Source: Methanohalophilus levihalophilus (GTDB taxonomy: Archaea; Halobacteriota; Methanosarcinia; Methanosarcinales; Methanosarcinaceae). Taken from it: 64,000 nt of DNA. Positions 1 through 64,000 of the stretch are shown here, one piece after another. A program made the translations under genes and the position numbers. How positions within the stretch are numbered: position 1 is the stretch's first letter; the number at the start of each line of letters is the position of its first letter. The notes beneath the pieces were generated by a model. It made no database searches, was not told the DNA's origin, and was given only the letters and a program-made list of their open reading frames with translations. Where the stretch lies: assembly GCF_017874375.1 (NCBI RefSeq), contig NZ_JAGGLK010000001.1, forward strand, positions 434,001-498,000, written 5' to 3'.

Positions 1-12
1 AGAAGGAAGAAT

Positions 13-60
13 GAGTGAGGGTTGATCCCTTACTCCGTTTTCTCTTTTTAAAACTATTCT
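13..60 (+). terminator. Stem-loop and T-tract at the end of an upstream gene
   Basis: A nine-pair stem (13-21 with 27-35, one G-T pair, five-base loop) is followed by a T-rich run up to base 60. On the plus strand this looks like an intrinsic terminator for a gene lying left of the window. Confidence 0.6.
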
Positions 61-102
61 TTTTTTGACTCGTTTTCAAATTCAGGCGTAAGAACCTATA
101 TC

Positions 103-110
103 TTTATATA
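103..110 (+). promoter_or_regulatory. TATA box of the trmY operon
   Basis: TTTATATA lies about 55 bases before the trmY ATG, directly after the T-tract of the upstream terminator. It is the best archaeal promoter candidate for the operon from trmY onward. Confidence 0.45.
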
Positions 111-164
111 CATTGCAACGTGGAATACTGCTCGAACCTAATTGCATTTATTCCGGAGTTTACT

Positions 165-770
165 ATGAAACACTTTTTGATAATCGGTCACAAAGCCGTT
201 ACAAGCGGGGATTATTCCCTTAATGACATGCCCGGTTCAGCCGGAAGGATGGACATCCTTTGCAGGTGTGTCAGTTCTGCTTTTTTCTTATCTCATGATC
301 TTCGCAGGGATGTCCAAATTCATTTGCTCCTGCTCGGAGAGCCACATCCGGGAAGGTATGTTAGATTTGAAGGGGAACATGTTCGCTACCTGAGTCCGGA
401 TGAAAGAAGCGCAGGTGCACTAATCAAAAAAGCATTACAAAAAGATGTTTCCAGTTTTGAAAGCCGTTCAACTCCTGGCGTGAATACCCGTACTGCCACT
501 CTTAAGGAATTGCTTGATGAATTTTTGGAAAAGGGTTGTGAACTTGTGTATCTCAGGGAAGATGGTGATGATCTCAGAAGCACCGCAGATTTTGCGGAAG
601 ATACTGTTTTTATACTAGGTGATCATGTTGGGGTCACTGAAGAAGAAGAGAAACTAATACTGGATGCAGGAGCAAGACTTCTTTCCATAGGTCCCCTGTC
701 ACTGCATGCAAATCACTGTATTACAATAATTCACAACGAACTTGATCGCCGGGGAGGAGAGAAACAATGA
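165..770 (+). CDS. trmY: tRNA (pseudouridine(54)-N1)-methyltransferase TrmY
   Basis: SPOUT-class methyltransferase (former DUF358) that N1-methylates pseudouridine 54 in the T-loop of archaeal tRNA. The protein opens with MKHFLIIGHKAVTSGDYSL and has the family's conserved LLLLGEP segment and C-terminal knot region (LGDHVGVTEEEE, SIGPLSLHANH). A GTG start at 120 is possible, but the ATG at 165 follows GGAG at a good distance and fits the usual N-terminus, giving 201 residues. It overlaps the next gene, pus10, by 4 bases. Pus10 makes the pseudouridine that TrmY methylates, so the two form a consecutive pathway in one transcript. Confidence 0.9.
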   Translation: MKHFLIIGHKAVTSGDYSLNDMPGSAGRMDILCRCVSSAFFLSHDLRRDVQIHLLLLGEPHPGRYVRFEGEHVRYLSPDERSAGALIKKALQKDVSSFESRSTPGVNTRTATLKELLDEFLEKGCELVYLREDGDDLRSTADFAEDTVFILGDHVGVTEEEEKLILDAGARLLSIGPLSLHANHCITIIHNELDRRGGEKQ

Positions 771-2068
771 GTATCCTTGAAATTGCAAAGAAGATTTTGC
801 CGGAAGGCCCCATCTGTGATCACTGCATGGGAAGGCAGTTTGCAAACCTTTCCACAGGTCTTACAAATGATGAGAGGGGAAGAGCGGTCAAGCTTGCACT
901 TGCAATGGAAGCTGATAAACTGAACAAGGATGAAGACGATAAATCCCTTCTGGAACAACTTTCTCCTTCAAGCCGCAATGCCAGACTTAGCCTTAAGGAT
1001 TCAGGAAAAAAAGATGAACAATGCTGGGTTTGCCTTGGTATTTTTGACAGGGTTGAAGAGTGGGCAGACAGAGCCCTAAAGGCTGTTGAAGAAATTGAAT
1101 ACTCAACTTTTGTCGTTGGTACAAAGGTAAGTGGTCTTCTTTCTGAAAATGAGGAAATCCTCTGGGCTGAATCCGGTACAACCTATGGTGAACCTATAAA
1201 GAGCGAAATTAACCGGGAAGTCGGGAAACTGATAGCTGCAAAGAGCGGCAAAGAAGTGGATATCAAGAATCCTGATGTTGTTATAACTCTCGATATTGCA
1301 AAGGAAGTTGTTTACACTCAGATTCGTTCCATTTATATTGCAGGCCGATACAGGAAATTCATTCGCGGAATTCCGCAGACGCGCTGGCCATGTCGTAGCT
1401 GCCGTGGCAGGGGTTGTGAGAAATGCAACCAGACGGGACAGCAATATCCTGAATCAGTTGACGAACTGATTCGCGGACCTGTTATCAAAGCTACAAATGG
1501 TGAAGACACACGCTTCCATGGATCAGGCAGGGAGGATATTGATGCCCTTATGCTTGGAACAGGCCGGCCGTTTGTTGTGGAAGCTTTATCTCCCAAAATC
1601 CGTACTATCGATGTAGCTGCTATTCAGGACGAGATTAACCGTGAATCTGCAGGAAAAGTTGAGGTTGAAGGGCTCAAACTGGTCTCAAAAGATCTGATTC
1701 ACGCATTAAAGAGCTCAAAGGCGGATAAAGTTTATAAGCTTAAAGTTACATTCAGTGACCCGGTTCCAGAGAACACTCTCCGATCAGCCGTTGAAAAACT
1801 CACAGGCTCACGGATTGAACAGCGAACCCCAAATCGCGTATCCCATCGTCGTGCGGATCTCGTAAGGGAACGAAATGTGCATTCCATGGAATTACTTGAG
1901 TACCATGATGAATACTCAATATTCAAAGTGGATTGCCAGGGTGGTTTGTATGTCAAGGAACTTGTTTCCGGGGATGAAAACCGAACATCTCCAAGTCTGA
2001 CTGGTCTTATTGGTGTTCAGGCTCTTGTAGAAGAACTGGATGTCATTGACGTAAAAATAGATCTCTGA
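767..2068 (+). CDS. pus10: tRNA pseudouridine synthase Pus10
   Basis: Archaeal Pus10 converts U54 and U55 of tRNA to pseudouridine. The N-terminus carries a zinc-binding pair CDHC (about residues 18-21) matched by a second pair CWVC, followed by a THUMP-like region. A further cysteine cluster (CRSC, CEKC, about residues 208-219) and the catalytic-domain segment GSGREDIDALMLGTGRPFV, containing the presumed catalytic aspartate, lie in the second half. Length 433 aa is normal for the family. The ATGA overlap with trmY indicates translational coupling. Confidence 0.92.
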   Translation: MSILEIAKKILPEGPICDHCMGRQFANLSTGLTNDERGRAVKLALAMEADKLNKDEDDKSLLEQLSPSSRNARLSLKDSGKKDEQCWVCLGIFDRVEEWADRALKAVEEIEYSTFVVGTKVSGLLSENEEILWAESGTTYGEPIKSEINREVGKLIAAKSGKEVDIKNPDVVITLDIAKEVVYTQIRSIYIAGRYRKFIRGIPQTRWPCRSCRGRGCEKCNQTGQQYPESVDELIRGPVIKATNGEDTRFHGSGREDIDALMLGTGRPFVVEALSPKIRTIDVAAIQDEINRESAGKVEVEGLKLVSKDLIHALKSSKADKVYKLKVTFSDPVPENTLRSAVEKLTGSRIEQRTPNRVSHRRADLVRERNVHSMELLEYHDEYSIFKVDCQGGLYVKELVSGDENRTSPSLTGLIGVQALVEELDVIDVKIDL

Positions 2069-2120
2069 ACCAAAATAAAAGCAAAATCACGTTTATCATC
2101 ATATTGTGGAGGAAAATAGA

Positions 2121-2414
2121 ATGCCTACATCCCATGGTCCAAAATGTTGTACCAGATACAAATTGAAGAAGACAGTAAGAGAAAGAGGACTCTCACCAAT
2201 AAGCAGGGCTATTCAGGACTTTGCTGAAGGCCAGATGGTCCACATTGACATTGATCCAAGCGTACAGAAAGGAATGCCAAACCCCAAATTCCAGGGTAAG
2301 ACCGGGAAAGTAGTTTCACAGCGCGGTCGTGCATACATCCTCCATGTACGTGAAGGCAATGCAACAAAAGAGGTTATTTCCCTTCCGGAACACCTCAAGC
2401 CACAGAAGTACTGA
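2121..2414 (+). CDS. rpl21e: 50S ribosomal protein L21e
   Basis: Small basic ribosomal protein, 97 aa, beginning [17 protein letters not shown], with the SH3-like core and a [13 protein letters not shown] segment typical of L21e. An in-frame ATG exists 5 codons upstream, but GGAGG just before 2121 fixes the start there. It follows pus10 by about 50 bases and precedes rpoF, the usual euryarchaeal order (L21e, RpoF, DUF655, KsgA). Confidence 0.95.
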
Positions 2415-2449
2415 CACTCCTATAGGAGCTTAAACAAAATTACTGGAAA

Positions 2450-2474
2450 GTTCGATAGATATATCTATCCGAAC
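2450..2474. other. Long inverted repeat between rpl21e and rpoF
   Basis: GTTCG at 2450-2454 pairs with CGAAC at 2470-2474 around the perfect palindrome ATAGATATATCTAT, with one bulged C. A second perfect 12-base palindrome, CTCCTATAGGAG, lies at 2417-2428, immediately after the rpl21e stop. The first could be an attenuator, a processing site or a palindromic promoter, as its centre is TATA-like; the second could be a weak terminator. Roles are inferred. Confidence 0.4.
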
Positions 2475-2554
2475 CTTCTCATAATAGATCAGCTTTCCGG
2501 ATTTTGAATATCCGGATAACTGAACTTATACAATTACAGGGATGCGTGTACCCG

Positions 2555-2908
2555 ATGATAGTAAAGGAAGTTCTTGAGGAAGAATTGCTCACATTACCGG
2601 AAGCCCGTGAGATCCTGGATGGGATCCTTCAGGAACGTACCGAACGTGATGAAGAGCTTGGTTACGAGTTCAGGAAAGCTGTAAACCATGCTGATCTTTT
2701 TTCCAAGACAACGGCTGCAAAAGCCAGGACGCTTGTTAACAAGCTTCTTGAAATGGAAAAAATGAAACCTGAAATCGCAATTCACATTGCTGATTTGATG
2801 CCTCTTTCAAGGGATGAAGTGAGATCTATTTATGCAAAAGAGCGCTTCACTCTCTCTGATGAGGAACTCGATACTATTCTCGAGTTGGTAATGGAAAATA
2901 TGGAATAA
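2555..2908 (+). CDS. rpoF: DNA-directed RNA polymerase subunit F (Rpb4 homologue)
   Basis: Subunit F pairs with subunit E to form the stalk of archaeal RNA polymerase. The 117-residue protein starts MIVKEVLEEELLTLPEARE and has the helical HRDC-like C-terminus (MPLSRDEVRSIYAKER, then LSDEELDTILELV) characteristic of RpoF. An in-frame TTG at 2504 would add 17 residues with no family counterpart, so the ATG at 2555 is preferred. The ribosome-binding site is weak. Confidence 0.9.
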   Translation: MIVKEVLEEELLTLPEAREILDGILQERTERDEELGYEFRKAVNHADLFSKTTAAKARTLVNKLLEMEKMKPEIAIHIADLMPLSRDEVRSIYAKERFTLSDEELDTILELVMENME

Positions 2909-2956
2909 ATTTATATTCCATATGTTACCTTTTTTTGATATAACTTGGAGGATATG

Positions 2957-3550
2957 ATGCACGCCAAGGGGAAAAAACCAGAGCGAGAAGAGTACGCATG
3001 GGTACTTGACTACTTACCTTACGGGAATCCGAATGACAGCAGGCCAACTTACCAGAAAAAGCCTCTTGTTCAGGGTGTCGGCGACAATCAGTTTGTGCTG
3101 ATGGAATTGGTACCTAAGGAAGGCGTAGCTCCTGAAATCCAGTCAAGGGTTTACATTGGTGAAGGTGATCGTGAAGAGATCGATCATGTTAAACACCGCA
3201 TTCATTATAATGACCTGAGCAGTGGCTCACAATTGGAGATTCCCTTTGTTCTTGAACAATCGGTAAAGCATCATGAAGAAAGATTTGTTAAATTCTTCAA
3301 TGAAGCCCATCCCATCACAACCCGCCTCCATATGCTGGAATTGCTTCCGGGTATCGGTAAAAAGCTCATGTGGGCTATAATCGATGAGCGCAAAAAAGGG
3401 GAATTCAAGAGTTTTGCAGATCTTCATGAGCGCGTAGGTGCAATGCACACCCCTGAAAAGGTTGTTGTGAATCGTATTCTTGAAGAATTAAAGGATGACA
3501 ACATCAAATATCGCCTTTTTACCCGTCCAATGCATCGCAGGCAAGACTGA
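2957..3550 (+). CDS. DUF655 family protein, possible RNA/DNA-binding
   Basis: Conserved archaeal protein of about 198 aa that regularly sits between rpoF and ksgA. The N-terminal half has an OB-like beta-rich region (EEYAWVLDYLPYG). The C-terminal half contains a helix-hairpin-helix-like motif (LELLPGIGKKLMWAIIDERKK, about residues 134-154), which suggests nucleic acid binding. Start: GGAGG at 2947-2951 leaves ATG 2954 too close, so ATG 2957 is chosen. The biochemical function is not known to me; the location suggests a link to rRNA or translation. Confidence 0.85.
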   Translation: MHAKGKKPEREEYAWVLDYLPYGNPNDSRPTYQKKPLVQGVGDNQFVLMELVPKEGVAPEIQSRVYIGEGDREEIDHVKHRIHYNDLSSGSQLEIPFVLEQSVKHHEERFVKFFNEAHPITTRLHMLELLPGIGKKLMWAIIDERKKGEFKSFADLHERVGAMHTPEKVVVNRILEELKDDNIKYRLFTRPMHRRQD

Positions 3551-3563
3551 AAGGGTGGGCTAA

Positions 3564-4376
3564 TTGGTCCGGGATCTTCTTGTAAGATATGGGGTAACAG
3601 GCGGATCCCATGATCAACATTTTCTCATTGATGAGGACATTCTAGATCTGATAGCTGATGCTGCAAACCTTTCTAAAAACGATCACGTTCTTGAAATAGG
3701 TGGTGGAATTGGAAATCTTACACAACGCCTTCTTAAAAAGGCGGGAAAAGTCACTGTAATTGAATATGATCCATATCTTGTCGACGTTCTCAACGATCGA
3801 TTTGGTGACATGGATAATTTTGAAGTTATTCACGGTGATGCAGTAAAAGTTGATTTGCCTTCCTTTAACAAGGTTGTTGCAAATCTACCATACTCTATTT
3901 CTTCTCCAATCACTTTTCGCCTTTTAAAACACGGTTTTGATCTGGCTGTTTTAATGTACCAGTATGAGTTTGCAAAACGCATGATATCGCCATCAGGCTC
4001 TAAGGAGTACGGAAGGCTTTCAGTTGGCATCCAGCACTACGCAGATGCGGATATCATTATCAAGATATCTCCCTCGGCTTTCAGTCCCCGGCCGGAAGTA
4101 TGGTCAGCTGTAATTCGCCTTGAGCCACACAAATCTCCTTTCCCTGTCAAAGATGAGGAATTTTTCCTCAAACTTGTGGAGGCTGCCTTCTCACAGAGAA
4201 GAAAGAAGCTCAAGAATGCCATTTCCAGATCCATTCCCTCCGAAGAGAAGCAGTCCATCCTTAACCAGCTTCCTGAATCCCTGATGAGCAAAAGAGCTGA
4301 AGAGCTTTCCCCGGAAGATTTTGCATCCCTTGCAAACACAATTCTGGAATTAAAGGAAAAGGCAGGAGGAATCTAA
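3564..4376 (+). CDS. ksgA: 16S rRNA dimethyladenosine transferase KsgA/RsmA
   Basis: Class I SAM methyltransferase that dimethylates the two adjacent adenosines in the 3' helix of 16S rRNA. Visible motifs: QHFLID, SAM-binding VLEIGGGIGNLTQ (about residues 42-54), acidic VIEYDP, catalytic NLPYSISSP (about 106-114) and the C-terminal helical domain with AFSQRRKKLKNAI. The start is TTG at 3564, preceded by GGGTGGGC. The stop codon overlaps the start of the next methyltransferase (TAATG). Length 270 aa is normal. Confidence 0.93.
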   Translation: MVRDLLVRYGVTGGSHDQHFLIDEDILDLIADAANLSKNDHVLEIGGGIGNLTQRLLKKAGKVTVIEYDPYLVDVLNDRFGDMDNFEVIHGDAVKVDLPSFNKVVANLPYSISSPITFRLLKHGFDLAVLMYQYEFAKRMISPSGSKEYGRLSVGIQHYADADIIIKISPSAFSPRPEVWSAVIRLEPHKSPFPVKDEEFFLKLVEAAFSQRRKKLKNAISRSIPSEEKQSILNQLPESLMSKRAEELSPEDFASLANTILELKEKAGGI

Positions 4377-4972
4377 TGGCTTATGTGGTTTATAAGGGAG
4401 CCACGGTTTATTTTTCTGAAAATGTATATGAGCCAGCTGAAGATTCCTTTCTCCTTGCAGATGCCTGCATTGACTACATAAGAGACAACAGTCGTGTTCT
4501 GGAAATCGGGACAGGAAGTGGCTTTGTATCAGCCGTTATTCGTGCAAACAAGAAAAATGTAGATCTCATTGCTTCAGATTTAAATCCACATGCCCTCAAT
4601 TGTGCAAAGAACAATAATGTTGAGGTCATACGCTCTGATTTATTTGGAGGCTTCAAGCCTGCACACCAATTTGATACAATTGTTTTTAATCCTCCATACC
4701 TGCCCACCGGGGACGATGAGCGCCTTCAAGGATGGATCAATTTTGCATTTGACGGAGGGGAAGATGGCAGGGATACCATCCGGCGATTCCTGTCAGAAGT
4801 AAACCAATACCTGAAACCCAATGGCAATATGCTGCTTTTGGTCTCATCTCTTACAAATCCCAAAGAAGTCATTCGTTTGATGAACAATGAGGATTTCAAT
4901 GTCAGCACAATTTGCGAAGATAGTTGCTTTTTTGAGAAATTAATGGTACTGCATGGAAAGCTGGATAGCTAA
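4376..4972 (+). CDS. HemK/PrmC-type N5-glutamine methyltransferase (aRF1 methylase, Mtq2-like)
   Basis: Class I methyltransferase with SAM motif VLEIGTGSGFVSA (about residues 41-53) and the N5-glutamine methylase signature NPPYLP (about 104-109). At 198 aa it lacks the extra N-terminal domain of bacterial PrmC, as do the archaeal and eukaryotic Mtq2 forms that modify the GGQ motif of the release factor. The substrate is inferred from the family. It is translationally coupled to ksgA and closes the operon. Its relevance here is that it would act on the factor that competes with any UAG-decoding tRNA. Confidence 0.85.
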   Translation: MAYVVYKGATVYFSENVYEPAEDSFLLADACIDYIRDNSRVLEIGTGSGFVSAVIRANKKNVDLIASDLNPHALNCAKNNNVEVIRSDLFGGFKPAHQFDTIVFNPPYLPTGDDERLQGWINFAFDGGEDGRDTIRRFLSEVNQYLKPNGNMLLLVSSLTNPKEVIRLMNNEDFNVSTICEDSCFFEKLMVLHGKLDS

Positions 4973-4986
4973 CCGTTTTACACCAT

Positions 4987-4998
4987 TCTTATATATGG
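4987..4998 (+). promoter_or_regulatory. TATA box before the first hyuA-like gene
   Basis: CTTATATATGG about 70 bases before the ATG at 5066, in a 93-base gap after the ribosomal/tRNA operon. It probably starts the hyuA-DUF1638 transcript. Confidence 0.4.
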
Positions 4999-5065
4999 CG
5001 ATAAACATATTTTTAATACACATTTCGTCCTGACTTTATTTTTTGCTTATCCGGAGTTGGAAAAA

Positions 5066-6997
5066 ATGCAATATAGTATGGGAATTGATGCTGGTGGGAC
5101 TTATACTGATTCGGTCATTGTCCGGGATTCGGATGGAAAAATTGTGGATTCAAGCAAGGCACGGACAACTTATCCTGATCTGCTTGAAGGTATACGCAAT
5201 TCAATTGACGGACTTGATAAGTCTTACCTTGAAAACATAAAACTTGTTTCTGTTTCAACCACTCTTTCTACAAACACTATTCTTGAGCACACTGGTTACC
5301 CTGTGGCTTTGATTTTGATTGGTGACTTATCAATTCCCGAAGGTCAGTCAATTGAGAATTATATCGCCGTTTCCGGTGGGCATGGAGCCTATGGAGAGGA
5401 AGCTGCAAGACTTGATATTGATTCAGTAAGGGAATTTGTCCTTAAAATGAAAGACAGGGTTTCAGCCTTTGCCGTATCTTCTTATTTCAGTATTCGTAAC
5501 CCAGGCCATGAACTGGAAGTAAAGGCACTTATTCGTGAATTAACAGGCCTGCCAGTTGTTTGCGGGCATGAACTTTCCCAGGATTTGGGGGCTTTTTCCC
5601 GTGGAATAACCGCATATCTCAACGCACAGTTAATTCCGATTACTGATCATTTCATCGATGCGATTATGCATGAGATGGATCGAAGAAAAATTCATGGTCG
5701 CCTTCTGATGTTAAAATGTGACGGCTCAGTTGTGGGAATTGATGAGGCAAAAGAGAAGCCAATTGAATCAATTTTCTCAGGACCGGCTGCAAGTCTTGTA
5801 GGAGCATCATATCTTTCCGATGTCCAGACATGTGTTGCAATCGATGTAGGTGGTACAAGTACTGATGTTGCAATGGTAAATTCGGGTTTGCCGGAAATTA
5901 CTGATGAAGGAGCTATTGTAGGCGGATGGCAAACAAAGGTAAAGGCTATTCGCATGGAAACCTCGGCTATGGGTGGTGACAGTCACATTTGGGTGCAAAA
6001 TCAGAAAATCAATATTGGCCCACGTCGTGTTATTCCTATATGTGTGGCAGCAACCAAATGGCCCGGTATAAAGGATAAACTGAAAGTTGCCCGTATCCCT
6101 TCAAAAATGCAATTGTGCGAAAACATCCAGCCAACCAAGTTTTTTATTCGTACCGGGAAAGAATCCGGGGAACTAAGTCCTACTGAACAGGATCTTCTGG
6201 ATCGCATTGGAGATGAACCAGTTTCAGTTAATGAAATCTATTCGGATCATCTTCCTTCCCCCGTATTCCTTGATCTATTGATCAAAAAACGCCTTATTCA
6301 GGCAATCGGTTTTACACCTACTGATGCACTTCATGTTCTTGGGGATTATACCGAATGGGACGTTGAAGCTTCCCGACTCGCAGCCGGTCCCCTTGGAAGA
6401 ATGACGTATAAAGAAAGGACTGAGTTCTGTAAGGAAGCTAAGACCATATTCGCAAAGAATATGGCTCTCTATATCATGGCCTACCTTTTGCGTGGCATAG
6501 ATAAGGAAGAAATAGAAAAAATACTGGAAAACAGGGATGATTTCTATTCAGCCTTTAAATTGAGTGTTCCTGTTGTTCTTCTTGGTGGGCCTGTGCAGGC
6601 TTATGTTGAGGAAATCAACAAATTCTTTGATGCCGATGTGATCCTTCCGGAACACGCTGAAGTCGGGAACGCTGTTGGAGCACTTGTAGGAAAAGGAATC
6701 AAGAGGATTGAAATTCTGATACGTAACGTTTACAAAGGACGAAAATCCGGTATTATGATGTTTTCCCCGCATGGTCGGGAGGCTATCAAATATGCCACTT
6801 ATCCGGATGCTCTTGAAGCCGCCAATACTCTCGGAAGGGAAATGATTATGGAATATATGAAAAGTTCCGGTCTGGACGGCGGAGATGTGCGCATCGAGGT
6901 CACACAGAATGACATTAAGCTTCAGGATGGCGGCGGTATTCCTATTGAAACCAAACTTACATTTGTCGGTGTAGGAATGCCACGGCTGGACAACTAA
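5066..6997 (+). CDS. Hydantoinase/oxoprolinase (HyuA-like) ASKHA-fold protein, copy 1
   Basis: 643-residue protein of the HyuA/5-oxoprolinase family. Two phosphate-binding motifs of the actin-like ATPase fold are clear: MGIDAGGTYTDSV at the N-terminus and AIDVGGTSTDVAM near residue 260. Family segments KCDGSVVG, FSGPAASLVGASYL, METSAMGGDSH and LLGGPVQAYV are also present. No HyuB-type partner is nearby; the neighbour is DUF1638, then a close paralogue. Some ASKHA proteins reactivate corrinoid methyltransferases, and DUF1638 is often seen near corrinoid methyltransferase genes, so a C1-metabolism support role is possible. ATG 5066 follows GGAG. Confidence 0.8.
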   Translation: MQYSMGIDAGGTYTDSVIVRDSDGKIVDSSKARTTYPDLLEGIRNSIDGLDKSYLENIKLVSVSTTLSTNTILEHTGYPVALILIGDLSIPEGQSIENYIAVSGGHGAYGEEAARLDIDSVREFVLKMKDRVSAFAVSSYFSIRNPGHELEVKALIRELTGLPVVCGHELSQDLGAFSRGITAYLNAQLIPITDHFIDAIMHEMDRRKIHGRLLMLKCDGSVVGIDEAKEKPIESIFSGPAASLVGASYLSDVQTCVAIDVGGTSTDVAMVNSGLPEITDEGAIVGGWQTKVKAIRMETSAMGGDSHIWVQNQKINIGPRRVIPICVAATKWPGIKDKLKVARIPSKMQLCENIQPTKFFIRTGKESGELSPTEQDLLDRIGDEPVSVNEIYSDHLPSPVFLDLLIKKRLIQAIGFTPTDALHVLGDYTEWDVEASRLAAGPLGRMTYKERTEFCKEAKTIFAKNMALYIMAYLLRGIDKEEIEKILENRDDFYSAFKLSVPVVLLGGPVQAYVEEINKFFDADVILPEHAEVGNAVGALVGKGIKRIEILIRNVYKGRKSGIMMFSPHGREAIKYATYPDALEAANTLGREMIMEYMKSSGLDGGDVRIEVTQNDIKLQDGGGIPIETKLTFVGVGMPRLDN

Positions 6998-7011
6998 GAA
7001 AAGAGGTTTTC

Positions 7012-7800
7012 ATGCCAACACTTGCTTTACTTGCCTGCAGGATGTTTGAAGACGAGATTGTGCATCTTCTTGAAGAGGATTCGGACTATCGTCTCATTGT
7101 TGTAGACAATGACAACACGGGGGGATTCGAAAGAAAAGTAGCTGAGCAGGGGATAGATTATGAGCTTGTCCCATTTGACCAAATCGAGGCATCCATTGGA
7201 CAATCAGAGCAATTTACTATTATGGTAAATCTCCTGGAATTTGCACTTGATGCAAAACCGGAGAGGCTTCGGGATAAAGTGTACCAGACAGTGGAAGAAA
7301 TGGTTGAATTATGTGATGGTATTCTCGTTCTTTATGGCTTATGTGGGAATGTGCTGGGTTCAATTGAATCTGACTTTGAACATATGGATATCCCGGTTCG
7401 CATTCTCAAGGATTCCCTTGGAAACATAGTCGATGACTGCATTTGTGCTTCATTTGGTAGCAGGGACGAATACCTGAATGCGCTTGAAGGTGAAGAAAGA
7501 GGTGTAGGAACTTATTTCCTGACCCCGATGCAGGCGATTAACTGGAAGGAAATGGTTGTTCTTGCGGGGCTTACTCCAGATCCGGATAATATTGAAATGA
7601 CAAAAATGGTTTTCGATTATTCCGGCTACAAAAATGTTGGTAAGGTAAATACAGGGCTTAATTACGAAAAGGAATTTGATAAAACAGTTGATGAATTTGC
7701 CTCCCTTTTTGATTTCAATACCAGGCATTTTGAAGGTTCAACCCGGGTAGTGGATAACAGCTATCGGGCTATAAAAGAGGAAATTCTGAAGAAGAAATAA
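7012..7800 (+). CDS. DUF1638 domain protein
   Basis: 262-residue protein matching DUF1638 by its N-terminal LLACRMFEDEI and the conserved cysteine-rich blocks LYGLCGNVLG (about residues 105-114) and DDCICASFGSRDEYL (about 142-156). The spaced cysteines suggest metal or cofactor binding, but no activity is established that I know of. It lies 14 bases after the first hyuA-like gene and 68 before the second, so the three probably act together. RBS GAGG precedes the ATG. Confidence 0.8.
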   Translation: MPTLALLACRMFEDEIVHLLEEDSDYRLIVVDNDNTGGFERKVAEQGIDYELVPFDQIEASIGQSEQFTIMVNLLEFALDAKPERLRDKVYQTVEEMVELCDGILVLYGLCGNVLGSIESDFEHMDIPVRILKDSLGNIVDDCICASFGSRDEYLNALEGEERGVGTYFLTPMQAINWKEMVVLAGLTPDPDNIEMTKMVFDYSGYKNVGKVNTGLNYEKEFDKTVDEFASLFDFNTRHFEGSTRVVDNSYRAIKEEILKKK

Positions 7801-7868
7801 CAGGTCTTGCAAATTCACATATGGTTTTGAACGAATAGATATTTGGTTGTATAATTTGAGGTGGCAGT

Positions 7869-9824
7869 ATGAAATATAGTCTTGGAATAGATGCAGGTGG
7901 AACTTACACTGATGCAGTAATCCTTAGGGATTCTGATGGAGAAATTGTTGCAAAAATGAAAGCAAGGACCACTTATCCCGATCTTCTTCTCGGTATCCAG
8001 AACGCGCTTGATGGACTTGATCAGTCCTATCTTGACGATGTTTCCCTTGTATCGGTTTCGACAACTTTAGCCACAAACACCATTCTTGAAGGCACAGGTT
8101 ATCCCGTTGCTTTGATTATGGTGGGCGAAGCTGACATCCCGGCGGATGCGTCCTTAAAATACGCAATAAATATTGAAGGCGGGCATACCCCTTCAGGCAA
8201 TGAAAAATATCCTCTTGACATTGAAGCTGCAGAAGCTTTCATTAACGAAGTCGGTGAAAAAGTTTCTGCTTTTGCTGTTTCTTCTTATTTTAGCATTCGT
8301 AACCCTGAGCACGAACTCAGGATAAAGGAACTGATTACAAATTTGACGGCCCTCCCGGTTGTATGTGGTCATGAGCTATCCCAGTCACTTGGAGCTTACG
8401 AACGTGGAATCACTGCTTACCTGAATGCCCAATTGCTTCCGATATCCACGCAATTCATGGATACTGTTGTTTCTGAAATCAGACGACGCGGGATTGAGGC
8501 AAAAATGATGATGCTCAAGTGTGACGGCTCCATTGTTGGTATCAGGGAAGCCCTCAAGCATCCTATCGAATCTATCTTTACCGGCCCTGCTGCCAGTCTT
8601 GTAGGTGCTTCTTATCTGGCAAATCGTAAGAATTGCGTTGTGCTTGATGTAGGCGGTACAAGTACCGATGTTGCAATGATTATTGACGGTTTTCCGGAGA
8701 TTACCGGGGAAGGTGCGATTGTTGGAGGCTGGCGGACAAAAGTGGAAGCAATCCGGATGGAAACATCCGCATTAGGGGGAGATAGCCATGTATGGACTAA
8801 AAATGAGAAGCTATACATTGGTCCCAAGCGTGTCATTCCTCTTTGTGTTGCTGCAACTCAATATTCCGATATTCATTATAAACTCACTAAAAAGCAGCAC
8901 ATCATGCGAAGCCAGCTTGGGGAAAATATCCAGCCGGCCAAAATGTTCCTGAAAACAGAGCATGAACCCATTGAGCTTACTGAACGGGAAGAAGAACTGC
9001 TTGGCAGGATTGATGACACTCCAAGGACCATCAATGAGGTTTACTGGGAGAAAAGCAGTTTCCCCTCTCCCAAGACAATGACTAGCCTCATACAGAAACG
9101 TCTTGTACAGGGAATTGGGTTTACACCAACCGATGCCCTTCATGTGCTTGGAATATATAACGAATGGGACACTGAAGCATCAAAACTTGGTGCGTCACTT
9201 ATAGGCAATTTCTGCTACAGAGAAGCAGAACAAATAAGTGCTTATGTAAAGGAAGAATTTACCAAAAATATGGCACTTAATGTTCTTTCCTATGTTTTTG
9301 AGCATATCCCGTCCTCAGAGATTCGCAAAGCTCTTGACCACGAATACTATGGTCAGTTCAAAGTGAATGTTCCGGTTGTTTTGCTTGGAGGACCGGTGAG
9401 TGCATATGTAAATGATGTGGGCAAATATATGGATGCTGAAATTATCCTACCTGAGCATTCGGAAGTGGGCAACGCAGTCGGTGCTCTCGCAGGCAGAGGT
9501 CTCAAACGCATTGAAATCCTTGTCAGGCCAAATTACAGCAAGGCTATGGACTATAACCTGAAAACGGATTCGGTTTCTTCCTTTTATCCGGGAGGCAAAG
9601 AGATTCTTTCATCCTATGATGAGGCAATTAAGTTTTCAGAAGAGATGGGAACAAAACTCATCATGGAGTATATGAAGGATGCAGAGCTTTCTGAAGGTGA
9701 AATTTCCATTGACATAAAAAGGAAAGATCTGACTTTCCCTGACAGTCATGCCCTTATTGAGACTCGCCTTATCCTGACAGGTACTGCAGATCTCAGGAAT
9801 GGTAATGGGAAAAGTGGAGCTTGA
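7869..9824 (+). CDS. Hydantoinase/oxoprolinase (HyuA-like) ASKHA-fold protein, copy 2
   Basis: 651-residue paralogue of the protein at 5066, alike through the whole length: SLGIDAGGTYTDAV, ELSQSLGAYERGITAYLNAQ, LDVGGTSTDVAM, METSALGGDSH, LLGGPVSAYV and PEHSEVGNAVGALAG. The copies differ most around residues 330-400 and at the C-terminus, which suggests subunit or substrate specialisation rather than a recent duplicate. Start ATG 7869 follows GAGGTGGC. It could be a partner of copy 1 in a heteromer; that is inference. Confidence 0.8.
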   Translation: MKYSLGIDAGGTYTDAVILRDSDGEIVAKMKARTTYPDLLLGIQNALDGLDQSYLDDVSLVSVSTTLATNTILEGTGYPVALIMVGEADIPADASLKYAINIEGGHTPSGNEKYPLDIEAAEAFINEVGEKVSAFAVSSYFSIRNPEHELRIKELITNLTALPVVCGHELSQSLGAYERGITAYLNAQLLPISTQFMDTVVSEIRRRGIEAKMMMLKCDGSIVGIREALKHPIESIFTGPAASLVGASYLANRKNCVVLDVGGTSTDVAMIIDGFPEITGEGAIVGGWRTKVEAIRMETSALGGDSHVWTKNEKLYIGPKRVIPLCVAATQYSDIHYKLTKKQHIMRSQLGENIQPAKMFLKTEHEPIELTEREEELLGRIDDTPRTINEVYWEKSSFPSPKTMTSLIQKRLVQGIGFTPTDALHVLGIYNEWDTEASKLGASLIGNFCYREAEQISAYVKEEFTKNMALNVLSYVFEHIPSSEIRKALDHEYYGQFKVNVPVVLLGGPVSAYVNDVGKYMDAEIILPEHSEVGNAVGALAGRGLKRIEILVRPNYSKAMDYNLKTDSVSSFYPGGKEILSSYDEAIKFSEEMGTKLIMEYMKDAELSEGEISIDIKRKDLTFPDSHALIETRLILTGTADLRNGNGKSGA

Positions 9825-9835
9825 TTCCTCCGTAA

Positions 9836-10426
9836 ATGATTAAAGTAAAGGAGTCTCTATTTGAATTCATGCTGGAGTTGAGAAGTGGTTCCTATTGCCT
9901 GAAAGTGCGTCCTGATATTATTGGGTCAGAACAGCAATTCCGTGAAAAATTAGATTTGTCCGATGTTAATGGTGTTCTTTTCAATGCCGGTCTGACAATC
10001 AACAATTCGTCCCAGAAAATTGAATATGATGCTGTTCTTTGGAAGGAGAAGAATATTTGTTTCATGGAATACAAGGATTCTCTTTCTGCCCATAAACGCA
10101 TGAAAGCCAAGCGTGTCCAGCAGGTTTCTGACAAATCAAGAGATATTGCGAGGGCTTTTGGGTTTTTGAAGTATGATTTTGTTGTAGTTGTTAATGGTCA
10201 GCCATCAATTGATCAGAAAAGTGGTGTCAGAGTAATTTCCCTTGATGATCTTCCATTCTTTGAACCTGACTACAAATGTGCATACAAGGAACTTGACAAT
10301 CTCGACAGCCTTATAACAAAATATTCCCGTGATCAAAATCCTGTTAATCCGGAAAAAGATAAAATAGTTTCAGAATTAAGCAATCTCAAAAAAATAATTA
10401 TTGATTCATCCAGGGAGCAAACATGA
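9836..10426 (+). CDS. Unassigned protein with a possible PD-(D/E)xK nuclease core
   Basis: 196-residue protein I do not recognise by family. In the middle (about residues 60-85) a strand ending in EYDAVL is followed by ICFMEYKD. An acidic residue about 15 residues before an E-x-K on the next strand is the layout of PD-(D/E)xK (NERD-like) nuclease folds. A later strand, YDFVVVVNG, fits the same alpha/beta core. It overlaps aroK by 4 bases (ATGA), which places it in the aromatic operon. The nuclease assignment rests on pattern alone. Confidence 0.55.
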   Translation: MIKVKESLFEFMLELRSGSYCLKVRPDIIGSEQQFREKLDLSDVNGVLFNAGLTINNSSQKIEYDAVLWKEKNICFMEYKDSLSAHKRMKAKRVQQVSDKSRDIARAFGFLKYDFVVVVNGQPSIDQKSGVRVISLDDLPFFEPDYKCAYKELDNLDSLITKYSRDQNPVNPEKDKIVSELSNLKKIIIDSSREQT

Positions 10427-11289
10427 CAGTAGTAGGCTATGGAGAAGCACTTGGTGCCGGCACAATCATTAATGCTATTGCAACACTAAAAGGTGCTGCT
10501 TTTGGAGTAGATATGAAAACACGTTCAAAGGTTGAGTTATCCCATGGCTCCGGTGGTATCAAGGGAGTGGCGGAAGGAGTACCGGATGCCGATACGAAGC
10601 TTATTGAACTGGCAGTCCAGAAAACGTTAAAGCAATTTGGCCTGAAAATGGAAGGCATAGTGAGTACCCAAAGCGAGATTCCAATGGCCAGCGGGCTAAA
10701 AAGCAGCAGTGCAGCAGCCAATGCAACTGTTTTGGCGACCCTTGATGCAATTGGTGAAACCATGGAGCCCCTTGATGCAGTGAATCTCGGAGTGGACGCT
10801 GCAAAAGAGGCAGGGGTTACAATAACCGGTGCTTTTGATGATGCATGTGCCTCCTTTTTTGGCGGGGTTGTGGTAACTGATAACAGCAACAATACATTGC
10901 TTGAAAGAGTTAAAAGAAAAGACGAAGTCTTGATCCTTGTACCTGACAGGCAGGTTTTCAGCAGCAAGACGGATGTATTGCGCTCAAAGGCAATTGCTCC
11001 GTGGATTGAGATGGCTTACGATCTTGCTCTTGCTGGTGAATATGAAAAAGCTATGACTTTAAATGGGATGCTTTATTGTGGTGCACTTGGCTTTGATACA
11101 AAACCTTTGATGATTGCTCTTGATTGTGGAATCCATGGTGTGAGCCTTTCAGGTACAGGTCCGTCTTATGTTGCTCTAATGGAAGGTAATGATTCTACCA
11201 GGCTGGAAAATGCATGGAAAAAATATGACCCTGCCGGAAAGATGATAAAGACGGAAATCAATAATGTGGGAGCACTGACAATCGTATAA
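10423..11289 (+). CDS. aroK: Archaeal shikimate kinase (GHMP family)
   Basis: 288-residue GHMP-superfamily kinase that phosphorylates shikimate at the 3-hydroxyl. The glycine/serine-rich ATP loop is PMASGLKSSSAAANA (about residues 86-100), and the C-terminal GHMP motif is SLSGTGPSYVAL. The AroK archaeal form is unrelated to bacterial P-loop shikimate kinase. It is followed by chorismate mutase, consistent with aromatic amino acid synthesis. A second, non-homologous shikimate-kinase-like gene lies at 42553-43083. Confidence 0.92.
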   Translation: MTVVGYGEALGAGTIINAIATLKGAAFGVDMKTRSKVELSHGSGGIKGVAEGVPDADTKLIELAVQKTLKQFGLKMEGIVSTQSEIPMASGLKSSSAAANATVLATLDAIGETMEPLDAVNLGVDAAKEAGVTITGAFDDACASFFGGVVVTDNSNNTLLERVKRKDEVLILVPDRQVFSSKTDVLRSKAIAPWIEMAYDLALAGEYEKAMTLNGMLYCGALGFDTKPLMIALDCGIHGVSLSGTGPSYVALMEGNDSTRLENAWKKYDPAGKMIKTEINNVGALTIV

Positions 11290-11302
11290 ATTGTTGATTC
11301 AT

Positions 11303-11587
11303 ATGACATTAGATGACATCCGCCACAAGATTGCGAGTATTGATGAGCAGATAATCGAGCTGTTAGCCCAGAGAGTTGCACTGGCTGAAGATGTCCTGCG
11401 TTACAAGCATCAAGAAAACATGTCAATTAATGATGAGAACCAGAACACAGTTGTAATTGAGCGCTCAAATGCTCTGGCAACAGAGCACAATCTCGATACG
11501 GCTGCAGTAAAAGAGATTTTTGAAATTCTTATCAGGATGAATATTGAAAGACAGCATGAATTAAGTGGTGAAGGAAACTTACCCTAA
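11303..11587 (+). CDS. Chorismate mutase (AroQ type)
   Basis: Short all-helical chorismate mutase of 94 aa that turns chorismate into prephenate. The sequence shows IRHKIASIDEQIIELLAQRV, then a conserved lysine in RYKHQ, and the C-terminal helix IFEILIRMNIERQHEL. An in-frame TTG at 11291 is possible, but ATG 11303 matches the family N-terminus. It acts after the upstream shikimate kinase and before prephenate dehydratase (50023), which is encoded far away in the window. Confidence 0.9.
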   Translation: MTLDDIRHKIASIDEQIIELLAQRVALAEDVLRYKHQENMSINDENQNTVVIERSNALATEHNLDTAAVKEIFEILIRMNIERQHELSGEGNLP

Positions 11588-11602
11588 GGAGAGAGAAATA
11601 AA

Positions 11603-11992
11603 ATGGTTGATATTGCAGTGATAATGGGCTCTGAATCAGACAGGGCAATTGCAAACCGTGTGACGAATGTTCTGGAAAATACTGATTATTCATTTGAAGT
11701 CAAGGTTATTTCCGCTCACCGTAACCCTGACGAACTTGACGAATATGTGAATGCCAGTGATGCTACTGTTTTCATAACAATTGCAGGCCTTTCTGCAGCT
11801 CTTCCCGGAGTAGTTGCTTCAAAGACCAAAAAACCTGTAGTTGGTGTGCCTGTAGGTGCCAAACTTGGCGGTCTGGACGCTTTGCTTTCAATTGCACAGA
11901 TGCCTCCCGGGGTACCTGTAGCAACAGTTGGTATTGACAACGGTGCAAATGCTGCACACCTTGCCATCAGGATACTGGAAGCTGCCAGATAA
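11603..11992 (+). CDS. purE: PurE family: AIR carboxylase / N5-CAIR mutase
   Basis: 129-residue PurE catalysing the carboxylation step of purine synthesis. MGSESD and SAHRNP are the substrate-binding motifs. Class I PurE has a histidine in an AAHLPG loop. Here the loop reads AGLSAALPG, without the histidine, which is closer to class II enzymes that use CO2 directly on AIR. No PurK lies next to it. The class call is an inference from this loop. It is short but complete at both ends. RBS AGGAGAGAG precedes the ATG. Confidence 0.88.
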
Positions 11993-11997
11993 AGAAC

Positions 11998-12837
11998 TTA
12001 TTTTCCAAAGCAAAGATCCAGGCAACATTTTTCGTCCCTGTTGCCTAGGGTCTGCCTTACTTTTATATCGCCTTCAATGTTTGACCTGCTGAGTAACCTT
12101 GAGAGAATACCGGCAGTAAGATTACACATGATTGGATTGATTTTAGCTTCGTCTCCCCATGGGCATTTATGTGCCTGTAATCTCACGAAATTGCCATCGA
12201 TTTTTTCGGTGTAATAATTTCCTCCAATCTCACTGAGGATCTCACAGCCTATTTCTCCAATATTATCTGCATTTATCACATTGTTCTCTTCGTGATAACG
12301 ATGCAAAATATTTTTTTCTACCATATCGAGCATTTGTCTCATCACTACTTTTTTTTGCTCAACCGGAACTGTTGCAAGTAATGATGGGATTATGGCAGTT
12401 AGGATTTCACGAACTTGATTCTGTATTTCAAGTTTGTTCCTGTCCCGGAGTATCTCGTCGTGGTATCTTTTAAGCTTCAGGAAAGATCGAACCCTGGTCT
12501 GGAGTTCCAGCTTATTTACAGGCTTTGTCAGGAATTCCTCGGCTCCGCTTTCCAAACCTTTAATGAGGTCATCCTTTTCGGAAAGGGCAGTAATCATGAT
12601 AATTGGGATGTATGGATTGTCCTCATTTTCTTTGATTTTCTGGCAAACTTCATATCCATCCATGCCAGGCATCATTATGTCGAGGAGAATAAGGTCAATG
12701 TTTTCGTCCTGTACTTTTTGGAGTGCTTCCTCGCCATTTGAAGCGAAAATAACATCGCATTCCCTGATGAGATATGCTTCCAGTAATTCCAGATTTTGTG
12801 GCTCATCGTCCACCGCAAGGACAGAAGCTCTCTCCAT
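11998..12837 (-). CDS. Response regulator with methanogen-type output domain
   Basis: 279 aa. Residues 1-125 form a receiver domain: DDE acidic pocket, phospho-acceptor Asp in LILLDIMMPGMDG (about residue 55), the T/S position in MITALS and Lys in FLTKPVN. After a helical linker the C-terminal domain has HKCPWGDEAKINPIMCNLTAGIL and ends RDEKCCLDLCFGK. This Cys/His-rich domain resembles MetOD1, found in methanogen two-component proteins. The cysteines could bind metal. It sits 61 bases downstream of a RAD55-like ATPase on the same strand and near a histidine kinase, so one signalling unit is likely. Confidence 0.8.
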   Translation of the reverse strand: MERASVLAVDDEPQNLELLEAYLIRECDVIFASNGEEALQKVQDENIDLILLDIMMPGMDGYEVCQKIKENEDNPYIPIIMITALSEKDDLIKGLESGAEEFLTKPVNKLELQTRVRSFLKLKRYHDEILRDRNKLEIQNQVREILTAIIPSLLATVPVEQKKVVMRQMLDMVEKNILHRYHEENNVINADNIGEIGCEILSEIGGNYYTEKIDGNFVRLQAHKCPWGDEAKINPIMCNLTAGILSRLLSRSNIEGDIKVRQTLGNRDEKCCLDLCFGK

Positions 12838-12898
12838 TGTATTACCTCTCGTTTTTTCTCCAGATAAAGAAGATATCGTTTTTCAAATAAGATATACC

Positions 12899-13609
12899 TT
12901 ATTCACCAGATCCAAGGACGCAAATACCTTCCGAATTTATCACAAATTTGCTAAGATCAAGGGGAATATTCGTACCCCTCATTTTAGGTATGAAGATAAA
13001 TCTTTCCATTTTTGAGGTATAGGGATTTTCTTTTACAAGGAAATGAAATGATCCGTATGTTGAATAATCCGCTACATGTTGTGTCATCTCATTTGCAGCC
13101 ATGTCAAGAACATAAATTACAGTAATCTTTTTTTCTGCCAATATCAGGTTAAGGGTATCGAATTGATTCCTGAAATCACGAGGTGTCATTCCAAGTGCAA
13201 ATACTCCTATATTGTCAATTACCAATACGTCAATATTATCCGGAACAAGGTCAGATATTCCCATGATATCTATTTCGCTGACACTTAGTCCACTTATAAG
13301 GTTTGAAGCTGCGGTTGTGGTTTTACTTCTGATTTCAAGGATTTTTTTAATTGTCAGTGTTTCCTCTTCCATATAACGTGAAAAATCAAAACCAAAGATT
13401 TCAGCCTCTGCTACTATGTCCGCACTTGTTTCTTCGGTTGCCAGCATTAGACATTTCTTACCGTCTTCGCAGGCTCTGCTAATCACATGCATTCCAAAAA
13501 TAGTCTTTCCGGAGCCGGCGGTACCGGTAACTAAAAAGCCCTTGTTTTTCGGCAATCCGCCTTCAATTTCCCTGTCAAGTGCTTCAATACCAGTTGAAAT
13601 CCTTTCCAT
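12899..13609 (-). CDS. RAD55/KaiC-like ATPase
   Basis: 236-residue RecA-fold protein. Walker A is GTAGSGKT (about residues 29-36) in a KaiC-type context (GIEALDREIEGGLPKNKGFLVTG is the family opening, split here by the P-loop). Walker B is VLVIDNIG (about 128-135), and EETSAD follows the second strand. Single-domain archaeal KaiC-like proteins are commonly encoded beside two-component genes, as here, and probably act as ATP-dependent signalling switches. The target is unknown. Confidence 0.8.
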   Translation of the reverse strand: MERISTGIEALDREIEGGLPKNKGFLVTGTAGSGKTIFGMHVISRACEDGKKCLMLATEETSADIVAEAEIFGFDFSRYMEEETLTIKKILEIRSKTTTAASNLISGLSVSEIDIMGISDLVPDNIDVLVIDNIGVFALGMTPRDFRNQFDTLNLILAEKKITVIYVLDMAANEMTQHVADYSTYGSFHFLVKENPYTSKMERFIFIPKMRGTNIPLDLSKFVINSEGICVLGSGE

Positions 13610-13656
13610 CTATTAATGCAAATAACTTATTTCTATAAATAATTTGACAGATTATA

Positions 13657-13875
13657 TTAGGGCGAGCGCTGATGTCTTTTTCTTACAATCATAAAAATTA
13701 TAATCAATGTAAGAAACACCAGAGGTCCTGCTATCAGGTAATTCTCCATGAAAGTAAGATCTGCTTCCGGCAAAACTGAATTGTTTTTCTCAACTGTGGT
13801 AATACCGCTGAAAAACACAGTTGTCAGGAAAAGTATTGCCAGAATCCCGAGAAGTAGTATATTCTTAAATTTCAT
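13657..13875 (-). CDS. Small two-helix membrane protein
   Basis: 72 residues: an N-terminal hydrophobic segment (ILLLGILAILFLTTVFFSG) that could be a signal anchor, a polar external loop, then a second transmembrane helix (LIAGPLVFLTLIIIFMIV) and a basic tail RKRHQRSP. I do not recognise a family. It lies between the RAD55-like gene and the histidine kinase on the same strand; its length, hydrophobic pattern and context make it a likely real gene. Confidence 0.6.
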   Translation of the reverse strand: MKFKNILLLGILAILFLTTVFFSGITTVEKNNSVLPEADLTFMENYLIAGPLVFLTLIIIFMIVRKRHQRSP

Positions 13876-13952
13876 GAGGATCTACCCCTGATTCCCCTCA
13901 CAACTGTTGTTTATGCACGATATCCAATAAGTATGTCGGTACTTTAGGTACG

Positions 13953-15860
13953 TTAGCTTTTATCTAAAGCAACTGGAGGCTTCTCCGGTAATTCAAAAGT
14001 AAATTTAGTTCCCTTCCTCAATTCGCTTTCCACATGTATTTGTCCGCCGTGGAGTTCCACAAGCCTTTTAACAATTGCAAGTCCGAGGCCTGTCCCTCCA
14101 TATGCCCTTTTTGTGGAACTGTCTGTCTGGTAAAACCTGTCAAAAATGGAGTTAATTTTTTCCGGCTCAATCCCGATACCGGTATCTTCAACTGAAATCT
14201 GGATCATAGTACTGATTTTTTTTGCACGAATTGTAATTCGGCCGTTACTATGGGTGAATTTCACTGCATTACTAATCAGGTTGTTGAGGATTTGTATGCA
14301 TTTATTCAGATCAGCAGTAATGAGGGTAACTTCCGGATCAATTTCCATGTTTATGGATATGTCCTTGTTTTCTGCAAGTGGAGATGATAATTCAGTTGCA
14401 TGTGTCAGGAGATTTGGAACTAAAAACTCCTCATAGACCAGATCTATCTTTCCGGATTCAATTTTTGCAATATCGAGTATATCGTTGATGAGGAATAACA
14501 AATGTCTTCCATTTTCGATAACATTTACAACGTATTGTTTTTGTTTATCGTTAAGGTCTCCGAATGCTTCTTTTAAAAGGACATCAGAAAAACCAATTAT
14601 TGAGTTTAGTGGGGTCTTAAACTCGTGGCTCATATTAGCCAGGAATTCATCTTTTGCAAGACTGGCTTCCTCAGCTTTATTCTTTGCTTTGATAAGTTCC
14701 AGATCCGCCTTTTTTCTCTCGGTTATATCGGTTGTGTTACCAAAAGCCTGCAACTTTCCGTTTTTTCCAACAGAGATTGAGCCTTCGGATTGGACCCAGA
14801 TAATTTCTTTATTTGGTTTAATGAGCCGGTATTCAAGATTAATTTCCTGCCCGACATTTTCCATTGCATGTGTAAAAGTCTGGTAGACACGGGACAAATC
14901 ATCCGGATGCACGTAGCTGAACAATTTGTTCCAGTCATCACCGATTGTTTTCGGCTCGACTTCCAGAATTCGATCTGCTACCGGGGATATAAAAGTGTTT
15001 ACAAAATTTCCATCCTCGTTAAAATCTGTTTTCCAGACGATGCTCGGTATGGACGTTACTACCTTTTTGTAGCTTTGTTCACTTTCCCGGATTCTGTCTT
15101 CCATAACCCGCTTTTCGGAAATTTCTGTAGCCACTTCAAAGCGGACTTTTCGACCGTCATGCCAATCAATTACCCCATCGGTGCAACGATACCATTTTTT
15201 CTTCAATTCGTTGTAGGAGTTCCAAACGTAAGGTTTTCCTGAAGTATCATCAAAAATAATATCGTTAGTACAAAATGGGCAAGGTGATTTACGATTCTGT
15301 ATCACCGAATAACATTTTCGTCCTACTGCATTTCCGAAATTGTTTATCATGGCAGTGTTCATGAATAGAATTTCATAGGAGTCAGGATCTGAAACATAAA
15401 CGATATCATCCAAATCATTGAAAATAGCTGCAAGTTGCTCTATTTTTTGGTCAGGACAGCTAGTTGGCCCTTCGTGTTTTTGTACACTAACCTTCCATGA
15501 ACCAAAAAGCTCATCTTTGCTTTTGAATAAGGAAAAGCCAACCTGAGCAGGAATTGTTAAACCATCTTTCCTTAATATTTCCTATTTTGTGCATCTTGAA
15601 GGGGTGGATGAAGTTGAATATGAATTGCTTCTTTGCAACGTTTGGAGGCAAGTAGAATATTTTTCAGGAATCAGAATGGCAATCTCTTTGTTATATATTT
15701 CATCCTCAGAGTACTGGAAAACATCCTCAGCCTTTTTATTCCAGAAAATAACCTTATTTTTCGAATTGGTAAGAATAATTGCCTCATCCGAGGATTGAAC
15801 AAAAGAGTGAAAGATTTCCATATTGTCTGCTTGACAACATACATTTGCTTGTTTTTCCAT
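13953..15860 (-). CDS. PAS histidine kinase with an in-frame TAG (candidate pyrrolysine) codon
   Basis: Read through the TAG at 15582-15584, this is a 635-aa sensor kinase with the TAG at residue 93. Order: PAS1 (from MEIFHSFVQSSDEAI), interrupted by TAG and resuming EILRKDGLTIPAQVGFS; PAS2 with a cysteine motif (GRKCYSV, SPCPFC); PAS3 (SIVWKTDFNEDG to TTDITERKK); HisKA H-box MSHEFKTPLNSIIGF; then the ATPase domain with N-box NLISNAVKF, DTGIGIE and GTGLGLAIV. No transmembrane helix is seen. The TAG splits PAS1 with no frameshift, and the number of residues between IPEKY and RKDG is normal for a PAS domain. If TAG were a stop, the product would be 92 aa of half a PAS. ATG 15860 is chosen; a TTG 10 codons upstream is an alternative. 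Confidence 0.8.
15582..15584 (-). other. In-frame TAG codon in histidine kinase (recoded candidate)
   Basis: Codon order on the minus strand is TGC ACA AAA TAG GAA ATA TTA AGG. The frame is open on both sides for the whole kinase and both halves belong to one PAS domain. Confidence 0.75.
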
Positions 15861-16165
15861 TTTTGCACCGTTTTTAGCGAAGTAGTACAAATGTAGGTTA
15901 ATACAATGTAGGAATTCTTAGTATATGTATTCTTTTGAAAAATATATAAATGTTAAAATAACTTTTCCTGCCTGCCAATTAATTCAAGTTATTTTTTTTT
16001 ATTTACAGAGTTTGTTTCTTTTCGAAACCTTAAAGCAGCTTTATAATAGTCAGATATATCTAGCAGGAAGACACTTATTATCTGTACCTAAATTTATGGC
16101 TATATATTTTTAGTAACGTTTTGAAATTATTGTGACTTACTTATCGAATTAAATGTGAGCTAACC
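15861..16165. promoter_or_regulatory. Divergent intergenic region, kinase and lonB
   Basis: 305 AT-rich bases between the minus-strand kinase and lonB. On the minus strand a TATA-like CATTTATATATTT lies near 15940-15952, about 85 bases before the kinase ATG. No convincing gene is seen; short open frames here are hydrophobic AT-rich noise. On the plus strand lonB has no strong Shine-Dalgarno sequence (TGAGCTAACC precedes the ATG). Confidence 0.4.
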
Positions 16166-18097
16166 ATGGAAACGGAAATATCTCCCAACGATGAGGAACT
16201 TGCAGGAGAAAATTTTGAGGACACCAGTTCAATAGAGGTTCCAAAACTCTTGATTGACCAAATCATAGGGCAGGATCATGCGGTAGAAGTTGTCAAGAAA
16301 GCTGCAAGCCAGAGAAGACACGTTATGATGATTGGTACTCCCGGTACCGGTAAGTCAATGCTTGCAAAAGCCATGGCTGAACTTCTCCCTAAAGAAGAGC
16401 TTCAGGATATTCTGGCATACCCAAACCCGGAGGACAATAATAATCCAAAAATACGGACCATACCTGCAGGCAAGGGCAGGGAAATAGTCATGGCCCACAA
16501 AATGGAAGCCAGAAAGAAATCCCAATCAAGGAACATGTTAATGATGTTCCTGATTTTTGGTATTGTGATGTATTCTTTCTATGTGGGACAATTGCTCTGG
16601 GGTATAATAGCTGCTATCATGATGTTGATTCTGACACGGCAATTCATGCCAAGAGAAGAAGCAATGATTCCAAAACTCCTTGTGAGTAATTTTGAAAAAG
16701 ATCATGCACCTTATATCGATGCAACAGGCACTCATGCAGGTGCACTTCTGGGTGACGTAAGACACGATCCTTTCCAGTCCGGAGGACTTGAGACTCCTTC
16801 CCATGACAGGGTAGAGAGTGGAGACATCCACAAGTCACACAGGGGTGTTTTGTTTATCGATGAAATTAACACCTTGAGGCTGGAATCCCAGCAAAGCCTG
16901 CTTACCGCATTGCAGGAAAAGGAATACGCCATTACAGGCCAATCCGAACGCAGTTCCGGTGCGCTTGTCAAAACCGAACCTGTTCCATGTGACTTCATCA
17001 TGGTGGCTGCAGGTAACCTTGACGCAATGGAAAAAATGCATCCAGCACTTCGCTCACGTATAAAGGGATATGGTTATGAGCTCTACATGCGCGAGTCAAT
17101 GGAAGACACTCCGGAAAACCGCTCATATCTGGTTCGTTTCGTTGCGCAGGAAGTTATGAGAGACGGACACATTCCGGATTTCGATAAATCCGCTGTTGAA
17201 GAAGTCATCCAGGAAGCACGCAGGAGAGCAGGTCGCAAAGGTCACCTTACACTCAAATTGAGAGATCTTGGTGGTCTTGTGAGGGTCGCAGGTGACATCG
17301 CACACTCAGAAGGAGCAACAGTTACCACGGCCCATCATGTGCTTGCCGCAAAGAAAATGGCACGTTCCATTGAACAACAGCTTGCAGACAACTATCTTGA
17401 AAGACGTAAGGACTACCAGTTATTCTCCAAGATGGGAGCAGCTGTGGGCAAAGTCAATGGTCTGGCAGTTATGGGAAGTGATTCCGGTATTGTATTGCCT
17501 ATTATGGCAGAAGTCACTCCTCCCCAGTCGCAGGCTGAGGGGAGAGTCATTGCAACCGGTATGCTGAAGGATATTGCCAAGGAAGCTGTGCTCAATGTAT
17601 CTGCAGTTCTCAAGAAAGTAACCGGTAAGGACGTAATTAAGCAGGATATCCACATACAGTTTGTTGGTACTTATGAGGGAGTTGAAGGTGACAGTGCTTC
17701 AATATCCATTGCAACAGCTGTGATTTCCGCACTGGAAAATATTCCAATCGATCAAAGTGTAGCCATGACTGGTTCACTTTCTGTTAGAGGGGATGTGCTT
17801 CCTATAGGCGGAGTTACATATAAGATAGAAGCTGCAGCACAGGCTGGAATTAAGAAAATAATAATTCCAAAATCCAACGCAGACGATGTTCTTATAGAGG
17901 ATATCTATAAAGACAAGGTTGAGATTATTCCTGTAACAACAATTACTGAAGTAATCGAACACAGCCTCGTTGGCAGCAAAAAGGACAGTATCCTGCAAAA
18001 GCTTCGGGAATTTACTGATATGAAGCTTGAGATTCCGGATATAAGTGATGCTATCAGCAATCCGAATAGTTCCAGTTCAGGAATGCAACAAACATGA
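16166..18097 (+). CDS. lonB: ATP-dependent membrane protease LonB (archaeal)
   Basis: 643-aa archaeal Lon. Order: AAA+ Walker A GTPGTGKSM (about residues 57-65), then two transmembrane helices inserted before Walker B (about 119-152), which anchor the protease to the membrane, Walker B GVLFIDEINTL, sensor region, and C-terminal S16 protease domain with catalytic serine in EGDSASISIA (about 511-520) and catalytic lysine in IIIPKSNADD. It degrades damaged or regulatory membrane and cytosolic proteins. It overlaps tldD by 4 bases, an informative link as TldD/E are also proteases. Confidence 0.94.
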   Translation: METEISPNDEELAGENFEDTSSIEVPKLLIDQIIGQDHAVEVVKKAASQRRHVMMIGTPGTGKSMLAKAMAELLPKEELQDILAYPNPEDNNNPKIRTIPAGKGREIVMAHKMEARKKSQSRNMLMMFLIFGIVMYSFYVGQLLWGIIAAIMMLILTRQFMPREEAMIPKLLVSNFEKDHAPYIDATGTHAGALLGDVRHDPFQSGGLETPSHDRVESGDIHKSHRGVLFIDEINTLRLESQQSLLTALQEKEYAITGQSERSSGALVKTEPVPCDFIMVAAGNLDAMEKMHPALRSRIKGYGYELYMRESMEDTPENRSYLVRFVAQEVMRDGHIPDFDKSAVEEVIQEARRRAGRKGHLTLKLRDLGGLVRVAGDIAHSEGATVTTAHHVLAAKKMARSIEQQLADNYLERRKDYQLFSKMGAAVGKVNGLAVMGSDSGIVLPIMAEVTPPQSQAEGRVIATGMLKDIAKEAVLNVSAVLKKVTGKDVIKQDIHIQFVGTYEGVEGDSASISIATAVISALENIPIDQSVAMTGSLSVRGDVLPIGGVTYKIEAAAQAGIKKIIIPKSNADDVLIEDIYKDKVEIIPVTTITEVIEHSLVGSKKDSILQKLREFTDMKLEIPDISDAISNPNSSSSGMQQT

Positions 18098-19422
18098 AAC
18101 CTGATTTTTTTGATGTACGTCTTATTGAGGGCAGTTCCATGGCAATTGTCCTCGATAACGGTAAAGTTGAGGAAATATCCAGTAATCACGGGAATGGTTG
18201 CAGTGTTCGTGCGCTTTCCAACGGTTGCTGGGGTTATACCAGGATGGAAGGAACCTGCGATACTGAGAAAGCAATAAAAACGGCTTCTGAGCTTGCAAAA
18301 GATATCAGTGCCGAATCAAATAATGAACCATTTTCTCTTGTTCCAATAGAAGAACCGGAAAAGACGAATCTTCCAGCTGTGAAGATTGATCCACGTGACA
18401 TACCGGTCGAAGAAAAGGTTGATTTCCTCAAGGAGCTCGATTCCCGTGCTCGCTGTGAAGGTGTCAACAGCACCTCAGCCATCTACTCTGAAAGTACGGT
18501 TGATGTTCACTATACAAGCTCTGAGGGGCTTGACTGTGAATATAGTATGACTAAAGTGGGATTTGCAATAACTGCCGTTGCCTCGAGGGAAGGATTGTTC
18601 CAGGCAGGCAGGGAAAGCAAATTCGGAGTTGGCGGTTTTGAGCTTTTCAAAGGTGACATGCCACTTGAGATGGCGGAACATGCCGGAAAAACTGCTGTGG
18701 AATTACTTGATGCAAGCCCGGCCAAAGGAGGACGTTTTCCTGTAATTCTTGATCCTGAACTTGCAGGTGTCTTTGCGCATGAAGCTGTAGGCCATGCATC
18801 CGAAGCCGATCTTGTACTTGAAGGGAGCTCAATACTTGAAGGTAAAATCGGGGAAAAAATTGGTTCCGATAAGATTACGATAATTGATGATCCGACTCTG
18901 CACGAATTTGGATATTATCCATTTGATGCGGAAGGTGTTCAATCCCACAAAACCACTATTGTGGAAGAAGGGGTTTTGAAATCATACTTACATTCACGTG
19001 AAACAGCATCCAAGCTGGGAGGAAATCCAGGAAACTGCCGTGCTCAGGGCAGCTCTTCTCCTGTTGTAAGGATGAGTAACACGTACATCGATAACGGTGA
19101 CTCAAATCTGGATGAAATGCTTGCTGAAATCGGGAACGGAGTTTATCTTGCTGGTTCCCGCGGTGGGCAGGTTAACACTGGTGAAGGGGTTTTCCAGTTT
19201 AATGCTGAAAAGGGATACATCGTTGAAAACGGGGAAATAGGTGAATTACTCCGGGATGTTTCATTGTCAGGAAAGACCCTTGAAATCCTAAACAATGTTT
19301 CCATGGTTGCGCGGGATCTGAAAATGAATTCGGGAAGATGTGGTAAATCTGGCCAATTAATTCCGGTTTCAGATGGTTCTCCTCATCTTTTAGTATCAAA
19401 TGCACTTGTTGGAGGTGCATAA
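18094..19422 (+). CDS. tldD: TldD metalloprotease subunit
   Basis: 442-residue TldD. The zinc-binding HExxxH motif is HEAVGHASEAD (about residues 229-239), with the later family segment DPTLHEFGYYPFDAEG and the glycine-rich C-terminal region GSRGGQVNTGEG. TldD pairs with TldE as a heterodimeric protease that degrades unfolded peptides and, in bacteria, processes modified peptides and antitoxins. The ATGA overlap with lonB and the closely following tldE show a single transcript. Confidence 0.93.
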   Translation: MKPDFFDVRLIEGSSMAIVLDNGKVEEISSNHGNGCSVRALSNGCWGYTRMEGTCDTEKAIKTASELAKDISAESNNEPFSLVPIEEPEKTNLPAVKIDPRDIPVEEKVDFLKELDSRARCEGVNSTSAIYSESTVDVHYTSSEGLDCEYSMTKVGFAITAVASREGLFQAGRESKFGVGGFELFKGDMPLEMAEHAGKTAVELLDASPAKGGRFPVILDPELAGVFAHEAVGHASEADLVLEGSSILEGKIGEKIGSDKITIIDDPTLHEFGYYPFDAEGVQSHKTTIVEEGVLKSYLHSRETASKLGGNPGNCRAQGSSSPVVRMSNTYIDNGDSNLDEMLAEIGNGVYLAGSRGGQVNTGEGVFQFNAEKGYIVENGEIGELLRDVSLSGKTLEILNNVSMVARDLKMNSGRCGKSGQLIPVSDGSPHLLVSNALVGGA

Positions 19423-19423
19423 T

Positions 19424-20740
19424 TTGGATTATTACGATATTGCCGGGAAAGCCCTTAAAGCAGCTGAAAAGTTTGGGGCTAATGAAGCTGAAATTTATAT
19501 TTCTTCCGGGAAATCCACCAGTTCGGATATCCGCAAGAATTCCATTGAAAGTGCTCATGACAAGCATAGCTTTGGCATCGGGGTACGATGTGTTGTGAAT
19601 GGTGCCGTGGGATTTGCCAGTACCAATGTTTTCGGGGATATTGAAACAACAGTACATGATGCAGTAGCATCAGCCAAAGTAATGCCGGATGATCCTGACT
19701 GGAAGAATCTCCCGGTAAGCAGTCACTATAGTGAAGTTTCAGGTCTTTTCAATTCTGATGTTGCTGATTTATCACTTGGGGATTGTGTCCTGAAAACCAG
19801 GGAAATGGTGGAAGGTGTTTCTTCTGTTGATGGAATACTGGCAACCTCAGGTTCATTTTCAAGAAGCACAGGTTTTCATTTAATAATGAATAGCAATGGA
19901 GTTGAAGTTGAGGAAAAATCAACTGCAGTTACCGGTTTTGTCGATGTCATTACTACAGGAGATGCAATTTCCACAGCCTATGATTTTGAGGTTTCAAGAA
20001 ACCTCGATATTGATTTCTATGGGCTTGGGAAAAGGGCTGCAACTCTTGCTTCTGAATCTATTAATGGAATAGAGGTTGAAGGTGGCAAGAAGGATGTAGT
20101 CTTCCACCCATTTGCTCTGGCAGATTTAATAGAAAATGCATTTGTACCATCTATTGATGCTGATAATGTACAGAAAGGGCGCTCCAGTCTGGTTGACAGG
20201 ATTGGGGAAAATATTGCTTCCGATTCACTTTCAATTTATGACGATGGAACCCTTGAAGGAGGTCTTGGTTCTTCACTTTCGGATGATGAAGGGGTTCCTT
20301 CGCAGAAAACGACTGTAGTTGGAAACGGGGTTCTGGAATCTTACCTCTATGATTCATACACTGCCGGAAAGGCAGGAGTTGAAAGTACTGGAAACGGTGT
20401 GAGAAATTCCTATGCTTCCCTTCCGAGAGTTGGAACCACAAATCTTGTGCTTGATTACCCATCTTCAGACATAATTCCTGAAATCGATAGCGGTGTAATT
20501 ATCAATACTGTTATTGGAGCACATACTGCCAACCATATTTCCGGTGATTTCTCTGTTGAAGCAAGGAATGCTTTTGTAATTGAAAATGGTGAAATTGGTT
20601 CTCCGATAAAATCATTAATGGTTTCCGGGAACATTTTTGAGTTATTGTCAAATGTACAGGGAGCAGGAAAAGATGCTAAAAAGGTTGGTGGAATTGTTCT
20701 TCCTCCAATCTGGGCAAGCGAATTGAATGTGGTGGGCTGA
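19424..20740 (+). CDS. tldE: TldE/PmbA metalloprotease partner
   Basis: 438-residue partner of TldD, same fold but lacking the HExxxH zinc site, as is usual for TldE. Recognisable parts are ALKAAEKFGANEAEIYIS at the N-terminus and DEGVPSQKTTVVGNGVLESYLYD and GVIINTVIGAHTANHISGDFS in the C-terminal half. The start is TTG at 19424, directly downstream of GGAGGTG, one base past the tldD stop; this gives a normal N-terminus. Confidence 0.9.
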   Translation: MDYYDIAGKALKAAEKFGANEAEIYISSGKSTSSDIRKNSIESAHDKHSFGIGVRCVVNGAVGFASTNVFGDIETTVHDAVASAKVMPDDPDWKNLPVSSHYSEVSGLFNSDVADLSLGDCVLKTREMVEGVSSVDGILATSGSFSRSTGFHLIMNSNGVEVEEKSTAVTGFVDVITTGDAISTAYDFEVSRNLDIDFYGLGKRAATLASESINGIEVEGGKKDVVFHPFALADLIENAFVPSIDADNVQKGRSSLVDRIGENIASDSLSIYDDGTLEGGLGSSLSDDEGVPSQKTTVVGNGVLESYLYDSYTAGKAGVESTGNGVRNSYASLPRVGTTNLVLDYPSSDIIPEIDSGVIINTVIGAHTANHISGDFSVEARNAFVIENGEIGSPIKSLMVSGNIFELLSNVQGAGKDAKKVGGIVLPPIWASELNVVG

Positions 20741-20860
20741 TATCATTATCGCAGTAAGCATTATATATCAGCCAGAACAACAATAGTATAAACTGTAGCA
20801 ACCACTACAGGTTATAATTACTGTGTAAAGGGAATGGATTTTTGTAGTTCGGGTGTCAGT

Positions 20861-21679
20861 ATGACAGAGAACAAAAGGATTAAGATTTTAGTTGTAGATG
20901 ATGAGCCTGACAATGTAGAACTTTTAATGGCTTATCTCTCAAACGATTACGATATAATTCCTTCTTATAGCGGGAATGAGGCACTTGGAATACTGAAGGC
21001 TGATGAAGCAAATCTCCCGGACCTCGTTTTAATGGATATCATGCTTAAGGATGGCATGGATGGCGTTGAGGCCGCACGCCATATTCTTGTGAATTACGAT
21101 ATTCCAGTTGTGTATATCACTGCCTATGCTGATGAGAATATCATGAGAAGGGCAAAATTAACAGAGCCTTTTGGTTATATTCTTAAGCCCTTTGAGGAAA
21201 CTGAACTTCGAACCAATATCGAAATTGCTCTCTACAAACACCAGATGGAGCAAAAACTCAAGGCAAGCCAGAAATGGCTGACTGCTGTTCTGAACAGCAT
21301 TGCAGATGCTGTTATTGCTACAGATGAGGAAGGCAATATAAAGCTCATGAATCCTTTTGCCGAAGCTCTGACCGGATGGAATCACGAGGAAGCCATGGGA
21401 AAGCCACTCACCAGTGTTTTTGCAGTTGAAAGTGATGAATCCGGTGAAGAAGCCGAAAATCCTGTGAAAAAGGTTTTGAGGGAAGGAATGTTTTATGGGC
21501 TTGGTAACAAAACCATGTTAATTACCAAAAACAAGACTCGTGTACCTGTGGATATTATCGGTTCACCTATCAGGAGTGAAGCCGGTAGTCTTCTTGGAAT
21601 ACTGATTCTCTTTTACGATATCTCCGATCGTAAACGCATTGAGAAAATGATTTTTTCAGGAGAAGGGCCGGATTACTAA
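20861..21679 (+). CDS. Response regulator: receiver plus PAS domain
   Basis: 272 aa. A receiver domain (DDEPDNVELL; phosphoacceptor in LVLMDIMLKDGMDG; YITAYAD; Lys in YILKPFEE) is followed by a helical linker and a PAS domain (LTAVLNSIADAVIATDEEGNIKLMN to FYDISDRKRIE). There is no DNA-binding or kinase domain, so the output probably passes through protein contact. Start ATG 20861 has GGGTGTC upstream; an upstream in-frame ATG at 20834 would add 9 residues. It ends 26 bases before the convergent subtilase gene. Confidence 0.85.
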   Translation: MTENKRIKILVVDDEPDNVELLMAYLSNDYDIIPSYSGNEALGILKADEANLPDLVLMDIMLKDGMDGVEAARHILVNYDIPVVYITAYADENIMRRAKLTEPFGYILKPFEETELRTNIEIALYKHQMEQKLKASQKWLTAVLNSIADAVIATDEEGNIKLMNPFAEALTGWNHEEAMGKPLTSVFAVESDESGEEAENPVKKVLREGMFYGLGNKTMLITKNKTRVPVDIIGSPIRSEAGSLLGILILFYDISDRKRIEKMIFSGEGPDY

Positions 21680-21704
21680 CCAGCCCTCTTAATCTCTTTT
21701 TTGT

Positions 21705-24700
21705 TTACTGCTTTCTTCTCAGGATAGCATAAGCACCTGCAAGGAGCAATGCGCATGGTAATATTCCAATTGTACTGAGGGCATTATTCCCTGTACCCTC
21801 TTCCGGAGTTTCATTTGATTGAATTTCACCACTGCTTTCTTCAGACATGCTTTCAGAAAACTGATCTACTGAATCTTCTGGAATTGTGCCGGATGTAATT
21901 GCAAAAGGGGATGCTAGTTTTTGGGTTTCAGCTTCGTAGGTTACATATTCTTCGGTTTCCGAGACAATCGATACTGAATCCAATGGTATCCATCCATCAT
22001 CAGTATACATCATCATTGTAACATCTTCAGCAGGAATCCCATTGCTCACGAGCCAATCCTTTGATACTTCAAAAGTGATTACTGCATTCTCAATACTTTC
22101 TTTGAATGCTGCGTTTCCAGCCCAGATGTTCAGGTTACTGTACACATTCCCTTCTGGCTTCTCACTCGCAATTGTGGATGTGCCTTGCAGGACTTCAATT
22201 ATGATCTTTATCTGGCCGGAATTCTTGTTTGCAGTTAAACTGATGGATCTGACTGTGTTGCCTTCCTCAGTAAACTCATAGGTTGCAGGTGTGCCTTTCT
22301 CAAGGTATTGGATTGCGAAATCCTTGAAGAGAATATTTTCAAGATCTTCTCCTGTGTTTCCTGCTCCTCCTCCGCCGCCGCCTCCACTGCTGCTACTGCT
22401 GCGTGATGGAGTGGATGGTGTTGTGACAACGATATAACCTGTGTATGTATCAGAGCCGTTTTCATTGGTGGCAGTAAGATTTACGCTATGGTTTCCGGCT
22501 TCAGTAAATGTCCAGACCGGCTCGCTTGCATTAGAGTCCTCTGTGCCATTGCCGTCAAAGTCCCATGAAAGAGTTGTGAAATTGGTTGAAGTATCATTGA
22601 ATTGCACTGTAAGAGGCTTGTTTCCGGATGTCACATTGGAAGTGAAATTGGCTTCAGGGAGCTGATAACCCAAGTATGAAGTTGAATTGTTCCATGCAAT
22701 ATTTCCTGTGAAATCAATTGCTGAAACATTGATATTCTGGTTTCCAACAAGTGCTGTAAGCGTTCCGTTCCAGAGGTTGTTTCCCTGAGAAGTCAAACTC
22801 TGATTATTTGCAGTAACTGCATTAACAATATGGTCATCAGTTACATTGACACTAATGAGGATGTTTTCTCCACTGTTTGGAGTGGAATTGTTAAGGTTAA
22901 CAGAATGAATGGTTGGTTCTGTAGAATCTTTGAGAGTGGTTGCAGTATCATTTTCCCACGTTGCATTTATATTACCTGAAGTGTCGACAGTTCTTGTTTC
23001 GATTTGATAGGTAGTTGAGAGATTGAGGCCAGTGGCATTGTAGAATGAAGTGGGATTACTGACATTGGCTTTAAATGTTCCATTAAGGTAAATCATTGTG
23101 TAATTGAAATCTGAATCTACCGGGTTTGTCCATGTCCAGTTTATCGATGAAAATCCGGTTGTATTTCCGGTAATTTGAATTGAAGAAGGTGGCTCGATGT
23201 CAAAGGTTCCAGAAAGAACAAGCGCGAAGGGTTGTGGATCCTCTGGGACATTGGTACCGTTGACGGAAATATTAAATATTCCAGCTTCAAAACTTTCCAG
23301 ATAAATCTGCTCGACGTTGTTAATTGTATCTGGTTCACTTCCATTTGCATAGTATAAAGTACCATTTGGACTTTCCAGAATGAGATCAAGATCATTAATT
23401 AGAGTTTTTGAAGCAGCCGGTTCCGCGGGATAATCTGTCCATACAAGTGAAATTTTAAGCGCAGTACTATTGCTAAAACTTTGCTGAATTTGCCATTTTT
23501 CCGTGGTATTTAAAGTTATATTATCATAATAGAGGAATCCTGATGGTGAAGATGGAAACAAGGAATTATTTAAGTCTACTCTTCCCCAACCCTGATCAAA
23601 TGATGAATGTCCAAGATCTGCTGCTCCATTAATCAATGTTGCTTTAAGAAGGGCTGCAGTTGGGATTATTGACTCGTTTTCCACATAGTATTGTCTTACA
23701 AGTGCTACAGTACCGGCAGTTAGTGGTGTTGCCATACTTGTACCACTCATAATGACATAGTCAAAAGACGAGTTTACAACATGTGAATTTGTCGATACAA
23801 CATAAGTTCCTGGTGCAACTAAATCGGGTTTAATTCTTCCATCATCGGTTGGACCACGGCTACTAAAGGATGCAATTTCAGAAGCGTTATCTGATTTTGT
23901 TCCTCCAAAAGAATGTAAATTTTCTGAAGCTCCTATTGTAAGACAATTCTTCGCTGTTGCTGGTAATCCAATCGTATCACTTGTTGGTCCATCGTTTCCT
24001 GCAGCAAATAAGATCAACATATCTGGATTATTCCACATGAAGCTATCCACACTTTGGGAATCAATATCATAAGATCCATAGGAGCTTGAATTGTTGGTTC
24101 CCCAGCTGTTGCTGTGAACTGTTACATTAGATGAGTATGCCTGTTCAAAAATAACAGAAAGGTCGAGGGGAAGAAAAAGACCGGATGTATTGTTATAAGT
24201 TGTGTATAATGCCTGGAAAACCAGACTCGCATTAGGTGCTGCACCTGCATAGACACCACTGGAATTAGTTCCATTTCCAATGGCAGAACCTGCAACATGT
24301 GTCCCGTGGCCGTCCGGATCCGAAGCGTCAGAATCAAAAAATGGGAATATCTTGTCAATGCGTCCCTGAAGATCATAATGCATTGATGAGTTGTCCTCCC
24401 CAATATCAATACCAGTATCTGCAATTCCTATTATTTGTCCACTTCCACTCAATCCATGGGTGCTACGAACATTGTCCACATTAACATTCATTATGATTGT
24501 GGCATTGTTGTTTAAAAGAACAGGTGTTTGGTATTCTCCGATCCATTTTACTTCTTCAATAGTTGCAATATCATAAACTTTTGAAGAATCAATTGTTGCA
24601 CGTATGTATTTTCCTTCTTGGGCATTTACTTGTCCTCCAAACATTTCAATTTCCATGGTCATGTTTGAATTATTCACGGAGTCAAATAATACAACATTAA

Positions 24701-25148
24701 TTTCAACGATTCCTGCACGTGATTGGAGATTTGGGGAAATTTTGTACAATGGTAAGTATGGTCCTATCCATTTCACAAAAGGTAAATTGACGATTGTTTC
24801 ATAGTTAGACTCAGGAATTCTTACAAGATATGCATTGTTTGGTATATACCCATGCAGGGTTGCATCTTCAGCTTCAATTGCTTGTTTATATTCCGATCTT
24901 ACATGCCCTTCAAACTGGACAAGGTAATAATCACTTTTCAATATAGGATCGTTGGAATTTGATTCAATGGCTGCAGTTTGAGCAAGTCTTGCTGGAATTT
25001 GATTCTCTGTATTAATATGAGCATTCTTAAGCAAAATCAAGTCTGAATCATCCGCAATTTCAGCATTGTCTGACTGTAGAGCTTGCACTGGAATTAGGCT
25101 CAAAAAAAGTAAAATACACAATCCAAGAACAAGAATCCCGTTTTTCAT
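21705..25148 (-). CDS. Secreted subtilisin-like (S8) protease with PKD domain and C-terminal membrane anchor
   Basis: 1147-aa exported protein. A signal peptide (ILVLGLCILLFLSLIPVQA) is followed by a propeptide-like region and an S8 catalytic domain with Asp in GIADTGIDIG, His in GHGTHVAGS and Ser in GTSMATPL. Then come a proprotein-convertase-like beta domain, a fibronectin-like stretch, a PKD domain (LTVQFNDTSTNFTTLSWDFDG), a Ser/Gly linker and a domain resembling PGF-pre-PGF. It ends in a hydrophobic helix and basic RRKQ. Archaeosortase processing is possible, but the sorting motif is not the usual PGF. Many N-x-S/T sites suit a glycosylated surface protein. Confidence 0.88.
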   Translation of the reverse strand: MKNGILVLGLCILLFLSLIPVQALQSDNAEIADDSDLILLKNAHINTENQIPARLAQTAAIESNSNDPILKSDYYLVQFEGHVRSEYKQAIEAEDATLHGYIPNNAYLVRIPESNYETIVNLPFVKWIGPYLPLYKISPNLQSRAGIVEINVVLFDSVNNSNMTMEIEMFGGQVNAQEGKYIRATIDSSKVYDIATIEEVKWIGEYQTPVLLNNNATIIMNVNVDNVRSTHGLSGSGQIIGIADTGIDIGEDNSSMHYDLQGRIDKIFPFFDSDASDPDGHGTHVAGSAIGNGTNSSGVYAGAAPNASLVFQALYTTYNNTSGLFLPLDLSVIFEQAYSSNVTVHSNSWGTNNSSSYGSYDIDSQSVDSFMWNNPDMLILFAAGNDGPTSDTIGLPATAKNCLTIGASENLHSFGGTKSDNASEIASFSSRGPTDDGRIKPDLVAPGTYVVSTNSHVVNSSFDYVIMSGTSMATPLTAGTVALVRQYYVENESIIPTAALLKATLINGAADLGHSSFDQGWGRVDLNNSLFPSSPSGFLYYDNITLNTTEKWQIQQSFSNSTALKISLVWTDYPAEPAASKTLINDLDLILESPNGTLYYANGSEPDTINNVEQIYLESFEAGIFNISVNGTNVPEDPQPFALVLSGTFDIEPPSSIQITGNTTGFSSINWTWTNPVDSDFNYTMIYLNGTFKANVSNPTSFYNATGLNLSTTYQIETRTVDTSGNINATWENDTATTLKDSTEPTIHSVNLNNSTPNSGENILISVNVTDDHIVNAVTANNQSLTSQGNNLWNGTLTALVGNQNINVSAIDFTGNIAWNNSTSYLGYQLPEANFTSNVTSGNKPLTVQFNDTSTNFTTLSWDFDGNGTEDSNASEPVWTFTEAGNHSVNLTATNENGSDTYTGYIVVTTPSTPSRSSSSSGGGGGGGAGNTGEDLENILFKDFAIQYLEKGTPATYEFTEEGNTVRSISLTANKNSGQIKIIIEVLQGTSTIASEKPEGNVYSNLNIWAGNAAFKESIENAVITFEVSKDWLVSNGIPAEDVTMMMYTDDGWIPLDSVSIVSETEEYVTYEAETQKLASPFAITSGTIPEDSVDQFSESMSEESSGEIQSNETPEEGTGNNALSTIGILPCALLLAGAYAILRRKQ

Positions 25149-25215
25149 ATACAAACCTGACTTTTGCATTATCTTTGTAATATAATGTATTTAAAATTGG
25201 TTCTACTAAGCTAGA

Positions 25216-25401
25216 TTAGGCTTTTTCCCTGTGTCTCAGATAAGCAAAAGTCGCCATTCCGGCAATTGCTCCTGCGGGTATTCCCAGAAATAATGAGAAA
25301 AATATAATATCTGAAAATACTTCGGTAACAGCCGTTCCTATTACTAAGAACACGGCTATTGAAACCAAAATGTTACGTATTTTAACTGCAGCAGAATTCA
25401 T
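25216..25401 (-). CDS. Small two-helix membrane protein
   Basis: 61 residues with two hydrophobic helices (ILVSIAVFLVIGTAVTEVF and IIFFSLFLGIPAGAIAGMA) and a charged tail RHREKA. No family recognised. It lies between the subtilase and the copper gene set on the same strand; haloarchaeal-type small membrane proteins of this layout are common. Real on length, composition and spacing, function unknown. Confidence 0.55.
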   Translation of the reverse strand: MNSAAVKIRNILVSIAVFLVIGTAVTEVFSDIIFFSLFLGIPAGAIAGMATFAYLRHREKA

Positions 25402-25517
25402 GGCTCTATAGAATTTGTATCTATTTTCGTAAGCAATCCAGTTTTCCTTAAACCCAAAGAAAATTCATGCGTGGTTATCCTGAACTCACTTTTCTAATTT
25501 GATATGATAACGAACGC

Positions 25518-25748
25518 TTATTTAGATTTGCCGGAGAACCATTTTTCAAGAATCATCGGCCAGAGAAGCAGGAAAATCATAAGGCTTAAGATCAGGATAA
25601 AGATAGCCCCTGCAGCAATGTCAACTTCAGAATAGCTTCTAGCCGGATTCCTGTAAACCAATGTCAATACGACAAAGAGCAGGCTAAGGAGTATCGCAGA
25701 GATAAAGCTCAACATTGGAGCCCGGTTTGTATTTATTTGTGTTACCAT
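25518..25748 (-). CDS. Small two-helix membrane protein next to copA
   Basis: 76 residues, two transmembrane helices (SFISAILLSLLFVVLTLVY and AAGAIFILILSLMIFLLLW) joined by a charged loop, basic C-terminus. It begins only 4 bases past the copA stop on the same strand, so it is probably cotranscribed with the copper exporter; no family recognised. A role with CopA is only suggested by this spacing. Confidence 0.6.
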   Translation of the reverse strand: MVTQINTNRAPMLSFISAILLSLLFVVLTLVYRNPARSYSEVDIAAGAIFILILSLMIFLLLWPMILEKWFSGKSK

Positions 25749-25752
25749 GTCT

Positions 25753-28500
25753 TCAACGCCCCCTGAGTTTATTTCTTTTCATCAGCAGGGAATTTGTCAT
25801 TACTGACACGGAGCTCATTGCCATAAAAGCAGCGGCGATTGCAGGGCTTATCAATACCCTTTCGACAAACGGGAAAAGGATTCCCGCAGCAATTGGAATG
25901 CCGATTGTGTTATATCCAAAAGCCCAGAAGAGATTCTGCTTGATTTTCCTCATCGTCAACTTACTCAGGGAAAGAGCGTTTAAAATATCATTAACGTCAT
26001 TCTTAATGAGTACGATATCCGCAGATTCAACTGCGACATCTACTCCGGCACCCATTGCAATTCCCACGTCCGCCTGTGCGAGTGCAGGAGCATCATTGAT
26101 ACCATCTCCGACCATTGCAACCTTTTTTCCTTCTTCCTGAAGGCGTTTGATTTCGGCAGCCTTGTCGGCGGGCAGGACTTCCGCAAGCACTCTTTTAATA
26201 CCACCCATTTTCGCAATGGCATTAGCCGTCTTACTGTTGTCTCCGGTAAGCATCACTGTTTCAATTCCCATCCCGGTAAGAGATCGGACTGCTTCAGGTA
26301 CTTCTTCCTTAAGGGTATCTGCAACTGCCAGGATTCCCTTAATCTCGTTTTCAATAGCAAGTATCATTACAGTCTTACCTTCATTTTCAAGGGCATCAAT
26401 GGAAGATTCCACCTCGGTTATTCCAATTGATTTCTCATCCATGAAACGACGTGTTCCGATAAGCACTTCTTTGCCTTTCCATGTTCCACCAACGCCTCTC
26501 CCGGAATACGCCATGAAATTTTCAACCTTTTCAAAACTCACTTTTTCTTCTTTTGCACCATTAACAATAGCTTCTGCCAATGGATGTTCGGAAAGGTTTT
26601 CCACAGAAGCCGCTGCTTCCAGAAGCTCTCTTCGCTCTATTCCTGAAAAAGGCTTAACATCTGTCAATTTTGGTTTTCCTGTAGTCAGGGTACCAGTCTT
26701 ATCAAAGACAATAGTATCAACTTTTGGTGTATCCTCGAGGCTTTCCCCGCTTTTAATCAGGATTCCACGTTCTGCTCCCATCCCTGTTCCTACTATGATG
26801 GCCACCGGAGTTGCAAGTCCAAGGGCACAAGGGCATGAAATCACAAGCACTGTGATTGCCGTGAGCAGTGCAAAGAGGAAAGGACTGCTCACGCCTGTAA
26901 GTGTGGATACGTCAAATCTCCAGTAGCCAATAAAATACCAGAAGAAGAAAGACACAAGGGCAAGGGACATTACAACCAATATGAAGTGACCAGCTACCAC
27001 ATCAGCCAGTCTCTGGATCGGTGCCTTGCTGGTCTGGGCTCTCTCAACAAGCTTTATGATTTGTGAGAGGGCAGTTTCAGCTCCCACTTTTGTAGCTCTG
27101 AATTGAAATGAACCGGTTTTGTTAAGTGTGGCTCCTATGACTACATCATCAATTACTTTCTCAACCGGAATGCTCTCACCGGTAATCATGGATTCATCAA
27201 CAGCAGAACTTCCTTCCACTATGACGCCATCAACCGGAATTTTCTCGCCTGGGCGGATTTCCACGATATCACCAGCCTGCACTTCTTCCACCGGAACTTC
27301 TTTTGCTTCACCATCCACAATAATACGTGCGGTTTTTGCCTGAAGGCCCATAAGTTTACGAATGGCGTCCGATGTTTTTCCTCTGCTTTTTGCTTCAAGG
27401 TAGCGTCCGAAAAGAATGAAGGTAATAAGCATTGCAGCAGAATCGAAGTATTTCTGCTCATAGCCGGCACCGAGATCAAATAATGTTGCTGCCGTACTTG
27501 CAATATATGCAGCACCTGTGCCTGCAGCTACCAGCAGATTCATATCAGCAGATCCGTGGCGCAGTCCCTTGAAAGCTCCCGTGAAAAACTGTCTTCCCGG
27601 GAAAGCAAGGGCAAGGGTTGCCAGTGAAAACTGTACAATATCATTAGCAAAAATATCAGGGACAAGAAAATCAATACGGAGCATGTTTTGCATGGCTCCG
27701 AGCATTAGGGGAAATGTAAGAATAAGTGCTGTAATCAGATTAATTCGCTGACTCCGAATTTCTTTTTCACGAAGATCTTTTTCCGAATCCTCTATTACAA
27801 CATCAGACGCAATAGTAGCTTTGTAGCCTATGTTCTCGATTGCACGGATAAGATCTGCCGGTTTTACGATTGATCCATCATATGTGGCTTCTGCTTTACC
27901 AATAGAAAAATTGACAGTTGCTTCTATTACGCCCTCTTGCTTTAGAAGGGCTCTTTCGATATTGTTTGCACAGGAGCTGCAAGTCATTCCTTCTATGTTA
28001 AATGTAACCGTATCGTGGCGAACTCCATAACCCAGCTTCTCGACCGTTTTTCTCATTTCCTGCAAACTTGTCTGGCTTTCATCAAAATTAACTGAAGCTT
28101 TTTCTGATGCAAAATTAACTGCAGCTCCTTTCACACCTTCCATTTTCAGGAGCCCCTTTTCTATCCTCTGGACGCAGGCAGAACACGTCATTCCAGATAT
28201 ATCAAACGAAATCTCTTTTTTTGCTTCAGGCTGATTATTACTCTCACTTTTTGGAGGCTGATTCTCTGTTTCAGTAGCTATAGCTATCTCCTTATCTTCC
28301 ACAGAGTAGCCGGCATTTTGAACAGCCTGTTCGAGCATTTCAACTGATACGAGAGTCGAGGCAAATTCCACTTCAGCAGTATTTTTCTCCAGACTTACGT
28401 CTGCTTTCTTAACTCCTTTCAGGGAACTAAGCGCTTTCTGAATGCGATCACTGCAATGTTTACAGCTCATCCCCGATATGTGGAGAATTACAGTTTCCAT
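25753..28500 (-). CDS. copA: Copper-exporting P1B-type ATPase with three N-terminal HMA domains
   Basis: 915-aa heavy-metal ATPase. Three metal-binding HMA domains carry GMSCKHC (residue ~10), GMTCSAC (~103) and GMTCSSC (~172). Transmembrane metal site CPC in [13 protein letters not shown], phosphorylation motif [13 protein letters not shown] locus SEHPLAEAI and hinge [20 protein letters not shown] are all intact, so the pump should be active; the CPC plus HMA type predicts Cu(I) export. It lies downstream of copZ and upstream of a small membrane protein, forming a copper operon. Three HMA repeats are more than the one or two seen in many archaeal CopA. Confidence 0.94.
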
Positions 28501-28515
28501 ATCAATCCACAGTTT

Positions 28516-28719
28516 TTATGCTTCATAACCAGCATCAATAACTGCCTTTTTCATGGAATCAACAGACGTTTTGGAAGGATCGTATTCCACATCTGCTTTA
28601 CCTTCTTCAAGATTAACTGATGCAGATTCCACACCCTCGAGTTCCTTTAAGGCATTCTCAACAGCCATTTTGCAATGTCCGCAGGACATACCTTTAACTT
28701 TCAACTCAATTTTCTCCAT
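28516..28719 (-). CDS. copZ: Copper chaperone CopZ (HMA domain)
   Basis: 67-residue stand-alone HMA domain with the Cu(I) motif GMSCGHC near residue 11 and the ferredoxin-like betaalphabetabetaalphabeta pattern. It delivers Cu(I) to CopA, encoded 15 bases downstream on the same strand. Promoter sequences must lie in the 121-base gap shared with nadA. No obvious CopY/CsoR-type regulator is adjacent. Confidence 0.9.
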
Positions 28720-28806
28720 AATAAAACACCACTACCTATTATCTTCCATTACTTTAATATATGTTAGCCATACAATAGCAACCTTTAGGGACATTAAAAA
28801 ACGATA

Positions 28807-28815
28807 TTTATATTT
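28807..28815 (+). promoter_or_regulatory. TATA box of nadA
   Basis: TTTATATTT is centred about 30 bases before the nadA ATG. A second AT-rich element at 28819-28827 is too close for that start. The predicted transcript has almost no leader, and no clear Shine-Dalgarno sequence is seen. Confidence 0.45.
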
Positions 28816-28840
28816 CAATTTATATATTTCTAGTGAGACC

Positions 28841-29743
28841 ATGCAACCGATAGCTGAACAGATTCAGGACCTCAAAGAAGAGTTAAATGCCGTTATACTT
28901 GCACATAATTACCAGCGATGTGAGATCCAGCAAATGGCTGATTTTGTAGGCGATTCACTGGGATTAAGCCAGCAGGCTGTTAAACAGGATGCAGATGTAA
29001 TAGTCTTCTGTGGCGTTGATTTTATGGCAGAAAGCGCTGCAATCCTTTCGCCTGATAAAACCGTCCTCCTTCCTGTAAAGGAAGCACACTGTCCGATGTC
29101 AGCAATGGCTGAAGCTCCTGCTTTAAGGGAAGCTAAAGCCAAACATCCGGATGCTGCTGTCGTTTGCTATGTAAATTCCTCCGCGGCTGTCAAAGCGGAA
29201 AGTGATATTTGCTGCACTTCATCAAATGCAGTTGAAGTGGTTAATTCACTTGATGCTGACGAAATCCTTTTTGTTCCTGATATGAACCTCGGCAACTATG
29301 TCTCCAGGTTTACAGATAAGAAAATAATTACATGGGAAGGACACTGTCCGGTTCACCATCAAATGGTCGCAGAAGATATCCTTCTTGCAAAACACGAACA
29401 CCCTGATGCCGAAGTTCTGGTTCATCCGGAATGTCGTGCAGAAGTCATTGACCTTGCAGATGCAGCTCTTAGCACATCAGGTATCCTGAAACATGTAAGT
29501 GAATCTTCTTCACTTGAATTTATCATAGGGACAGAAAACGGAATGCTCTGTGGGCTTGAAGCACAGAACCCGGATAAGATGTTCTACATTGCCTCTCCAT
29601 TTGCTGTTTGTGTCAACATGAAAATGATCACACCTTCTATTCTTCTTGAATCAATGGAAGAGATGAAACATGTGGTCACAGTACCTGAGGATCTCAGGAC
29701 AAAAGCAAAATTGGCTCTTGACAGGATGCTGGCAGTAGTCTAA
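28841..29743 (+). CDS. nadA: Quinolinate synthase A
   Basis: 300-aa NadA, an iron-sulfur enzyme that condenses iminoaspartate and dihydroxyacetone phosphate to quinolinate for NAD synthesis. Family motifs are [42 protein letters not shown] and GTENGM. The conserved cysteines (CYVNSS, HPEC and LCGLEAQNP) needed for the 4Fe-4S cluster are present. The frame is open much further upstream, but ATG 28841 gives the normal length. nadB and nadC are not in the window. Confidence 0.92.
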
Positions 29744-29831
29744 TATTCCAGTAATCTATCCACTTTATTTTTTTAATGGCAATTTAAGGAGCTGAGCCTG
29801 GCTTTTCAGAAATCAAAATATTTCACCCGGA

Positions 29832-29843
29832 AATTATTATAAG
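29832..29843 (+). promoter_or_regulatory. TATA-like promoter, probably leaderless transcript
   Basis: AATTATTATAAG is centred about 28 bases before the ATG at 29866, the usual TATA to transcription start distance, and there is no Shine-Dalgarno sequence. Leaderless translation is likely. Confidence 0.4.
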
Positions 29844-29865
29844 CCAGTAAATAGAACCTTCATAT

Positions 29866-30516
29866 ATGCCACTTAAAGTTCTTTTTCTCAACTGCACACT
29901 GAAACGCTCGCCTCAAGTATCGAACACAAGAGCATTGATTGACAAAGCTGTATCCCTTTACGGGGAATTGGACATTGAAAGTGAAATCGTCCGTGTTGTT
30001 GATCATAATGTAATGTTCGGCGTTTCCTCCAATGAAGGTCCTGATGACGAGTGGCCTGTTATTCTGGAAAAGATAAAAACCTGTGATATTCTAATTATTG
30101 CTTCTCCAATATGGTTTGGAGTAAGATCTGCTGTTGCTCAACTTGTAATAGAAAGGCTTGACGGCACATACGAAGAGAGTAATCCTGAAACCGGTCAATT
30201 CCCACTTTATGGGAAGGTAGGCGGTGTATTGGTTACAGGCAATGAAGATGGTGCACATAACGTGGCAGCTCATACACTTTTTAATCTCACTCATTTAGGG
30301 TGCACAATACCTCCGAACGTAGATTCATACTGGGTTGGTCCTGCCGGCCCCGGTCCCAGCTATCTCGAAGCAGGTGGTGAACGCCATCTCTACACAAACA
30401 AGACTGTGAGATATATGGTGCACAACACAGCATTTTTCGCAAAGCTTCTAAAGGAAAATCCTATTCCAATTAATCTCAACCAGCTTATTGAAGAAGCAAA
30501 AAAAGAAAGTGACTAA
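29866..30516 (+). CDS. NADPH-dependent FMN reductase / flavodoxin-fold protein
   Basis: 216-aa flavodoxin-fold protein. The FMN phosphate loop is LNCTLKRSPQVSNTRALI at the N-terminus; ASPIWFGVRSAVAQLVIERL is the second family block. The second cysteine pattern of iron-sulfur flavoproteins is absent, so this is a plain flavoprotein. It may reduce quinones or free flavin; physiological substrate unknown. The gene stands alone between nadA and the convergent sufB. Confidence 0.82.
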   Translation: MPLKVLFLNCTLKRSPQVSNTRALIDKAVSLYGELDIESEIVRVVDHNVMFGVSSNEGPDDEWPVILEKIKTCDILIIASPIWFGVRSAVAQLVIERLDGTYEESNPETGQFPLYGKVGGVLVTGNEDGAHNVAAHTLFNLTHLGCTIPPNVDSYWVGPAGPGPSYLEAGGERHLYTNKTVRYMVHNTAFFAKLLKENPIPINLNQLIEEAKKESD

Positions 30517-30542
30517 AAAGGATAATGTGATGCAATCAGGCA

Positions 30543-31766
30543 TCACATTGCATTTTTCCCAATCTGGGCAATTGTGTTATCTATGTCTCTCTGAAGCTCA
30601 TCAGGAATACCACTGATTCCCACATCAAGGAATCCACGCACTATCATTCCGACCGCTTCTTCTTCGGTAAGGCCACGTGCCATGAGGTATTCCACCTGTT
30701 CTCGGGCAATACGTCCTACTGCTGCCTCGTGGGATAATTCGATGTCATCCACATTTGCTTCAAGAATTGGAATTGCACGTTGTGTGCCTTCATTACTCAG
30801 GACAAGCCCATGGCATTCAAGATGACCTTTGGATTGTGGGGCATTCCCAATCATTTCACCTCTTGCAGTTATTATGCCACCTGTGGTTATTGTCCTTGAA
30901 ATCAGCTCAGCCTTCGTATTTGGAGCGTCAAAAATCACACGGCTCCCAAGGTCCAGTTCAGATCCTGGATGTGCCACTGCTATTGTGTTAAAGCGTGCAA
31001 AAGCTCCTTCTCCGGTAAGACGTGCTGTAGGGTAGCTCTGGATTGATTTGACAGCTTTGAGTGACACATAGTTGTTTATGAAAGTGGCGCCTTCCTCAAG
31101 ATGGATAACAGTGCGTGGCCTGACACCAATTTGCTCTGCCCAGTTATGAATCATAGTAAAATTCAGGGTTCCGCCCTTTTTGACATACATTTCGGATATG
31201 CCAAGGTGAAGACCTTTCTCAACATCAGCACCGGTCGTGCATCCGGTGATAACATCCAAACGGGCATTTTCTTCGACAATTACAACATTATGTACTGTCT
31301 GGGAAACGTCATGTGAGCCCATCATAAGACAGGTTTGGATTGGCATTTGCGTATGGATTCCCTTTGGCGCCCGGATGAAGTATCCGTTGGCATTTTCGAG
31401 ATAACTCAGTGCAGTATATTTATCCGCATCCACCTGCACAAGATTCCATAGGTAGTCTTTGAGCCATTCATGTTTTTGCTGGGCAAAATGAAGTGGCATC
31501 AATTCAATATTTTCATCAGTAACGGAATTGTGGGTAATGGTATTATCAACCATGACCAGACTGCCGATACGACCCTCTCCGCTTGGGACAACTCCCGCAT
31601 TAAGCAAAGTTCTTTGTGTCTGTTCATCCAGATCTTTTAGGTCTTCAACATAATCCAGATTTGACGGAGCTATCTCGTACTCATCAAGTTCAAAGTTTTC
31701 CCCAAATGCAGCGTCCTTGCGGAGGGCTGCTTCCGCTCTTTTCCTTAGAGATTCTTCAGCTTGCAT
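30543..31766 (-). CDS. sufB: SufB-type Fe-S cluster scaffold
   Basis: 407-aa SufB/D-family protein with the right-handed beta-helix core (GVRPRTVIHLEEGATFINNYVSLK, SYPTARLTGEGAFARFN) and C-terminal helices with SHEAAVGRIAREQVEYLMARG. With SufC it forms the minimal archaeal SUF-like scaffold. No SufD, SufS or SufU is near, the arrangement described in methanogens that use sulfide directly. It overlaps sufC by 22 bases (31745-31766); GTG at 31775 is an alternative start. Confidence 0.9.
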   Translation of the reverse strand: MQAEESLRKRAEAALRKDAAFGENFELDEYEIAPSNLDYVEDLKDLDEQTQRTLLNAGVVPSGEGRIGSLVMVDNTITHNSVTDENIELMPLHFAQQKHEWLKDYLWNLVQVDADKYTALSYLENANGYFIRAPKGIHTQMPIQTCLMMGSHDVSQTVHNVVIVEENARLDVITGCTTGADVEKGLHLGISEMYVKKGGTLNFTMIHNWAEQIGVRPRTVIHLEEGATFINNYVSLKAVKSIQSYPTARLTGEGAFARFNTIAVAHPGSELDLGSRVIFDAPNTKAELISRTITTGGIITARGEMIGNAPQSKGHLECHGLVLSNEGTQRAIPILEANVDDIELSHEAAVGRIAREQVEYLMARGLTEEEAVGMIVRGFLDVGISGIPDELQRDIDNTIAQIGKNAM

Positions 31767-32491
31767 TTGATACACCCTTCATAACCTGTTTCTTTAATGT
31801 CGTGGAGCAATTCCCTTGGGTTTCCTGAACACATTATTGTACCGTTGCAGAGTATATATGCGTGGTCTGCTTCAATATAATCCATAATTTGACCGGTATG
31901 TGTGATTATTAATGCGGAGTTTCCGTGTTCAATTCGGTCCCCGGCACATCTACAATCCCCATGTATCAGCTCATTGATGGTCTTACCAACAATCTCGATG
32001 CTCATGAGATCGACGCCCGATTCCGGCTCATCAAGCAGGAAAAAACATGGTTTTTGTGCAGCCAGCTGGAGCAATTCGGAACGCTTAATCTCTCCACCGG
32101 AAAATCCGACATTGACATCCCTTTCCATAAACCTGAGCATATCCAGGGATTCTGCGGTTTCCTCGACGTTTATTTTCTCTTTTGCTACCACTTTCACGAG
32201 ATCCTTGAGCTTGACTCCAGTCATATTCGGTGGTCTCTGGGTCATTATTCCAAGTCCGCGTTTAGCTCTCTCATCAACTGAAAGATGTGTAATATCTTCA
32301 CCATTGAACAAAATCTGACCCTTTATTATGTTGTAGCCACTAAATCCCATCAGGGTTCTGAGAAATGCAGATTTGCCCGCTCCATTCGGGCCAAAAAGAA
32401 CATTGGTGTATCCTTTCTCGACTTTTAGATTTAAACCGTTGAGAAGTATTCTGCCTCCTACTTCAACAGTCAGATCTTTCACTTCTAGCAT
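31745..32491 (-). CDS. sufC: SufC-type ABC ATPase for Fe-S assembly
   Basis: 248-aa ATPase: Walker A GPNGAGKSAF (about residues 34-43), signature FSGGEIKRSELLQ, Walker B PCFFLLDEPESGVD and the switch histidine in LIITHTG. It drives SufB conformational change for cluster assembly. It precedes and overlaps sufB. An insertion GDCRCAGDRIEHGN near residue 185 has two cysteines, unlike bacterial SufC, and could be regulatory. Confidence 0.92.
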   Translation of the reverse strand: MLEVKDLTVEVGGRILLNGLNLKVEKGYTNVLFGPNGAGKSAFLRTLMGFSGYNIIKGQILFNGEDITHLSVDERAKRGLGIMTQRPPNMTGVKLKDLVKVVAKEKINVEETAESLDMLRFMERDVNVGFSGGEIKRSELLQLAAQKPCFFLLDEPESGVDLMSIEIVGKTINELIHGDCRCAGDRIEHGNSALIITHTGQIMDYIEADHAYILCNGTIMCSGNPRELLHDIKETGYEGCIKCKLKNL

Positions 32492-32665
32492 GTAAGCCTC
32501 CAGATAATTGATAGTCTGATCAAATAATGTGAATTTCCGGGAATACGCTTCCAGATATCAACGGTTAACGAACATAAAACAATAAATACTTAAGCCCTTC
32601 CATTTTGAAAAGTGGGAGTGGGATGAAAAAATCTGCCCTTTCAGCAATCAAGCAAACCCTATTCC

Positions 32666-34261
32666 TTATTTGGAAATTGGAATTGTAAAGCTAAATGTGC
32701 TGCCTCTGCCAGGCTCACTTTGTACAGATATGTTTCCTCCATGCATTTCTATCAGATTTTTAACAAGGGTAAGGCCTAATCCCGTTCCTTCCGCTTTGGT
32801 GGAAGAAGGCACTCCTGCCTGCTCAAAGGGCTCAAAAATCCTTTTTTGTTCTTCTTCGGGGATTCCTATGCCATTATCTGAAACTGATATCCGGAGGAGA
32901 CTATTCAGGGCTCTTGCTCTTATTTCAATATATCCTCCAGTATTTGTGAATTTTACTGCATTGCTAAGGAGGTTGTATAACACCTGTCTGAGTTTTTTCT
33001 TATCTGCTAGAACAAATGGCAGGGAATTATCGAAGTTGATCTTGACATCAAGTTTTTTCTCAGTTGCAAGAGGATAAATCAGTTGGTTGGCCTCTGAGAA
33101 AACATCGTTAATATTGACAGGAATCAGGTCAAGTTTAAGCTTACCAGCACTTATTTTGGAAATATCCAGGAGATCATTGACCAGGGCAAGAAGGTGTTTT
33201 CCACTTCTTGAAATATTTTTAATATACTTATGTTGCTGATCATTAAGAGAACCAAACTTTTCATCATCAAGTATCTGGGAAAAACCGATTACTGAATTCA
33301 GAGGCGTGCGAAGCTCATGGCTCATTTCAGCAATAAACTCACTCTTCGCTTTATTTGCTGCATGTTCTCTGATTAATGTTTCAGAAAGGAGTTGTTCAGA
33401 TTCTTTTCTTTTTGTTATGTCTTCTACTACTCCTTTAATTTTGGATAAGGAACCGTTGTTATCGAACTCAACAACTTTTCCTTTGATGGAATGCCATTTT
33501 ATTTCACCATTTTCTAATGTTATCCTATAGTCGAGTTGGAATACGTCCTACTCTTTTTTAATACAGTTTTCAATGGCCGTTGTAAGAAATTCCCTGTCAT
33601 CTGGATGAATCTGATTTATGTAGAGCTCGTAAGGCATTGGGTTGGTTGAAAAGCGAATTTCATCTTTTATTCCCAACAACCTTTCCAGGGATTCATCGCA
33701 ACAAATTTCCCATTCCGGGAGTTTGAGTTCCCACCAGCAGAAGTTTCCAATTTTCATTGCATCCTGTATATGCAAATGGTAATCCATCTGATTCCTTTTG
33801 GGTGGGTTTAAATCTTCCAGATGATTTAAGAACGATTCCAACAAATTTACATTAAAAGAAGTTGGTAGATCAGGCTTTTTGCTGAAAAGCTGGACATATA
33901 GTTTTTCGCCACTTTGGAAAAACACGCTATAATCAAAAAACAATAGTAAATTGGTGGTATCGCCGGAAAGATATTCGCTGTCTTCATATTCTATTTTTGC
34001 AACAATACTGTGGCTTTCCGGAAAAACAGCTATTATTCCAGAGGCAAGATCTGGTAAAAAAGCATCAATTTCGCCATTATGTTCTAAAAATTTGTTTACT
34101 AGGGTATAAAATGAATTAACAGCACAAATTATGTTTTCTTCATTATCTTTCCCCGAAGTCAGGTTATTCTGTACAAATGCACTTTTACTAAATGAAGAAA
34201 GAAAGGATAGTGACTTTATATCCGGAAATATTCCTTTTTCTTTAGGGTTCCCCACCACCAT
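32666..34261 (-). CDS. PAS histidine kinase with an in-frame TAG (candidate pyrrolysine) codon
   Basis: Read through TAG at 33548-33550, this is a 531-aa kinase with the TAG at residue 238. An N-terminal GAF-like region (to about residue 165) is followed by a PAS_3-type domain ([16 protein letters not shown] to [13 protein letters not shown]), the HisKA H-box [15 protein letters not shown] and the ATPase domain ([26 protein letters not shown]). The TAG falls inside the PAS domain: [29 protein letters not shown]. Downstream there is no frameshift or other stop. If TAG terminated, the product would be a sensor without kinase, and the kinase half would have no start of its own at its natural beginning. 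TATA-like TAATATATT lies just upstream of 34300. Confidence 0.8.
33548..33550 (-). other. In-frame TAG codon in second histidine kinase (recoded candidate)
   Basis: On the minus strand the codons read ATT AAA AAA GAG TAG GAC GTA TTC CAA. Both sides are in the same frame and align to one PAS domain, with the TAG where such domains usually have a polar residue between helix and strand. Confidence 0.75.
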
Positions 34262-34487
34262 TTTAACCACGTTCACAGAACTTAGTTCGATTAATCTCAA
34301 ATATATTATGAAATCATGCCATTAATAATGTTTTTGTTATTTTTAGCAAGAGAAAATTTCTTTAGCATAATAGTTCATTCGGGAAATCTATGTATATTCT
34401 TCCGACATTTAATTTCTATATGCCAAGGAAAATGAATTTATCTATTTACATTTATGGTGGAAATTGATTTCGTAACAGGTGCAATTT

Positions 34488-34700
34488 ATGGACAAAAAGA
34501 AAAATAATGGTCTCATTTTGATGGCGGGAGCTCTTGTAACTATTATGTTTTATTGCTCTTATTGGTTGTATGAATATTTGAAGATAAATCCAAGTATAGA
34601 TGAATACGTTGCAAGTCCTGAACTAAATTTTTTCGTAATTGTTATCGGAACGCTTATTATTTGGATTCCTTTAATTTACTATCTAACTCCCAAAGAGTAA
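34488..34700 (+). CDS. Small two-helix membrane protein
   Basis: 70 residues: basic N-terminus KKKNNG, transmembrane helix (LILMAGALVTIMFYCSYWLY), polar loop, second helix (FFVIVIGTLIIWIPLIYYL). No family recognised. It is flanked by a TATA-rich upstream region and directly followed by a stem-loop at 34701-34722, so it looks like a complete single-gene unit. Confidence 0.55.
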   Translation: MDKKKNNGLILMAGALVTIMFYCSYWLYEYLKINPSIDEYVASPELNFFVIVIGTLIIWIPLIYYLTPKE

Positions 34701-34722
34701 AGGCGAAGTTTAAACTTTGCCT
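34701..34722 (+). terminator. Perfect-stem hairpin after the small membrane protein
   Basis: AGGCGAAGTTT and AAACTTTGCCT are self-complementary (one G-T pair) and start at the base after the stop codon. Probably a terminator, though the following T-tract is weak. Confidence 0.5.
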
Positions 34723-34810
34723 CACTTTGCACATGGATCTTTTCTATGGGCTTTACAAACTCAAATACTTTCACTTATTTTTAGAAACATAATATGTAGT
34801 TTCATTATGT

Positions 34811-34826
34811 ATTCATTATAATGAAT
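34811..34826. repeat. 16-base perfect palindrome
   Basis: ATTCATTATAATGAAT is perfectly self-complementary, in the AT-rich gap before the tRNA gene. Could be an operator or chance in AT-rich sequence; no adjacent promoter is clear. Confidence 0.3.
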
Positions 34827-34995
34827 ATAATTTAAAATAATCTATGTGTATAAAATGTCAAATCAAATTTAGTCATAATTATAGATGACAATATCTGCTT
34901 TTTTTCAATTTATTCATAAAGAAATTTAAGCCTCAAAAACTGAAGTCAATCTAATCATTCATCAATGACTAAAATTATGGCAATTAAGAAAAAGG

Positions 34996-35068
34996 TAGCC
35001 CGGCACGGATTCGAACCGAGGTTGCGGGATCCAGAGTCCTGCATGATTGACCACTACACTACCGGGCT
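34996..35068 (-). tRNA. tRNA-Gln, anticodon CTG
   Basis: 73-base cloverleaf on the minus strand: acceptor AGCCCGG/CCGGGCT with discriminator A, D-loop AGTGGTCAAT, anticodon loop CTCTGGA (anticodon CTG), T-loop TTCGAAT. Two stem mismatches are seen: A-C in the anticodon stem (28-42) and T-T in the T stem (50-64). No CCA is encoded. A TATA-like element TTTTATATA lies on the minus strand at about 35101-35109, at the expected distance upstream. The gene is probably functional; the mismatches deserve a check. Confidence 0.85.
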
Positions 35069-35119
35069 GCAATGAAGTGTACTCTACATTGAATAATTTC
35101 TATATAAAATTATCGCCAA

Positions 35120-35521
35120 TTAGTCTTCTTCTGAGCCCTGATTCAGGACTGCAGTGAGCCACCAATTGGCCATATCTATGAGATCCTTGCTAAATTGGCT
35201 GGATAAGTGGTACTCGCCTTTTTTATTCGTGATAAGGCCGGCACCTAACAGTTTATTCCTCATTGCATAAAAAGAGGAGCGACCGACGTCAAGCTCGTCC
35301 ATTACGACTTGCCATTCACTTATCTTCAGCGGGTTGCCACTGTGCTGTCTTTCCTCAATCAAATCAAGAAACTTTTGACCTCTTGTAGCAGTAGCATCTT
35401 CCTGAAAAATACGCCTCATAAGGCTATAATAGGGATCTCTGGAACGGGTTATTCGTGAAGCAGCATCTGAGCGTACAACTATGGTGGTAGAGGTACGCGG
35501 AGCATCTTTTACAGCAACCAT
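35120..35521 (-). CDS. Winged-helix-like regulatory protein, family not identified
   Basis: 133 aa. The central part has helix-turn-helix-like segments: SEWQVVMDELDVGRSSFYAMRNKLLGAGLI followed by TNKKGEYHLSS is a recognition helix plus wing, here split by a short linker. The N-terminus is basic and disordered. It lies 9 bases after a second HTH gene on the same strand and near tRNA-Gln. Probably a DNA-binding protein; target unknown. Confidence 0.6.
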   Translation of the reverse strand: MVAVKDAPRTSTTIVVRSDAASRITRSRDPYYSLMRRIFQEDATATRGQKFLDLIEERQHSGNPLKISEWQVVMDELDVGRSSFYAMRNKLLGAGLITNKKGEYHLSSQFSKDLIDMANWWLTAVLNQGSEED

Positions 35522-35530
35522 GAGAAAATC

Positions 35531-35863
35531 TCAGGCAGAAACCGGCTCTTTTGATGCCAATACATTTTGAATTAAATCGATATATTCTTCCTTAAGGGAA
35601 TATACGATTGGAGTCTTGTAGGATTCCTTATGGGAGCGAAGAATTCCAAGTCTTGAGTGTATGTAACCTACCATGGAGGCCACTGCACTGCGTGAAACTT
35701 CAAATTCTTTGCTGATGGCTCCGTGGAGTTCATCAACTGTGGACTGCTTTAAATTCAAAATAAGAGATAAAACGTGTCTACGCAACCCACTAACGTCAAG
35801 TTCAACAAATTTCTTAAGGCGCGCTTTTATCTTGGATCTTATTGATGTCATTGACGTGTCCAT
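35531..35863 (-). CDS. DUF2551-like winged-helix protein
   Basis: 110 aa resembling DUF2551 of Methanosarcinales. Segments HVLSLILNLKQSTVDELHG and FEVSRSAVASMVGYIHSRLG read as a winged-helix with recognition helix, followed by a beta wing (TPIVYSLKEEY). It starts an apparent two-gene operon with the next HTH gene and is divergent from the zinc-ribbon gene at 35978. Likely a transcription regulator. Confidence 0.65.
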   Translation of the reverse strand: MDTSMTSIRSKIKARLKKFVELDVSGLRRHVLSLILNLKQSTVDELHGAISKEFEVSRSAVASMVGYIHSRLGILRSHKESYKTPIVYSLKEEYIDLIQNVLASKEPVSA

Positions 35864-35977
35864 AGAATTGCCCCTCGCTATGTAGTTAATAGTTACTTGA
35901 CCATTAACCTATTTATATGTTTGTAAAGTAATCATGATGTAATGCAGGAAAATTTAGGGGTGCCTTTAGGAGAAAAT

Positions 35978-36451
35978 ATGGAATACAATCCTGAAGAAAA
36001 CATTCTCTGGATTGCCAATGATCGCTATAAACCTGAAACCTGCGAGATTGGTGACATTGGTAATTGCATTAGATGTGGAAATGAGCTTGAAACTCTCAGT
36101 TTTCATGAGGTAACGCCATTCAATGCAATTGCTGCCAGATGTACGTCATGCAATAGACTATTGCTTTCTATTTATGATTCTGATTGGAGTTGGTATAAAG
36201 AAGTGGATCTGTCCAGGACTACGAAGGTTGTTGATCAGGATCAAAAACCTACTGATCTGGATGAGCTCTCCGGATTGCAATTATTAGAAGCAATACCCGA
36301 AAACGCTTTAAAGACTATTTTTTCCCCAAGGGAGGTGGAGGCCATGTTTTCAAGGGCAAGAGGGGAAAAATATGTTCGTCAATATCTTTATAATGCCCGG
36401 AAAAAATACTCTCGTTTTGCAGATGTTTTTGGCATATTGATAGATGTTTGA
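35978..36451 (+). CDS. Zinc-ribbon protein of unknown function
   Basis: 157 aa. CIRCGNEL (about residues 31-38) and CTSCNRLL (about 58-65) form a CxxC...CxxC zinc ribbon; the C-terminal half is helical and charged (SPREVEAMFSRARGEKYVRQY). I do not recognise the family beyond methanogen hypothetical proteins. An ATG 12 codons earlier (35942) is open, but AGGAG just before 35978 decides the start. It is divergently transcribed from DUF2551 and may share its regulation. Confidence 0.6.
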   Translation: MEYNPEENILWIANDRYKPETCEIGDIGNCIRCGNELETLSFHEVTPFNAIAARCTSCNRLLLSIYDSDWSWYKEVDLSRTTKVVDQDQKPTDLDELSGLQLLEAIPENALKTIFSPREVEAMFSRARGEKYVRQYLYNARKKYSRFADVFGILIDV

Positions 36452-37683
36452 TTCTTGGCAAGTCAACACTTATGTCAGTTGATTGCTGTCCTCTTCATTA
36501 AAGTATATTATTAATTATTCACTATCTCAAGTACTTTATATAATATATATTTTTTATTATGCGCTTTCCGTTTGTAAATGTACTATAAATAAATTACATA
36601 ATAAATAATAGTGAGTTTAAAGGCAACTATCAAAGAATTACGTGTTGTATTAGTCATTTAATCTATTTTGCTTCTCGACAACTTTCAAGACTAGTTATTA
36701 AATAATTCAATTTATATCAGTATGTTATAATTATATGGATTTATTTTTATATATTATTTTTTAGAATGAATAGTGTACATTCTCAGGAACAAAAATACAT
36801 ATATTCGCATAGCCAAATAAAATAGCTATTTTCCTTTAGAAAGTGACTTTTTTTAATAAGTTAGTTGACTTCGGCCAAGTGAGTAAACTGACCAAAAGTT
36901 GACTTCACTCAACTCATCAAAATCCGAGTAAACTCGACCTTCACAAAACAACAAATTTTAGTCTGTTAGTCGCGGCACTTTTTCGAGTAAAGCCAAAATC
37001 CGAAAATAAAATGAAAGTTCTCTATTCCTACATACTATAGTCTATTTCAAATATTCTTGAACTCAACCTATGTTTTTCTTAATATATCTATTCCATAGTT
37101 TATGTGAATGGGGTGTATGTCACCTAGCACCCCCACATTTAGTGCAGAAAAATACTGGAAAAGCAAATATTGCACAAAAATTGGATTTTGGATCACATAG
37201 TATGTGTAATACTTGTATTTGGTGCTTTATCCCCGGGTGTCTTCATCTAACCTAGGGTCAAATATCATTAAGAAAATTTTAAATTTAATAAAATTTATTC
37301 ATATGTGTACCTATGTGTTATGCGGAATTTTTGATATGTGTAGTGTAGGGGCTGCGGCCAATATCTGTGTATATAAAAATAGGCACATAAAAACCACTTC
37401 GCAAATTATTTTTACAAAATGAGTACACAAAGTTATCTATTTTTATAAATATCTAATTCTAAGTAGGCTTTTATCTCTCGCGAAAACATCGTGATGGGAT
37501 ATATGCATTATGATGTATACGTCATATTATTATGCGGACATAATTATTATATTTTTTCAATAAAATGTAAGAAATATGCTCCATAACATAGCTAATTAAT
37601 AATCACTAGTATAACATATATTACATATGCCATTCAATTACAATCATTATTAATTAATCACATCTTCAAATATAAATAAACCG
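36452..37683. other. 1.2-kb AT-rich region without a convincing gene
   Basis: No open frame with protein-like composition is seen; the two longest plus-strand frames (37070-37255 and 37213-37422) lack RBS and have noise-like composition. There is structure: AGTTGACTTC at 36863-36872 and 36897-36906, GAGTAAACT at 36881 and 36926, the hairpins AGTTGA/TCAACT (36897-36914) and CGAGT/ACTCG (36925-36936), and a near-palindrome TATGATGTATACGTCATA at about 37510-37530. It may hold an untranslated RNA, regulatory sites or a decayed insertion. Nothing more is supported. Confidence 0.5.
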
Positions 37684-38160
37684 TTACTCTACGGCAAGAC
37701 GTGAGTAACGGATGTCAAGAACGCCATTATTGCATGTTGAAACTGCACTTGAGGGTTCTACAGAACATGGAAGTTCGATTGTTTCTGAATATATTTCATC
37801 CGGAAGATCAATTTCAACAAAGACTGTTTCAGGATCCGATTCAAAGGAGACATTTCCTTCATTTTGTCGGGTGTCGATAGTAACATAAACTTCGTCATCG
37901 CATTCGACAATGTCTACAAGTGGGTGAAGGCCGTCAACAAACATATCCTTTTTGTCTTCCGGCTCTGATGGTAATACTTTTATTCCAAAAACTGAGGGTT
38001 TTTCGCCACCATTCTGGATTACAGAAAATCCATACACAAATGGCTGATCTTCAGATATTTCGGAATTTATTTTCTCAAGGATAAAGCTAATAAATTCGTC
38101 AAGTCCATTGAACGAATCTTGTTTATCATCGTCCTTGCGATCGTTTTTATCTATTTCCAT
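37684..38160 (-). CDS. Hsp20/alpha-crystallin-like small heat-shock protein
   Basis: 158 aa. The N-terminal part is acidic and helical (LDEFISFILEKINSE); the C-terminal 90 residues form a beta-sandwich with VDIVECDDEVYVTIDT and a final strand GVLDIRYSR, the alpha-crystallin signature, also seen in GvpH-like proteins. No C-terminal IxI motif is visible, so oligomer assembly may differ. ATG 38160 is chosen over GTG 38169, which lies too close to AGGAG. It is divergent from msrA, a fitting stress-gene pair. Confidence 0.7.
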   Translation of the reverse strand: MEIDKNDRKDDDKQDSFNGLDEFISFILEKINSEISEDQPFVYGFSVIQNGGEKPSVFGIKVLPSEPEDKKDMFVDGLHPLVDIVECDDEVYVTIDTRQNEGNVSFESDPETVFVEIDLPDEIYSETIELPCSVEPSSAVSTCNNGVLDIRYSRLAVE

Positions 38161-38212
38161 TTTTACCACACTCTCCTGATGAACCCAGTAATAAAAAAAG
38201 AAAACACAAGTA

Positions 38213-38270
38213 GTTCGTATTTAGGCGAACATGTTATATAAAGACGATGGTCAAGAAAATGAATATATAA
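38213..38270. promoter_or_regulatory. Divergent hsp20/msrA promoter with an inverted repeat
   Basis: A minus-strand TATA (TTTATATAA, about 38233-38243) serves hsp20 and a plus-strand TATA (GAATATATAA, about 38260-38270) serves msrA. GTTCG and CGAAC (38213-38217, 38226-38230) form an inverted repeat on the hsp20 side, which could bind a stress repressor or be an RNA hairpin in the leader. Confidence 0.45.
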
Positions 38271-38303
38271 GGTGCTACAACATATGATATTGGGGTTATT
38301 TTT

Positions 38304-38792
38304 ATGTCAGAACCAGATCTTTCAGGATCAAAATATCAGATTGCAACTTTTGCTGCAGGATGTTTTTGGGGTGTAGAATCCGCATTTCGTAAGGTTGAAG
38401 GCGTTGTCTCAACAACAGTTGGATACACTGGCGGAAGCACGCAAAATCCTTCGTATCAGGATGTAAGTACAGGAAAAACAGGCCATGCTGAATCTATAAG
38501 GATTGTTTTTGACCCTGAAAAAGTGAGTTATAAACAATTATTGGACGTGTTTTGGAGCATTCACGACCCGACAACTTCCAATCGACAGGGACCTGATATT
38601 GGCAGTCAGTACAGATCTGTCATATTCTATCATGACGCATTACAGGAAAAAGAGGCTATTGAATCAAGAGATACTTTATTGCAATCCGGGAAACATGGAT
38701 CCAAAATAGTGACTGAAATTGTTTCGGCATCGGATTTTTTCCCTGCTGAAGAGTATCACCAACAATATTTCGAAAAAGCCGGATATTTATGA
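38304..38792 (+). CDS. msrA: Peptide methionine sulfoxide reductase MsrA
   Basis: 162 aa with the catalytic signature [10 protein letters not shown] (Cys about residue 20), GYTGG, GHAE and [18 protein letters not shown]. It repairs S-methionine sulfoxide in proteins. The resolving cysteine region at the C-terminus is short, so recycling may depend on one catalytic cysteine and a thioredoxin. It overlaps the DUF2115 gene by 4 bases (ATGA). Confidence 0.95.
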
Positions 38793-39319
38793 GCAAAAGT
38801 GAGGATGAGGGGCTTTATGGTGCTGCCGATAACGAGACTCTTCTTAAGGGGTTGAAACATCAGGCTTCTCGCTTTAGCATGTTTGATATTATAAAAATAA
38901 GGGCCTACATGATTGACAATGTTAAGCATCTGCCTGAAAAATATCAAAAAACCTATTCAGTAGACCTATTTGAGTATCTTTATCGAACATTGCATGAGAT
39001 AAAGGATGCTGAAATCTCCGACTCAAAAGTGAGTCTTGATCGGGATAAACTAAAAGAAACCAATGCATGTATTGATAAGTTAGCTGCCAACGCAAAACAT
39101 GATGAAGTAATGTTTACGAACTTTCTCCGGACTGTAGCCCTGTATCTGATCTTCATTGGAAACAAGCCAATTCACCCTCGGGGCATGCAGTTTCCTGGGG
39201 GATTGAAAATCATTTTCCGGGATAATGGATATTACTGCCCGGCTAAAGAAAAGCAAAGTGAAATAGAAATGGCCTTGTGCAAATTCTGCATTTGCAAAGA
39301 CCTTAATGAAATTGAGTGA
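38789..39319 (+). CDS. DUF2115 (UPF0305) family protein
   Basis: 176 aa, conserved among methanogens. Helical N-terminal part and a C-terminal cysteine group [16 protein letters not shown] that could bind a metal. Function unknown to me. The coupling with msrA suggests a redox or stress connection, but that is context only. Confidence 0.75.
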
Positions 39320-39322
39320 ATC

Positions 39323-39502
39323 TTAAAAGTTGGCTTTATCCACTGGTCTTTTAAAAAAAGCGCTTGCTACGCCCATGGAATCAATTGGGGTGGCAAACTT
39401 GACCAGTTCCCAGCCATCAAGACCCATGGAATTCAGATCCTCTTTTGTTTCTTCCCAGTTCTCAGTTCGTATTTCCTTGATTTCATATTCCCAGCATGCC
39501 AT
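39323..39502 (-). CDS. DUF4177-like small protein
   Basis: 59-aa protein on the minus strand, starting MACWEYEIKEI and containing LDGWELVKFATP and AFFKRP, the short beta-alpha pattern of DUF4177 with the GWELV signature. RBS GAGGTG sits 7 bases before the ATG. TATA-like GTTATATACC lies about 50 bases upstream. Too short for routine gene calling; an overlapping plus-strand frame is antisense noise. Function unknown. Confidence 0.75.
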   Translation of the reverse strand: MACWEYEIKEIRTENWEETKEDLNSMGLDGWELVKFATPIDSMGVASAFFKRPVDKANF

Positions 39503-39572
39503 ACAATTGCACCTCAGATGTTTGTGTAAAATAAGGGTGCATTGGATGGTATATAACAGTTGTTAAAAATTT

Positions 39573-39597
39573 AATTTGCTTGAAAATCAAGCAAATT
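39573..39597. other. Ten-pair perfect hairpin
   Basis: AATTTGCTTG and CAAGCAAATT are perfectly complementary around a 5-base loop. On the minus strand the 3' flank is AT-rich with a T-run, so it could terminate the gene at 39700 or act in the DUF4177 leader. A second smaller hairpin GGAGAG/CTCTCC is at 39650-39670, closer to that gene. Confidence 0.45.
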
Positions 39598-39699
39598 TGG
39601 TTATAGTTTAGTCCAACATCTGAATGCTAAAGCCTCTAAATTCATTATAGGAGAGGAGAAGTAGCTCTCCACATCCTTCGTAAACAATTCAGTTAAGAT

Positions 39700-40116
39700 T
39701 TAGGCCCAGCCGATTTGTTGAAGGGTAATTGTATCGTTCCATATTTTAGTCATATGTTTGATTAAATTCCCTTCAAATTTCATTAAATAGGTATAATCTG
39801 CTGCAGCAGCTCTTCCGGTTGGTGGTACAGGACCTCCGGGACCTGTTTGTGTTCCATGGAATATGGCACATGCCGCAACGCTGTTTCGTTCTTCATCCTC
39901 CGCAAAGAAGAGCAGTTCATAATGGCCGTCTGGTAATGGTGTCAGCAAATCTTTCATCCAATTAGTATAGCCTTCAACTGTGTCTATTCCCTCAAGCACT
40001 GCGGTCTGGGCTGAGAATGCTGCATCTGGATGGCAATATTTCTTGCAACCCTCCCAGCCCTTTCCGGTTTCACATGCTTCGTAAAACTGTCTGGCAGTTT
40101 CTAATATTTCGCTCAT
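39700..40116 (-). CDS. SnoaL/NTF2-like ester-cyclase-fold protein
   Basis: 138 aa of the NTF2/SnoaL fold: an N-terminal helix pair (ETARQFYEACETGKGWEGC), then HPDAAFS, the loop EGYTNWMKDLL, and beta strands ending YLMKFEGNLIKHMTKIWN. Members bind small hydrophobic ligands, and some are isomerases or cyclases. Reaction not predictable. Single gene, RBS GGAGG before the ATG. Confidence 0.7.
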   Translation of the reverse strand: MSEILETARQFYEACETGKGWEGCKKYCHPDAAFSAQTAVLEGIDTVEGYTNWMKDLLTPLPDGHYELLFFAEDEERNSVAACAIFHGTQTGPGGPVPPTGRAAAADYTYLMKFEGNLIKHMTKIWNDTITLQQIGWA

Positions 40117-40322
40117 ACTTCAACCTCCATGTTTCCCTAAATTCTACCACATATAAGGGAAACAAAATTTAGTTATTAAAAGGTTGTAGTTCATGGATTA
40201 TAAACTCATGGGGATAGTATTTTCTAATGCCATTATCTCCATAAATTTCGATTGTTTGCACTCGACAAAAATCGAAACTTCACAATAATATAATTTTGTA
40301 TAGAAAAGTATAAAGTCAGGCA

Positions 40323-40805
40323 TTAATTACCTGACACATCAATTAAAGTCTCAAGAACATCTTCTGCATGACCCTTTGCTCTCACTTTGTTCCATACATT
40401 TGCTACCTTGCCATCTGGATCAATAAGGAAAGTTGTCCTCACGGTTCCCATGTACTCTTTTCCGGCCATCTTTTTTAGCTGCCAGACATCATAGAGTTTG
40501 TTAACTTCGACTTTCTCATCCGAAAGTAATGTAATGGTGAGTTCTTTCTTTTCGCGGAAGCGCTGGTGTGAAGCAGTGCTGTCCTTGCTTACTCCTAAGA
40601 TTACTGCGTTCCTTTCCTTGAATTTGTTTTCAAGGCCTGTGAATGCCATTGCTTCAAGTGTGCATCCCTGCGTATTGTCTTTGGGATAAAAATACAAAAC
40701 AACCCATTTACCATTGAAATCATTCAGGCAAACCTGGTCTCCATCCTGGTCCGGAAGACAGAATTCCGGAGCTTCCTGTCCTTCTATTATTGAAGATTTA
40801 CTCAT
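40323..40805 (-). CDS. Peroxiredoxin of the PrxQ/BCP type
   Basis: 160 aa. Peroxidatic cysteine in YPKDNTQGCTLEAMAF (about residue 48); the usual resolving cysteine five residues on, as in PrxQ CxxxxC enzymes, is replaced (CTLEAM), so this is a one-cysteine type. Typical residues FYPKDNT and FLIDPDGKV are present. It reduces hydroperoxides. A redox partner is not encoded adjacent. Confidence 0.88.
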   Translation of the reverse strand: MSKSSIIEGQEAPEFCLPDQDGDQVCLNDFNGKWVVLYFYPKDNTQGCTLEAMAFTGLENKFKERNAVILGVSKDSTASHQRFREKKELTITLLSDEKVEVNKLYDVWQLKKMAGKEYMGTVRTTFLIDPDGKVANVWNKVRAKGHAEDVLETLIDVSGN

Positions 40806-40890
40806 TTAATTCGCCACCATATAACAACTATCTTAAACAAAGAATCCTTTTTATTGTCCATAACATTTGCTGATAATCTGGAGAATTTTC

Positions 40891-41169
40891 ATGGCATCCA
40901 CACGATTCATTATTACTGTCATAGGTATCGACAAAGTAGGTATTGTAGCAAAAGTAACCGGAATAATGGCAGAACACAGCGTTAATATCGTGGATATCAG
41001 CCAGACAATTATGGAGGATCTTTTTACCATGATAATGCTGGCCGAAGCCAGGGAAGAAAACTTTGACTTAAAAGGATTCCAGACGGCCATGCAAAAAACA
41101 GGCGAAGAACTTGGTGTTGATATTCGGGTTCAGAATGAAGATGCATTCAGGTTCATGCACAGGATCTAA
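40891..41169 (+). CDS. ACT-domain protein (UPF0237)
   Basis: 92-aa protein with two ACT-like beta-alpha repeats ([19 protein letters not shown] and a C-terminal helix). ACT domains bind amino acids. The downstream UPF0210 gene begins 13 bases later; this pairing is conserved across bacteria and archaea. ATG 40891 follows GGAG. Exact ligand and role unknown. Confidence 0.88.
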
Positions 41170-41182
41170 TCGGAGGCTTGCC

Positions 41183-42544
41183 ATGCTTGTACACCCTGAA
41201 GAAATCATGGAAACAATCCAGATGGTGAAAACTGAGAATCTGGATATCAGGACAGTAACAATGGGAATTAACCTTCGGGATTGTGTCCATCCTGAAATCT
41301 CACAGTTTAATCGGAATATACACAACAAAATTGTAGAATATGCTCATGATCTCGTTTCCACTGCCGAGGACGTTGAAAGCTTGTATGGCATTCCTATTAT
41401 AAACAAACGTGTTTCTGTGACCCCTATTGCATCCATTGCAGCTAAGTTCAACAAAGAAGATTTCATTTCCATTGCCCAGACACTTGATTCTGCCGCAGCA
41501 GAAGTAGGTATCGACTTCCTTGGGGGATTCAGTGCTCTGGTACACAAAGGCATGACTCCGGGGGAAAAAACATTAATCTCTGCAATTCCGGAAGCCCTGG
41601 CAAATACGGAAAAAGTCTGCTCTTCTGTAAATGTAGCAACTACCAGGGCAGGAATAAATATGGATGCTGTTGCATTGATGGGCAAGACTATCAAGGAAGC
41701 AGCACAGCTAACTGCCGACAGGGGTGGAATCGGATGTGCCAAACTTGTAATTTTTGCCAACGCTCCTGAAGATAACCCTTTCATGGCAGGAGCTTTTCAT
41801 GGGATCGGTGAACCGGATTGTGTCATAAATGTGGGTGTAAGCGGTCCTGGAGTCGTTAATGCAGCTGTAAGGGAGCTTAAAGATCCTGATCTTGGTGAAA
41901 TTGCAGAAACCATAAAGAAAACTGCATTCAAGATTACGCGTATGGGTGAAATGGCTGGCAGGGAAGCTTCAAGAAGGCTTGGAGTGGAATTCGGAGTTGT
42001 AGATCTTTCTCTTGCCCCCACGCCGGAAGTGGGAGATAGTGTCGCTGCAATTCTTGAAGCAATGGGGCTTGAAAGCTGCGGAACCCATGGGACAACTGCA
42101 GCACTTGCTTTGCTAAATGATGCAGTTAAGAAAGGAGGATCTATGGCATCTTCTTATGTAGGTGGTTTGAGTGGTGCCTTTATTCCGGTAAGCGAAGATG
42201 CCGGGATGATAGCAGCTGTTGAGAGAGGTTCTCTTGATCTTGCCAAGCTTGAAGCCATGACCTCGGTTTGCTCCGTTGGTTTGGATATGGTGGCCGTGCC
42301 GGGAGATACTCCGGCTTCAACTATTTCCGCAATTATAGCTGATGAGATGGCAATTGGGATGATAAATCATAAAACCACCGCAGTTCGGATAATTCCTGCA
42401 CCCGGAAAAACAGTTGGAGATAGTGTTGAATTTGGTGGTTTGCTTGGAACTGCGCCGGTCATGAGCATTCATGACTTCAGTTCAGAAGAATTTGTCAAAA
42501 AGGGTGGGCGGATTCCTGCTCCAATCCAGGCACTCACAAACTGA
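41183..42544 (+). CDS. UPF0210 (DUF711) PFL-like protein
   Basis: 453 aa. Family hallmarks are [28 protein letters not shown] and the C-terminal [14 protein letters not shown]. The fold resembles glycyl-radical/PFL-like proteins, although a radical glycine motif is not evident. It is paired with the ACT gene upstream. The role is undefined; regulation of, or enzyme in, amino acid metabolism is suggested by the partner. Confidence 0.9.
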
Positions 42545-42552
42545 CGCTTATA

Positions 42553-43083
42553 TTATGGTTTGTGCCTTACCAGCAGATCTTTTTTGTTTGTAAGACAGGT
42601 AAGAATGCCATTAACGGCATCACCTTTCCTGGAAAAACCCCTGAGATCAACAGTTATGTCAGCATATTTTCGATAGAGCTCGCGTCTTTCCAAAAAGAGT
42701 TCTTTAAGCGTTTGATCCTTTAATCCTACAAGGCCTCTTTTGTTTGGATTTCTAATGCGACTTGAAATGTGGGAAAATGAGTCTTCAAGAAGTACGATTG
42801 TAGACCACTCCTTAAGGTAAGACATTGCTTTTTCAGAATAGATTGCACTTCCTCCGGTAGAAATAAGATAGTTTTCACCGGGTTTCAGGGATAATATTAC
42901 TTCCTCCTCTGTTTTCATGAGCCCATCATCGCCGTGTGTTTCAATGAAGGCCTGCAATTGAGAGCCGGTTTTCTTCTTAATGAGTTCATCCACATCAATA
43001 AACTCAAGTCCCAGATTTTTAGCAATAATACGCCCTAATGTACTTTTTCCCACACCGGCCATTCCAATCAGGGTAATGCTCAT
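42553..43083 (-). CDS. Shikimate-kinase-like P-loop kinase
   Basis: 176 aa of the bacterial AroK fold: Walker A GMAGVGKST (about residues 7-15), DVDELIKKKTG, STGGSAIYSEKA with a substrate-binding GG, NKRGL lid and a C-terminal ARYAD-like RKYADITVD segment. It is non-homologous to the GHMP shikimate kinase at 10423. Either the cell has two shikimate kinases or this one phosphorylates another substrate, such as a related cyclitol. Convergent with UPF0210 (9 bases). Confidence 0.8.
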   Translation of the reverse strand: MSITLIGMAGVGKSTLGRIIAKNLGLEFIDVDELIKKKTGSQLQAFIETHGDDGLMKTEEEVILSLKPGENYLISTGGSAIYSEKAMSYLKEWSTIVLLEDSFSHISSRIRNPNKRGLVGLKDQTLKELFLERRELYRKYADITVDLRGFSRKGDAVNGILTCLTNKKDLLVRHKP

Positions 43084-43209
43084 ATTTTATGATTAAACGC
43101 TCCATACTTAAAATTGTAGCTATAAAGAAATTAATATACGTTCAAAAAGATCAGTCAGCTTTATACATCAATAATGCATATTATAATGATAGCTCTAGGA
43201 GGCTGTGGT

Positions 43210-43416
43210 ATGGAAAGAAGTATAATCAATAGCTCAGAGCATCCCAACACTCATGCTGGACATGCATTACAGATGCTGGCAGATTTCAGTGTCGCAACCC
43301 CTTCAGGAACAATTCAGGGAAAAGCCGGAGACTATATCCTTAAAGATAACAAAGGATTTGTTTCTGTCTTAAAGAACAATTCTTTCAGACGTCAATATCG
43401 CATTGTTCGTCAATAA
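43210..43416 (+). CDS. Small PGDYG-like protein
   Basis: 68 residues. The middle has PSGTIQGKAGDYILKDN, resembling the PGDYG domain, and a final basic strand RRQYRIVRQ. AGGAGGCTG before the ATG at 43210 gives a strong ribosome-binding site; a longer frame from 43174 is not needed. Function unknown. Confidence 0.6.
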   Translation: MERSIINSSEHPNTHAGHALQMLADFSVATPSGTIQGKAGDYILKDNKGFVSVLKNNSFRRQYRIVRQ

Positions 43417-43582
43417 TCACTTTTTATTACTCATTTTCTTTTCCCCTTGAATGCTTCTGAGCGTAAGCTTTTTTGTTTTTACCCCATGAAAATCTGTGAG
43501 TTCACTTTCAGTATGCTAGAGTAATAGTTATTAATGAACCAAACCTTTTGAGGAAGGCTTTTGCTCTCAACAGGTGTTAAAA

Positions 43583-44713
43583 ATGGATCGCGACAGGTTA
43601 CTCATATATCTTTCAATTTTTGTAATAATGGGCCTGTCTGATGCCGTTATTCCCGTACTGCCGGAATTTGCTGATCTCAGTCAGCATAACTCCGGGGCAT
43701 TTGTGTCTACCCTCCTGTTTTCAGCTTATTTTTTTGGTGCGCTTATTACGATGCTCCCTTTTGGCATCTTATCTGAAAGACTCGGCCACAAAAAGTTACT
43801 TCTTGTATCCATGGTTTTAACAGTTACTTCGGGATTTTTGCTTTTTCTTGCCGATAATATAGTATTGTTGATTTTTGCACGTCTTTTAGAAGGTACTGCA
43901 TGCGGTGCTTTTTTCCCTTCTGCTTTTGCAGTTCTTGCAACTTACAAGAAAAGAAAGCAGTATATAGGGGAATTTTATTTCCTTTTGAATGCCGGTCTGG
44001 CAAGCGGAGTTATTATCGCCGGTACACTGGCTTCAATAAATTTCAAATACGGAATTGCTTTCTTTACAATATTATCCATAATCCCGTTTGGAGTCGCAGC
44101 ATTGAATTTTTATAAAGGGGATCAAATGGCTGCATCCATAAAGAAGGACATTAGAGTGGAATTACGGGATAAAGTTCATTCTTCTTTTAACTTAATGATA
44201 AGAGGGCCCTTCATTTACATATGGATAGCAAATTTCGCACTTCTTGGTGCCAATGGTGTGCTCCTTGCTCTTTATCCTGAATATAGTATGCATTTCCTTT
44301 CAAAAAATGATTTGGGATTTGCAATTGGAGTTACGTATGTTGCAACCATGATTTCTTCTATTGTATCACCATATTTACCTCTTAAGAATTTAGATCTTGT
44401 GCGTATCGGACTGATTGTTGCAGCAATAGGCACCTTCCTTGCAATTTCGATGCCTTTTTCAGGATTTATCCTGCTTGGCCTAGGATCTGGATTTGCGATG
44501 GTGGGGCTACCCACAATCCTGTCGTATTTGAGTAATGAACGGGGAATTATCATGGGAGTATACAGTACCTGTAGCTATGCAGGACTTGCGATAGTACCGG
44601 TAATTGCGGGATTGTTTATTGTTTACCCTGGATTTGAATTTGTTTTTACTGTTACTGCCCTAATTCTCTTTGCAACAATAGCGGTTACCGGAAAATTCAC
44701 TTCTCGCTTATAA
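43583..44713 (+). CDS. MFS transporter
   Basis: 376 aa with about 12 hydrophobic segments. The inter-helix motif GILSERLGHKKLLLVSMVL (MFS motif A) and helix 4/5 region RLLEGTACGAFFPSAF are recognisable. Substrate not predictable; drug or sugar efflux is typical. ATG 43583 is used, with AGGAAGG further upstream. GTG 43574 is possible. It stands between the small PGDYG gene and a response regulator. Confidence 0.85.
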   Translation: MDRDRLLIYLSIFVIMGLSDAVIPVLPEFADLSQHNSGAFVSTLLFSAYFFGALITMLPFGILSERLGHKKLLLVSMVLTVTSGFLLFLADNIVLLIFARLLEGTACGAFFPSAFAVLATYKKRKQYIGEFYFLLNAGLASGVIIAGTLASINFKYGIAFFTILSIIPFGVAALNFYKGDQMAASIKKDIRVELRDKVHSSFNLMIRGPFIYIWIANFALLGANGVLLALYPEYSMHFLSKNDLGFAIGVTYVATMISSIVSPYLPLKNLDLVRIGLIVAAIGTFLAISMPFSGFILLGLGSGFAMVGLPTILSYLSNERGIIMGVYSTCSYAGLAIVPVIAGLFIVYPGFEFVFTVTALILFATIAVTGKFTSRL

Positions 44714-44843
44714 CAAGACTTTTATAGTTCAAATGATTACATCATAATAATAATAATGTGATCTGGTTTCTCAGAAAAATATTGGAGTAAACTTTCGCGA
44801 AAGAGTTTATTGAGCTATTATGTAGCTTACCCGGGGATGTTGT

Positions 44844-46124
44844 ATGGTAGAAACACGGCCTAAAATTCTTGTTGTAGATGATGAAAAAGCAAATCTGGAA
44901 TTAATGGAAGCATACCTGTCGCTTGATTACGATCTAATCTTTGCAAGAAGTGGAACTGATGCATTTGAAAAAGTACACGAAGATCCAGATTTGATTCTTC
45001 TTGACGTGTTGATGCCTGAAATGAATGGTTTTGAAGTATGCAAGCAATTCAAGAGATCTGAAAAAACAAAGCTGATCCCAATAGTTCTGGTTACTGCTCT
45101 TGAAAAACATGAAAATCTTCAGAAGGGAATTGAAGCAGGTGCCGATGAATTTCTCACAAAACCTGTTGATATGTTTGAACTTAAAATCAGGGTAAAATCC
45201 CTTTTGAGAATTAAAAGGCAGCAGGATATCATTATTGAGGAAGGAAAAACCACAAAAAAATACCTTACTCACTTAAACCAGTTGCTTGAAACATCACCAA
45301 TTGCTATTCTTTCACTTGATTTAGAACAGAATATTACTTTGATAAACAGAAGTGCACTTCGGCTTCTAGATTATGAGGAATATGAACTGATCAATCATCC
45401 CCTGTCTCAAATCATGGAGCAGGGTGAAAGAATCAAATTTGAAGATAGGATTCATTTTCCTGTCAATTTCCTCAAAAAAAGTGGAAGTCCAATTTCGATG
45501 AATGTTTCCACATCCGTTATAGAAGAAAATCATATGGAAACGGGACTTATTGTAACATTACAGGATATTTCAGCCCTAAGAGGGCTTTTCATAACTCCAC
45601 ATAAGGAAACTTTGAGTACTGGTTCAGGAAAAAAGCTGCTTGAACTCCCAAACGGTTTTATTTTTGCAATGGATAACGGGGATTTCAATTCTGGTTATGA
45701 ACTTTTTGCAAACCATGTTAAATCCGGATTTGAAGGCTTATGTATCACACGTATAAATCCTTCAAAGATACGTGAAGAATATTCATTGGAATTTACACCA
45801 CTTGTATGGCTCACACAAAACAAAATACCGAATGTTCCTACGATTGATCCGAATGAAATATTTAAGCTACATCCTACCATTAACAATTTTATTTCGAAGG
45901 CTGAAAAAGGAATTGTTTTCATTGACGGGCTCGAATATCTTATACTTGAAAACGATGTAAAATCAGTAATTAAGTTAATGGAACAGATAAATGATACCGT
46001 TATGGCATCTTCATCTAAGCTCATCGTACAGGTAGATCCGGAGGCTTTTGACAGGAAAGAGTATCACCTGTTTAAAAGATGGATGAAAAAAGTACCACAT
46101 GAACATAGCAGTATTGAAAGCTAA
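44844..46124 (+). CDS. Response regulator: receiver, PAS, DUF835
   Basis: 426 aa. Receiver domain (VVDDEKANLE; phosphoacceptor in LILLDVLMPEMNG; TALEKHE; KPVDMFE), then a PAS domain (LLETSPIAILSLDLEQNI to LQDISALRG), then DUF835 (GLCITRINPSKIREEYS, GIVFIDGLEYLILEND). DUF835 resembles a degenerate KaiC/ATPase-like domain in archaeal signalling proteins. It lies 50 bases before the CheF-like gene on the same strand. Confidence 0.85.
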   Translation: MVETRPKILVVDDEKANLELMEAYLSLDYDLIFARSGTDAFEKVHEDPDLILLDVLMPEMNGFEVCKQFKRSEKTKLIPIVLVTALEKHENLQKGIEAGADEFLTKPVDMFELKIRVKSLLRIKRQQDIIIEEGKTTKKYLTHLNQLLETSPIAILSLDLEQNITLINRSALRLLDYEEYELINHPLSQIMEQGERIKFEDRIHFPVNFLKKSGSPISMNVSTSVIEENHMETGLIVTLQDISALRGLFITPHKETLSTGSGKKLLELPNGFIFAMDNGDFNSGYELFANHVKSGFEGLCITRINPSKIREEYSLEFTPLVWLTQNKIPNVPTIDPNEIFKLHPTINNFISKAEKGIVFIDGLEYLILENDVKSVIKLMEQINDTVMASSSKLIVQVDPEAFDRKEYHLFKRWMKKVPHEHSSIES

Positions 46125-46173
46125 CTCTAATATAGTCATAGATATACAATTATACACAAGAGGATTACGTTAA

Positions 46174-47823
46174 ATGGAAGTCGAAGTCTCATACATATTG
46201 GACCTTCCACAACTACTTACTGTTATGAATAGTGACGACCTTCAATGGCAAAAAGGTCGCGTAAATTTTGAAGACAATGGGATATGGTTTAAAACCGATA
46301 ATGGATGGGAACCTATTCCCCTTCAGGCAATAGGAATAATTGGAAGAGACTTGCCTGAATCCTTTATTTCAAAAGCACGCAGTGCAACAGGACAACCTTC
46401 AGAGTTTGCTGTTGACTATAGTAAGAAAACAACATTTGGTTCCACTTATCTTATATCCACAATTGTATTTGCCGGGAGTGCAGAGGATATCCTCAAAATA
46501 AAGACATTCCTTGAGCAAAAACTTGGATACCCACCTTCAAACAATGATCCATTAATGAAAGAAGGATATCTCCAATTGGTCTCACTGATTGCTGGTGGAA
46601 TTACAGATCAAAAATATCTCTTATCGATATTCAGAGGTAACGTAACCAGCTTAAATGAAGCCCTTGTGGATTTACGATCACTTGGAATGCTTGGCGAAGA
46701 TAATTTGCTAACTGAAGAGGGTATTAAAAATTTTAATAATTTCAAGGACATTGGCGCCGTTCAGGAAGAAATAAATTCATCTTTGGAAGAAGAGACGGAA
46801 GAGAAAGATGAAGAAATTGATTCCGAAGCCTTATCATCCTTTAATGGGGATGCAGTTGGTATTACATTAAATTATGGCAAAACCATAATCAAAAGTGTAA
46901 TTCATGAGGATGAGCTAACCGCTCTTCTGCCATCCGGGAAAATTGAATCACTGGATCTCAGAAATGAAGGTATCCTTATACTTGATGTGTTTACCGCTTC
47001 TGGGCTCCAGATGGAAATTTTTGCGAGAAAGGAAATCATTTTGTCTCTTTATTTAGCGCTGTCAAGAAAAATGGATATCTATGACAGGATTCTTGCCTTA
47101 TCTTTTGCCAAAATCAGCGATTTTTCAATGTTTTCCGGAATGCTTGAAAGAGAGCAGAAAAACGTGCGAAGCTGTATCAGCAAATTGCAACATTTCGGGT
47201 ATCTGGGAATGGATGGGAGAATCGAAGCACGTGGATTGGACAGGCTAAGTGGCCAGTTTGCTAATATTCCTGTTCTGGAAAATGACTTTAGTGATATTGA
47301 TCTGACAAGCCACGACACAATTGAAGATGAAAACGAAATACGGCTTGTTTTTGAGAGACTTGTTAATAATGGCCACATTAAAAAGAAAGTGGAAGATCAG
47401 TTTCCGGGAATCACAATTTCTGAATATGATTTTGACAGCCTTGAGTCACCGGAATCGAAAAACCATGATGATAACGATAAGTGGTTAATTTTTAAGCAAC
47501 TAAAGGAGCAGGGGCGCATAAGGCATGATATTAAGGAACAATTTGCAAATGCCCAGATACCTGCCGGCATCCATTCAGCAAAATATGGTATATTCAACGA
47601 TGAAGCTGAAAGGCAGGCAATGTTTTCAAAACTCCTGAATAATGGCTATGTTGAGAGAAATGGAAGAGTTGAGCCTAAAGGGTTTAACAAATTAAGGGAA
47701 AAATTCACTAATCTGAAAGTACCGGAAGATGTTGGAAAATATTCTGAAACAAGTGATTTTACCCCTGCAGAAGATGAAAGTGAGAAAAAGCGAATGCTTG
47801 ATCAAATAGGTGGTTTGAAATGA
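46174..47823 (+). CDS. CheF-like archaeal taxis protein with extra C-terminal repeats
   Basis: 549 aa. The first ~220 residues resemble archaeal CheF (LQWQKGRVNFEDNGIWF, IPLQAIGIIG, then a winged-helix part LTEEGIKNF), which links CheY to the archaellum. A second module of CheF-like pattern follows (GDAVGITLNYGKTIIKS). The C-terminus has three related charged segments of ~45 residues (EIRLVFERLVNNGHIKKK; DKWLIFKQLKEQGRIRHD; ERQAMFSKLLNNGYVERN). It overlaps the KaiC-like gene by 4 bases. No archaellum genes are in the window. Confidence 0.6.
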   Translation: MEVEVSYILDLPQLLTVMNSDDLQWQKGRVNFEDNGIWFKTDNGWEPIPLQAIGIIGRDLPESFISKARSATGQPSEFAVDYSKKTTFGSTYLISTIVFAGSAEDILKIKTFLEQKLGYPPSNNDPLMKEGYLQLVSLIAGGITDQKYLLSIFRGNVTSLNEALVDLRSLGMLGEDNLLTEEGIKNFNNFKDIGAVQEEINSSLEEETEEKDEEIDSEALSSFNGDAVGITLNYGKTIIKSVIHEDELTALLPSGKIESLDLRNEGILILDVFTASGLQMEIFARKEIILSLYLALSRKMDIYDRILALSFAKISDFSMFSGMLEREQKNVRSCISKLQHFGYLGMDGRIEARGLDRLSGQFANIPVLENDFSDIDLTSHDTIEDENEIRLVFERLVNNGHIKKKVEDQFPGITISEYDFDSLESPESKNHDDNDKWLIFKQLKEQGRIRHDIKEQFANAQIPAGIHSAKYGIFNDEAERQAMFSKLLNNGYVERNGRVEPKGFNKLREKFTNLKVPEDVGKYSETSDFTPAEDESEKKRMLDQIGGLK

Positions 47824-48509
47824 GGTTTATTGATACAGTTGAGGGACTGAACAACATTTTTAATTCCGATATTCCAAAAGGGAGCATAGTTCTTGTTACA
47901 GGTGTTGCAGGAGGCTTGAAATCCGGCCTTACTTTTGCTATGTTGTCAAAATACCTGGAAGAAACAGAAGAGAAGGGGCTATACATAACCCTGGAGCAAA
48001 GCAAAGACAGCCATCTGAAAAATATGAAAAGCATGGGAATGGAATTGTCTGAAAACCTGCAAATTTCTGATTACAGTGATTACCGTTTAAAATTTGATGA
48101 GTATTCAGAGGATCTCCTTGATGTTATTGGAACCAACATCATGAAATATAAGGAACAGGAGGGAGAGAGTCTTTCCTGTGTCGCACTTGATTCCCTTGGA
48201 GCTCTTTATTCTCTTATGGGTGTGGAATCAATTGATTTCCGAAAACAGTTGTACCACCTGTTTGAACCATTACGCAGGGAAAACCTCACAACATTTGTTA
48301 TAGTCGAGACGCATGACACGTTTGGTGGCAAAGTCGGCATGGAGAGTTACCTTGCTGATGGAATAATTGAGCTTGGAATACGTACAAAAGACAATTCGAC
48401 TAAACGTTACATTCAAGTCAGGAAAATGCGTGCGACCTCTCACAGCATGGACCCGTGGATTCTTACAGTTTCTGCTGATGGAATACAGATTTACAAGGAT
48501 ACTACATAA
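47820..48509 (+). CDS. KaiC/RAD55-like protein with degenerate P-loop
   Basis: 229 aa RecA-like fold, second strand LYITLEQSKDSHLKNMKSMG and Walker B VALDSLGALYS recognisable. The P-loop reads GVAGGLKSGL, where the GK of GxxxxGK[ST] is LK; ATP binding may be weak. It is encoded immediately after the CheF-like gene (ATGA overlap) and not far from REC-PAS-DUF835, so it is probably the third component of the same signalling set. Confidence 0.7.
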   Translation: MRFIDTVEGLNNIFNSDIPKGSIVLVTGVAGGLKSGLTFAMLSKYLEETEEKGLYITLEQSKDSHLKNMKSMGMELSENLQISDYSDYRLKFDEYSEDLLDVIGTNIMKYKEQEGESLSCVALDSLGALYSLMGVESIDFRKQLYHLFEPLRRENLTTFVIVETHDTFGGKVGMESYLADGIIELGIRTKDNSTKRYIQVRKMRATSHSMDPWILTVSADGIQIYKDTT

Positions 48510-48565
48510 TCATTATATTTTGCAACAAAGCAAATTATTAGTATTTTAATTTTTAATTATAGTTG

Positions 48566-49978
48566 ATGAGTTCAGCTTCTGGAAGAATTGGTAAGTTGCT
48601 TAAACTTAGTTTTTTGATTTTTATCTTACTATGGGGAAGTAGTACAACAAATGCTTTAGAAAACCCAACCGAACTTAATTCGAATAATATCGTTTTCTTG
48701 ATAGTTGATGGTTTGGGAGCATCCTACATTTACCCTGAATACCAACCAAGGGCTCTTGATGACAGCATCCTGCAAAAACCCAACGTCAAAAATCTTTCAA
48801 TTATCTCATCTGAAAGTATCAGATTTTTAGATGTAAGCACTATCGCACTTTCCGGAAATTCAGGACACAACTCATTGATAACCGGAAATCTGAATGCAGA
48901 CGAAAAAATGGTTGCCTACCCGAATACGACTATTTATGATGTACTTCACAACCGTGGATATGTTGCAGTTGCTATAATGGAAAAAGGAGATTCTCCAGAG
49001 ATAATTGCGGAACAGGACATTGTTCTTCATGATACTACCAATTCAATTAATGACGTTAGTATGGAAGTAAAAACAAATAATCCGGATATAGTTCATCTTT
49101 CAGGAATTCGGAACATTCTTGAAACACATGCTGAAATTGCTCCTGAAGCTGTGGAAAATGAAAAAGAAGGTAGCATCAGCAGATACTATGCATACAATGA
49201 AATTGTTTTTGATGGTGCAGAAGATGTCATTCTGGAAATGGAAAAATCTGAAGTTCCCTATATCCTTACACTAAATGCAGGAGCTATTGACAATGCCGGA
49301 CATTACAGGGGAAATGAAGGATATGTGCAAACTATTGAACATCTGGATAAAATGATCCTTCCTCTTTATGAGCTCTGCAGAGACAATGGTATTATTCTTG
49401 TCATTACTTCTGACCACGGAATTGCATTTCCTGATCCTGACAGCAGGGGCGGCGTGCAGTCCGGAGATTACTTCGAAACAGCTGAAGTAAAAAGAATTCC
49501 TTTAATCATCTATTCTCCTGATCTTAAACCCCAAATCATAGAATACCCCGCTGATCAGCAAGATATCGCTCCCACAATGCTTAGTATACTTGATATTCCT
49601 GAAAATCCCCACTTTTGTGAAGGAAAGCGTTTTCACATAAAGGAATATGCAACACTCGGAATAACTACGGACACAACCAGCAGTATACGTGTTTTGAATG
49701 AAGGAAGAACCCTGTATTCAAGCAATTTAGGATTTAATCATAATTTCAGAAAACTGGAACTGGATACAAGCTACAGGCTTGTAATATTTGACATTCAAGG
49801 CTAGGTTCTTGAGGAAACGGATTTTACCCTAAGCAAGGATACGAAAATGCACTTTTCGTTTGAAGATACTGCGCCGGATATCGTTGGGAAAGAAAGGATT
49901 GATCATTTTGGATATGCATTAATTGCATTAATTAATTTGACAGGACTAGTGTTGATTTTTAGAATACTGAAAAGTTAA
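48566..49978 (+). CDS. Secreted alkaline-phosphatase-superfamily protein with in-frame TAG and C-terminal membrane anchor
   Basis: Read through TAG at 49802-49804, this is 470 aa with the TAG at residue 413. Signal peptide (LSFLIFILLWGSSTTNA), then a phosphatase/sulfatase fold: metal-binding VFLIVDGLGA, nucleophile region STIALSGNSGHNS, AGAIDNAGHYRG and ITSDHGIAF. After the TAG 57 residues follow (VLEETDFTLSKDTKMHFSF onward) ending in a transmembrane helix (YALIALINLTGLVLIF) and RILKS, then TAA. This is a plausible C-terminal anchor for an external enzyme. Stopping at TAG would leave a secreted, unanchored enzyme. ATG 48566 (TTG 48563 is the alternative). Confidence 0.78.
49802..49804 (+). 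other. In-frame TAG codon in phosphatase-like gene (recoded candidate)
   Basis: The codons read GAC ATT CAA GGC TAG GTT CTT GAG GAA, after which the frame stays open for 57 codons up to TAA and encodes a membrane anchor. Confidence 0.75.
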
Positions 49979-50022
49979 GTTAATCACAAGGTATTTTAAA
50001 TAGCAAATAAGTATAAATTACA

Positions 50023-50871
50023 ATGAATACTGGTACATTGGGCCCTCAACAATCTTATTCTGAAAAGGCCACTAGGGTATGGCTTGGTTTATGTGACATG
50101 GATGGGGAAAACATCCATTTTTTTGCTGATATCCCGGATGTCTTCACAGCACTTGATGGAGGAAACATTGATGTCGGGATTGTTCCGGTTGAAAATTCAA
50201 TAGAGGGATCGGTTGGGGTTACTCTGGATCTTTTGCTGGAAAAAGATGTCAGTATCATTGGAGGTGTTGTCGTTCCAATCAGCCATTGCCTGATTTCAAA
50301 GGGTAAGGTTGAAGATATTCAGGTAATTTTATCACATCCTCATGCTCTTGCGCAATGCAGGCAATTTCTCAGGGAAAACTTTCCTAACGCTGAATTGAGG
50401 ACTACGGGTAGCACATCACATGCTGCACGTCTTGCAACAGAATTTAATGAAATGGCTGCTATTGCTTCAGAATCGGCAGCATCAACATATGGGCTTGATG
50501 TTTTACTTTCAGGTATTCAGGATTGGGATAAGAATGAAACACGTTTTGTTGTAATGGTTGCCGGGAAAAATAAGAAGTGTCTGCAAGTCCCACAGAAGGT
50601 ACCAAATAACACTAAAACATCACTAATTATTTATCTTGATAGTGATCGTCCAGGTGCATTGTATGAAATCCTGAAAGAATTCGCAACAAGAGACATCAAT
50701 CTTACAAGGATCGAATCAAGACCATCAAAAAGATCCCTTGGGGATTATTTGTTTTATATTGATCTGGAAGGAACCATTAACGATGCAAATATCAATGATG
50801 CGATTAATCAGATAGGTAAGAAAACTAAAAATTTGAAAATGCTTGGCTCTTACGGGGAATATCTGGCCTGA
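50023..50871 (+). CDS. pheA: Prephenate dehydratase
   Basis: 282 aa. Dehydratase domain with GTLGPQQSYSEKA at the N-terminus, PVENSIEGSVG and TGSTSHAA, the catalytic TRF in NETRFVVM; then an ACT domain with DRPGALYEIL and the phenylalanine-binding ESRP. It produces phenylpyruvate, and the ACT domain predicts feedback by phenylalanine. Located apart from aroK and chorismate mutase. Confidence 0.94.
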   Translation: MNTGTLGPQQSYSEKATRVWLGLCDMDGENIHFFADIPDVFTALDGGNIDVGIVPVENSIEGSVGVTLDLLLEKDVSIIGGVVVPISHCLISKGKVEDIQVILSHPHALAQCRQFLRENFPNAELRTTGSTSHAARLATEFNEMAAIASESAASTYGLDVLLSGIQDWDKNETRFVVMVAGKNKKCLQVPQKVPNNTKTSLIIYLDSDRPGALYEILKEFATRDINLTRIESRPSKRSLGDYLFYIDLEGTINDANINDAINQIGKKTKNLKMLGSYGEYLA

Positions 50872-50896
50872 GAGCTGAGAAAGCAGAGGGGATCAT

Positions 50897-51793
50897 ATGG
50901 AAATGAGTGCAGAGCTGGAGCAGTTTCTCCAGTCTAAACAGCATGCTGTCAGTAAGTATAGGCGTCTGTTACTAATTGGAGACGTAATTGCCCTTACTTT
51001 ACTGTTGTTTTCATTTCTCCTGTACTTCAATATGGATCAAATTTTTTTCGTATTCAGCAGTCTGGAATCCTTTGCAGACACAAGTTATCCGGTTGGTTCA
51101 TTTGATATCGGATTAACCACTATTGTCTTGCTTTGTTTTTCTTTTCTTTTGTCTTCTATAGTCACGTTTTTTTGGAGCCGTCGCTCAAACAAACAAATAA
51201 TTGTAAAAACAATTGAGGATAAATGTCCACCTCTTAAAGAAAGGCTCAGGACTGCTTATGACAACCGCGAACTTACAAATGTAATTGCAGTAGACCTGCT
51301 AAAATCAGTCGTAAAATCTACTGAAACGGTGACCAATTCGATACTACTTGATCGCAAACAACTAAAAATAACTGTAGTTTTTCTCCTGGTTTCCATTTTA
51401 TTGGCAAGTGGTGCACTGTTCACAGATTTCAGGTCGGAAATCACACCTCCCGACATTCAGGAAACACTTGAAGATCTTCCTTTTTTGCCAAACGGAGAGG
51501 AAATTACACCTGAAACTTCACCCTTAGATGATGGGAATGGCCCATCAGGGGAAACAATCATCGGTGATCCATCGGTGATAATCGTTGAGGGTGAAGAAGT
51601 TGATTTAACGTTGCCACCGGGATCAGAACAAGGTTTTGGTGATGCCGGAGAAGATGATAGTCTTCCACCGGATTTCAAACCCTCTTCTTCCTATGATGTT
51701 GGCAGGATGTCATCATCCGCCTATTACGAAGATTTGCCTGAAGGGTATGAAGATATCATAAAATCATATTTTGAAGAAATTACAAAACAATAA
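50897..51793 (+). CDS. Membrane protein preceding the MoxR operon
   Basis: 298 aa with an N-terminal coiled segment, two helices (LLLIGDVIALTLLLFSFLLYF and FDIGLTTIVLLCFSFLLSSIV), a third near residue 160 (ITVVFLLVSILLASGALF), and a long acidic external tail (PDIQETLEDLPF to YFEEITKQ). Family not certain; similar proteins precede MoxR/DUF58 clusters in euryarchaea. It is 22 bases upstream of moxR and shares the transcript. Possibly an assembly partner for the VWA proteins. Confidence 0.65.
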   Translation: MEMSAELEQFLQSKQHAVSKYRRLLLIGDVIALTLLLFSFLLYFNMDQIFFVFSSLESFADTSYPVGSFDIGLTTIVLLCFSFLLSSIVTFFWSRRSNKQIIVKTIEDKCPPLKERLRTAYDNRELTNVIAVDLLKSVVKSTETVTNSILLDRKQLKITVVFLLVSILLASGALFTDFRSEITPPDIQETLEDLPFLPNGEEITPETSPLDDGNGPSGETIIGDPSVIIVEGEEVDLTLPPGSEQGFGDAGEDDSLPPDFKPSSSYDVGRMSSSAYYEDLPEGYEDIIKSYFEEITKQ

Positions 51794-51815
51794 TATTATC
51801 AAAGGAGTAACAACA

Positions 51816-52784
51816 ATGACCGAGGGTTCAAATACTGAAATGGCAGAAGCATACAAAGGCTCATCGGATGCGTTTGCCAACCTTTTCACTGAAATTTCAA
51901 AGGTGATAGTAGGACAGCGAGAGACTGTTGAACAGGTAATTGCAGCAATTTTGTCCAATGGCCACGCATTGGTAGAAAGTAATCCGGGACTCGGGAAAAC
52001 CCTGATGATTTCCACAATTGCAAAGGCCATGGATTTGAGTTTCAGCCGTGTTCAGTGTACACCCGACCTTATGCCTGCAGATATTACAGGTACACACATA
52101 ATTGAGGAAACAGGTGGACATAAGGAATTCAGGTTTGAAGCAGGGCCTATCTTTGCAAATATTGTACTTGCTGATGAGGTAAACAGGGCATCCCCGAAAA
52201 CCCAGTCAGCTCTTCTTGAAGCCATGCAGGAAAAACAGGTGACAATCGGAAATGATACATTCATTCTGGACAAACCTTTCTTTGTACTCGCAACCCAGAA
52301 CCCGATAGAAATGGAAGGAACATTTCCCTTGCCTGAAGCACAACTTGACCGTTTTCTCCTGAAAATACTTGTGGATTATCCTGCTATTGAAGAAGAAAAA
52401 GAAATTGTCCGTCGGTACACAATGGTGGACATTCCGGAAGTCCGCACTGTCCTTGACAAGAAAGCTGTCCTTAATCTCCAGCGCCTGACACGTGAAGTTC
52501 CAATTGCTGACGATATCAAGGAATATGCAATAAAACTGGTCGTAGCAACCCGTAACTGGTCGGAACATATTGAATTCGGTGCATCCCCAAGGGCTTCAAT
52601 TGGCCTGATTCTGGCTGCAAAGGCACGTGCCCTTATCAAAGGAAGGAATTACGTCAGTAAAGAAGATATTGACACAATGGCCTACCCTGTTCTCAGACAC
52701 AGGATTATGCTCACTTTTGAATCCGAAAGGCGCAATATCACACCTGATCAGGTAATATCCGAGATAATTAAGCGCAGCAGTTAA
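51816..52784 (+). CDS. MoxR-family AAA+ ATPase
   Basis: 322 aa. Walker A NPGLGKTLM (about residues 56-64), Walker B VLADEVNRA, sensor 1 ATQNPIEMEGTFPLPEAQ, arginine-finger region LDRFL. MoxR ATPases remodel VWA-domain client proteins, and three candidates follow directly. AAAGGAG precedes ATG 51816; the preceding in-frame upstream codons are not needed. Confidence 0.92.
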   Translation: MTEGSNTEMAEAYKGSSDAFANLFTEISKVIVGQRETVEQVIAAILSNGHALVESNPGLGKTLMISTIAKAMDLSFSRVQCTPDLMPADITGTHIIEETGGHKEFRFEAGPIFANIVLADEVNRASPKTQSALLEAMQEKQVTIGNDTFILDKPFFVLATQNPIEMEGTFPLPEAQLDRFLLKILVDYPAIEEEKEIVRRYTMVDIPEVRTVLDKKAVLNLQRLTREVPIADDIKEYAIKLVVATRNWSEHIEFGASPRASIGLILAAKARALIKGRNYVSKEDIDTMAYPVLRHRIMLTFESERRNITPDQVISEIIKRSS

Positions 52785-52811
52785 TCCCATCATTATGATG
52801 CAGGACTTTAA

Positions 52812-53696
52812 ATGAAAGAAAACGATGATAAAATCGACCTGAAATTCCTCAGGCAACTGGACCGCTTTTCCTTGATGGTTCGCAAAAGGGTATCCACATC
52901 ATATGCCGGTAGCCGAAGGTCCGTAAGAAGCGGTCGAGGCCTGGACACTCTGGGTTATCGTGACTATCATGCGGGAGATGAGTTGCGTACAGTGGACTGG
53001 AATGTGTATGCACGTACTGAAAAACTCTATGTTCGCCAGTTTGAGGAAGCAAAATCAGTTACCACTCACATCCTGCTTGACAGCAGCAACAGTATGGCTT
53101 ATCCCAAAGGCGGAATGACAAAGTTCCATTATGCTTCTATGGTTGCTCTTGGTTTTGCTTATCTTGTAACAAGAGATAATGATAGTTTCACAATTTCCAC
53201 ATTTACCGATGATGTTGAAATACGTCGTCCTAGAAGAGGACGCAGACACCTGCTGGATTCAATTGACAGGCTCAATTTTGCAGAAGTTGGCGGGGACACA
53301 GATATTGACAATTGTATTAAATTGTACGAAAAAGCCATTCATTCCCGCTCATTGATAATAATAGTATCAGATTTCATGCAGGATCTGGAGGCAATTGAAT
53401 CAGCAATATACAGATTATCAGCACATGACTTAATGCTCATACAGGTTCTGGATAAAAGCGAACGTGAGCTTTCATTGCATGGACACTCAAGACTCACAGA
53501 CCTTGAAACTGAAGATGAGCTAAAAACGTACATTAGTAAGAGTTTCCAGAAAGACTACAATCAGGCTTTGGAAGATCATCTTGCCTACATACAAAATATA
53601 TGCGACCATGTAGGGGCGGACTTCTACACTGTCACAACGGATAAGCCGATTTTTGACACATTCCTTTATACACTGGGAAGCAGGAGGCGCTGGTAA
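52812..53696 (+). CDS. DUF58 / VWA-like protein
   Basis: 294 aa. DUF58 signature GRGLDTLGYRDYHAGDELRTVDW (split across the family motif), VDWNVYARTEKLYVRQF, with a VWA-like MIDAS LLDSSNSMAYP near residue 93. It lies between MoxR and the BatA gene (TAATG overlap), in the classic MoxR-DUF58-VWA order, and probably forms a MoxR-dependent complex. Confidence 0.9.
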   Translation: MKENDDKIDLKFLRQLDRFSLMVRKRVSTSYAGSRRSVRSGRGLDTLGYRDYHAGDELRTVDWNVYARTEKLYVRQFEEAKSVTTHILLDSSNSMAYPKGGMTKFHYASMVALGFAYLVTRDNDSFTISTFTDDVEIRRPRRGRRHLLDSIDRLNFAEVGGDTDIDNCIKLYEKAIHSRSLIIIVSDFMQDLEAIESAIYRLSAHDLMLIQVLDKSERELSLHGHSRLTDLETEDELKTYISKSFQKDYNQALEDHLAYIQNICDHVGADFYTVTTDKPIFDTFLYTLGSRRRW

Positions 53697-55567
53697 TGGC
53701 GTTTGAATTTGGAACACCCCTGGCACTGGCAGCTCTTGCGAGCCTTATTCCACTAATTATACTTTACCTGCTGCGCCCTAAACCACTGGTAATTAAGATA
53801 CCTTCCTTGATGTTCCTTATGAGGGTGGAGCAGAAGAAGAGATTCTCTTCAATCAGAAAACTTTTCAGGGACCCGATTTTCCTGATACAATTGCTGGTTT
53901 TAATATTGCTTTCAACCGCTGCAGCATCTCCTTTCCTGACATCAGAAGAAGATCTCAGCGGAGAACATACGGTGATAATTATCGATTCGTCGGCGAGTAT
54001 GCAGGTTGATGGTCGTTTTTCTGAAGCAACCCGTCTTGCTGAAGGATACGTAAGCAAGGAAAACACCATTATCCTTGCAAAAAATATTCCGGAAATTGTC
54101 CTTCAGGAAGGAAATTCTGGCGATGCCAAGTCACAACTGGATGAAGTGGAAGCAACTTCCACTGTTGCAGACCTTTCAGCAGCAATATCGGAAGCCATGC
54201 GCATTCTCTCTGAAAGAGGTGGAAGGATAGTTGTGTTATCCGATTTTGGAAGCTGGGATGGAAATGATCCTGTTGAATCCAAGCAGCTTGCTGAATCCTA
54301 TGGTCTTGATGTGGCTTTCATTCCTGTGGGCAGTCCTGCAGACAATATTGGAATCATTGACGGCTGGATCGAGCAGACAGCAAACGGCTATGAATATAAC
54401 TGTATAATCAAGAATTATGACAGTTCAAGAAAAACAGTTAATGTCGATATTCAAGCAGGAGATTATTCGGACAGGGTTTCACTTAGTATACAGGGAAGAG
54501 ATACGGAAGCATTTAAGCTCAGCAATCTCGGAACCGGAATTACGGAAATCAGTATATCAAATCAGGATTCTTTCGATGCCGATAATAAAGCCTATGTTTC
54601 AATTCCTACAACCAGTGTGATTCCCTGCCTGATAATTACGGATACCCAGAAATTACCTTCTTCTCTGGCACTTTCCCTGCTTCCGGGAGCAGAGCTCAGT
54701 ACTTCAACAGGAGTACCTTCTGTTTCTGATCTTAATAACTATCGCGTTGTTGTTGTTTCCAGCAAGGATATTGCATTTACAGCCGAGGAAGTTACAAGGC
54801 TCTCAACGTTCCTCAATTCCGAGGGAAATGTTGTTTTTGTTGCAAGTGAATCATTAGATCCAGCTGTGTCTGATAATGTGCAGAAGCTTCTTCCTGTTGA
54901 AATAACTGAAATTGATGAAGACCAGAGAGGGACTGAGGTTGAAGTTACGCAGGAAACACGCCTTACTGACGACATAAAATATGAGGAGATTTCACTGTAT
55001 ACTTATCTAAATTCCACATTGAAGGAAGATGCAGTAGCTGTTGTTACAACCGAAGATGATATTCCTATGCTTGCGTATATGGAAAAAGGCGATGGAATAG
55101 TCCTGTACATCGGTTTCAATGACAGGCTGGAAGAACCTGTCTGGAATAATTTCCATAACCTGCCTGAATATCCGGTTATGTGGGCTCGTATCCTTGCATG
55201 GCTTGGCGGAGCCGGTGATATCGGGGACTATAACCTTGAAACCGGAACTGTGACTCCACTTACCGGAGAACGTAATGTCCTGACACCTTCCGGTACTGTA
55301 ACCACAAATCGCGTTTATTTCGAGGAAACAGGGATTTACGAAATTGGTAGCAATTCAATTGCTGTTAACCTCTATAGCGACCCTGAATCGGATACAACTG
55401 TTGATCCGGATGAATTGGTTGAGCGATCTATGACCACCGATGAACCAAGAGTTGTGAGAGAAACAACATACACATCTGAGAATCATCTTGAGGATTACCT
55501 GATTGCAATCGTTATTCTGCTTGCAATAATTGAAATTCTTATTATCAGGAAGAGAGGTGAACTCTAA
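53696..55567 (+). CDS. BatA-type membrane protein with VWA domain
   Basis: 623 aa. N-terminal BatA helices (LALAALASLIPLIILYLLRP, then IFLIQLLVLILLSTAAA), a VWA domain with intact MIDAS VIIDSSASMQVDG (about residue 98), a beta-rich external region and a final helix LIAIVILLAIIEILII. Aerotolerance-operon family; likely an external sensor/scaffold tied to MoxR. Overlaps the next gene (TAATG). Confidence 0.88.
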   Translation: MAFEFGTPLALAALASLIPLIILYLLRPKPLVIKIPSLMFLMRVEQKKRFSSIRKLFRDPIFLIQLLVLILLSTAAASPFLTSEEDLSGEHTVIIIDSSASMQVDGRFSEATRLAEGYVSKENTIILAKNIPEIVLQEGNSGDAKSQLDEVEATSTVADLSAAISEAMRILSERGGRIVVLSDFGSWDGNDPVESKQLAESYGLDVAFIPVGSPADNIGIIDGWIEQTANGYEYNCIIKNYDSSRKTVNVDIQAGDYSDRVSLSIQGRDTEAFKLSNLGTGITEISISNQDSFDADNKAYVSIPTTSVIPCLIITDTQKLPSSLALSLLPGAELSTSTGVPSVSDLNNYRVVVVSSKDIAFTAEEVTRLSTFLNSEGNVVFVASESLDPAVSDNVQKLLPVEITEIDEDQRGTEVEVTQETRLTDDIKYEEISLYTYLNSTLKEDAVAVVTTEDDIPMLAYMEKGDGIVLYIGFNDRLEEPVWNNFHNLPEYPVMWARILAWLGGAGDIGDYNLETGTVTPLTGERNVLTPSGTVTTNRVYFEETGIYEIGSNSIAVNLYSDPESDTTVDPDELVERSMTTDEPRVVRETTYTSENHLEDYLIAIVILLAIIEILIIRKRGEL

Positions 55568-58068
55568 TGGTTTCCTTTGAGAATCCGCTTTTGCTTTTAC
55601 TCATAATCCCGGTAGTAGCCGGAGCAATTTATTTTGTGATGAAAGGTGGCAAGAGAAGCCTTATACTTTCCCGCATGATAGTACTTTCCCTGCTTGTGGT
55701 TGCCATTGCAGGGCCATATACATTCATCAGTGAGGTTACACAGGAAGAAAATCCACAGCTTGTCATTATTTCGGATAATACGGATAGTATGCAGCTCTTT
55801 GAAAAAGAAGTAGGAGACGAAATGTATGAAAGTCTTACAGCCAAAACCCCTACAACCTTCATTGAGATTGACGGGGATCGGACACCTCTGGGCGATGCAA
55901 TTATGCAGTATTCCACCGGAGACAGGCAAATTGTTCTTGTAACCGATGGTAACAGCAATTATGGTGCGGATCTCGAAGAAGCATTTGAAGTTGCAAAAGA
56001 AACCGATACAACGGTATATGCTATTGTTCCTGAGCTCATGTACAATGATCTCAGCGTTAAGGTCGAAGGGGATAAAACAGCAGTACAGGGTAATGAATAC
56101 AGGTTCAACCTTATTATCGAGCAGGCGGAAGAAGAATTTACAGAATATGATTTTTCGGTTTATGCAGACGACATCCTGATAAGAGGAGGTTCCAGATCAC
56201 AGTCTGAAAGACAAAATACTCTTTCAGTTACCCACACATTCAATACCCTCGGTGCTCATACCCTGCGTGTTGAACTGGATCCAAAAGACGAAGATTTTGA
56301 TAGCATAAACAACGAGTTCTACAAGGCAATTTACGTTGTTCCACGTCCTGAAATTCAATATGTTACCGATGAAACGGATGCTCCGCTTTCAGAGATTGTC
56401 TTCAACCTCTATGATGCATCCTATTCCTCAGGTTTAAAAGACCTGGATACTGAAAAAGCAGTAATTATTGACAACATACCTGCAACCCGCCTTTCAGAGC
56501 AGGATGTAGCCAAATTGACAGATTTTGTTTCCAACGGTGGCGGTTTGGTTGTTGTAGGTGGGGAACGCTCCTATGAATATGGGGATTACCTGAATTCCTC
56601 ATTTGAAACACTTTTGCCGGTAACCTCGGAGCCAACTGAATGGAGAGGTGGTAGAAACATTGTCTTGTTGTTAGATGTTTCAAATAGTTTTGGACAAGGA
56701 GATGTCATTGGAAAAACAGGAGAAACAACATCATTTCCATTCTTTGAAGATATTCTTGGAAACGCAGTCAAAGTTATAGAAGATGAAGATCTGCGGGATT
56801 CATACGCTGGAGTTATAGCGTTTGGAACAGATTCAAAGGAAATTTCTGATGGATTGATATATTTGGGTTCATTTTCTAACGTTGAATTCCTTTCAGAAGA
56901 AATATCAAAACTGACACCTTCAGAAAATTTTCAAACCACTGGTCTTGATTCTTCATTAGAGGATGCAGAAGATTGGCTCCAAAATGAAGTCGGAACAAAA
57001 GATATAATCATTATTTCCGATGGTGGAATAAGAGACAGGTATGATGAAAGCTTAATAATAGCAGAAGAGCTTAAAAAATTAGATGTTAATTTTTATTTTG
57101 TACACATTGCAACTACAAGACAGCAAGATGCATACGATGTTGATGACGTAGCTTTTGCACAAAAGTTTATCCAAAACATTGAAGGTAGTACTAAAAATTA
57201 CTTTTATCTTGAACATGGAGAGCGTGCTAACTTTGACTTTGATGATAACATTGAAGAACAACCTGAAGAAGACCCAGAAGAAACAGCATCTTCATGGGAA
57301 CTTTTCGAGTTGAACCCAACTCACTTCATCACAGATCAGACTGCAGTTTCTGCGAATATCACAGGATATAATGATGTAACACCAAAACCCGGTGCTGACA
57401 GAATAATTGTTGCTTCAAATGGAAAACCAGTGCTAACTACATGGAGATACGGGCTTGGAAGGGTTGTAACAATTACCACAGACAATGGAAAGGGCGGTAC
57501 AACTCTCTGGAGTCCTCAAATGTATTCAGGAAACAACTCCCAGCTGGTCTCTGCTTCAATAAACTGGGCAATTGCCGATCCGCAGGTTAAGGAAGGAGCC
57601 GTTGTGCAGGGAGAGGATACATGGCTTGGCATTCCAGCAGCTTTGACACTCACGATGTATGATGAAGGTACACCAAAGCTCAGCTACAGAGGCAATGATC
57701 TTGAACTTTCCCTGATAAGTCAAGATACATATGAAGCAAGCATTGATCCTTCGACCATTGGAGTTCATAGTGTTTCAGGATATCCAATTGCTGTAAACTA
57801 TGGAATTGAGTATCGCGATGTTGGTGTCAACGAAGAACTTGAGAAATATGTGGTAAGCAGTGGTGGAAAGGTCTATGCCGAAAATGAGGCAAAAGCTCTC
57901 CTCCTGAGTGATGCACGAGAAAATTCCTACAAACCAAGGCTCACACAGGTTAGCCAGAAAATGAACTACATCCTTGCAGCCTTGCTATTATTCCTTCTTG
58001 AAGTATGCTTAAGAAGAGGCAGAGAGATAATTGAAGCAAATAGGAAAGAGAAGGAATCTGAAAAATGA
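55567..58068 (+). CDS. Large membrane protein with two VWA-like domains and a glutamine-amidotransferase-like region
   Basis: 833 aa. Two N-terminal helices (LLLLLIIPVVAGAIYFVM, SRMIVLSLLVVAIAG), a VWA-like segment VIISDNTDSMQ, an amidotransferase-like loop DFVSNGGGLVVVGGE, a second VWA (IVLLLDVSNSFGQG ... IIIISDGGIRDRY) and a C-terminal helix ILAALLLFLLEVCL. Codon use from about 56650 to 57300, the second VWA, is visibly more AT-rich than the flanks, suggesting separate history. It completes the MoxR operon. Confidence 0.85.
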   Translation: MVSFENPLLLLLIIPVVAGAIYFVMKGGKRSLILSRMIVLSLLVVAIAGPYTFISEVTQEENPQLVIISDNTDSMQLFEKEVGDEMYESLTAKTPTTFIEIDGDRTPLGDAIMQYSTGDRQIVLVTDGNSNYGADLEEAFEVAKETDTTVYAIVPELMYNDLSVKVEGDKTAVQGNEYRFNLIIEQAEEEFTEYDFSVYADDILIRGGSRSQSERQNTLSVTHTFNTLGAHTLRVELDPKDEDFDSINNEFYKAIYVVPRPEIQYVTDETDAPLSEIVFNLYDASYSSGLKDLDTEKAVIIDNIPATRLSEQDVAKLTDFVSNGGGLVVVGGERSYEYGDYLNSSFETLLPVTSEPTEWRGGRNIVLLLDVSNSFGQGDVIGKTGETTSFPFFEDILGNAVKVIEDEDLRDSYAGVIAFGTDSKEISDGLIYLGSFSNVEFLSEEISKLTPSENFQTTGLDSSLEDAEDWLQNEVGTKDIIIISDGGIRDRYDESLIIAEELKKLDVNFYFVHIATTRQQDAYDVDDVAFAQKFIQNIEGSTKNYFYLEHGERANFDFDDNIEEQPEEDPEETASSWELFELNPTHFITDQTAVSANITGYNDVTPKPGADRIIVASNGKPVLTTWRYGLGRVVTITTDNGKGGTTLWSPQMYSGNNSQLVSASINWAIADPQVKEGAVVQGEDTWLGIPAALTLTMYDEGTPKLSYRGNDLELSLISQDTYEASIDPSTIGVHSVSGYPIAVNYGIEYRDVGVNEELEKYVVSSGGKVYAENEAKALLLSDARENSYKPRLTQVSQKMNYILAALLLFLLEVCLRRGREIIEANRKEKESEK

Positions 58069-58091
58069 TCTGAAAACATGGAGGTAAAAAC

Positions 58092-58448
58092 ATCATAAAC
58101 GGTTACACGTATCTGGCAGCAGCCATTTTCTTTGAAATATGTGGAACTACCTGCATGAAATTTTCAGATGGATATGCAAATTTAATTCCCACAATTTTAA
58201 TTTTTGTTTTCTATGGAATCAGTTTCAGCATATTTCCCATTGCACTGAAAACTATTGATGTGAGCATAGCCTATGCCATCTGGTCTGGTGTGGGAACCGC
58301 AGCAATAACAGTCATCGGGATTTACTATTTTAAAGAGCCGGCAACTGCAGTCAAAATGGTATCTATTTTTGTGGTAATGCTGGGGGTTGCTGGACTTAAC
58401 CTCAGTGACAAGCTGGCTTTAATGTACAAAAGCCGGAGGCAAACATGA
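58092..58448 (+). CDS. SMR-family transporter, first of a tandem pair, non-standard start
   Basis: Small multidrug resistance subunit of four helices. The frame is open from just after the TGA at 58071-58073, but it contains no ATG/GTG/TTG before residue 22; aligned with the next gene (ATG ATA ACA GGT TAT), the start position reads ATC ATA AAC GGT TAC. GGAGGT precedes it by 7 bases. The essential glutamate (FFEICGTTC) is upstream of the first ATG (58155), so a start there would destroy function. The start is uncertain: ATC at 58092 or ATA at 58095. It overlaps the second SMR by 4 bases. Confidence 0.7.
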   Translation: MINGYTYLAAAIFFEICGTTCMKFSDGYANLIPTILIFVFYGISFSIFPIALKTIDVSIAYAIWSGVGTAAITVIGIYYFKEPATAVKMVSIFVVMLGVAGLNLSDKLALMYKSRRQT

Positions 58449-58774
58449 TAACAGGTTATATGTATCTTGCAGCAGCCATTTTTTTTGAGCTATGCGGAAC
58501 GACCTGCATGAAAGTTTCGGAAGGGTACAAAAATAAACTGGCTACGGTATTGATTTTTGTTTTTTATGGAATCAGTTTCAGTATCTTTCCTCTTGCTTTA
58601 CAAACCATTGATGTAAGTATTGCCTATGCAATCTGGTCCGGTGTGGGAACTGCAGCAATAACAGTCATAGGAATTTATTATTTTAAAGAGCCAGCAACTG
58701 CAATCAAAATGATATCTATTTTCGTGGTAATGCTGGGAGTCGCAGGGCTCAACCTGAGCGATAAACTGGCTTAA
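58445..58774 (+). CDS. SMR-family transporter, second of a tandem pair
   Basis: 109 aa, four helices, glutamate in FFELCGTTCMK (about residue 15), GYLLFV-like block IPLALQTIDVSIAYAIW and WSGVGTAAITVIGIYYF. Very similar to the preceding subunit, so the two probably form a heterodimer of the EbrAB kind. Substrate may be cationic compounds or small amines/betaine-like solutes; not decided by sequence. Confidence 0.9.
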   Translation: MITGYMYLAAAIFFELCGTTCMKVSEGYKNKLATVLIFVFYGISFSIFPLALQTIDVSIAYAIWSGVGTAAITVIGIYYFKEPATAIKMISIFVVMLGVAGLNLSDKLA

Positions 58775-58912
58775 ACAACCTTAAAAGGAAAAAGTAAGGG
58801 GTATTATTCCCCTGAAATATATCTGCAGTAGTTTGTAATATCTGGAAGCTTTGATATTGCATAGCTTTCAGCATCCTGCTTATTGATAGTTTGGGCTATA
58901 TACTTGGAGCGG
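58772..58912 (-). pseudogene. Decayed copy of the argG 3' end and terminator
   Basis: The minus strand encodes INKQDAESYAISKLPDITNYC then RYISGE and TAA, matching the ArgG C-terminus ([28 protein letters not shown]). The adjoining sequence, including the GGGG/CCCC hairpin and T-rich tail, also matches the argG 3' flank at 59350-59400. No full gene remains. The fragment and the true argG end are direct repeats flanking the small gene at 59010. Confidence 0.7.
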
Positions 58913-58930
58913 TGATAGAAACCTTAATAA

Positions 58931-58984
58931 ATGATTAATCATTATAGATGTGTGCAATGATTAATCGTGATAAATAATCATTAA
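58931..58984. promoter_or_regulatory. Repeated ATGATTAATC palindromes, operator-like
   Basis: A perfect palindrome ATGATTAATCAT at 58931-58942, a near copy ATGATTAATCGT at 58957-58968 (26 bases on) and a half match AATAATCATTAA at 58974-58985. They lie 30-80 bases before the ATG at 59010. Repeated, evenly spaced palindromes suggest a repressor or activator site. Confidence 0.5.
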
Positions 58985-59009
58985 ACACTAAAAATGGAGG
59001 TAAACATAA

Positions 59010-59177
59010 ATGGACACATATTACGAAGGAACAATGATGGACGATGAAGACCATATTCTTGAATGGAGAACCGGAGGACTTAGCTCTGATGTCGTTGGTG
59101 CATTCATTGTCACACTTGCAGTGTCCATCACCTTGATGGCCTTCCTCAGACTTACATCTTATGTCAGCTTCTTTTGA
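59010..59177 (+). CDS. 55-residue single-helix membrane protein
   Basis: MDTYYEGTMMDDEDHILEW, an acidic cytoplasmic N-terminus, then one transmembrane helix (VVGAFIVTLAVSITLMAFL) and a short tail YVSFF. RBS ATGGAGG before the ATG, an operator-like region upstream and an intrinsic terminator just downstream support a real expressed gene. Family not recognised. Too short for usual gene callers. Confidence 0.65.
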   Translation: MDTYYEGTMMDDEDHILEWRTGGLSSDVVGAFIVTLAVSITLMAFLRLTSYVSFF

Positions 59178-59189
59178 ATCGAGGAAAAG

Positions 59190-59226
59190 TTCCGGTTCGC
59201 CGGAAACTCCGTTCTTTTTTCTTTTA
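59190..59226 (+). terminator. Intrinsic terminator with TTCG tetraloop
   Basis: TTCCGG-TTCG-CCGGAA is followed by a T-rich tract from 59211. Textbook stem-loop plus T-run, 12 bases after the small protein's stop codon. Confidence 0.75.
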
Positions 59227-59361
59227 TCTTAGTCTCTTTAAATTTTCTTGAAATCGGTAGAAATAACATCGTTTCAAAAGGAACATCTACGGTAATTAAA
59301 ACGATTCTTGTTTGTAAAAATTATGAAGCTTCAAGGCTTAGCCTCAGCAGTAAATAACCTT

Positions 59362-59396
59362 AAACAAAAAAAGATGGGAAGGGGAATTATTCCCCT
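59362..59396 (-). terminator. argG terminator hairpin
   Basis: AGGGGAAT and ATTCCCCT (59380-59396) form a short hairpin overlapping the argG stop codon; on the minus strand a T-run follows (the complement of the A-rich 59363-59372). A copy of this structure occurs at the argG relic, near 58797. Confidence 0.55.
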
Positions 59397-60571
59397 GAAA
59401 TAAACCTGCGATAGTGTCTTGCCTGGAAACCGTGGTATTTTGCATACCCTTCGGCATCCTGCTGGTTGATAGACTGGCTATCAAAGGAAACAAGTTCTTC
59501 TGAATAGAGAGCAAACGGGGAAGTGCGTGCCATCACGTATGCATTACCCTTGTAAAGCTCGATGGTTACGGTTCCTGTAACTCTATGTTGTGTGTTATCA
59601 ATAAAAGCATTGAGGTCATCGAAGAGCGGCTCATCCACAAGACCATAGTATGCAAGCTCTGACCATTCAGAATCAACATGGGCTTTGAACTTCAATTCAG
59701 ATCTTGTGAGTACAAGCTTTTCAAGATCCTTGTGGGCTGTGAGCAATACTGTTGCTGCAGGGTGTTCGTAATTCTCACGAGCTTTCAGACCGAGAATCCT
59801 GTCTTCAATCATATCAGTGCGACCCACACCATGACTGCCGGCAATGTGGTTAAGTCTCTCAATCAGGTCAACGCCGTTCATGAGTTCCCCGTCAATGGAT
59901 ACTGGAACACCATCTTCGAAGCCGATTTCGATTAACTGGGCATCAGGAGCCAATGCGGGATCAACAGTCCACTTATATATTTCTTCAGGTGGGATGTAAC
60001 CAGGATCTTCAAGTTTGCCACCCTCAATACTCCTGCTCCAGAGATTCTCATCAATGCTCCATGGCTTTTCAGTAGTAACCGTTACAGGAATATTGTGCTC
60101 TTTTGCGTAGTTAATTTCCCATTCACGGGTTAAGTTCATCTCGCGCATTGGAGCGATGACTTCCATGTCAGTTAGCCTGAATATTGCTTCAAAGCGAAGC
60201 TGGTCATTACCTTTACCTGTGCATCCGTGTGCAAGGACATTTGCTCCTTCTTTCTCGGCAATCTCAACAACCTTGCGGGCAATCAGAGGTCTTGCAATGG
60301 ATGTACCCATCACATAGCCTTCATAGTCACCATTTGCCTTGATAAGCGGGAAAAGATACTCATTAACAAATTCTTCCCGGACATCAAGGGTATAGTGCTT
60401 ATCACTGATTTTCTTCGCTTTATCCTCAGCCTGTTTTACGTCTTCTGCAGGCTGGCCGACATCGACTGCCACAGTGATAACTTCATCACATTGGTATTTT
60501 TCCTTAAGAATTGGAATACAAATGGAAGTATCCAGTCCTCCGGAATATGCAAGTACAGCTTTCTTTACCAT
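59387..60571 (-). CDS. argG: Argininosuccinate synthase
   Basis: 394 aa. ATP-pyrophosphatase motif [15 protein letters not shown] at the N-terminus, [20 protein letters not shown] and C-terminal YRRFISGE. It joins citrulline and aspartate in arginine synthesis. Encoded 46 bases downstream of carB, which supplies carbamoyl phosphate for citrulline; carA-carB-argG form an operon on the minus strand. Confidence 0.95.
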
Positions 60572-60617
60572 ATTTGGTCCCTCTGGTAGATAAAATGAAT
60601 AAAATTACAGCAGGACT

Positions 60618-63600
60618 TTACTCCTGCTGGAGCACTTCTTCATGATACTCATTGATGGATTTGATAGTTACCTTGTCACTCTTCATTGAAGAGATTGCTT
60701 CAACCGCTGCTTTTGCAGCCTGAATTGTGGTAATGTAAGGCACCTGATAATCCACTGCAGCACGACGAATATGGTATCCGTCCCTGCGTGACTGTCTGGA
60801 AGTCGGGGTGTTAATAATCAGAGCTACGTCACCACGACGGAGCATGTCAATTACATTCGGGCTGCCTTCATGCACTTTTTGTACGGCTTCCATAGCAACC
60901 CCGGCTTCTCCTAAATAGCGGGCAGTGTCTCTTGTTCCCATAAGATTGAAGCCCATGAATTGCAGTTTCCTTGCTACTTCCACAAACTCTTCCTTGTCAG
61001 CATCTTTTATGGAAATAAACACTGTTCCTGTTAACGGGAGCAGGTTGTCAGCACTCAATTGCGCTTTGAAGAATGCACGGCCAAAGTTGTAGTCAATTCC
61101 CATTACTTCCCCGGTACTCTTCATCTCAGGTCCAAGCACAGGGTCTGCTCCGGGAAGCTTGTCGAATGGGAGCAATACTTCCTTAACGGAATAATAATCA
61201 AGTGACGGTTCCTTCTCCTGAAGGTATCCGAGATCTTTAAGGGAATGGCCAATAATAACCTGGGCTGCAATCTTTGCAAGAGGCAAGCCTGAAGCTTTTG
61301 ATACAAACGGAATTGTTCTGCTTGACCTCGGGTTCGCTTCAAGCACATAGACGATGCCGTCCTTTGTAGCCATCTGGAGGTTAATGAGACCTTTAACTTC
61401 AAGTGCAAGCGCAATCTTACGCGTGTAATCCCTGACAATTTCAAGAATGTCCTCGGGAAGATCGTAAGGTGGAATCACACAGGCCGAATCACCGGAGTGC
61501 ACACCAGCTTCTTCAATGTGCTCCATGATTGCACCAATCAGGACATCCTTGCCGTCGGAAACCGCATCTACATCAATCTCAATTGCACCTTCAAGGAAGT
61601 CATCAATCAAAATCGGGTGTTCAGGGGACACGCGTACAGCTTCTACCATGTAGCGCTGGAGATCTGCGTCATCATAGACAATTTCCATTGCCCTGCCACC
61701 AAGTACATATGAAGGCCTTACAAGCACTGGATATCCAATCCTGTTTGCAACATTAATGGCTTCATCTTCAGAGGTTGCATAGCCAGCTTCTGGCTGGTTT
61801 ATGCCCATTTCCTGAAGCATCAGGTTAAACTTCTCCCTGTTTTCTGCAACATCCATATTTTCAGGAGATGTTCCCAAAATCTGTGTAGGAAGATCAGTGC
61901 GACGTTCAAGCTCCTTCTTAAGTGGAAGGGCCAGATTTACGGAAGTCTGTCCACCAAACTGGACCAATACACCATGAGGTTTCTCACGGTCGATGACATT
62001 CATTACATCCTCAAGGGTAAGTGGTTCAAAGAATAGCTTGTCGGATGTATCATAGTCAGTGGAAACCGTTTCGGGGTTGTTGTTGATGATATGTGTTTCA
62101 ATTCCCTCTTCCCTTATTGCACGTACTGCGTGTACGGTACAGTAATCAAACTCAATACCCTGACCGATACGAATTGGACCTGCGCCGAGAATCAGGATTT
62201 TCTTATTGTCAGAGGGCTCACATTCATCCATGGTTTCATAACATGAATAATAGTAAGGAGTTGCAGCAGCAAACTCAGCTGCACAGGTATCTACCATCTT
62301 GTACGTGGCATTAATTCCTGCTTCTCTCCTGATATCATTAATTTCTTCACGGCTTCTTGATGTGAGTTCTGCAATACGGGCATCAGTCAATCCCATCTGC
62401 TTTGCTGTTCTCAGCAGTTCTGAATCAATGGCACCTGAAACAACAAGAGAACTTGCAAGCTTCTTTTCCGTTTCCACAATGTTGCTCATCTTCTCGATGA
62501 AGAAGGGATCAATACCTGAAAGTTCGGATATCTTTTCAATGGAATAGCCTTTCTGCAGGGCATTGTAGATGACATAAAGACGCTCACTGGTTGGGGTCTT
62601 CAATAATGTTACAATCTCTGCATCATCCCATTCATCTACTCCAAGACTCATACCATTTTCAAGGGAACGCACCGCTTTGAGAAGGGATTCCTCAATTGTC
62701 CTTCCAATGGACATTACTTCTCCAGTACTCTTCATGGAAGTGGTAAGTGTTTTGTCAGCAGTTACAAACTTGTCAAAGGGCCAGCGTGGAATCTTTGTTA
62801 CAATGTAGTCAATAGTAGGTTCAAATGAAGCAGGAGTTTTCTTTGTAACATCGTTAGGGATCTCGTCGAGAGTCATACCAACAGCAATCTTTGCTGTTAC
62901 CCTTGCAATCGGATAACCTGTTGCCTTTGACGCAAGAGCTGATGATCTTGATACACGTGGATTGACTTCAACAATCCTGTAGTCCCCATCCTTGGCGGCA
63001 AACTGGATGTTACATCCACCCTCAATATCGAGTTCCCTTATGATCTTGATTGCTGCTGTACGGAGCATCTGGTGTTCCTCATCATTAAGAGTCTGTGAGG
63101 GAGTAACCACCATGGATTCTCCGGTGTGGACACCCATTGGGTCAAGGTTTTCCATGTTACAAATTACAATACATGTATCATTGGAATCACGCATTACTTC
63201 GTACTCGAATTCTATCCAGCCGAGTACACTTTCCTCAATAAGCACCTGGTTAATACGGCTTCGGCGAATACCACGTTCCACAATCTCAAGGAGCTCTTCA
63301 CGTGTGTGGGCAATTCCACCACCTGCTCCTCCAAGAGTGTATGCTGGTCTGATGATAAGTGGAAGGCCGAGTTCGTCTATGAGTTCTTCAGCTTCCTTTA
63401 ATGATGAAATGGCTTTGCTGCGGGGTACTTTCTCACCGATCTTTTCCATGGTTGCTTTGAAAAGCTCCCTGTCTTCGGTGTTTTTAATAGCTTCAAGGGA
63501 AGTTCCAAGCAGTTTTACACCGTATTTGTCAAGTATACCACGCTCTGCCAGTTCACTGGTAACATTGAGACCGGTTTGTCCACCAAGACCTGCAATAATA

Positions 63601-63854
63601 CCGTCAGGACGCTCTTTCTCAATGATTCCTCCAATTATTTCGGGATCAAGGGGTTCAATATAAACAGCATCCGCAGTCTCAGGATCAGTCATGATAGTTG
63701 CAGGGTTGGAGTTTACGAGAACAACCTCGAAACCTTCCTCGCGAAGGGACCTGCATGCCTGACTTCCTGAGAAATCAAATTCTGCTGCCTGACCAATCAT
63801 AATTGGGCCGGAGCCGATAAGCATAATCTTTTTAATTCCTTCCTTAACTGGCAT
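60618..63854 (-). CDS. carB: Carbamoyl phosphate synthase large subunit
   Basis: 1078 aa with the two homologous ATP-grasp halves: [20 protein letters not shown] (about residues 14-33) and [20 protein letters not shown] (about 560-579), each followed by [16 protein letters not shown] active-site segments. The C-terminal regulatory domain starts near residue 940. It synthesises carbamoyl phosphate from bicarbonate, ammonia (from CarA) and ATP for arginine and pyrimidines. The ATG overlaps the carA stop (TGATG). Confidence 0.96.
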   Translation of the reverse strand: [1078 protein letters not shown]

Positions 63855-64000
63855 CAGTTGTCACCTCCCATCATCTTGTTAACCCTGCCAAAAAACAGTT
63901 TCTCGGTATCAAGTGGACCGGGATGTGCATCCGGATGATACTGGACACTGAGAACATCCAGATCACGGTGAGCCACTCCTTCCACTGTTTTGTCATTGGC
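63854..64000 (-). CDS. carA: Carbamoyl phosphate synthase small subunit, C-terminal end
   Basis: The last 48 codons of carA are present; the gene runs off the window. [16 protein letters not shown], the glutaminase-domain end with the catalytic-triad histidine (YHPD), and [12 protein letters not shown] are recognisable. Stop TGA overlaps the carB ATG by one base, so the subunits are translationally coupled. Confidence 0.93.

Follow-up and report, generated by a model that had tools for sequence, protein, structure and literature searches.

The kinase gene and its in-frame TAG

The window analyzed here is a 64,000-nucleotide stretch of the Methanohalophilus levihalophilus genome, and coordinates given without a locus label refer to it. 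A sensor histidine kinase gene occupies 32666..34261 on the minus strand, within a locus (32492-35863) where it lies between sufCB and a tRNA-Gln(CTG) gene (34994-35068). The reading frame is open on the minus strand from 34300, with its first ATG at 34261 and a TAA at 32666, and it comprises 531 codons if a TAG at codon 238 (33548..33550, minus strand; context AAA GAG TAG GAC GTA) is taken as sense. This TAG is the sole in-frame stop, and the frame contains neither a second stop nor a frameshift. Three Pfam domains were identified on the minus strand, each with a match exceeding its cut-off: a PAS_3 domain (PF08447, E = 7.6e-14; residues 186-279, 33425..33706), a HisKA dimerisation/phosphoacceptor domain (PF00512, E = 2.3e-22; residues 305-373, 33143..33349) and a HATPase_c catalytic domain (PF02518, E = 8e-34; residues 420-529, 32675..33004). 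The phospho-accepting histidine (H) motif and the N, G1, F and G2 motifs, read directly from the translation, are intact. The N-terminal region of ~160 residues (33782..34261, minus strand) has no convincing family match and, given its position, may be sensory; codon scores over the N-terminal 250 codons are weak (0.4 bits). The next possible start past the TAG is the ATG at 33323..33325 on the minus strand, encoding the Met of MSHELRTPL; it lies 75 codons downstream, within HisKA at the H-box.

An earlier note, made from the same DNA, had placed the TAG between the residues IENCIKKE and a stretch of 10 further residues, inside a PAS domain and at its helix-to-strand junction, in a frame otherwise intact through the HisKA and ATPase motifs. 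The minus-strand reading reproduces those flanks, the open frame, domains and motifs agree with an otherwise intact kinase, and the PAS_3 match spans codon 238. The helix-strand loop assignment comes from the PAS_3 match together with a low-confidence structure model (mean pLDDT 46), which was used solely for the local helix-loop-strand arrangement. Alignment of homologous PAS domains places many different residues in the TAG column, including, in another kinase of the same genome (L112), a Tyr encoded by TAT, one base off TAG. Codon 238 falls in a variable helix-strand loop, consistent with neutral acquisition of the TAG.

No orthologue of the kinase was found in seven congeners, and a search of 60 genomes returned paralogue-level matches only; a single contig scan among named genomes likewise recovered only distant bacterial kinases. 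Upstream of sufC, a kinase is present in 0/7 congeners, which carry other genes there. The seven congeners differ greatly from the host genome in this interval, and the kinase region is possibly a lineage-specific insertion.

Pyrrolysine machinery and TAG usage in the host genome

The host genome (G000; 2.12 Mb in 5 contigs, 98.8% complete) carries tRNA-Pyl(CUA), PylS, PylB, PylC and PylD (pylTSBCD) in one cluster, as well as MtmB-like and MttB genes interrupted by in-frame TAG. Its single aRF1 has both the NIKS and the GGQ motif. An unusual release factor was considered and rejected: the second eRF1-domain match is a 350-codon ORF that, by motif scan, lacks both NIKS and GGQ and is probably Pelota.

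We surveyed TAG usage in an 864 kb sample, about 41% of the host genome. Among 703 coding-like ORFs, TAA is the terminator of 362 and TGA of 329; only 12 end in TAG, although TAG accounts for 17% of all stop triplets. Most of the 12 TAG-ending ORFs run on past the TAG as recognisable protein, including one that encodes an HD-domain protein; by eye, thrombospondin-type repeats follow the TAG in one ORF and a PEF-type C-terminal anchor follows it in another. A minority of TAGs, such as that of pylB, look like true ends. TAG ends are also rare in the nearest congener (G002, 3/121), in G003 (2/115) and in G009, from a related genus (1/66). Interior TAGs also occur in CcmF-like, HD-domain and surface-protein genes of the host genome. 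A count of "joined" ORFs for TAA and TGA was tried as a control and proved unusable, as it fuses genuine neighbouring genes.

Within the window, TAG interrupts two further frames. A second kinase (13953..15860, minus strand) has a single in-frame TAG at 15584-15582, and a sulfatase/phosphodiesterase-like ORF (48563..49978, plus strand) has one at 49802-49804, followed by 57 codons that end, by eye, in a likely C-terminal membrane helix. Elsewhere, a 532-codon frame (L048:5440-7038, G000:C3) contains two in-frame TAGs and has no Pfam match; its C-terminal part resembles a tyrosine recombinase by eye.

Sense TAG in trpF and ppsA

Two metabolic genes decide whether TAG works as a sense codon in this genome. 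The sole trpF of the host genome (L050:13171-13848; G000:C3:523171-523848), which is followed by TrpE, contains an in-frame TAG at codon 60. The trpF of the nearest congener (L127) is 83% identical and has TAG at the same codon 60. Downstream of the TAG, comparison of the two genes gives dN 0.11 and dS 1.35, and trpF is under purifying selection on either side of the TAG. Because purifying selection has preserved this TAG as a sense codon in a biosynthetic gene present once in the genome, UAG must be usefully decoded in this lineage. In the gene for PEP synthase, ppsA (L058:15208-17616; G000:C1:615208-617616), codon 451 is an in-frame TAG; when this is read through, the protein reaches 1179 bits where the cut-off is 740, and the PEP synthases of congeners, ~85% identical, have Thr in the codon 451 column. 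TAG is thus a working sense codon in the host genome, and the TAG of trpF is stronger evidence for this than the TAG of the kinase.

TAG in histidine kinases of the host genome

A survey of 26 kinase frames in the host genome (15.6 thousand codons) identified seven interior TAGs: four kinases hold six of them, and the seventh lies in a kinase that has a frameshift as well. An in-frame TAA or TGA splits none of the kinases surveyed. With a random TAG share of 0.33, the probability that all seven nonsense events would be TAG by chance is ~4e-4; leaving out the two window kinases, it is ~4e-3 (0.328 to the 5th power). The earlier note had argued that TAG-only interruption of the window kinases would be improbable without recoding, and the seven interior TAGs bear this out. 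With seven interior TAGs and no TAA or TGA, the kinase TAG is unlikely to be random nonsense.

One of the surveyed frames encodes a 911-codon kinase (L113:1853-4588; G000:C1, about 120352-123087) with TAG at codons 438, 449 and 753 and neither TAA nor TGA. A full-length relative in G001, 48% identical, aligns through all three TAGs, with Q, W and D at those positions. In G009, two related kinases (L116:2091-3425 and L117:1908-4541) have a common TAG site in HATPase_c, just before the G1 box.

The leading alternative is that the kinase gene is decaying, such that the TAG is a nonsense mutation in a kinase that is no longer needed, perhaps still read through to yield an unselected product. The lack of an orthologue in the congeners fits this explanation, as do at least three further kinases in the host genome (L112, L073:9209-11083 and L114) that look frameshifted, either as real pseudogenes or through assembly indels. 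TAG is also enriched in kinases relative to other genes (p = 2e-4 including the window and 0.03 excluding it, with TAG-bearing genes classified by hand), as expected of relaxed genes, and relaxed constraint together with low expression may account for the enrichment. A decaying gene, however, would not be expected to retain 531 codons free of any other stop or frameshift with all catalytic motifs intact, nor would decay explain why TAA and TGA split none of the surveyed kinases. We therefore regard decay as unlikely, although it is the best placed of the competing explanations.

Does pyrrolysine supply set kinase levels?

The earlier note had also proposed that pyrrolysine availability could set how much kinase is made. 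Under such conditional decoding, scarcity of charged tRNA-Pyl would lead to termination at codon 238 and a fragment lacking the kinase domains, while plentiful charged tRNA would give the full kinase. There are precedents for the ingredients of this model: a substrate-dependent meaning of UAG has been reported for Acetohalobium (PMC8211752), and in M. acetivorans a reporter containing UAG yielded 20-30% full-length product (PMC2933860). In the genome studied here, however, the sole trpF and ppsA also contain TAG and would be throttled along with the kinase. Since pyrrolysine dosing would restrict tryptophan synthesis equally, pyrrolysine should be present whenever tryptophan is made. The distribution of TAGs within kinases also argues against regulation, because six of the seven lie in sensor domains where ~62% would be expected, which is not a significant excess (p = 0.19), and TAGs occur in or near the catalytic domains of other kinases, including one host-genome kinase in which the TAG follows HisKA. 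The suggestion that TAG was placed in the sensing domain as a means of pyrrolysine control is thus unsupported.

A local RNA element was not evident at the TAG either. Directly downstream of the kinase UAG, no distinct PYLIS-like stable structure was found (z = -1.35 from the TAG on); a z of -2.69 was obtained only when three bases upstream of the TAG were added, and it was not distinct from other sliding windows. A PYLIS-like element was rejected on the basis of this sliding-window control and of a cross-gene control, in which such a signal was not general among the other TAG genes. We consider conditional decoding improbable, well behind gene decay. Similarly improbable is the broader proposal that kinases of this lineage gathered UAGs because a pyrrolysine supply that varies with substrate is useful for adjusting kinase levels and so couples methylamine metabolism to signalling. 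Of the earlier proposal, then, pyrrolysine recoding is supported, with a complete pylTSBCD set and TAG used as sense genome-wide, but the tuning of kinase levels is not.

A sequencing or assembly error at 33548-33550 is very improbable. The genome is a draft in 5 contigs and local errors might explain the frameshifted kinases, but those suspected errors are indels rather than substitutions, and TAG recurs in many genes, one of which has it in common with a second species. Least probable of all is that the UAG is a true stop ending an N-terminal sensory protein, with the kinase half made separately, as in-frame starts exist downstream but the nearest lies inside HisKA, there is no start between the TAG and the HisKA H-box from which a separate kinase gene could begin, and either half would consist of incomplete domains.

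A predicted full-length kinase with pyrrolysine

Our data suggest, with a probability of roughly 0.8, that the gene encodes a full-length PAS-HisKA-HATPase_c kinase in which codon 238 is a sense UAG of neutral origin, read as pyrrolysine. The open frame and its domains, the presence of the pyl cassette, the scarcity of TAG as a terminator and the selected sense TAG of single-copy trpF are direct observations; from them we infer pyrrolysine at codon 238, a full-length kinase in cells and neutrality. In this model, pyrrolysine would be made by PylBCD and charged by PylS onto tRNA-Pyl(CUA), and it would be inserted at the UAG constitutively, with Pyl-tRNA-Pyl competing with the single aRF1 as at other UAGs of the genome. 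The predicted product is a kinase of 531 residues whose pyrrolysine would lie in the loop joining F-helix to G-strand in the PAS domain. Drift at this variable loop position is the most likely origin of the TAG, as a new UAG would be nearly harmless in the host genome. The model is weakened by the lack of an orthologue in the seven congeners, by the frameshifted appearance of other kinases, which indicates that decay or indel errors do occur, and by the weak codon score of the N-terminal part.

Histidine kinases containing UAG have been known in the Methanosarcinaceae since 2013, and the window kinase adds another. A screen published in that year described a histidine-kinase cluster (cluster 16) whose members in Methanosarcina acetivorans, Methanohalophilus mahii and M. 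barkeri carry an in-frame UAG, and its authors proposed some selection, since the UAG is common to three species (PMC3639795). Compared by description, the window kinase resembles cluster 16 in that a methanogen encoding the Pyl system has a sensory histidine kinase with an in-frame UAG, predicted from sequence; unlike that shared UAG, the one described here belongs to a gene without an orthologue in seven congeners. A parallel for neutral origin is Thg1 (tRNA-His guanylyltransferase) of M. acetivorans, which gained a UAG that is translated as pyrrolysine and is non-essential for activity, a case of neutral acquisition (PMC2933860). Both are non-methyltransferase genes with an acquired UAG, but pyrrolysine was established by experiment in Thg1 and is predicted in the window kinase. 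In the methyltransferases MtmB, MtbB and MttB, UAG is decoded as pyrrolysine by the machinery that would also serve the kinase; there, pyrrolysine is catalytic and conserved, whereas in the kinase it would occupy a variable loop.

Use of a stop codon as sense reaches well beyond the methylamine enzymes in this lineage and includes the sole gene for one step of tryptophan synthesis. Genes containing TAG will be split or labelled as pseudogenes by standard gene callers, so that kinase counts and gene maps will be wrong wherever TAG occurs. The TAG of trpF also makes constitutive pyrrolysine decoding checkable, in that a strain without pyl genes should require tryptophan.

A 2025 report is said to describe an archaeal Pyl code in which all TAG codons are read as pyrrolysine. 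The host genome resembles such a code in that terminal TAG is nearly absent and TAG occurs within housekeeping genes, and it differs in that a few TAGs still look like gene ends. One of these is in pylB (L042:11243-12298, G000:C2), where the terminal TAG lies one base before the pylC start, and readthrough would extend PylB by 39 residues, in a stretch that overlaps pylC. In other species, too, pylB is known to end in TAG (PMC2933860), and in this arrangement the terminal TAG might provide feedback on pylC translation.

Follow-up and report, generated by a model that had tools for sequence, protein, structure and literature searches.

An in-frame TAG in a conserved, membrane-anchored protein of Methanohalophilus levihalophilus is probably a pyrrolysine codon

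Introduction

Does an in-frame TAG end a secreted protein that gains its membrane anchor only by readthrough, or is it a sense codon of a protein that is always anchored? The question is raised by an open reading frame in a 64,000-nucleotide stretch of the genome of the salt-loving, methanogenic archaeon Methanohalophilus levihalophilus (the window; coordinates given without a contig refer to it). A sequence-only reading had taken the frame for a phosphatase already complete at the TAG, and had supposed that stop readthrough would convert a released enzyme into an anchored one.

Results

The TAG lies inside a domain

The frame starts with the ATG at 48566 (alternatively with the TTG at 48563), is interrupted by a TAG at residue 413 of 470, and continues for 57 sense codons, the resulting tail ending in a hydrophobic helix. 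The layout described earlier, with a TAG, 57 codons that include a transmembrane helix, and then a TAA, is confirmed from the sequence of the ORF. Its parts are the following.

48566-49978, plus strand: complete gene, with the TAG read as pyrrolysine; the predicted product is a type I membrane protein of 470 residues, its ectodomain resembling those of the alkaline phosphatase superfamily
48566-48655, plus strand: predicted signal peptide, residues ~1-30 (modelled as a helix at 5-22; position of cleavage placed by eye)
48683-49600, plus strand: core with the Metalloenzyme/Sulfatase fold, ~residues 40-345, with Thr97 replaced by Gly and His297 by Val
49646-49855, plus strand: C-terminal beta-domain, split by the TAG (AlphaFold model)
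49802-49804, plus strand: in-frame TAG (sequence) for residue 413, located in the turn that connects strands 402-408 and 414-421 (model)
49889-49972, plus strand: C-terminal transmembrane helix, residues 442-469, conserved throughout the family (alignments and model)
49976-49978, plus strand: true stop codon TAA (sequence)

The AlphaFold model of the full-length protein (pLDDT 89, pTM 0.82) has a C-terminal beta-domain with strands at residues 361-378, 381-385, 389-398, 402-408, 414-421, and 426-430. Residue 413 is in the turn of a beta-hairpin, and two strands follow the TAG. Hence, the phosphatase fold is still incomplete at the TAG, contrary to the earlier claim.

The tail is part of a conserved protein

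Homologues of the protein are present in 57 of 60 related genomes. The nearest one, from Methanohalophilus sp. DJKA121 (G002), is 64% identical over residues 16-469 and spans the TAG site with no stop, having the codon AAA (Lys) in its place. An alignment of 30 homologues, window copy included, shows the tail and the helix in all of them and a TAG at the site only in the window copy; the column otherwise contains K, G, P, E, N, I, D, L, Q, A, or S and, judging from the alignment, is a variable turn. The same C-terminal helix is found in further loci of named genomes across Methanosarcinales and in Methanocellales. Because homology runs through the TAG and full-length homologues share the tail and its helix, the tail is certainly coding.

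The tail is also under selection. Its pN/pS relative to DJKA121 is 0.55 (95% range 0.36-0.85), compared with 0.54 for the 48 codons preceding the TAG and 0.31 for the more tightly constrained core, these ratios being approximate because synonymous sites between the two genes are near saturation (dS ~1.2). Since the tail equals the 48 codons before it, selection is not relaxed past the TAG. The earlier expectations that the 57 residues would have homologues, and that they would be conserved at the amino-acid level where the TAG is another codon, are thus borne out by full-length copies in relatives that have tail and helix and a sense codon at the site.

In several genomes the gene is apparently broken by frameshifts or stops. 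It is in two pieces in G005, in G011, and in M. profundi (L095), whereas G012 has a short piece with a TAG plus a TAA and G025 a short remnant. Judging from these copies, some lineages can apparently do without the gene.

One could then regard the window copy as a young pseudogene, in which the TAG would be a true stop and the tail would be decaying. The broken copies of these five genomes would fit this idea, as would the loss of catalytic residues in the clade of Methanohalophilus and Methanococcoides (see following). However, the tail keeps the reading frame and an intact helix, and TAG is no general stop in this genome (see following), which makes a pseudogene most improbable. We rejected it on the ground that constraint on the tail equals that on the domain preceding the TAG.

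TAG is nearly absent as a stop codon

The genome encodes the machinery that charges pyrrolysine: it contains pylS (384.6 bits), adjoined by the gene for tRNA-Pyl with anticodon CUA, and two mtmB genes have a TAG at the known pyrrolysine site. A third gene of the mtmB family (C1:629393-630742, minus strand; L035) is free of this TAG, with Met in place of pyrrolysine; its product may use a substrate other than monomethylamine.

The use of stop codons was counted in 864 kb (the window, 400 kb from C1, 200 kb from C2, and 200 kb from C3). Gene-like ORFs of at least 150 aa (n=665) end with 322 TAA, 326 TGA, and only 17 TAG. At least 57 open codons follow 16% of the ORFs terminated by TAA or TGA; by itself, such an extension is not rare. 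Among the 17 ORFs ending with TAG, ten have open extensions of 57 to 473 codons, a significantly higher fraction than these 16% (p=8e-5). Another of the terminal TAGs (C2:155185) is a sense codon, the orthologue in G007 continuing past it. The remaining ones, which have short extensions, concern at most 6 of the 665 ORFs; a few of these TAGs may be genuine stops. Among other Methanohalophilus, no TAG stop is found among 30 ORFs of four loci, and G007 has one among 132, with a 622-codon extension. In Methanolobus loci, TAG ends ~21% of ORFs in a small sample.

Elsewhere in the genome, TAGs are spanned by conserved domains of PAS/GAF histidine kinases, of a CcmF-like protein, and of an integrase. 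Two of the kinases are in the window.

13953-15890, minus strand: sensor histidine kinase; in-frame TAG at 15582-15584, inside a PAS_9 match
32666-34300, minus strand: sensor histidine kinase; in-frame TAG at 33548-33550, inside a PAS_3 match, with relatives aligning through it

Annotation would call both of them split genes. A further PAS/GAF histidine kinase, of 911 codons, contains three in-frame TAGs (L042:352-3087, minus strand; C1:120352-123087).

The most telling gene is cfbD (TIGR03282, 555.7 bits for a cut-off of 268.4; C1:98444-99553, minus strand; L040:18444-19553; L186), whose codon 229 is an in-frame TAG. It encodes the catalytic subunit of Ni-sirohydrochlorin a,c-diamide reductive cyclase, which acts in the synthesis of F430. 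This copy is the only one detected in the genome, there is one strong match per genome in the 20 genomes searched, and the gene is 90% identical to the TAG-free one of DJKA121.

From these sequence data, TAG appears to be a sense codon throughout the genome. Because pylS and tRNA-Pyl are present and TAG terminators almost absent, the TAG at 49802-49804 is almost certainly one of many sense TAGs. Archaea in which every TAG is read as pyrrolysine have reportedly been described by Kivenson et al. (Science, 2025), and this "Pyl code" is said to combine genome-wide depletion of TAG stops with many sense TAGs, as found here.

The TAG is known from one assembly, and one may wonder whether it is an error of sequencing or assembly, or a strain polymorphism. 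An error is scarcely credible: two base differences separate the TAG from the AAA of DJKA121, and the genome contains many independent in-frame TAGs in coding sequence while almost lacking TAG stops.

The ectodomain has lost probable catalytic residues

Searches in Pfam (Metalloenzyme, 7.9e-12; Sulfatase, 2.5e-10) and among solved structures (Foldseek matches to sulfatases and YejM) place the ectodomain in the alkaline phosphatase superfamily, iPGM and LTA synthase being among the matches too. The protein shares with this superfamily the fold and the metal-site residues D48, D242, H246, D283, and H284. Residue 97, four positions before the invariant His101, occupies what we take to be the place of the nucleophilic Ser of iPGM, the roles of residues being assigned by analogy to that enzyme. 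In contrast with the superfamily, the window's clade has Gly instead of the nucleophile Thr97, and the window copy has Val instead of the ligand His297. This copy thus has neither the Ser/Thr nucleophile before His101 nor the full set of metal ligands.

The contrast between clades is clear in the alignment. All aligned relatives outside Methanohalophilus and Methanococcoides have Thr97 and His297, with the exception of one sister MAG with Ser97 and Cys297. All aligned copies of these two genera have Gly97, together with Val, Ala, or Ser at position 297; most of them have also lost His246, which the window copy retains. Hence, the ectodomain is likely catalytically degenerate in Methanohalophilus and Methanococcoides, which would form a clade of pseudoenzymes. 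Calling the window protein an enzyme is doubtful on these alignments; its role at the cell surface may be binding or structural.

A released form is not the default product

The proposal that the protein switches between a released and an anchored form divides into two parts. The TAG must indeed be read through, and the tail does provide the anchor. A conversion from a released to an anchored protein finds no support, as relatives encode the anchor in ordinary sense codons; for the same reason the anchored form is ancestral. Termination at residue 413 would leave a truncated beta-domain, cut in mid-hairpin after strand 402-408 and lacking strands 414-421 and 426-430, not a finished enzyme. A released active phosphatase is moreover unlikely because the clade has replaced both the nucleophile Thr97 and the metal ligand His297.

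Some truncated product could nonetheless form by termination at the UAG, because readthrough of an amber codon that lacks a special context reaches no more than 20-30% in Methanosarcina acetivorans (PMC2933860) and the release factor aRF1 (G000:C2:102759-103970; L157) retains the NIKS, YxCxxxF, and GGQ motifs. Inspection of the aRF1 alignment for a loss of UAG recognition showed these motifs to be intact, so they do not account for any loss of UAG termination that there may be. These observations also favour a functional dual output, in which partial decoding would yield both released and anchored forms, perhaps tuned by the supply of pyrrolysine; so does the dependence of UAG decoding on growth substrate in Acetohalobium arabaticum (PMC8211752). 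Yet no relative has a released form, and stop and extension are not conserved jointly, since, among the full-length homologues, that of this genome alone has a TAG at the site. In the 100 nt from the TAG there is no PYLIS-type stable RNA structure beyond what shuffled sequences give (z=+1.1), the TAG splits a hairpin in the predicted structure, and cfbD and other genes require TAG decoding anyway. A functional dual output is accordingly very unlikely, and the earlier suggestion that one gene gives secreted and anchored forms is unsupported, the anchor being the default in relatives. Also very unlikely is a partial decoding of the UAG governed by how much pyrrolysine is available (methylamines versus methanol), such that the ratio of truncated, released ectodomain to the anchored one would report or respond to the growth substrate.

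Discussion

The reading that we prefer is a near-neutral substitution by pyrrolysine in a constitutively anchored protein of an archaeon in which TAG encodes pyrrolysine, the product being full-length and anchored; we hold it to be very probable. In this reading, the gene is an ordinary representative of a family of exported Methanosarcinales proteins that combine a metalloenzyme fold with a small beta-domain and, at the C-terminus, a membrane anchor. One of its codons, in a beta-turn of variable sequence, would have drifted from sense to TAG, and its decoding by tRNA-Pyl(CUA) would give a usual product that is full-length and anchored, with pyrrolysine at position 413. We infer this insertion, the near-neutrality of the change, and a minor role for UAG termination from the observations above. 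The feature is real and mostly ordinary for the genus Methanohalophilus.

Similar cases exist among methanogens. The tRNA-His guanylyltransferase Thg1 of M. acetivorans likewise has a single amber codon, restricted to one lineage, in a widespread gene that does not encode a methyltransferase, and the codon is read as pyrrolysine. As reported in PMC2933860, Heinemann et al. (2009) found that this pyrrolysine is dispensable for activity and named neutral evolution. The protein is a different one, and UAG in M. acetivorans is both sense and stop (PMC2933860), whereas the genome studied here is almost devoid of TAG stops. Within the genus, the citrate synthase gene of Methanohalophilus mahii contains an amber codon for which pyrrolysine has been proposed (PMC3017947); the amber is probably read so, and the gene was called a pseudogene. 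That protein is a cytosolic metabolic enzyme, unlike the one described here, and its TAG is at another place. In M. portucalensis, pyrrolysine has been seen in MttB by mass spectrometry (PMC4928046).

The gene at 48566-49978 exemplifies mis-annotation in a genome where TAG encodes pyrrolysine: a standard gene caller would give a soluble secreted protein, and the anchor would be missed. The TAG of cfbD has a wider bearing, as it would link pyrrolysine to methanogenesis on any substrate, and it allows a test of whether methanogenesis as a whole, beyond the use of methylamines, depends on pyrrolysine.
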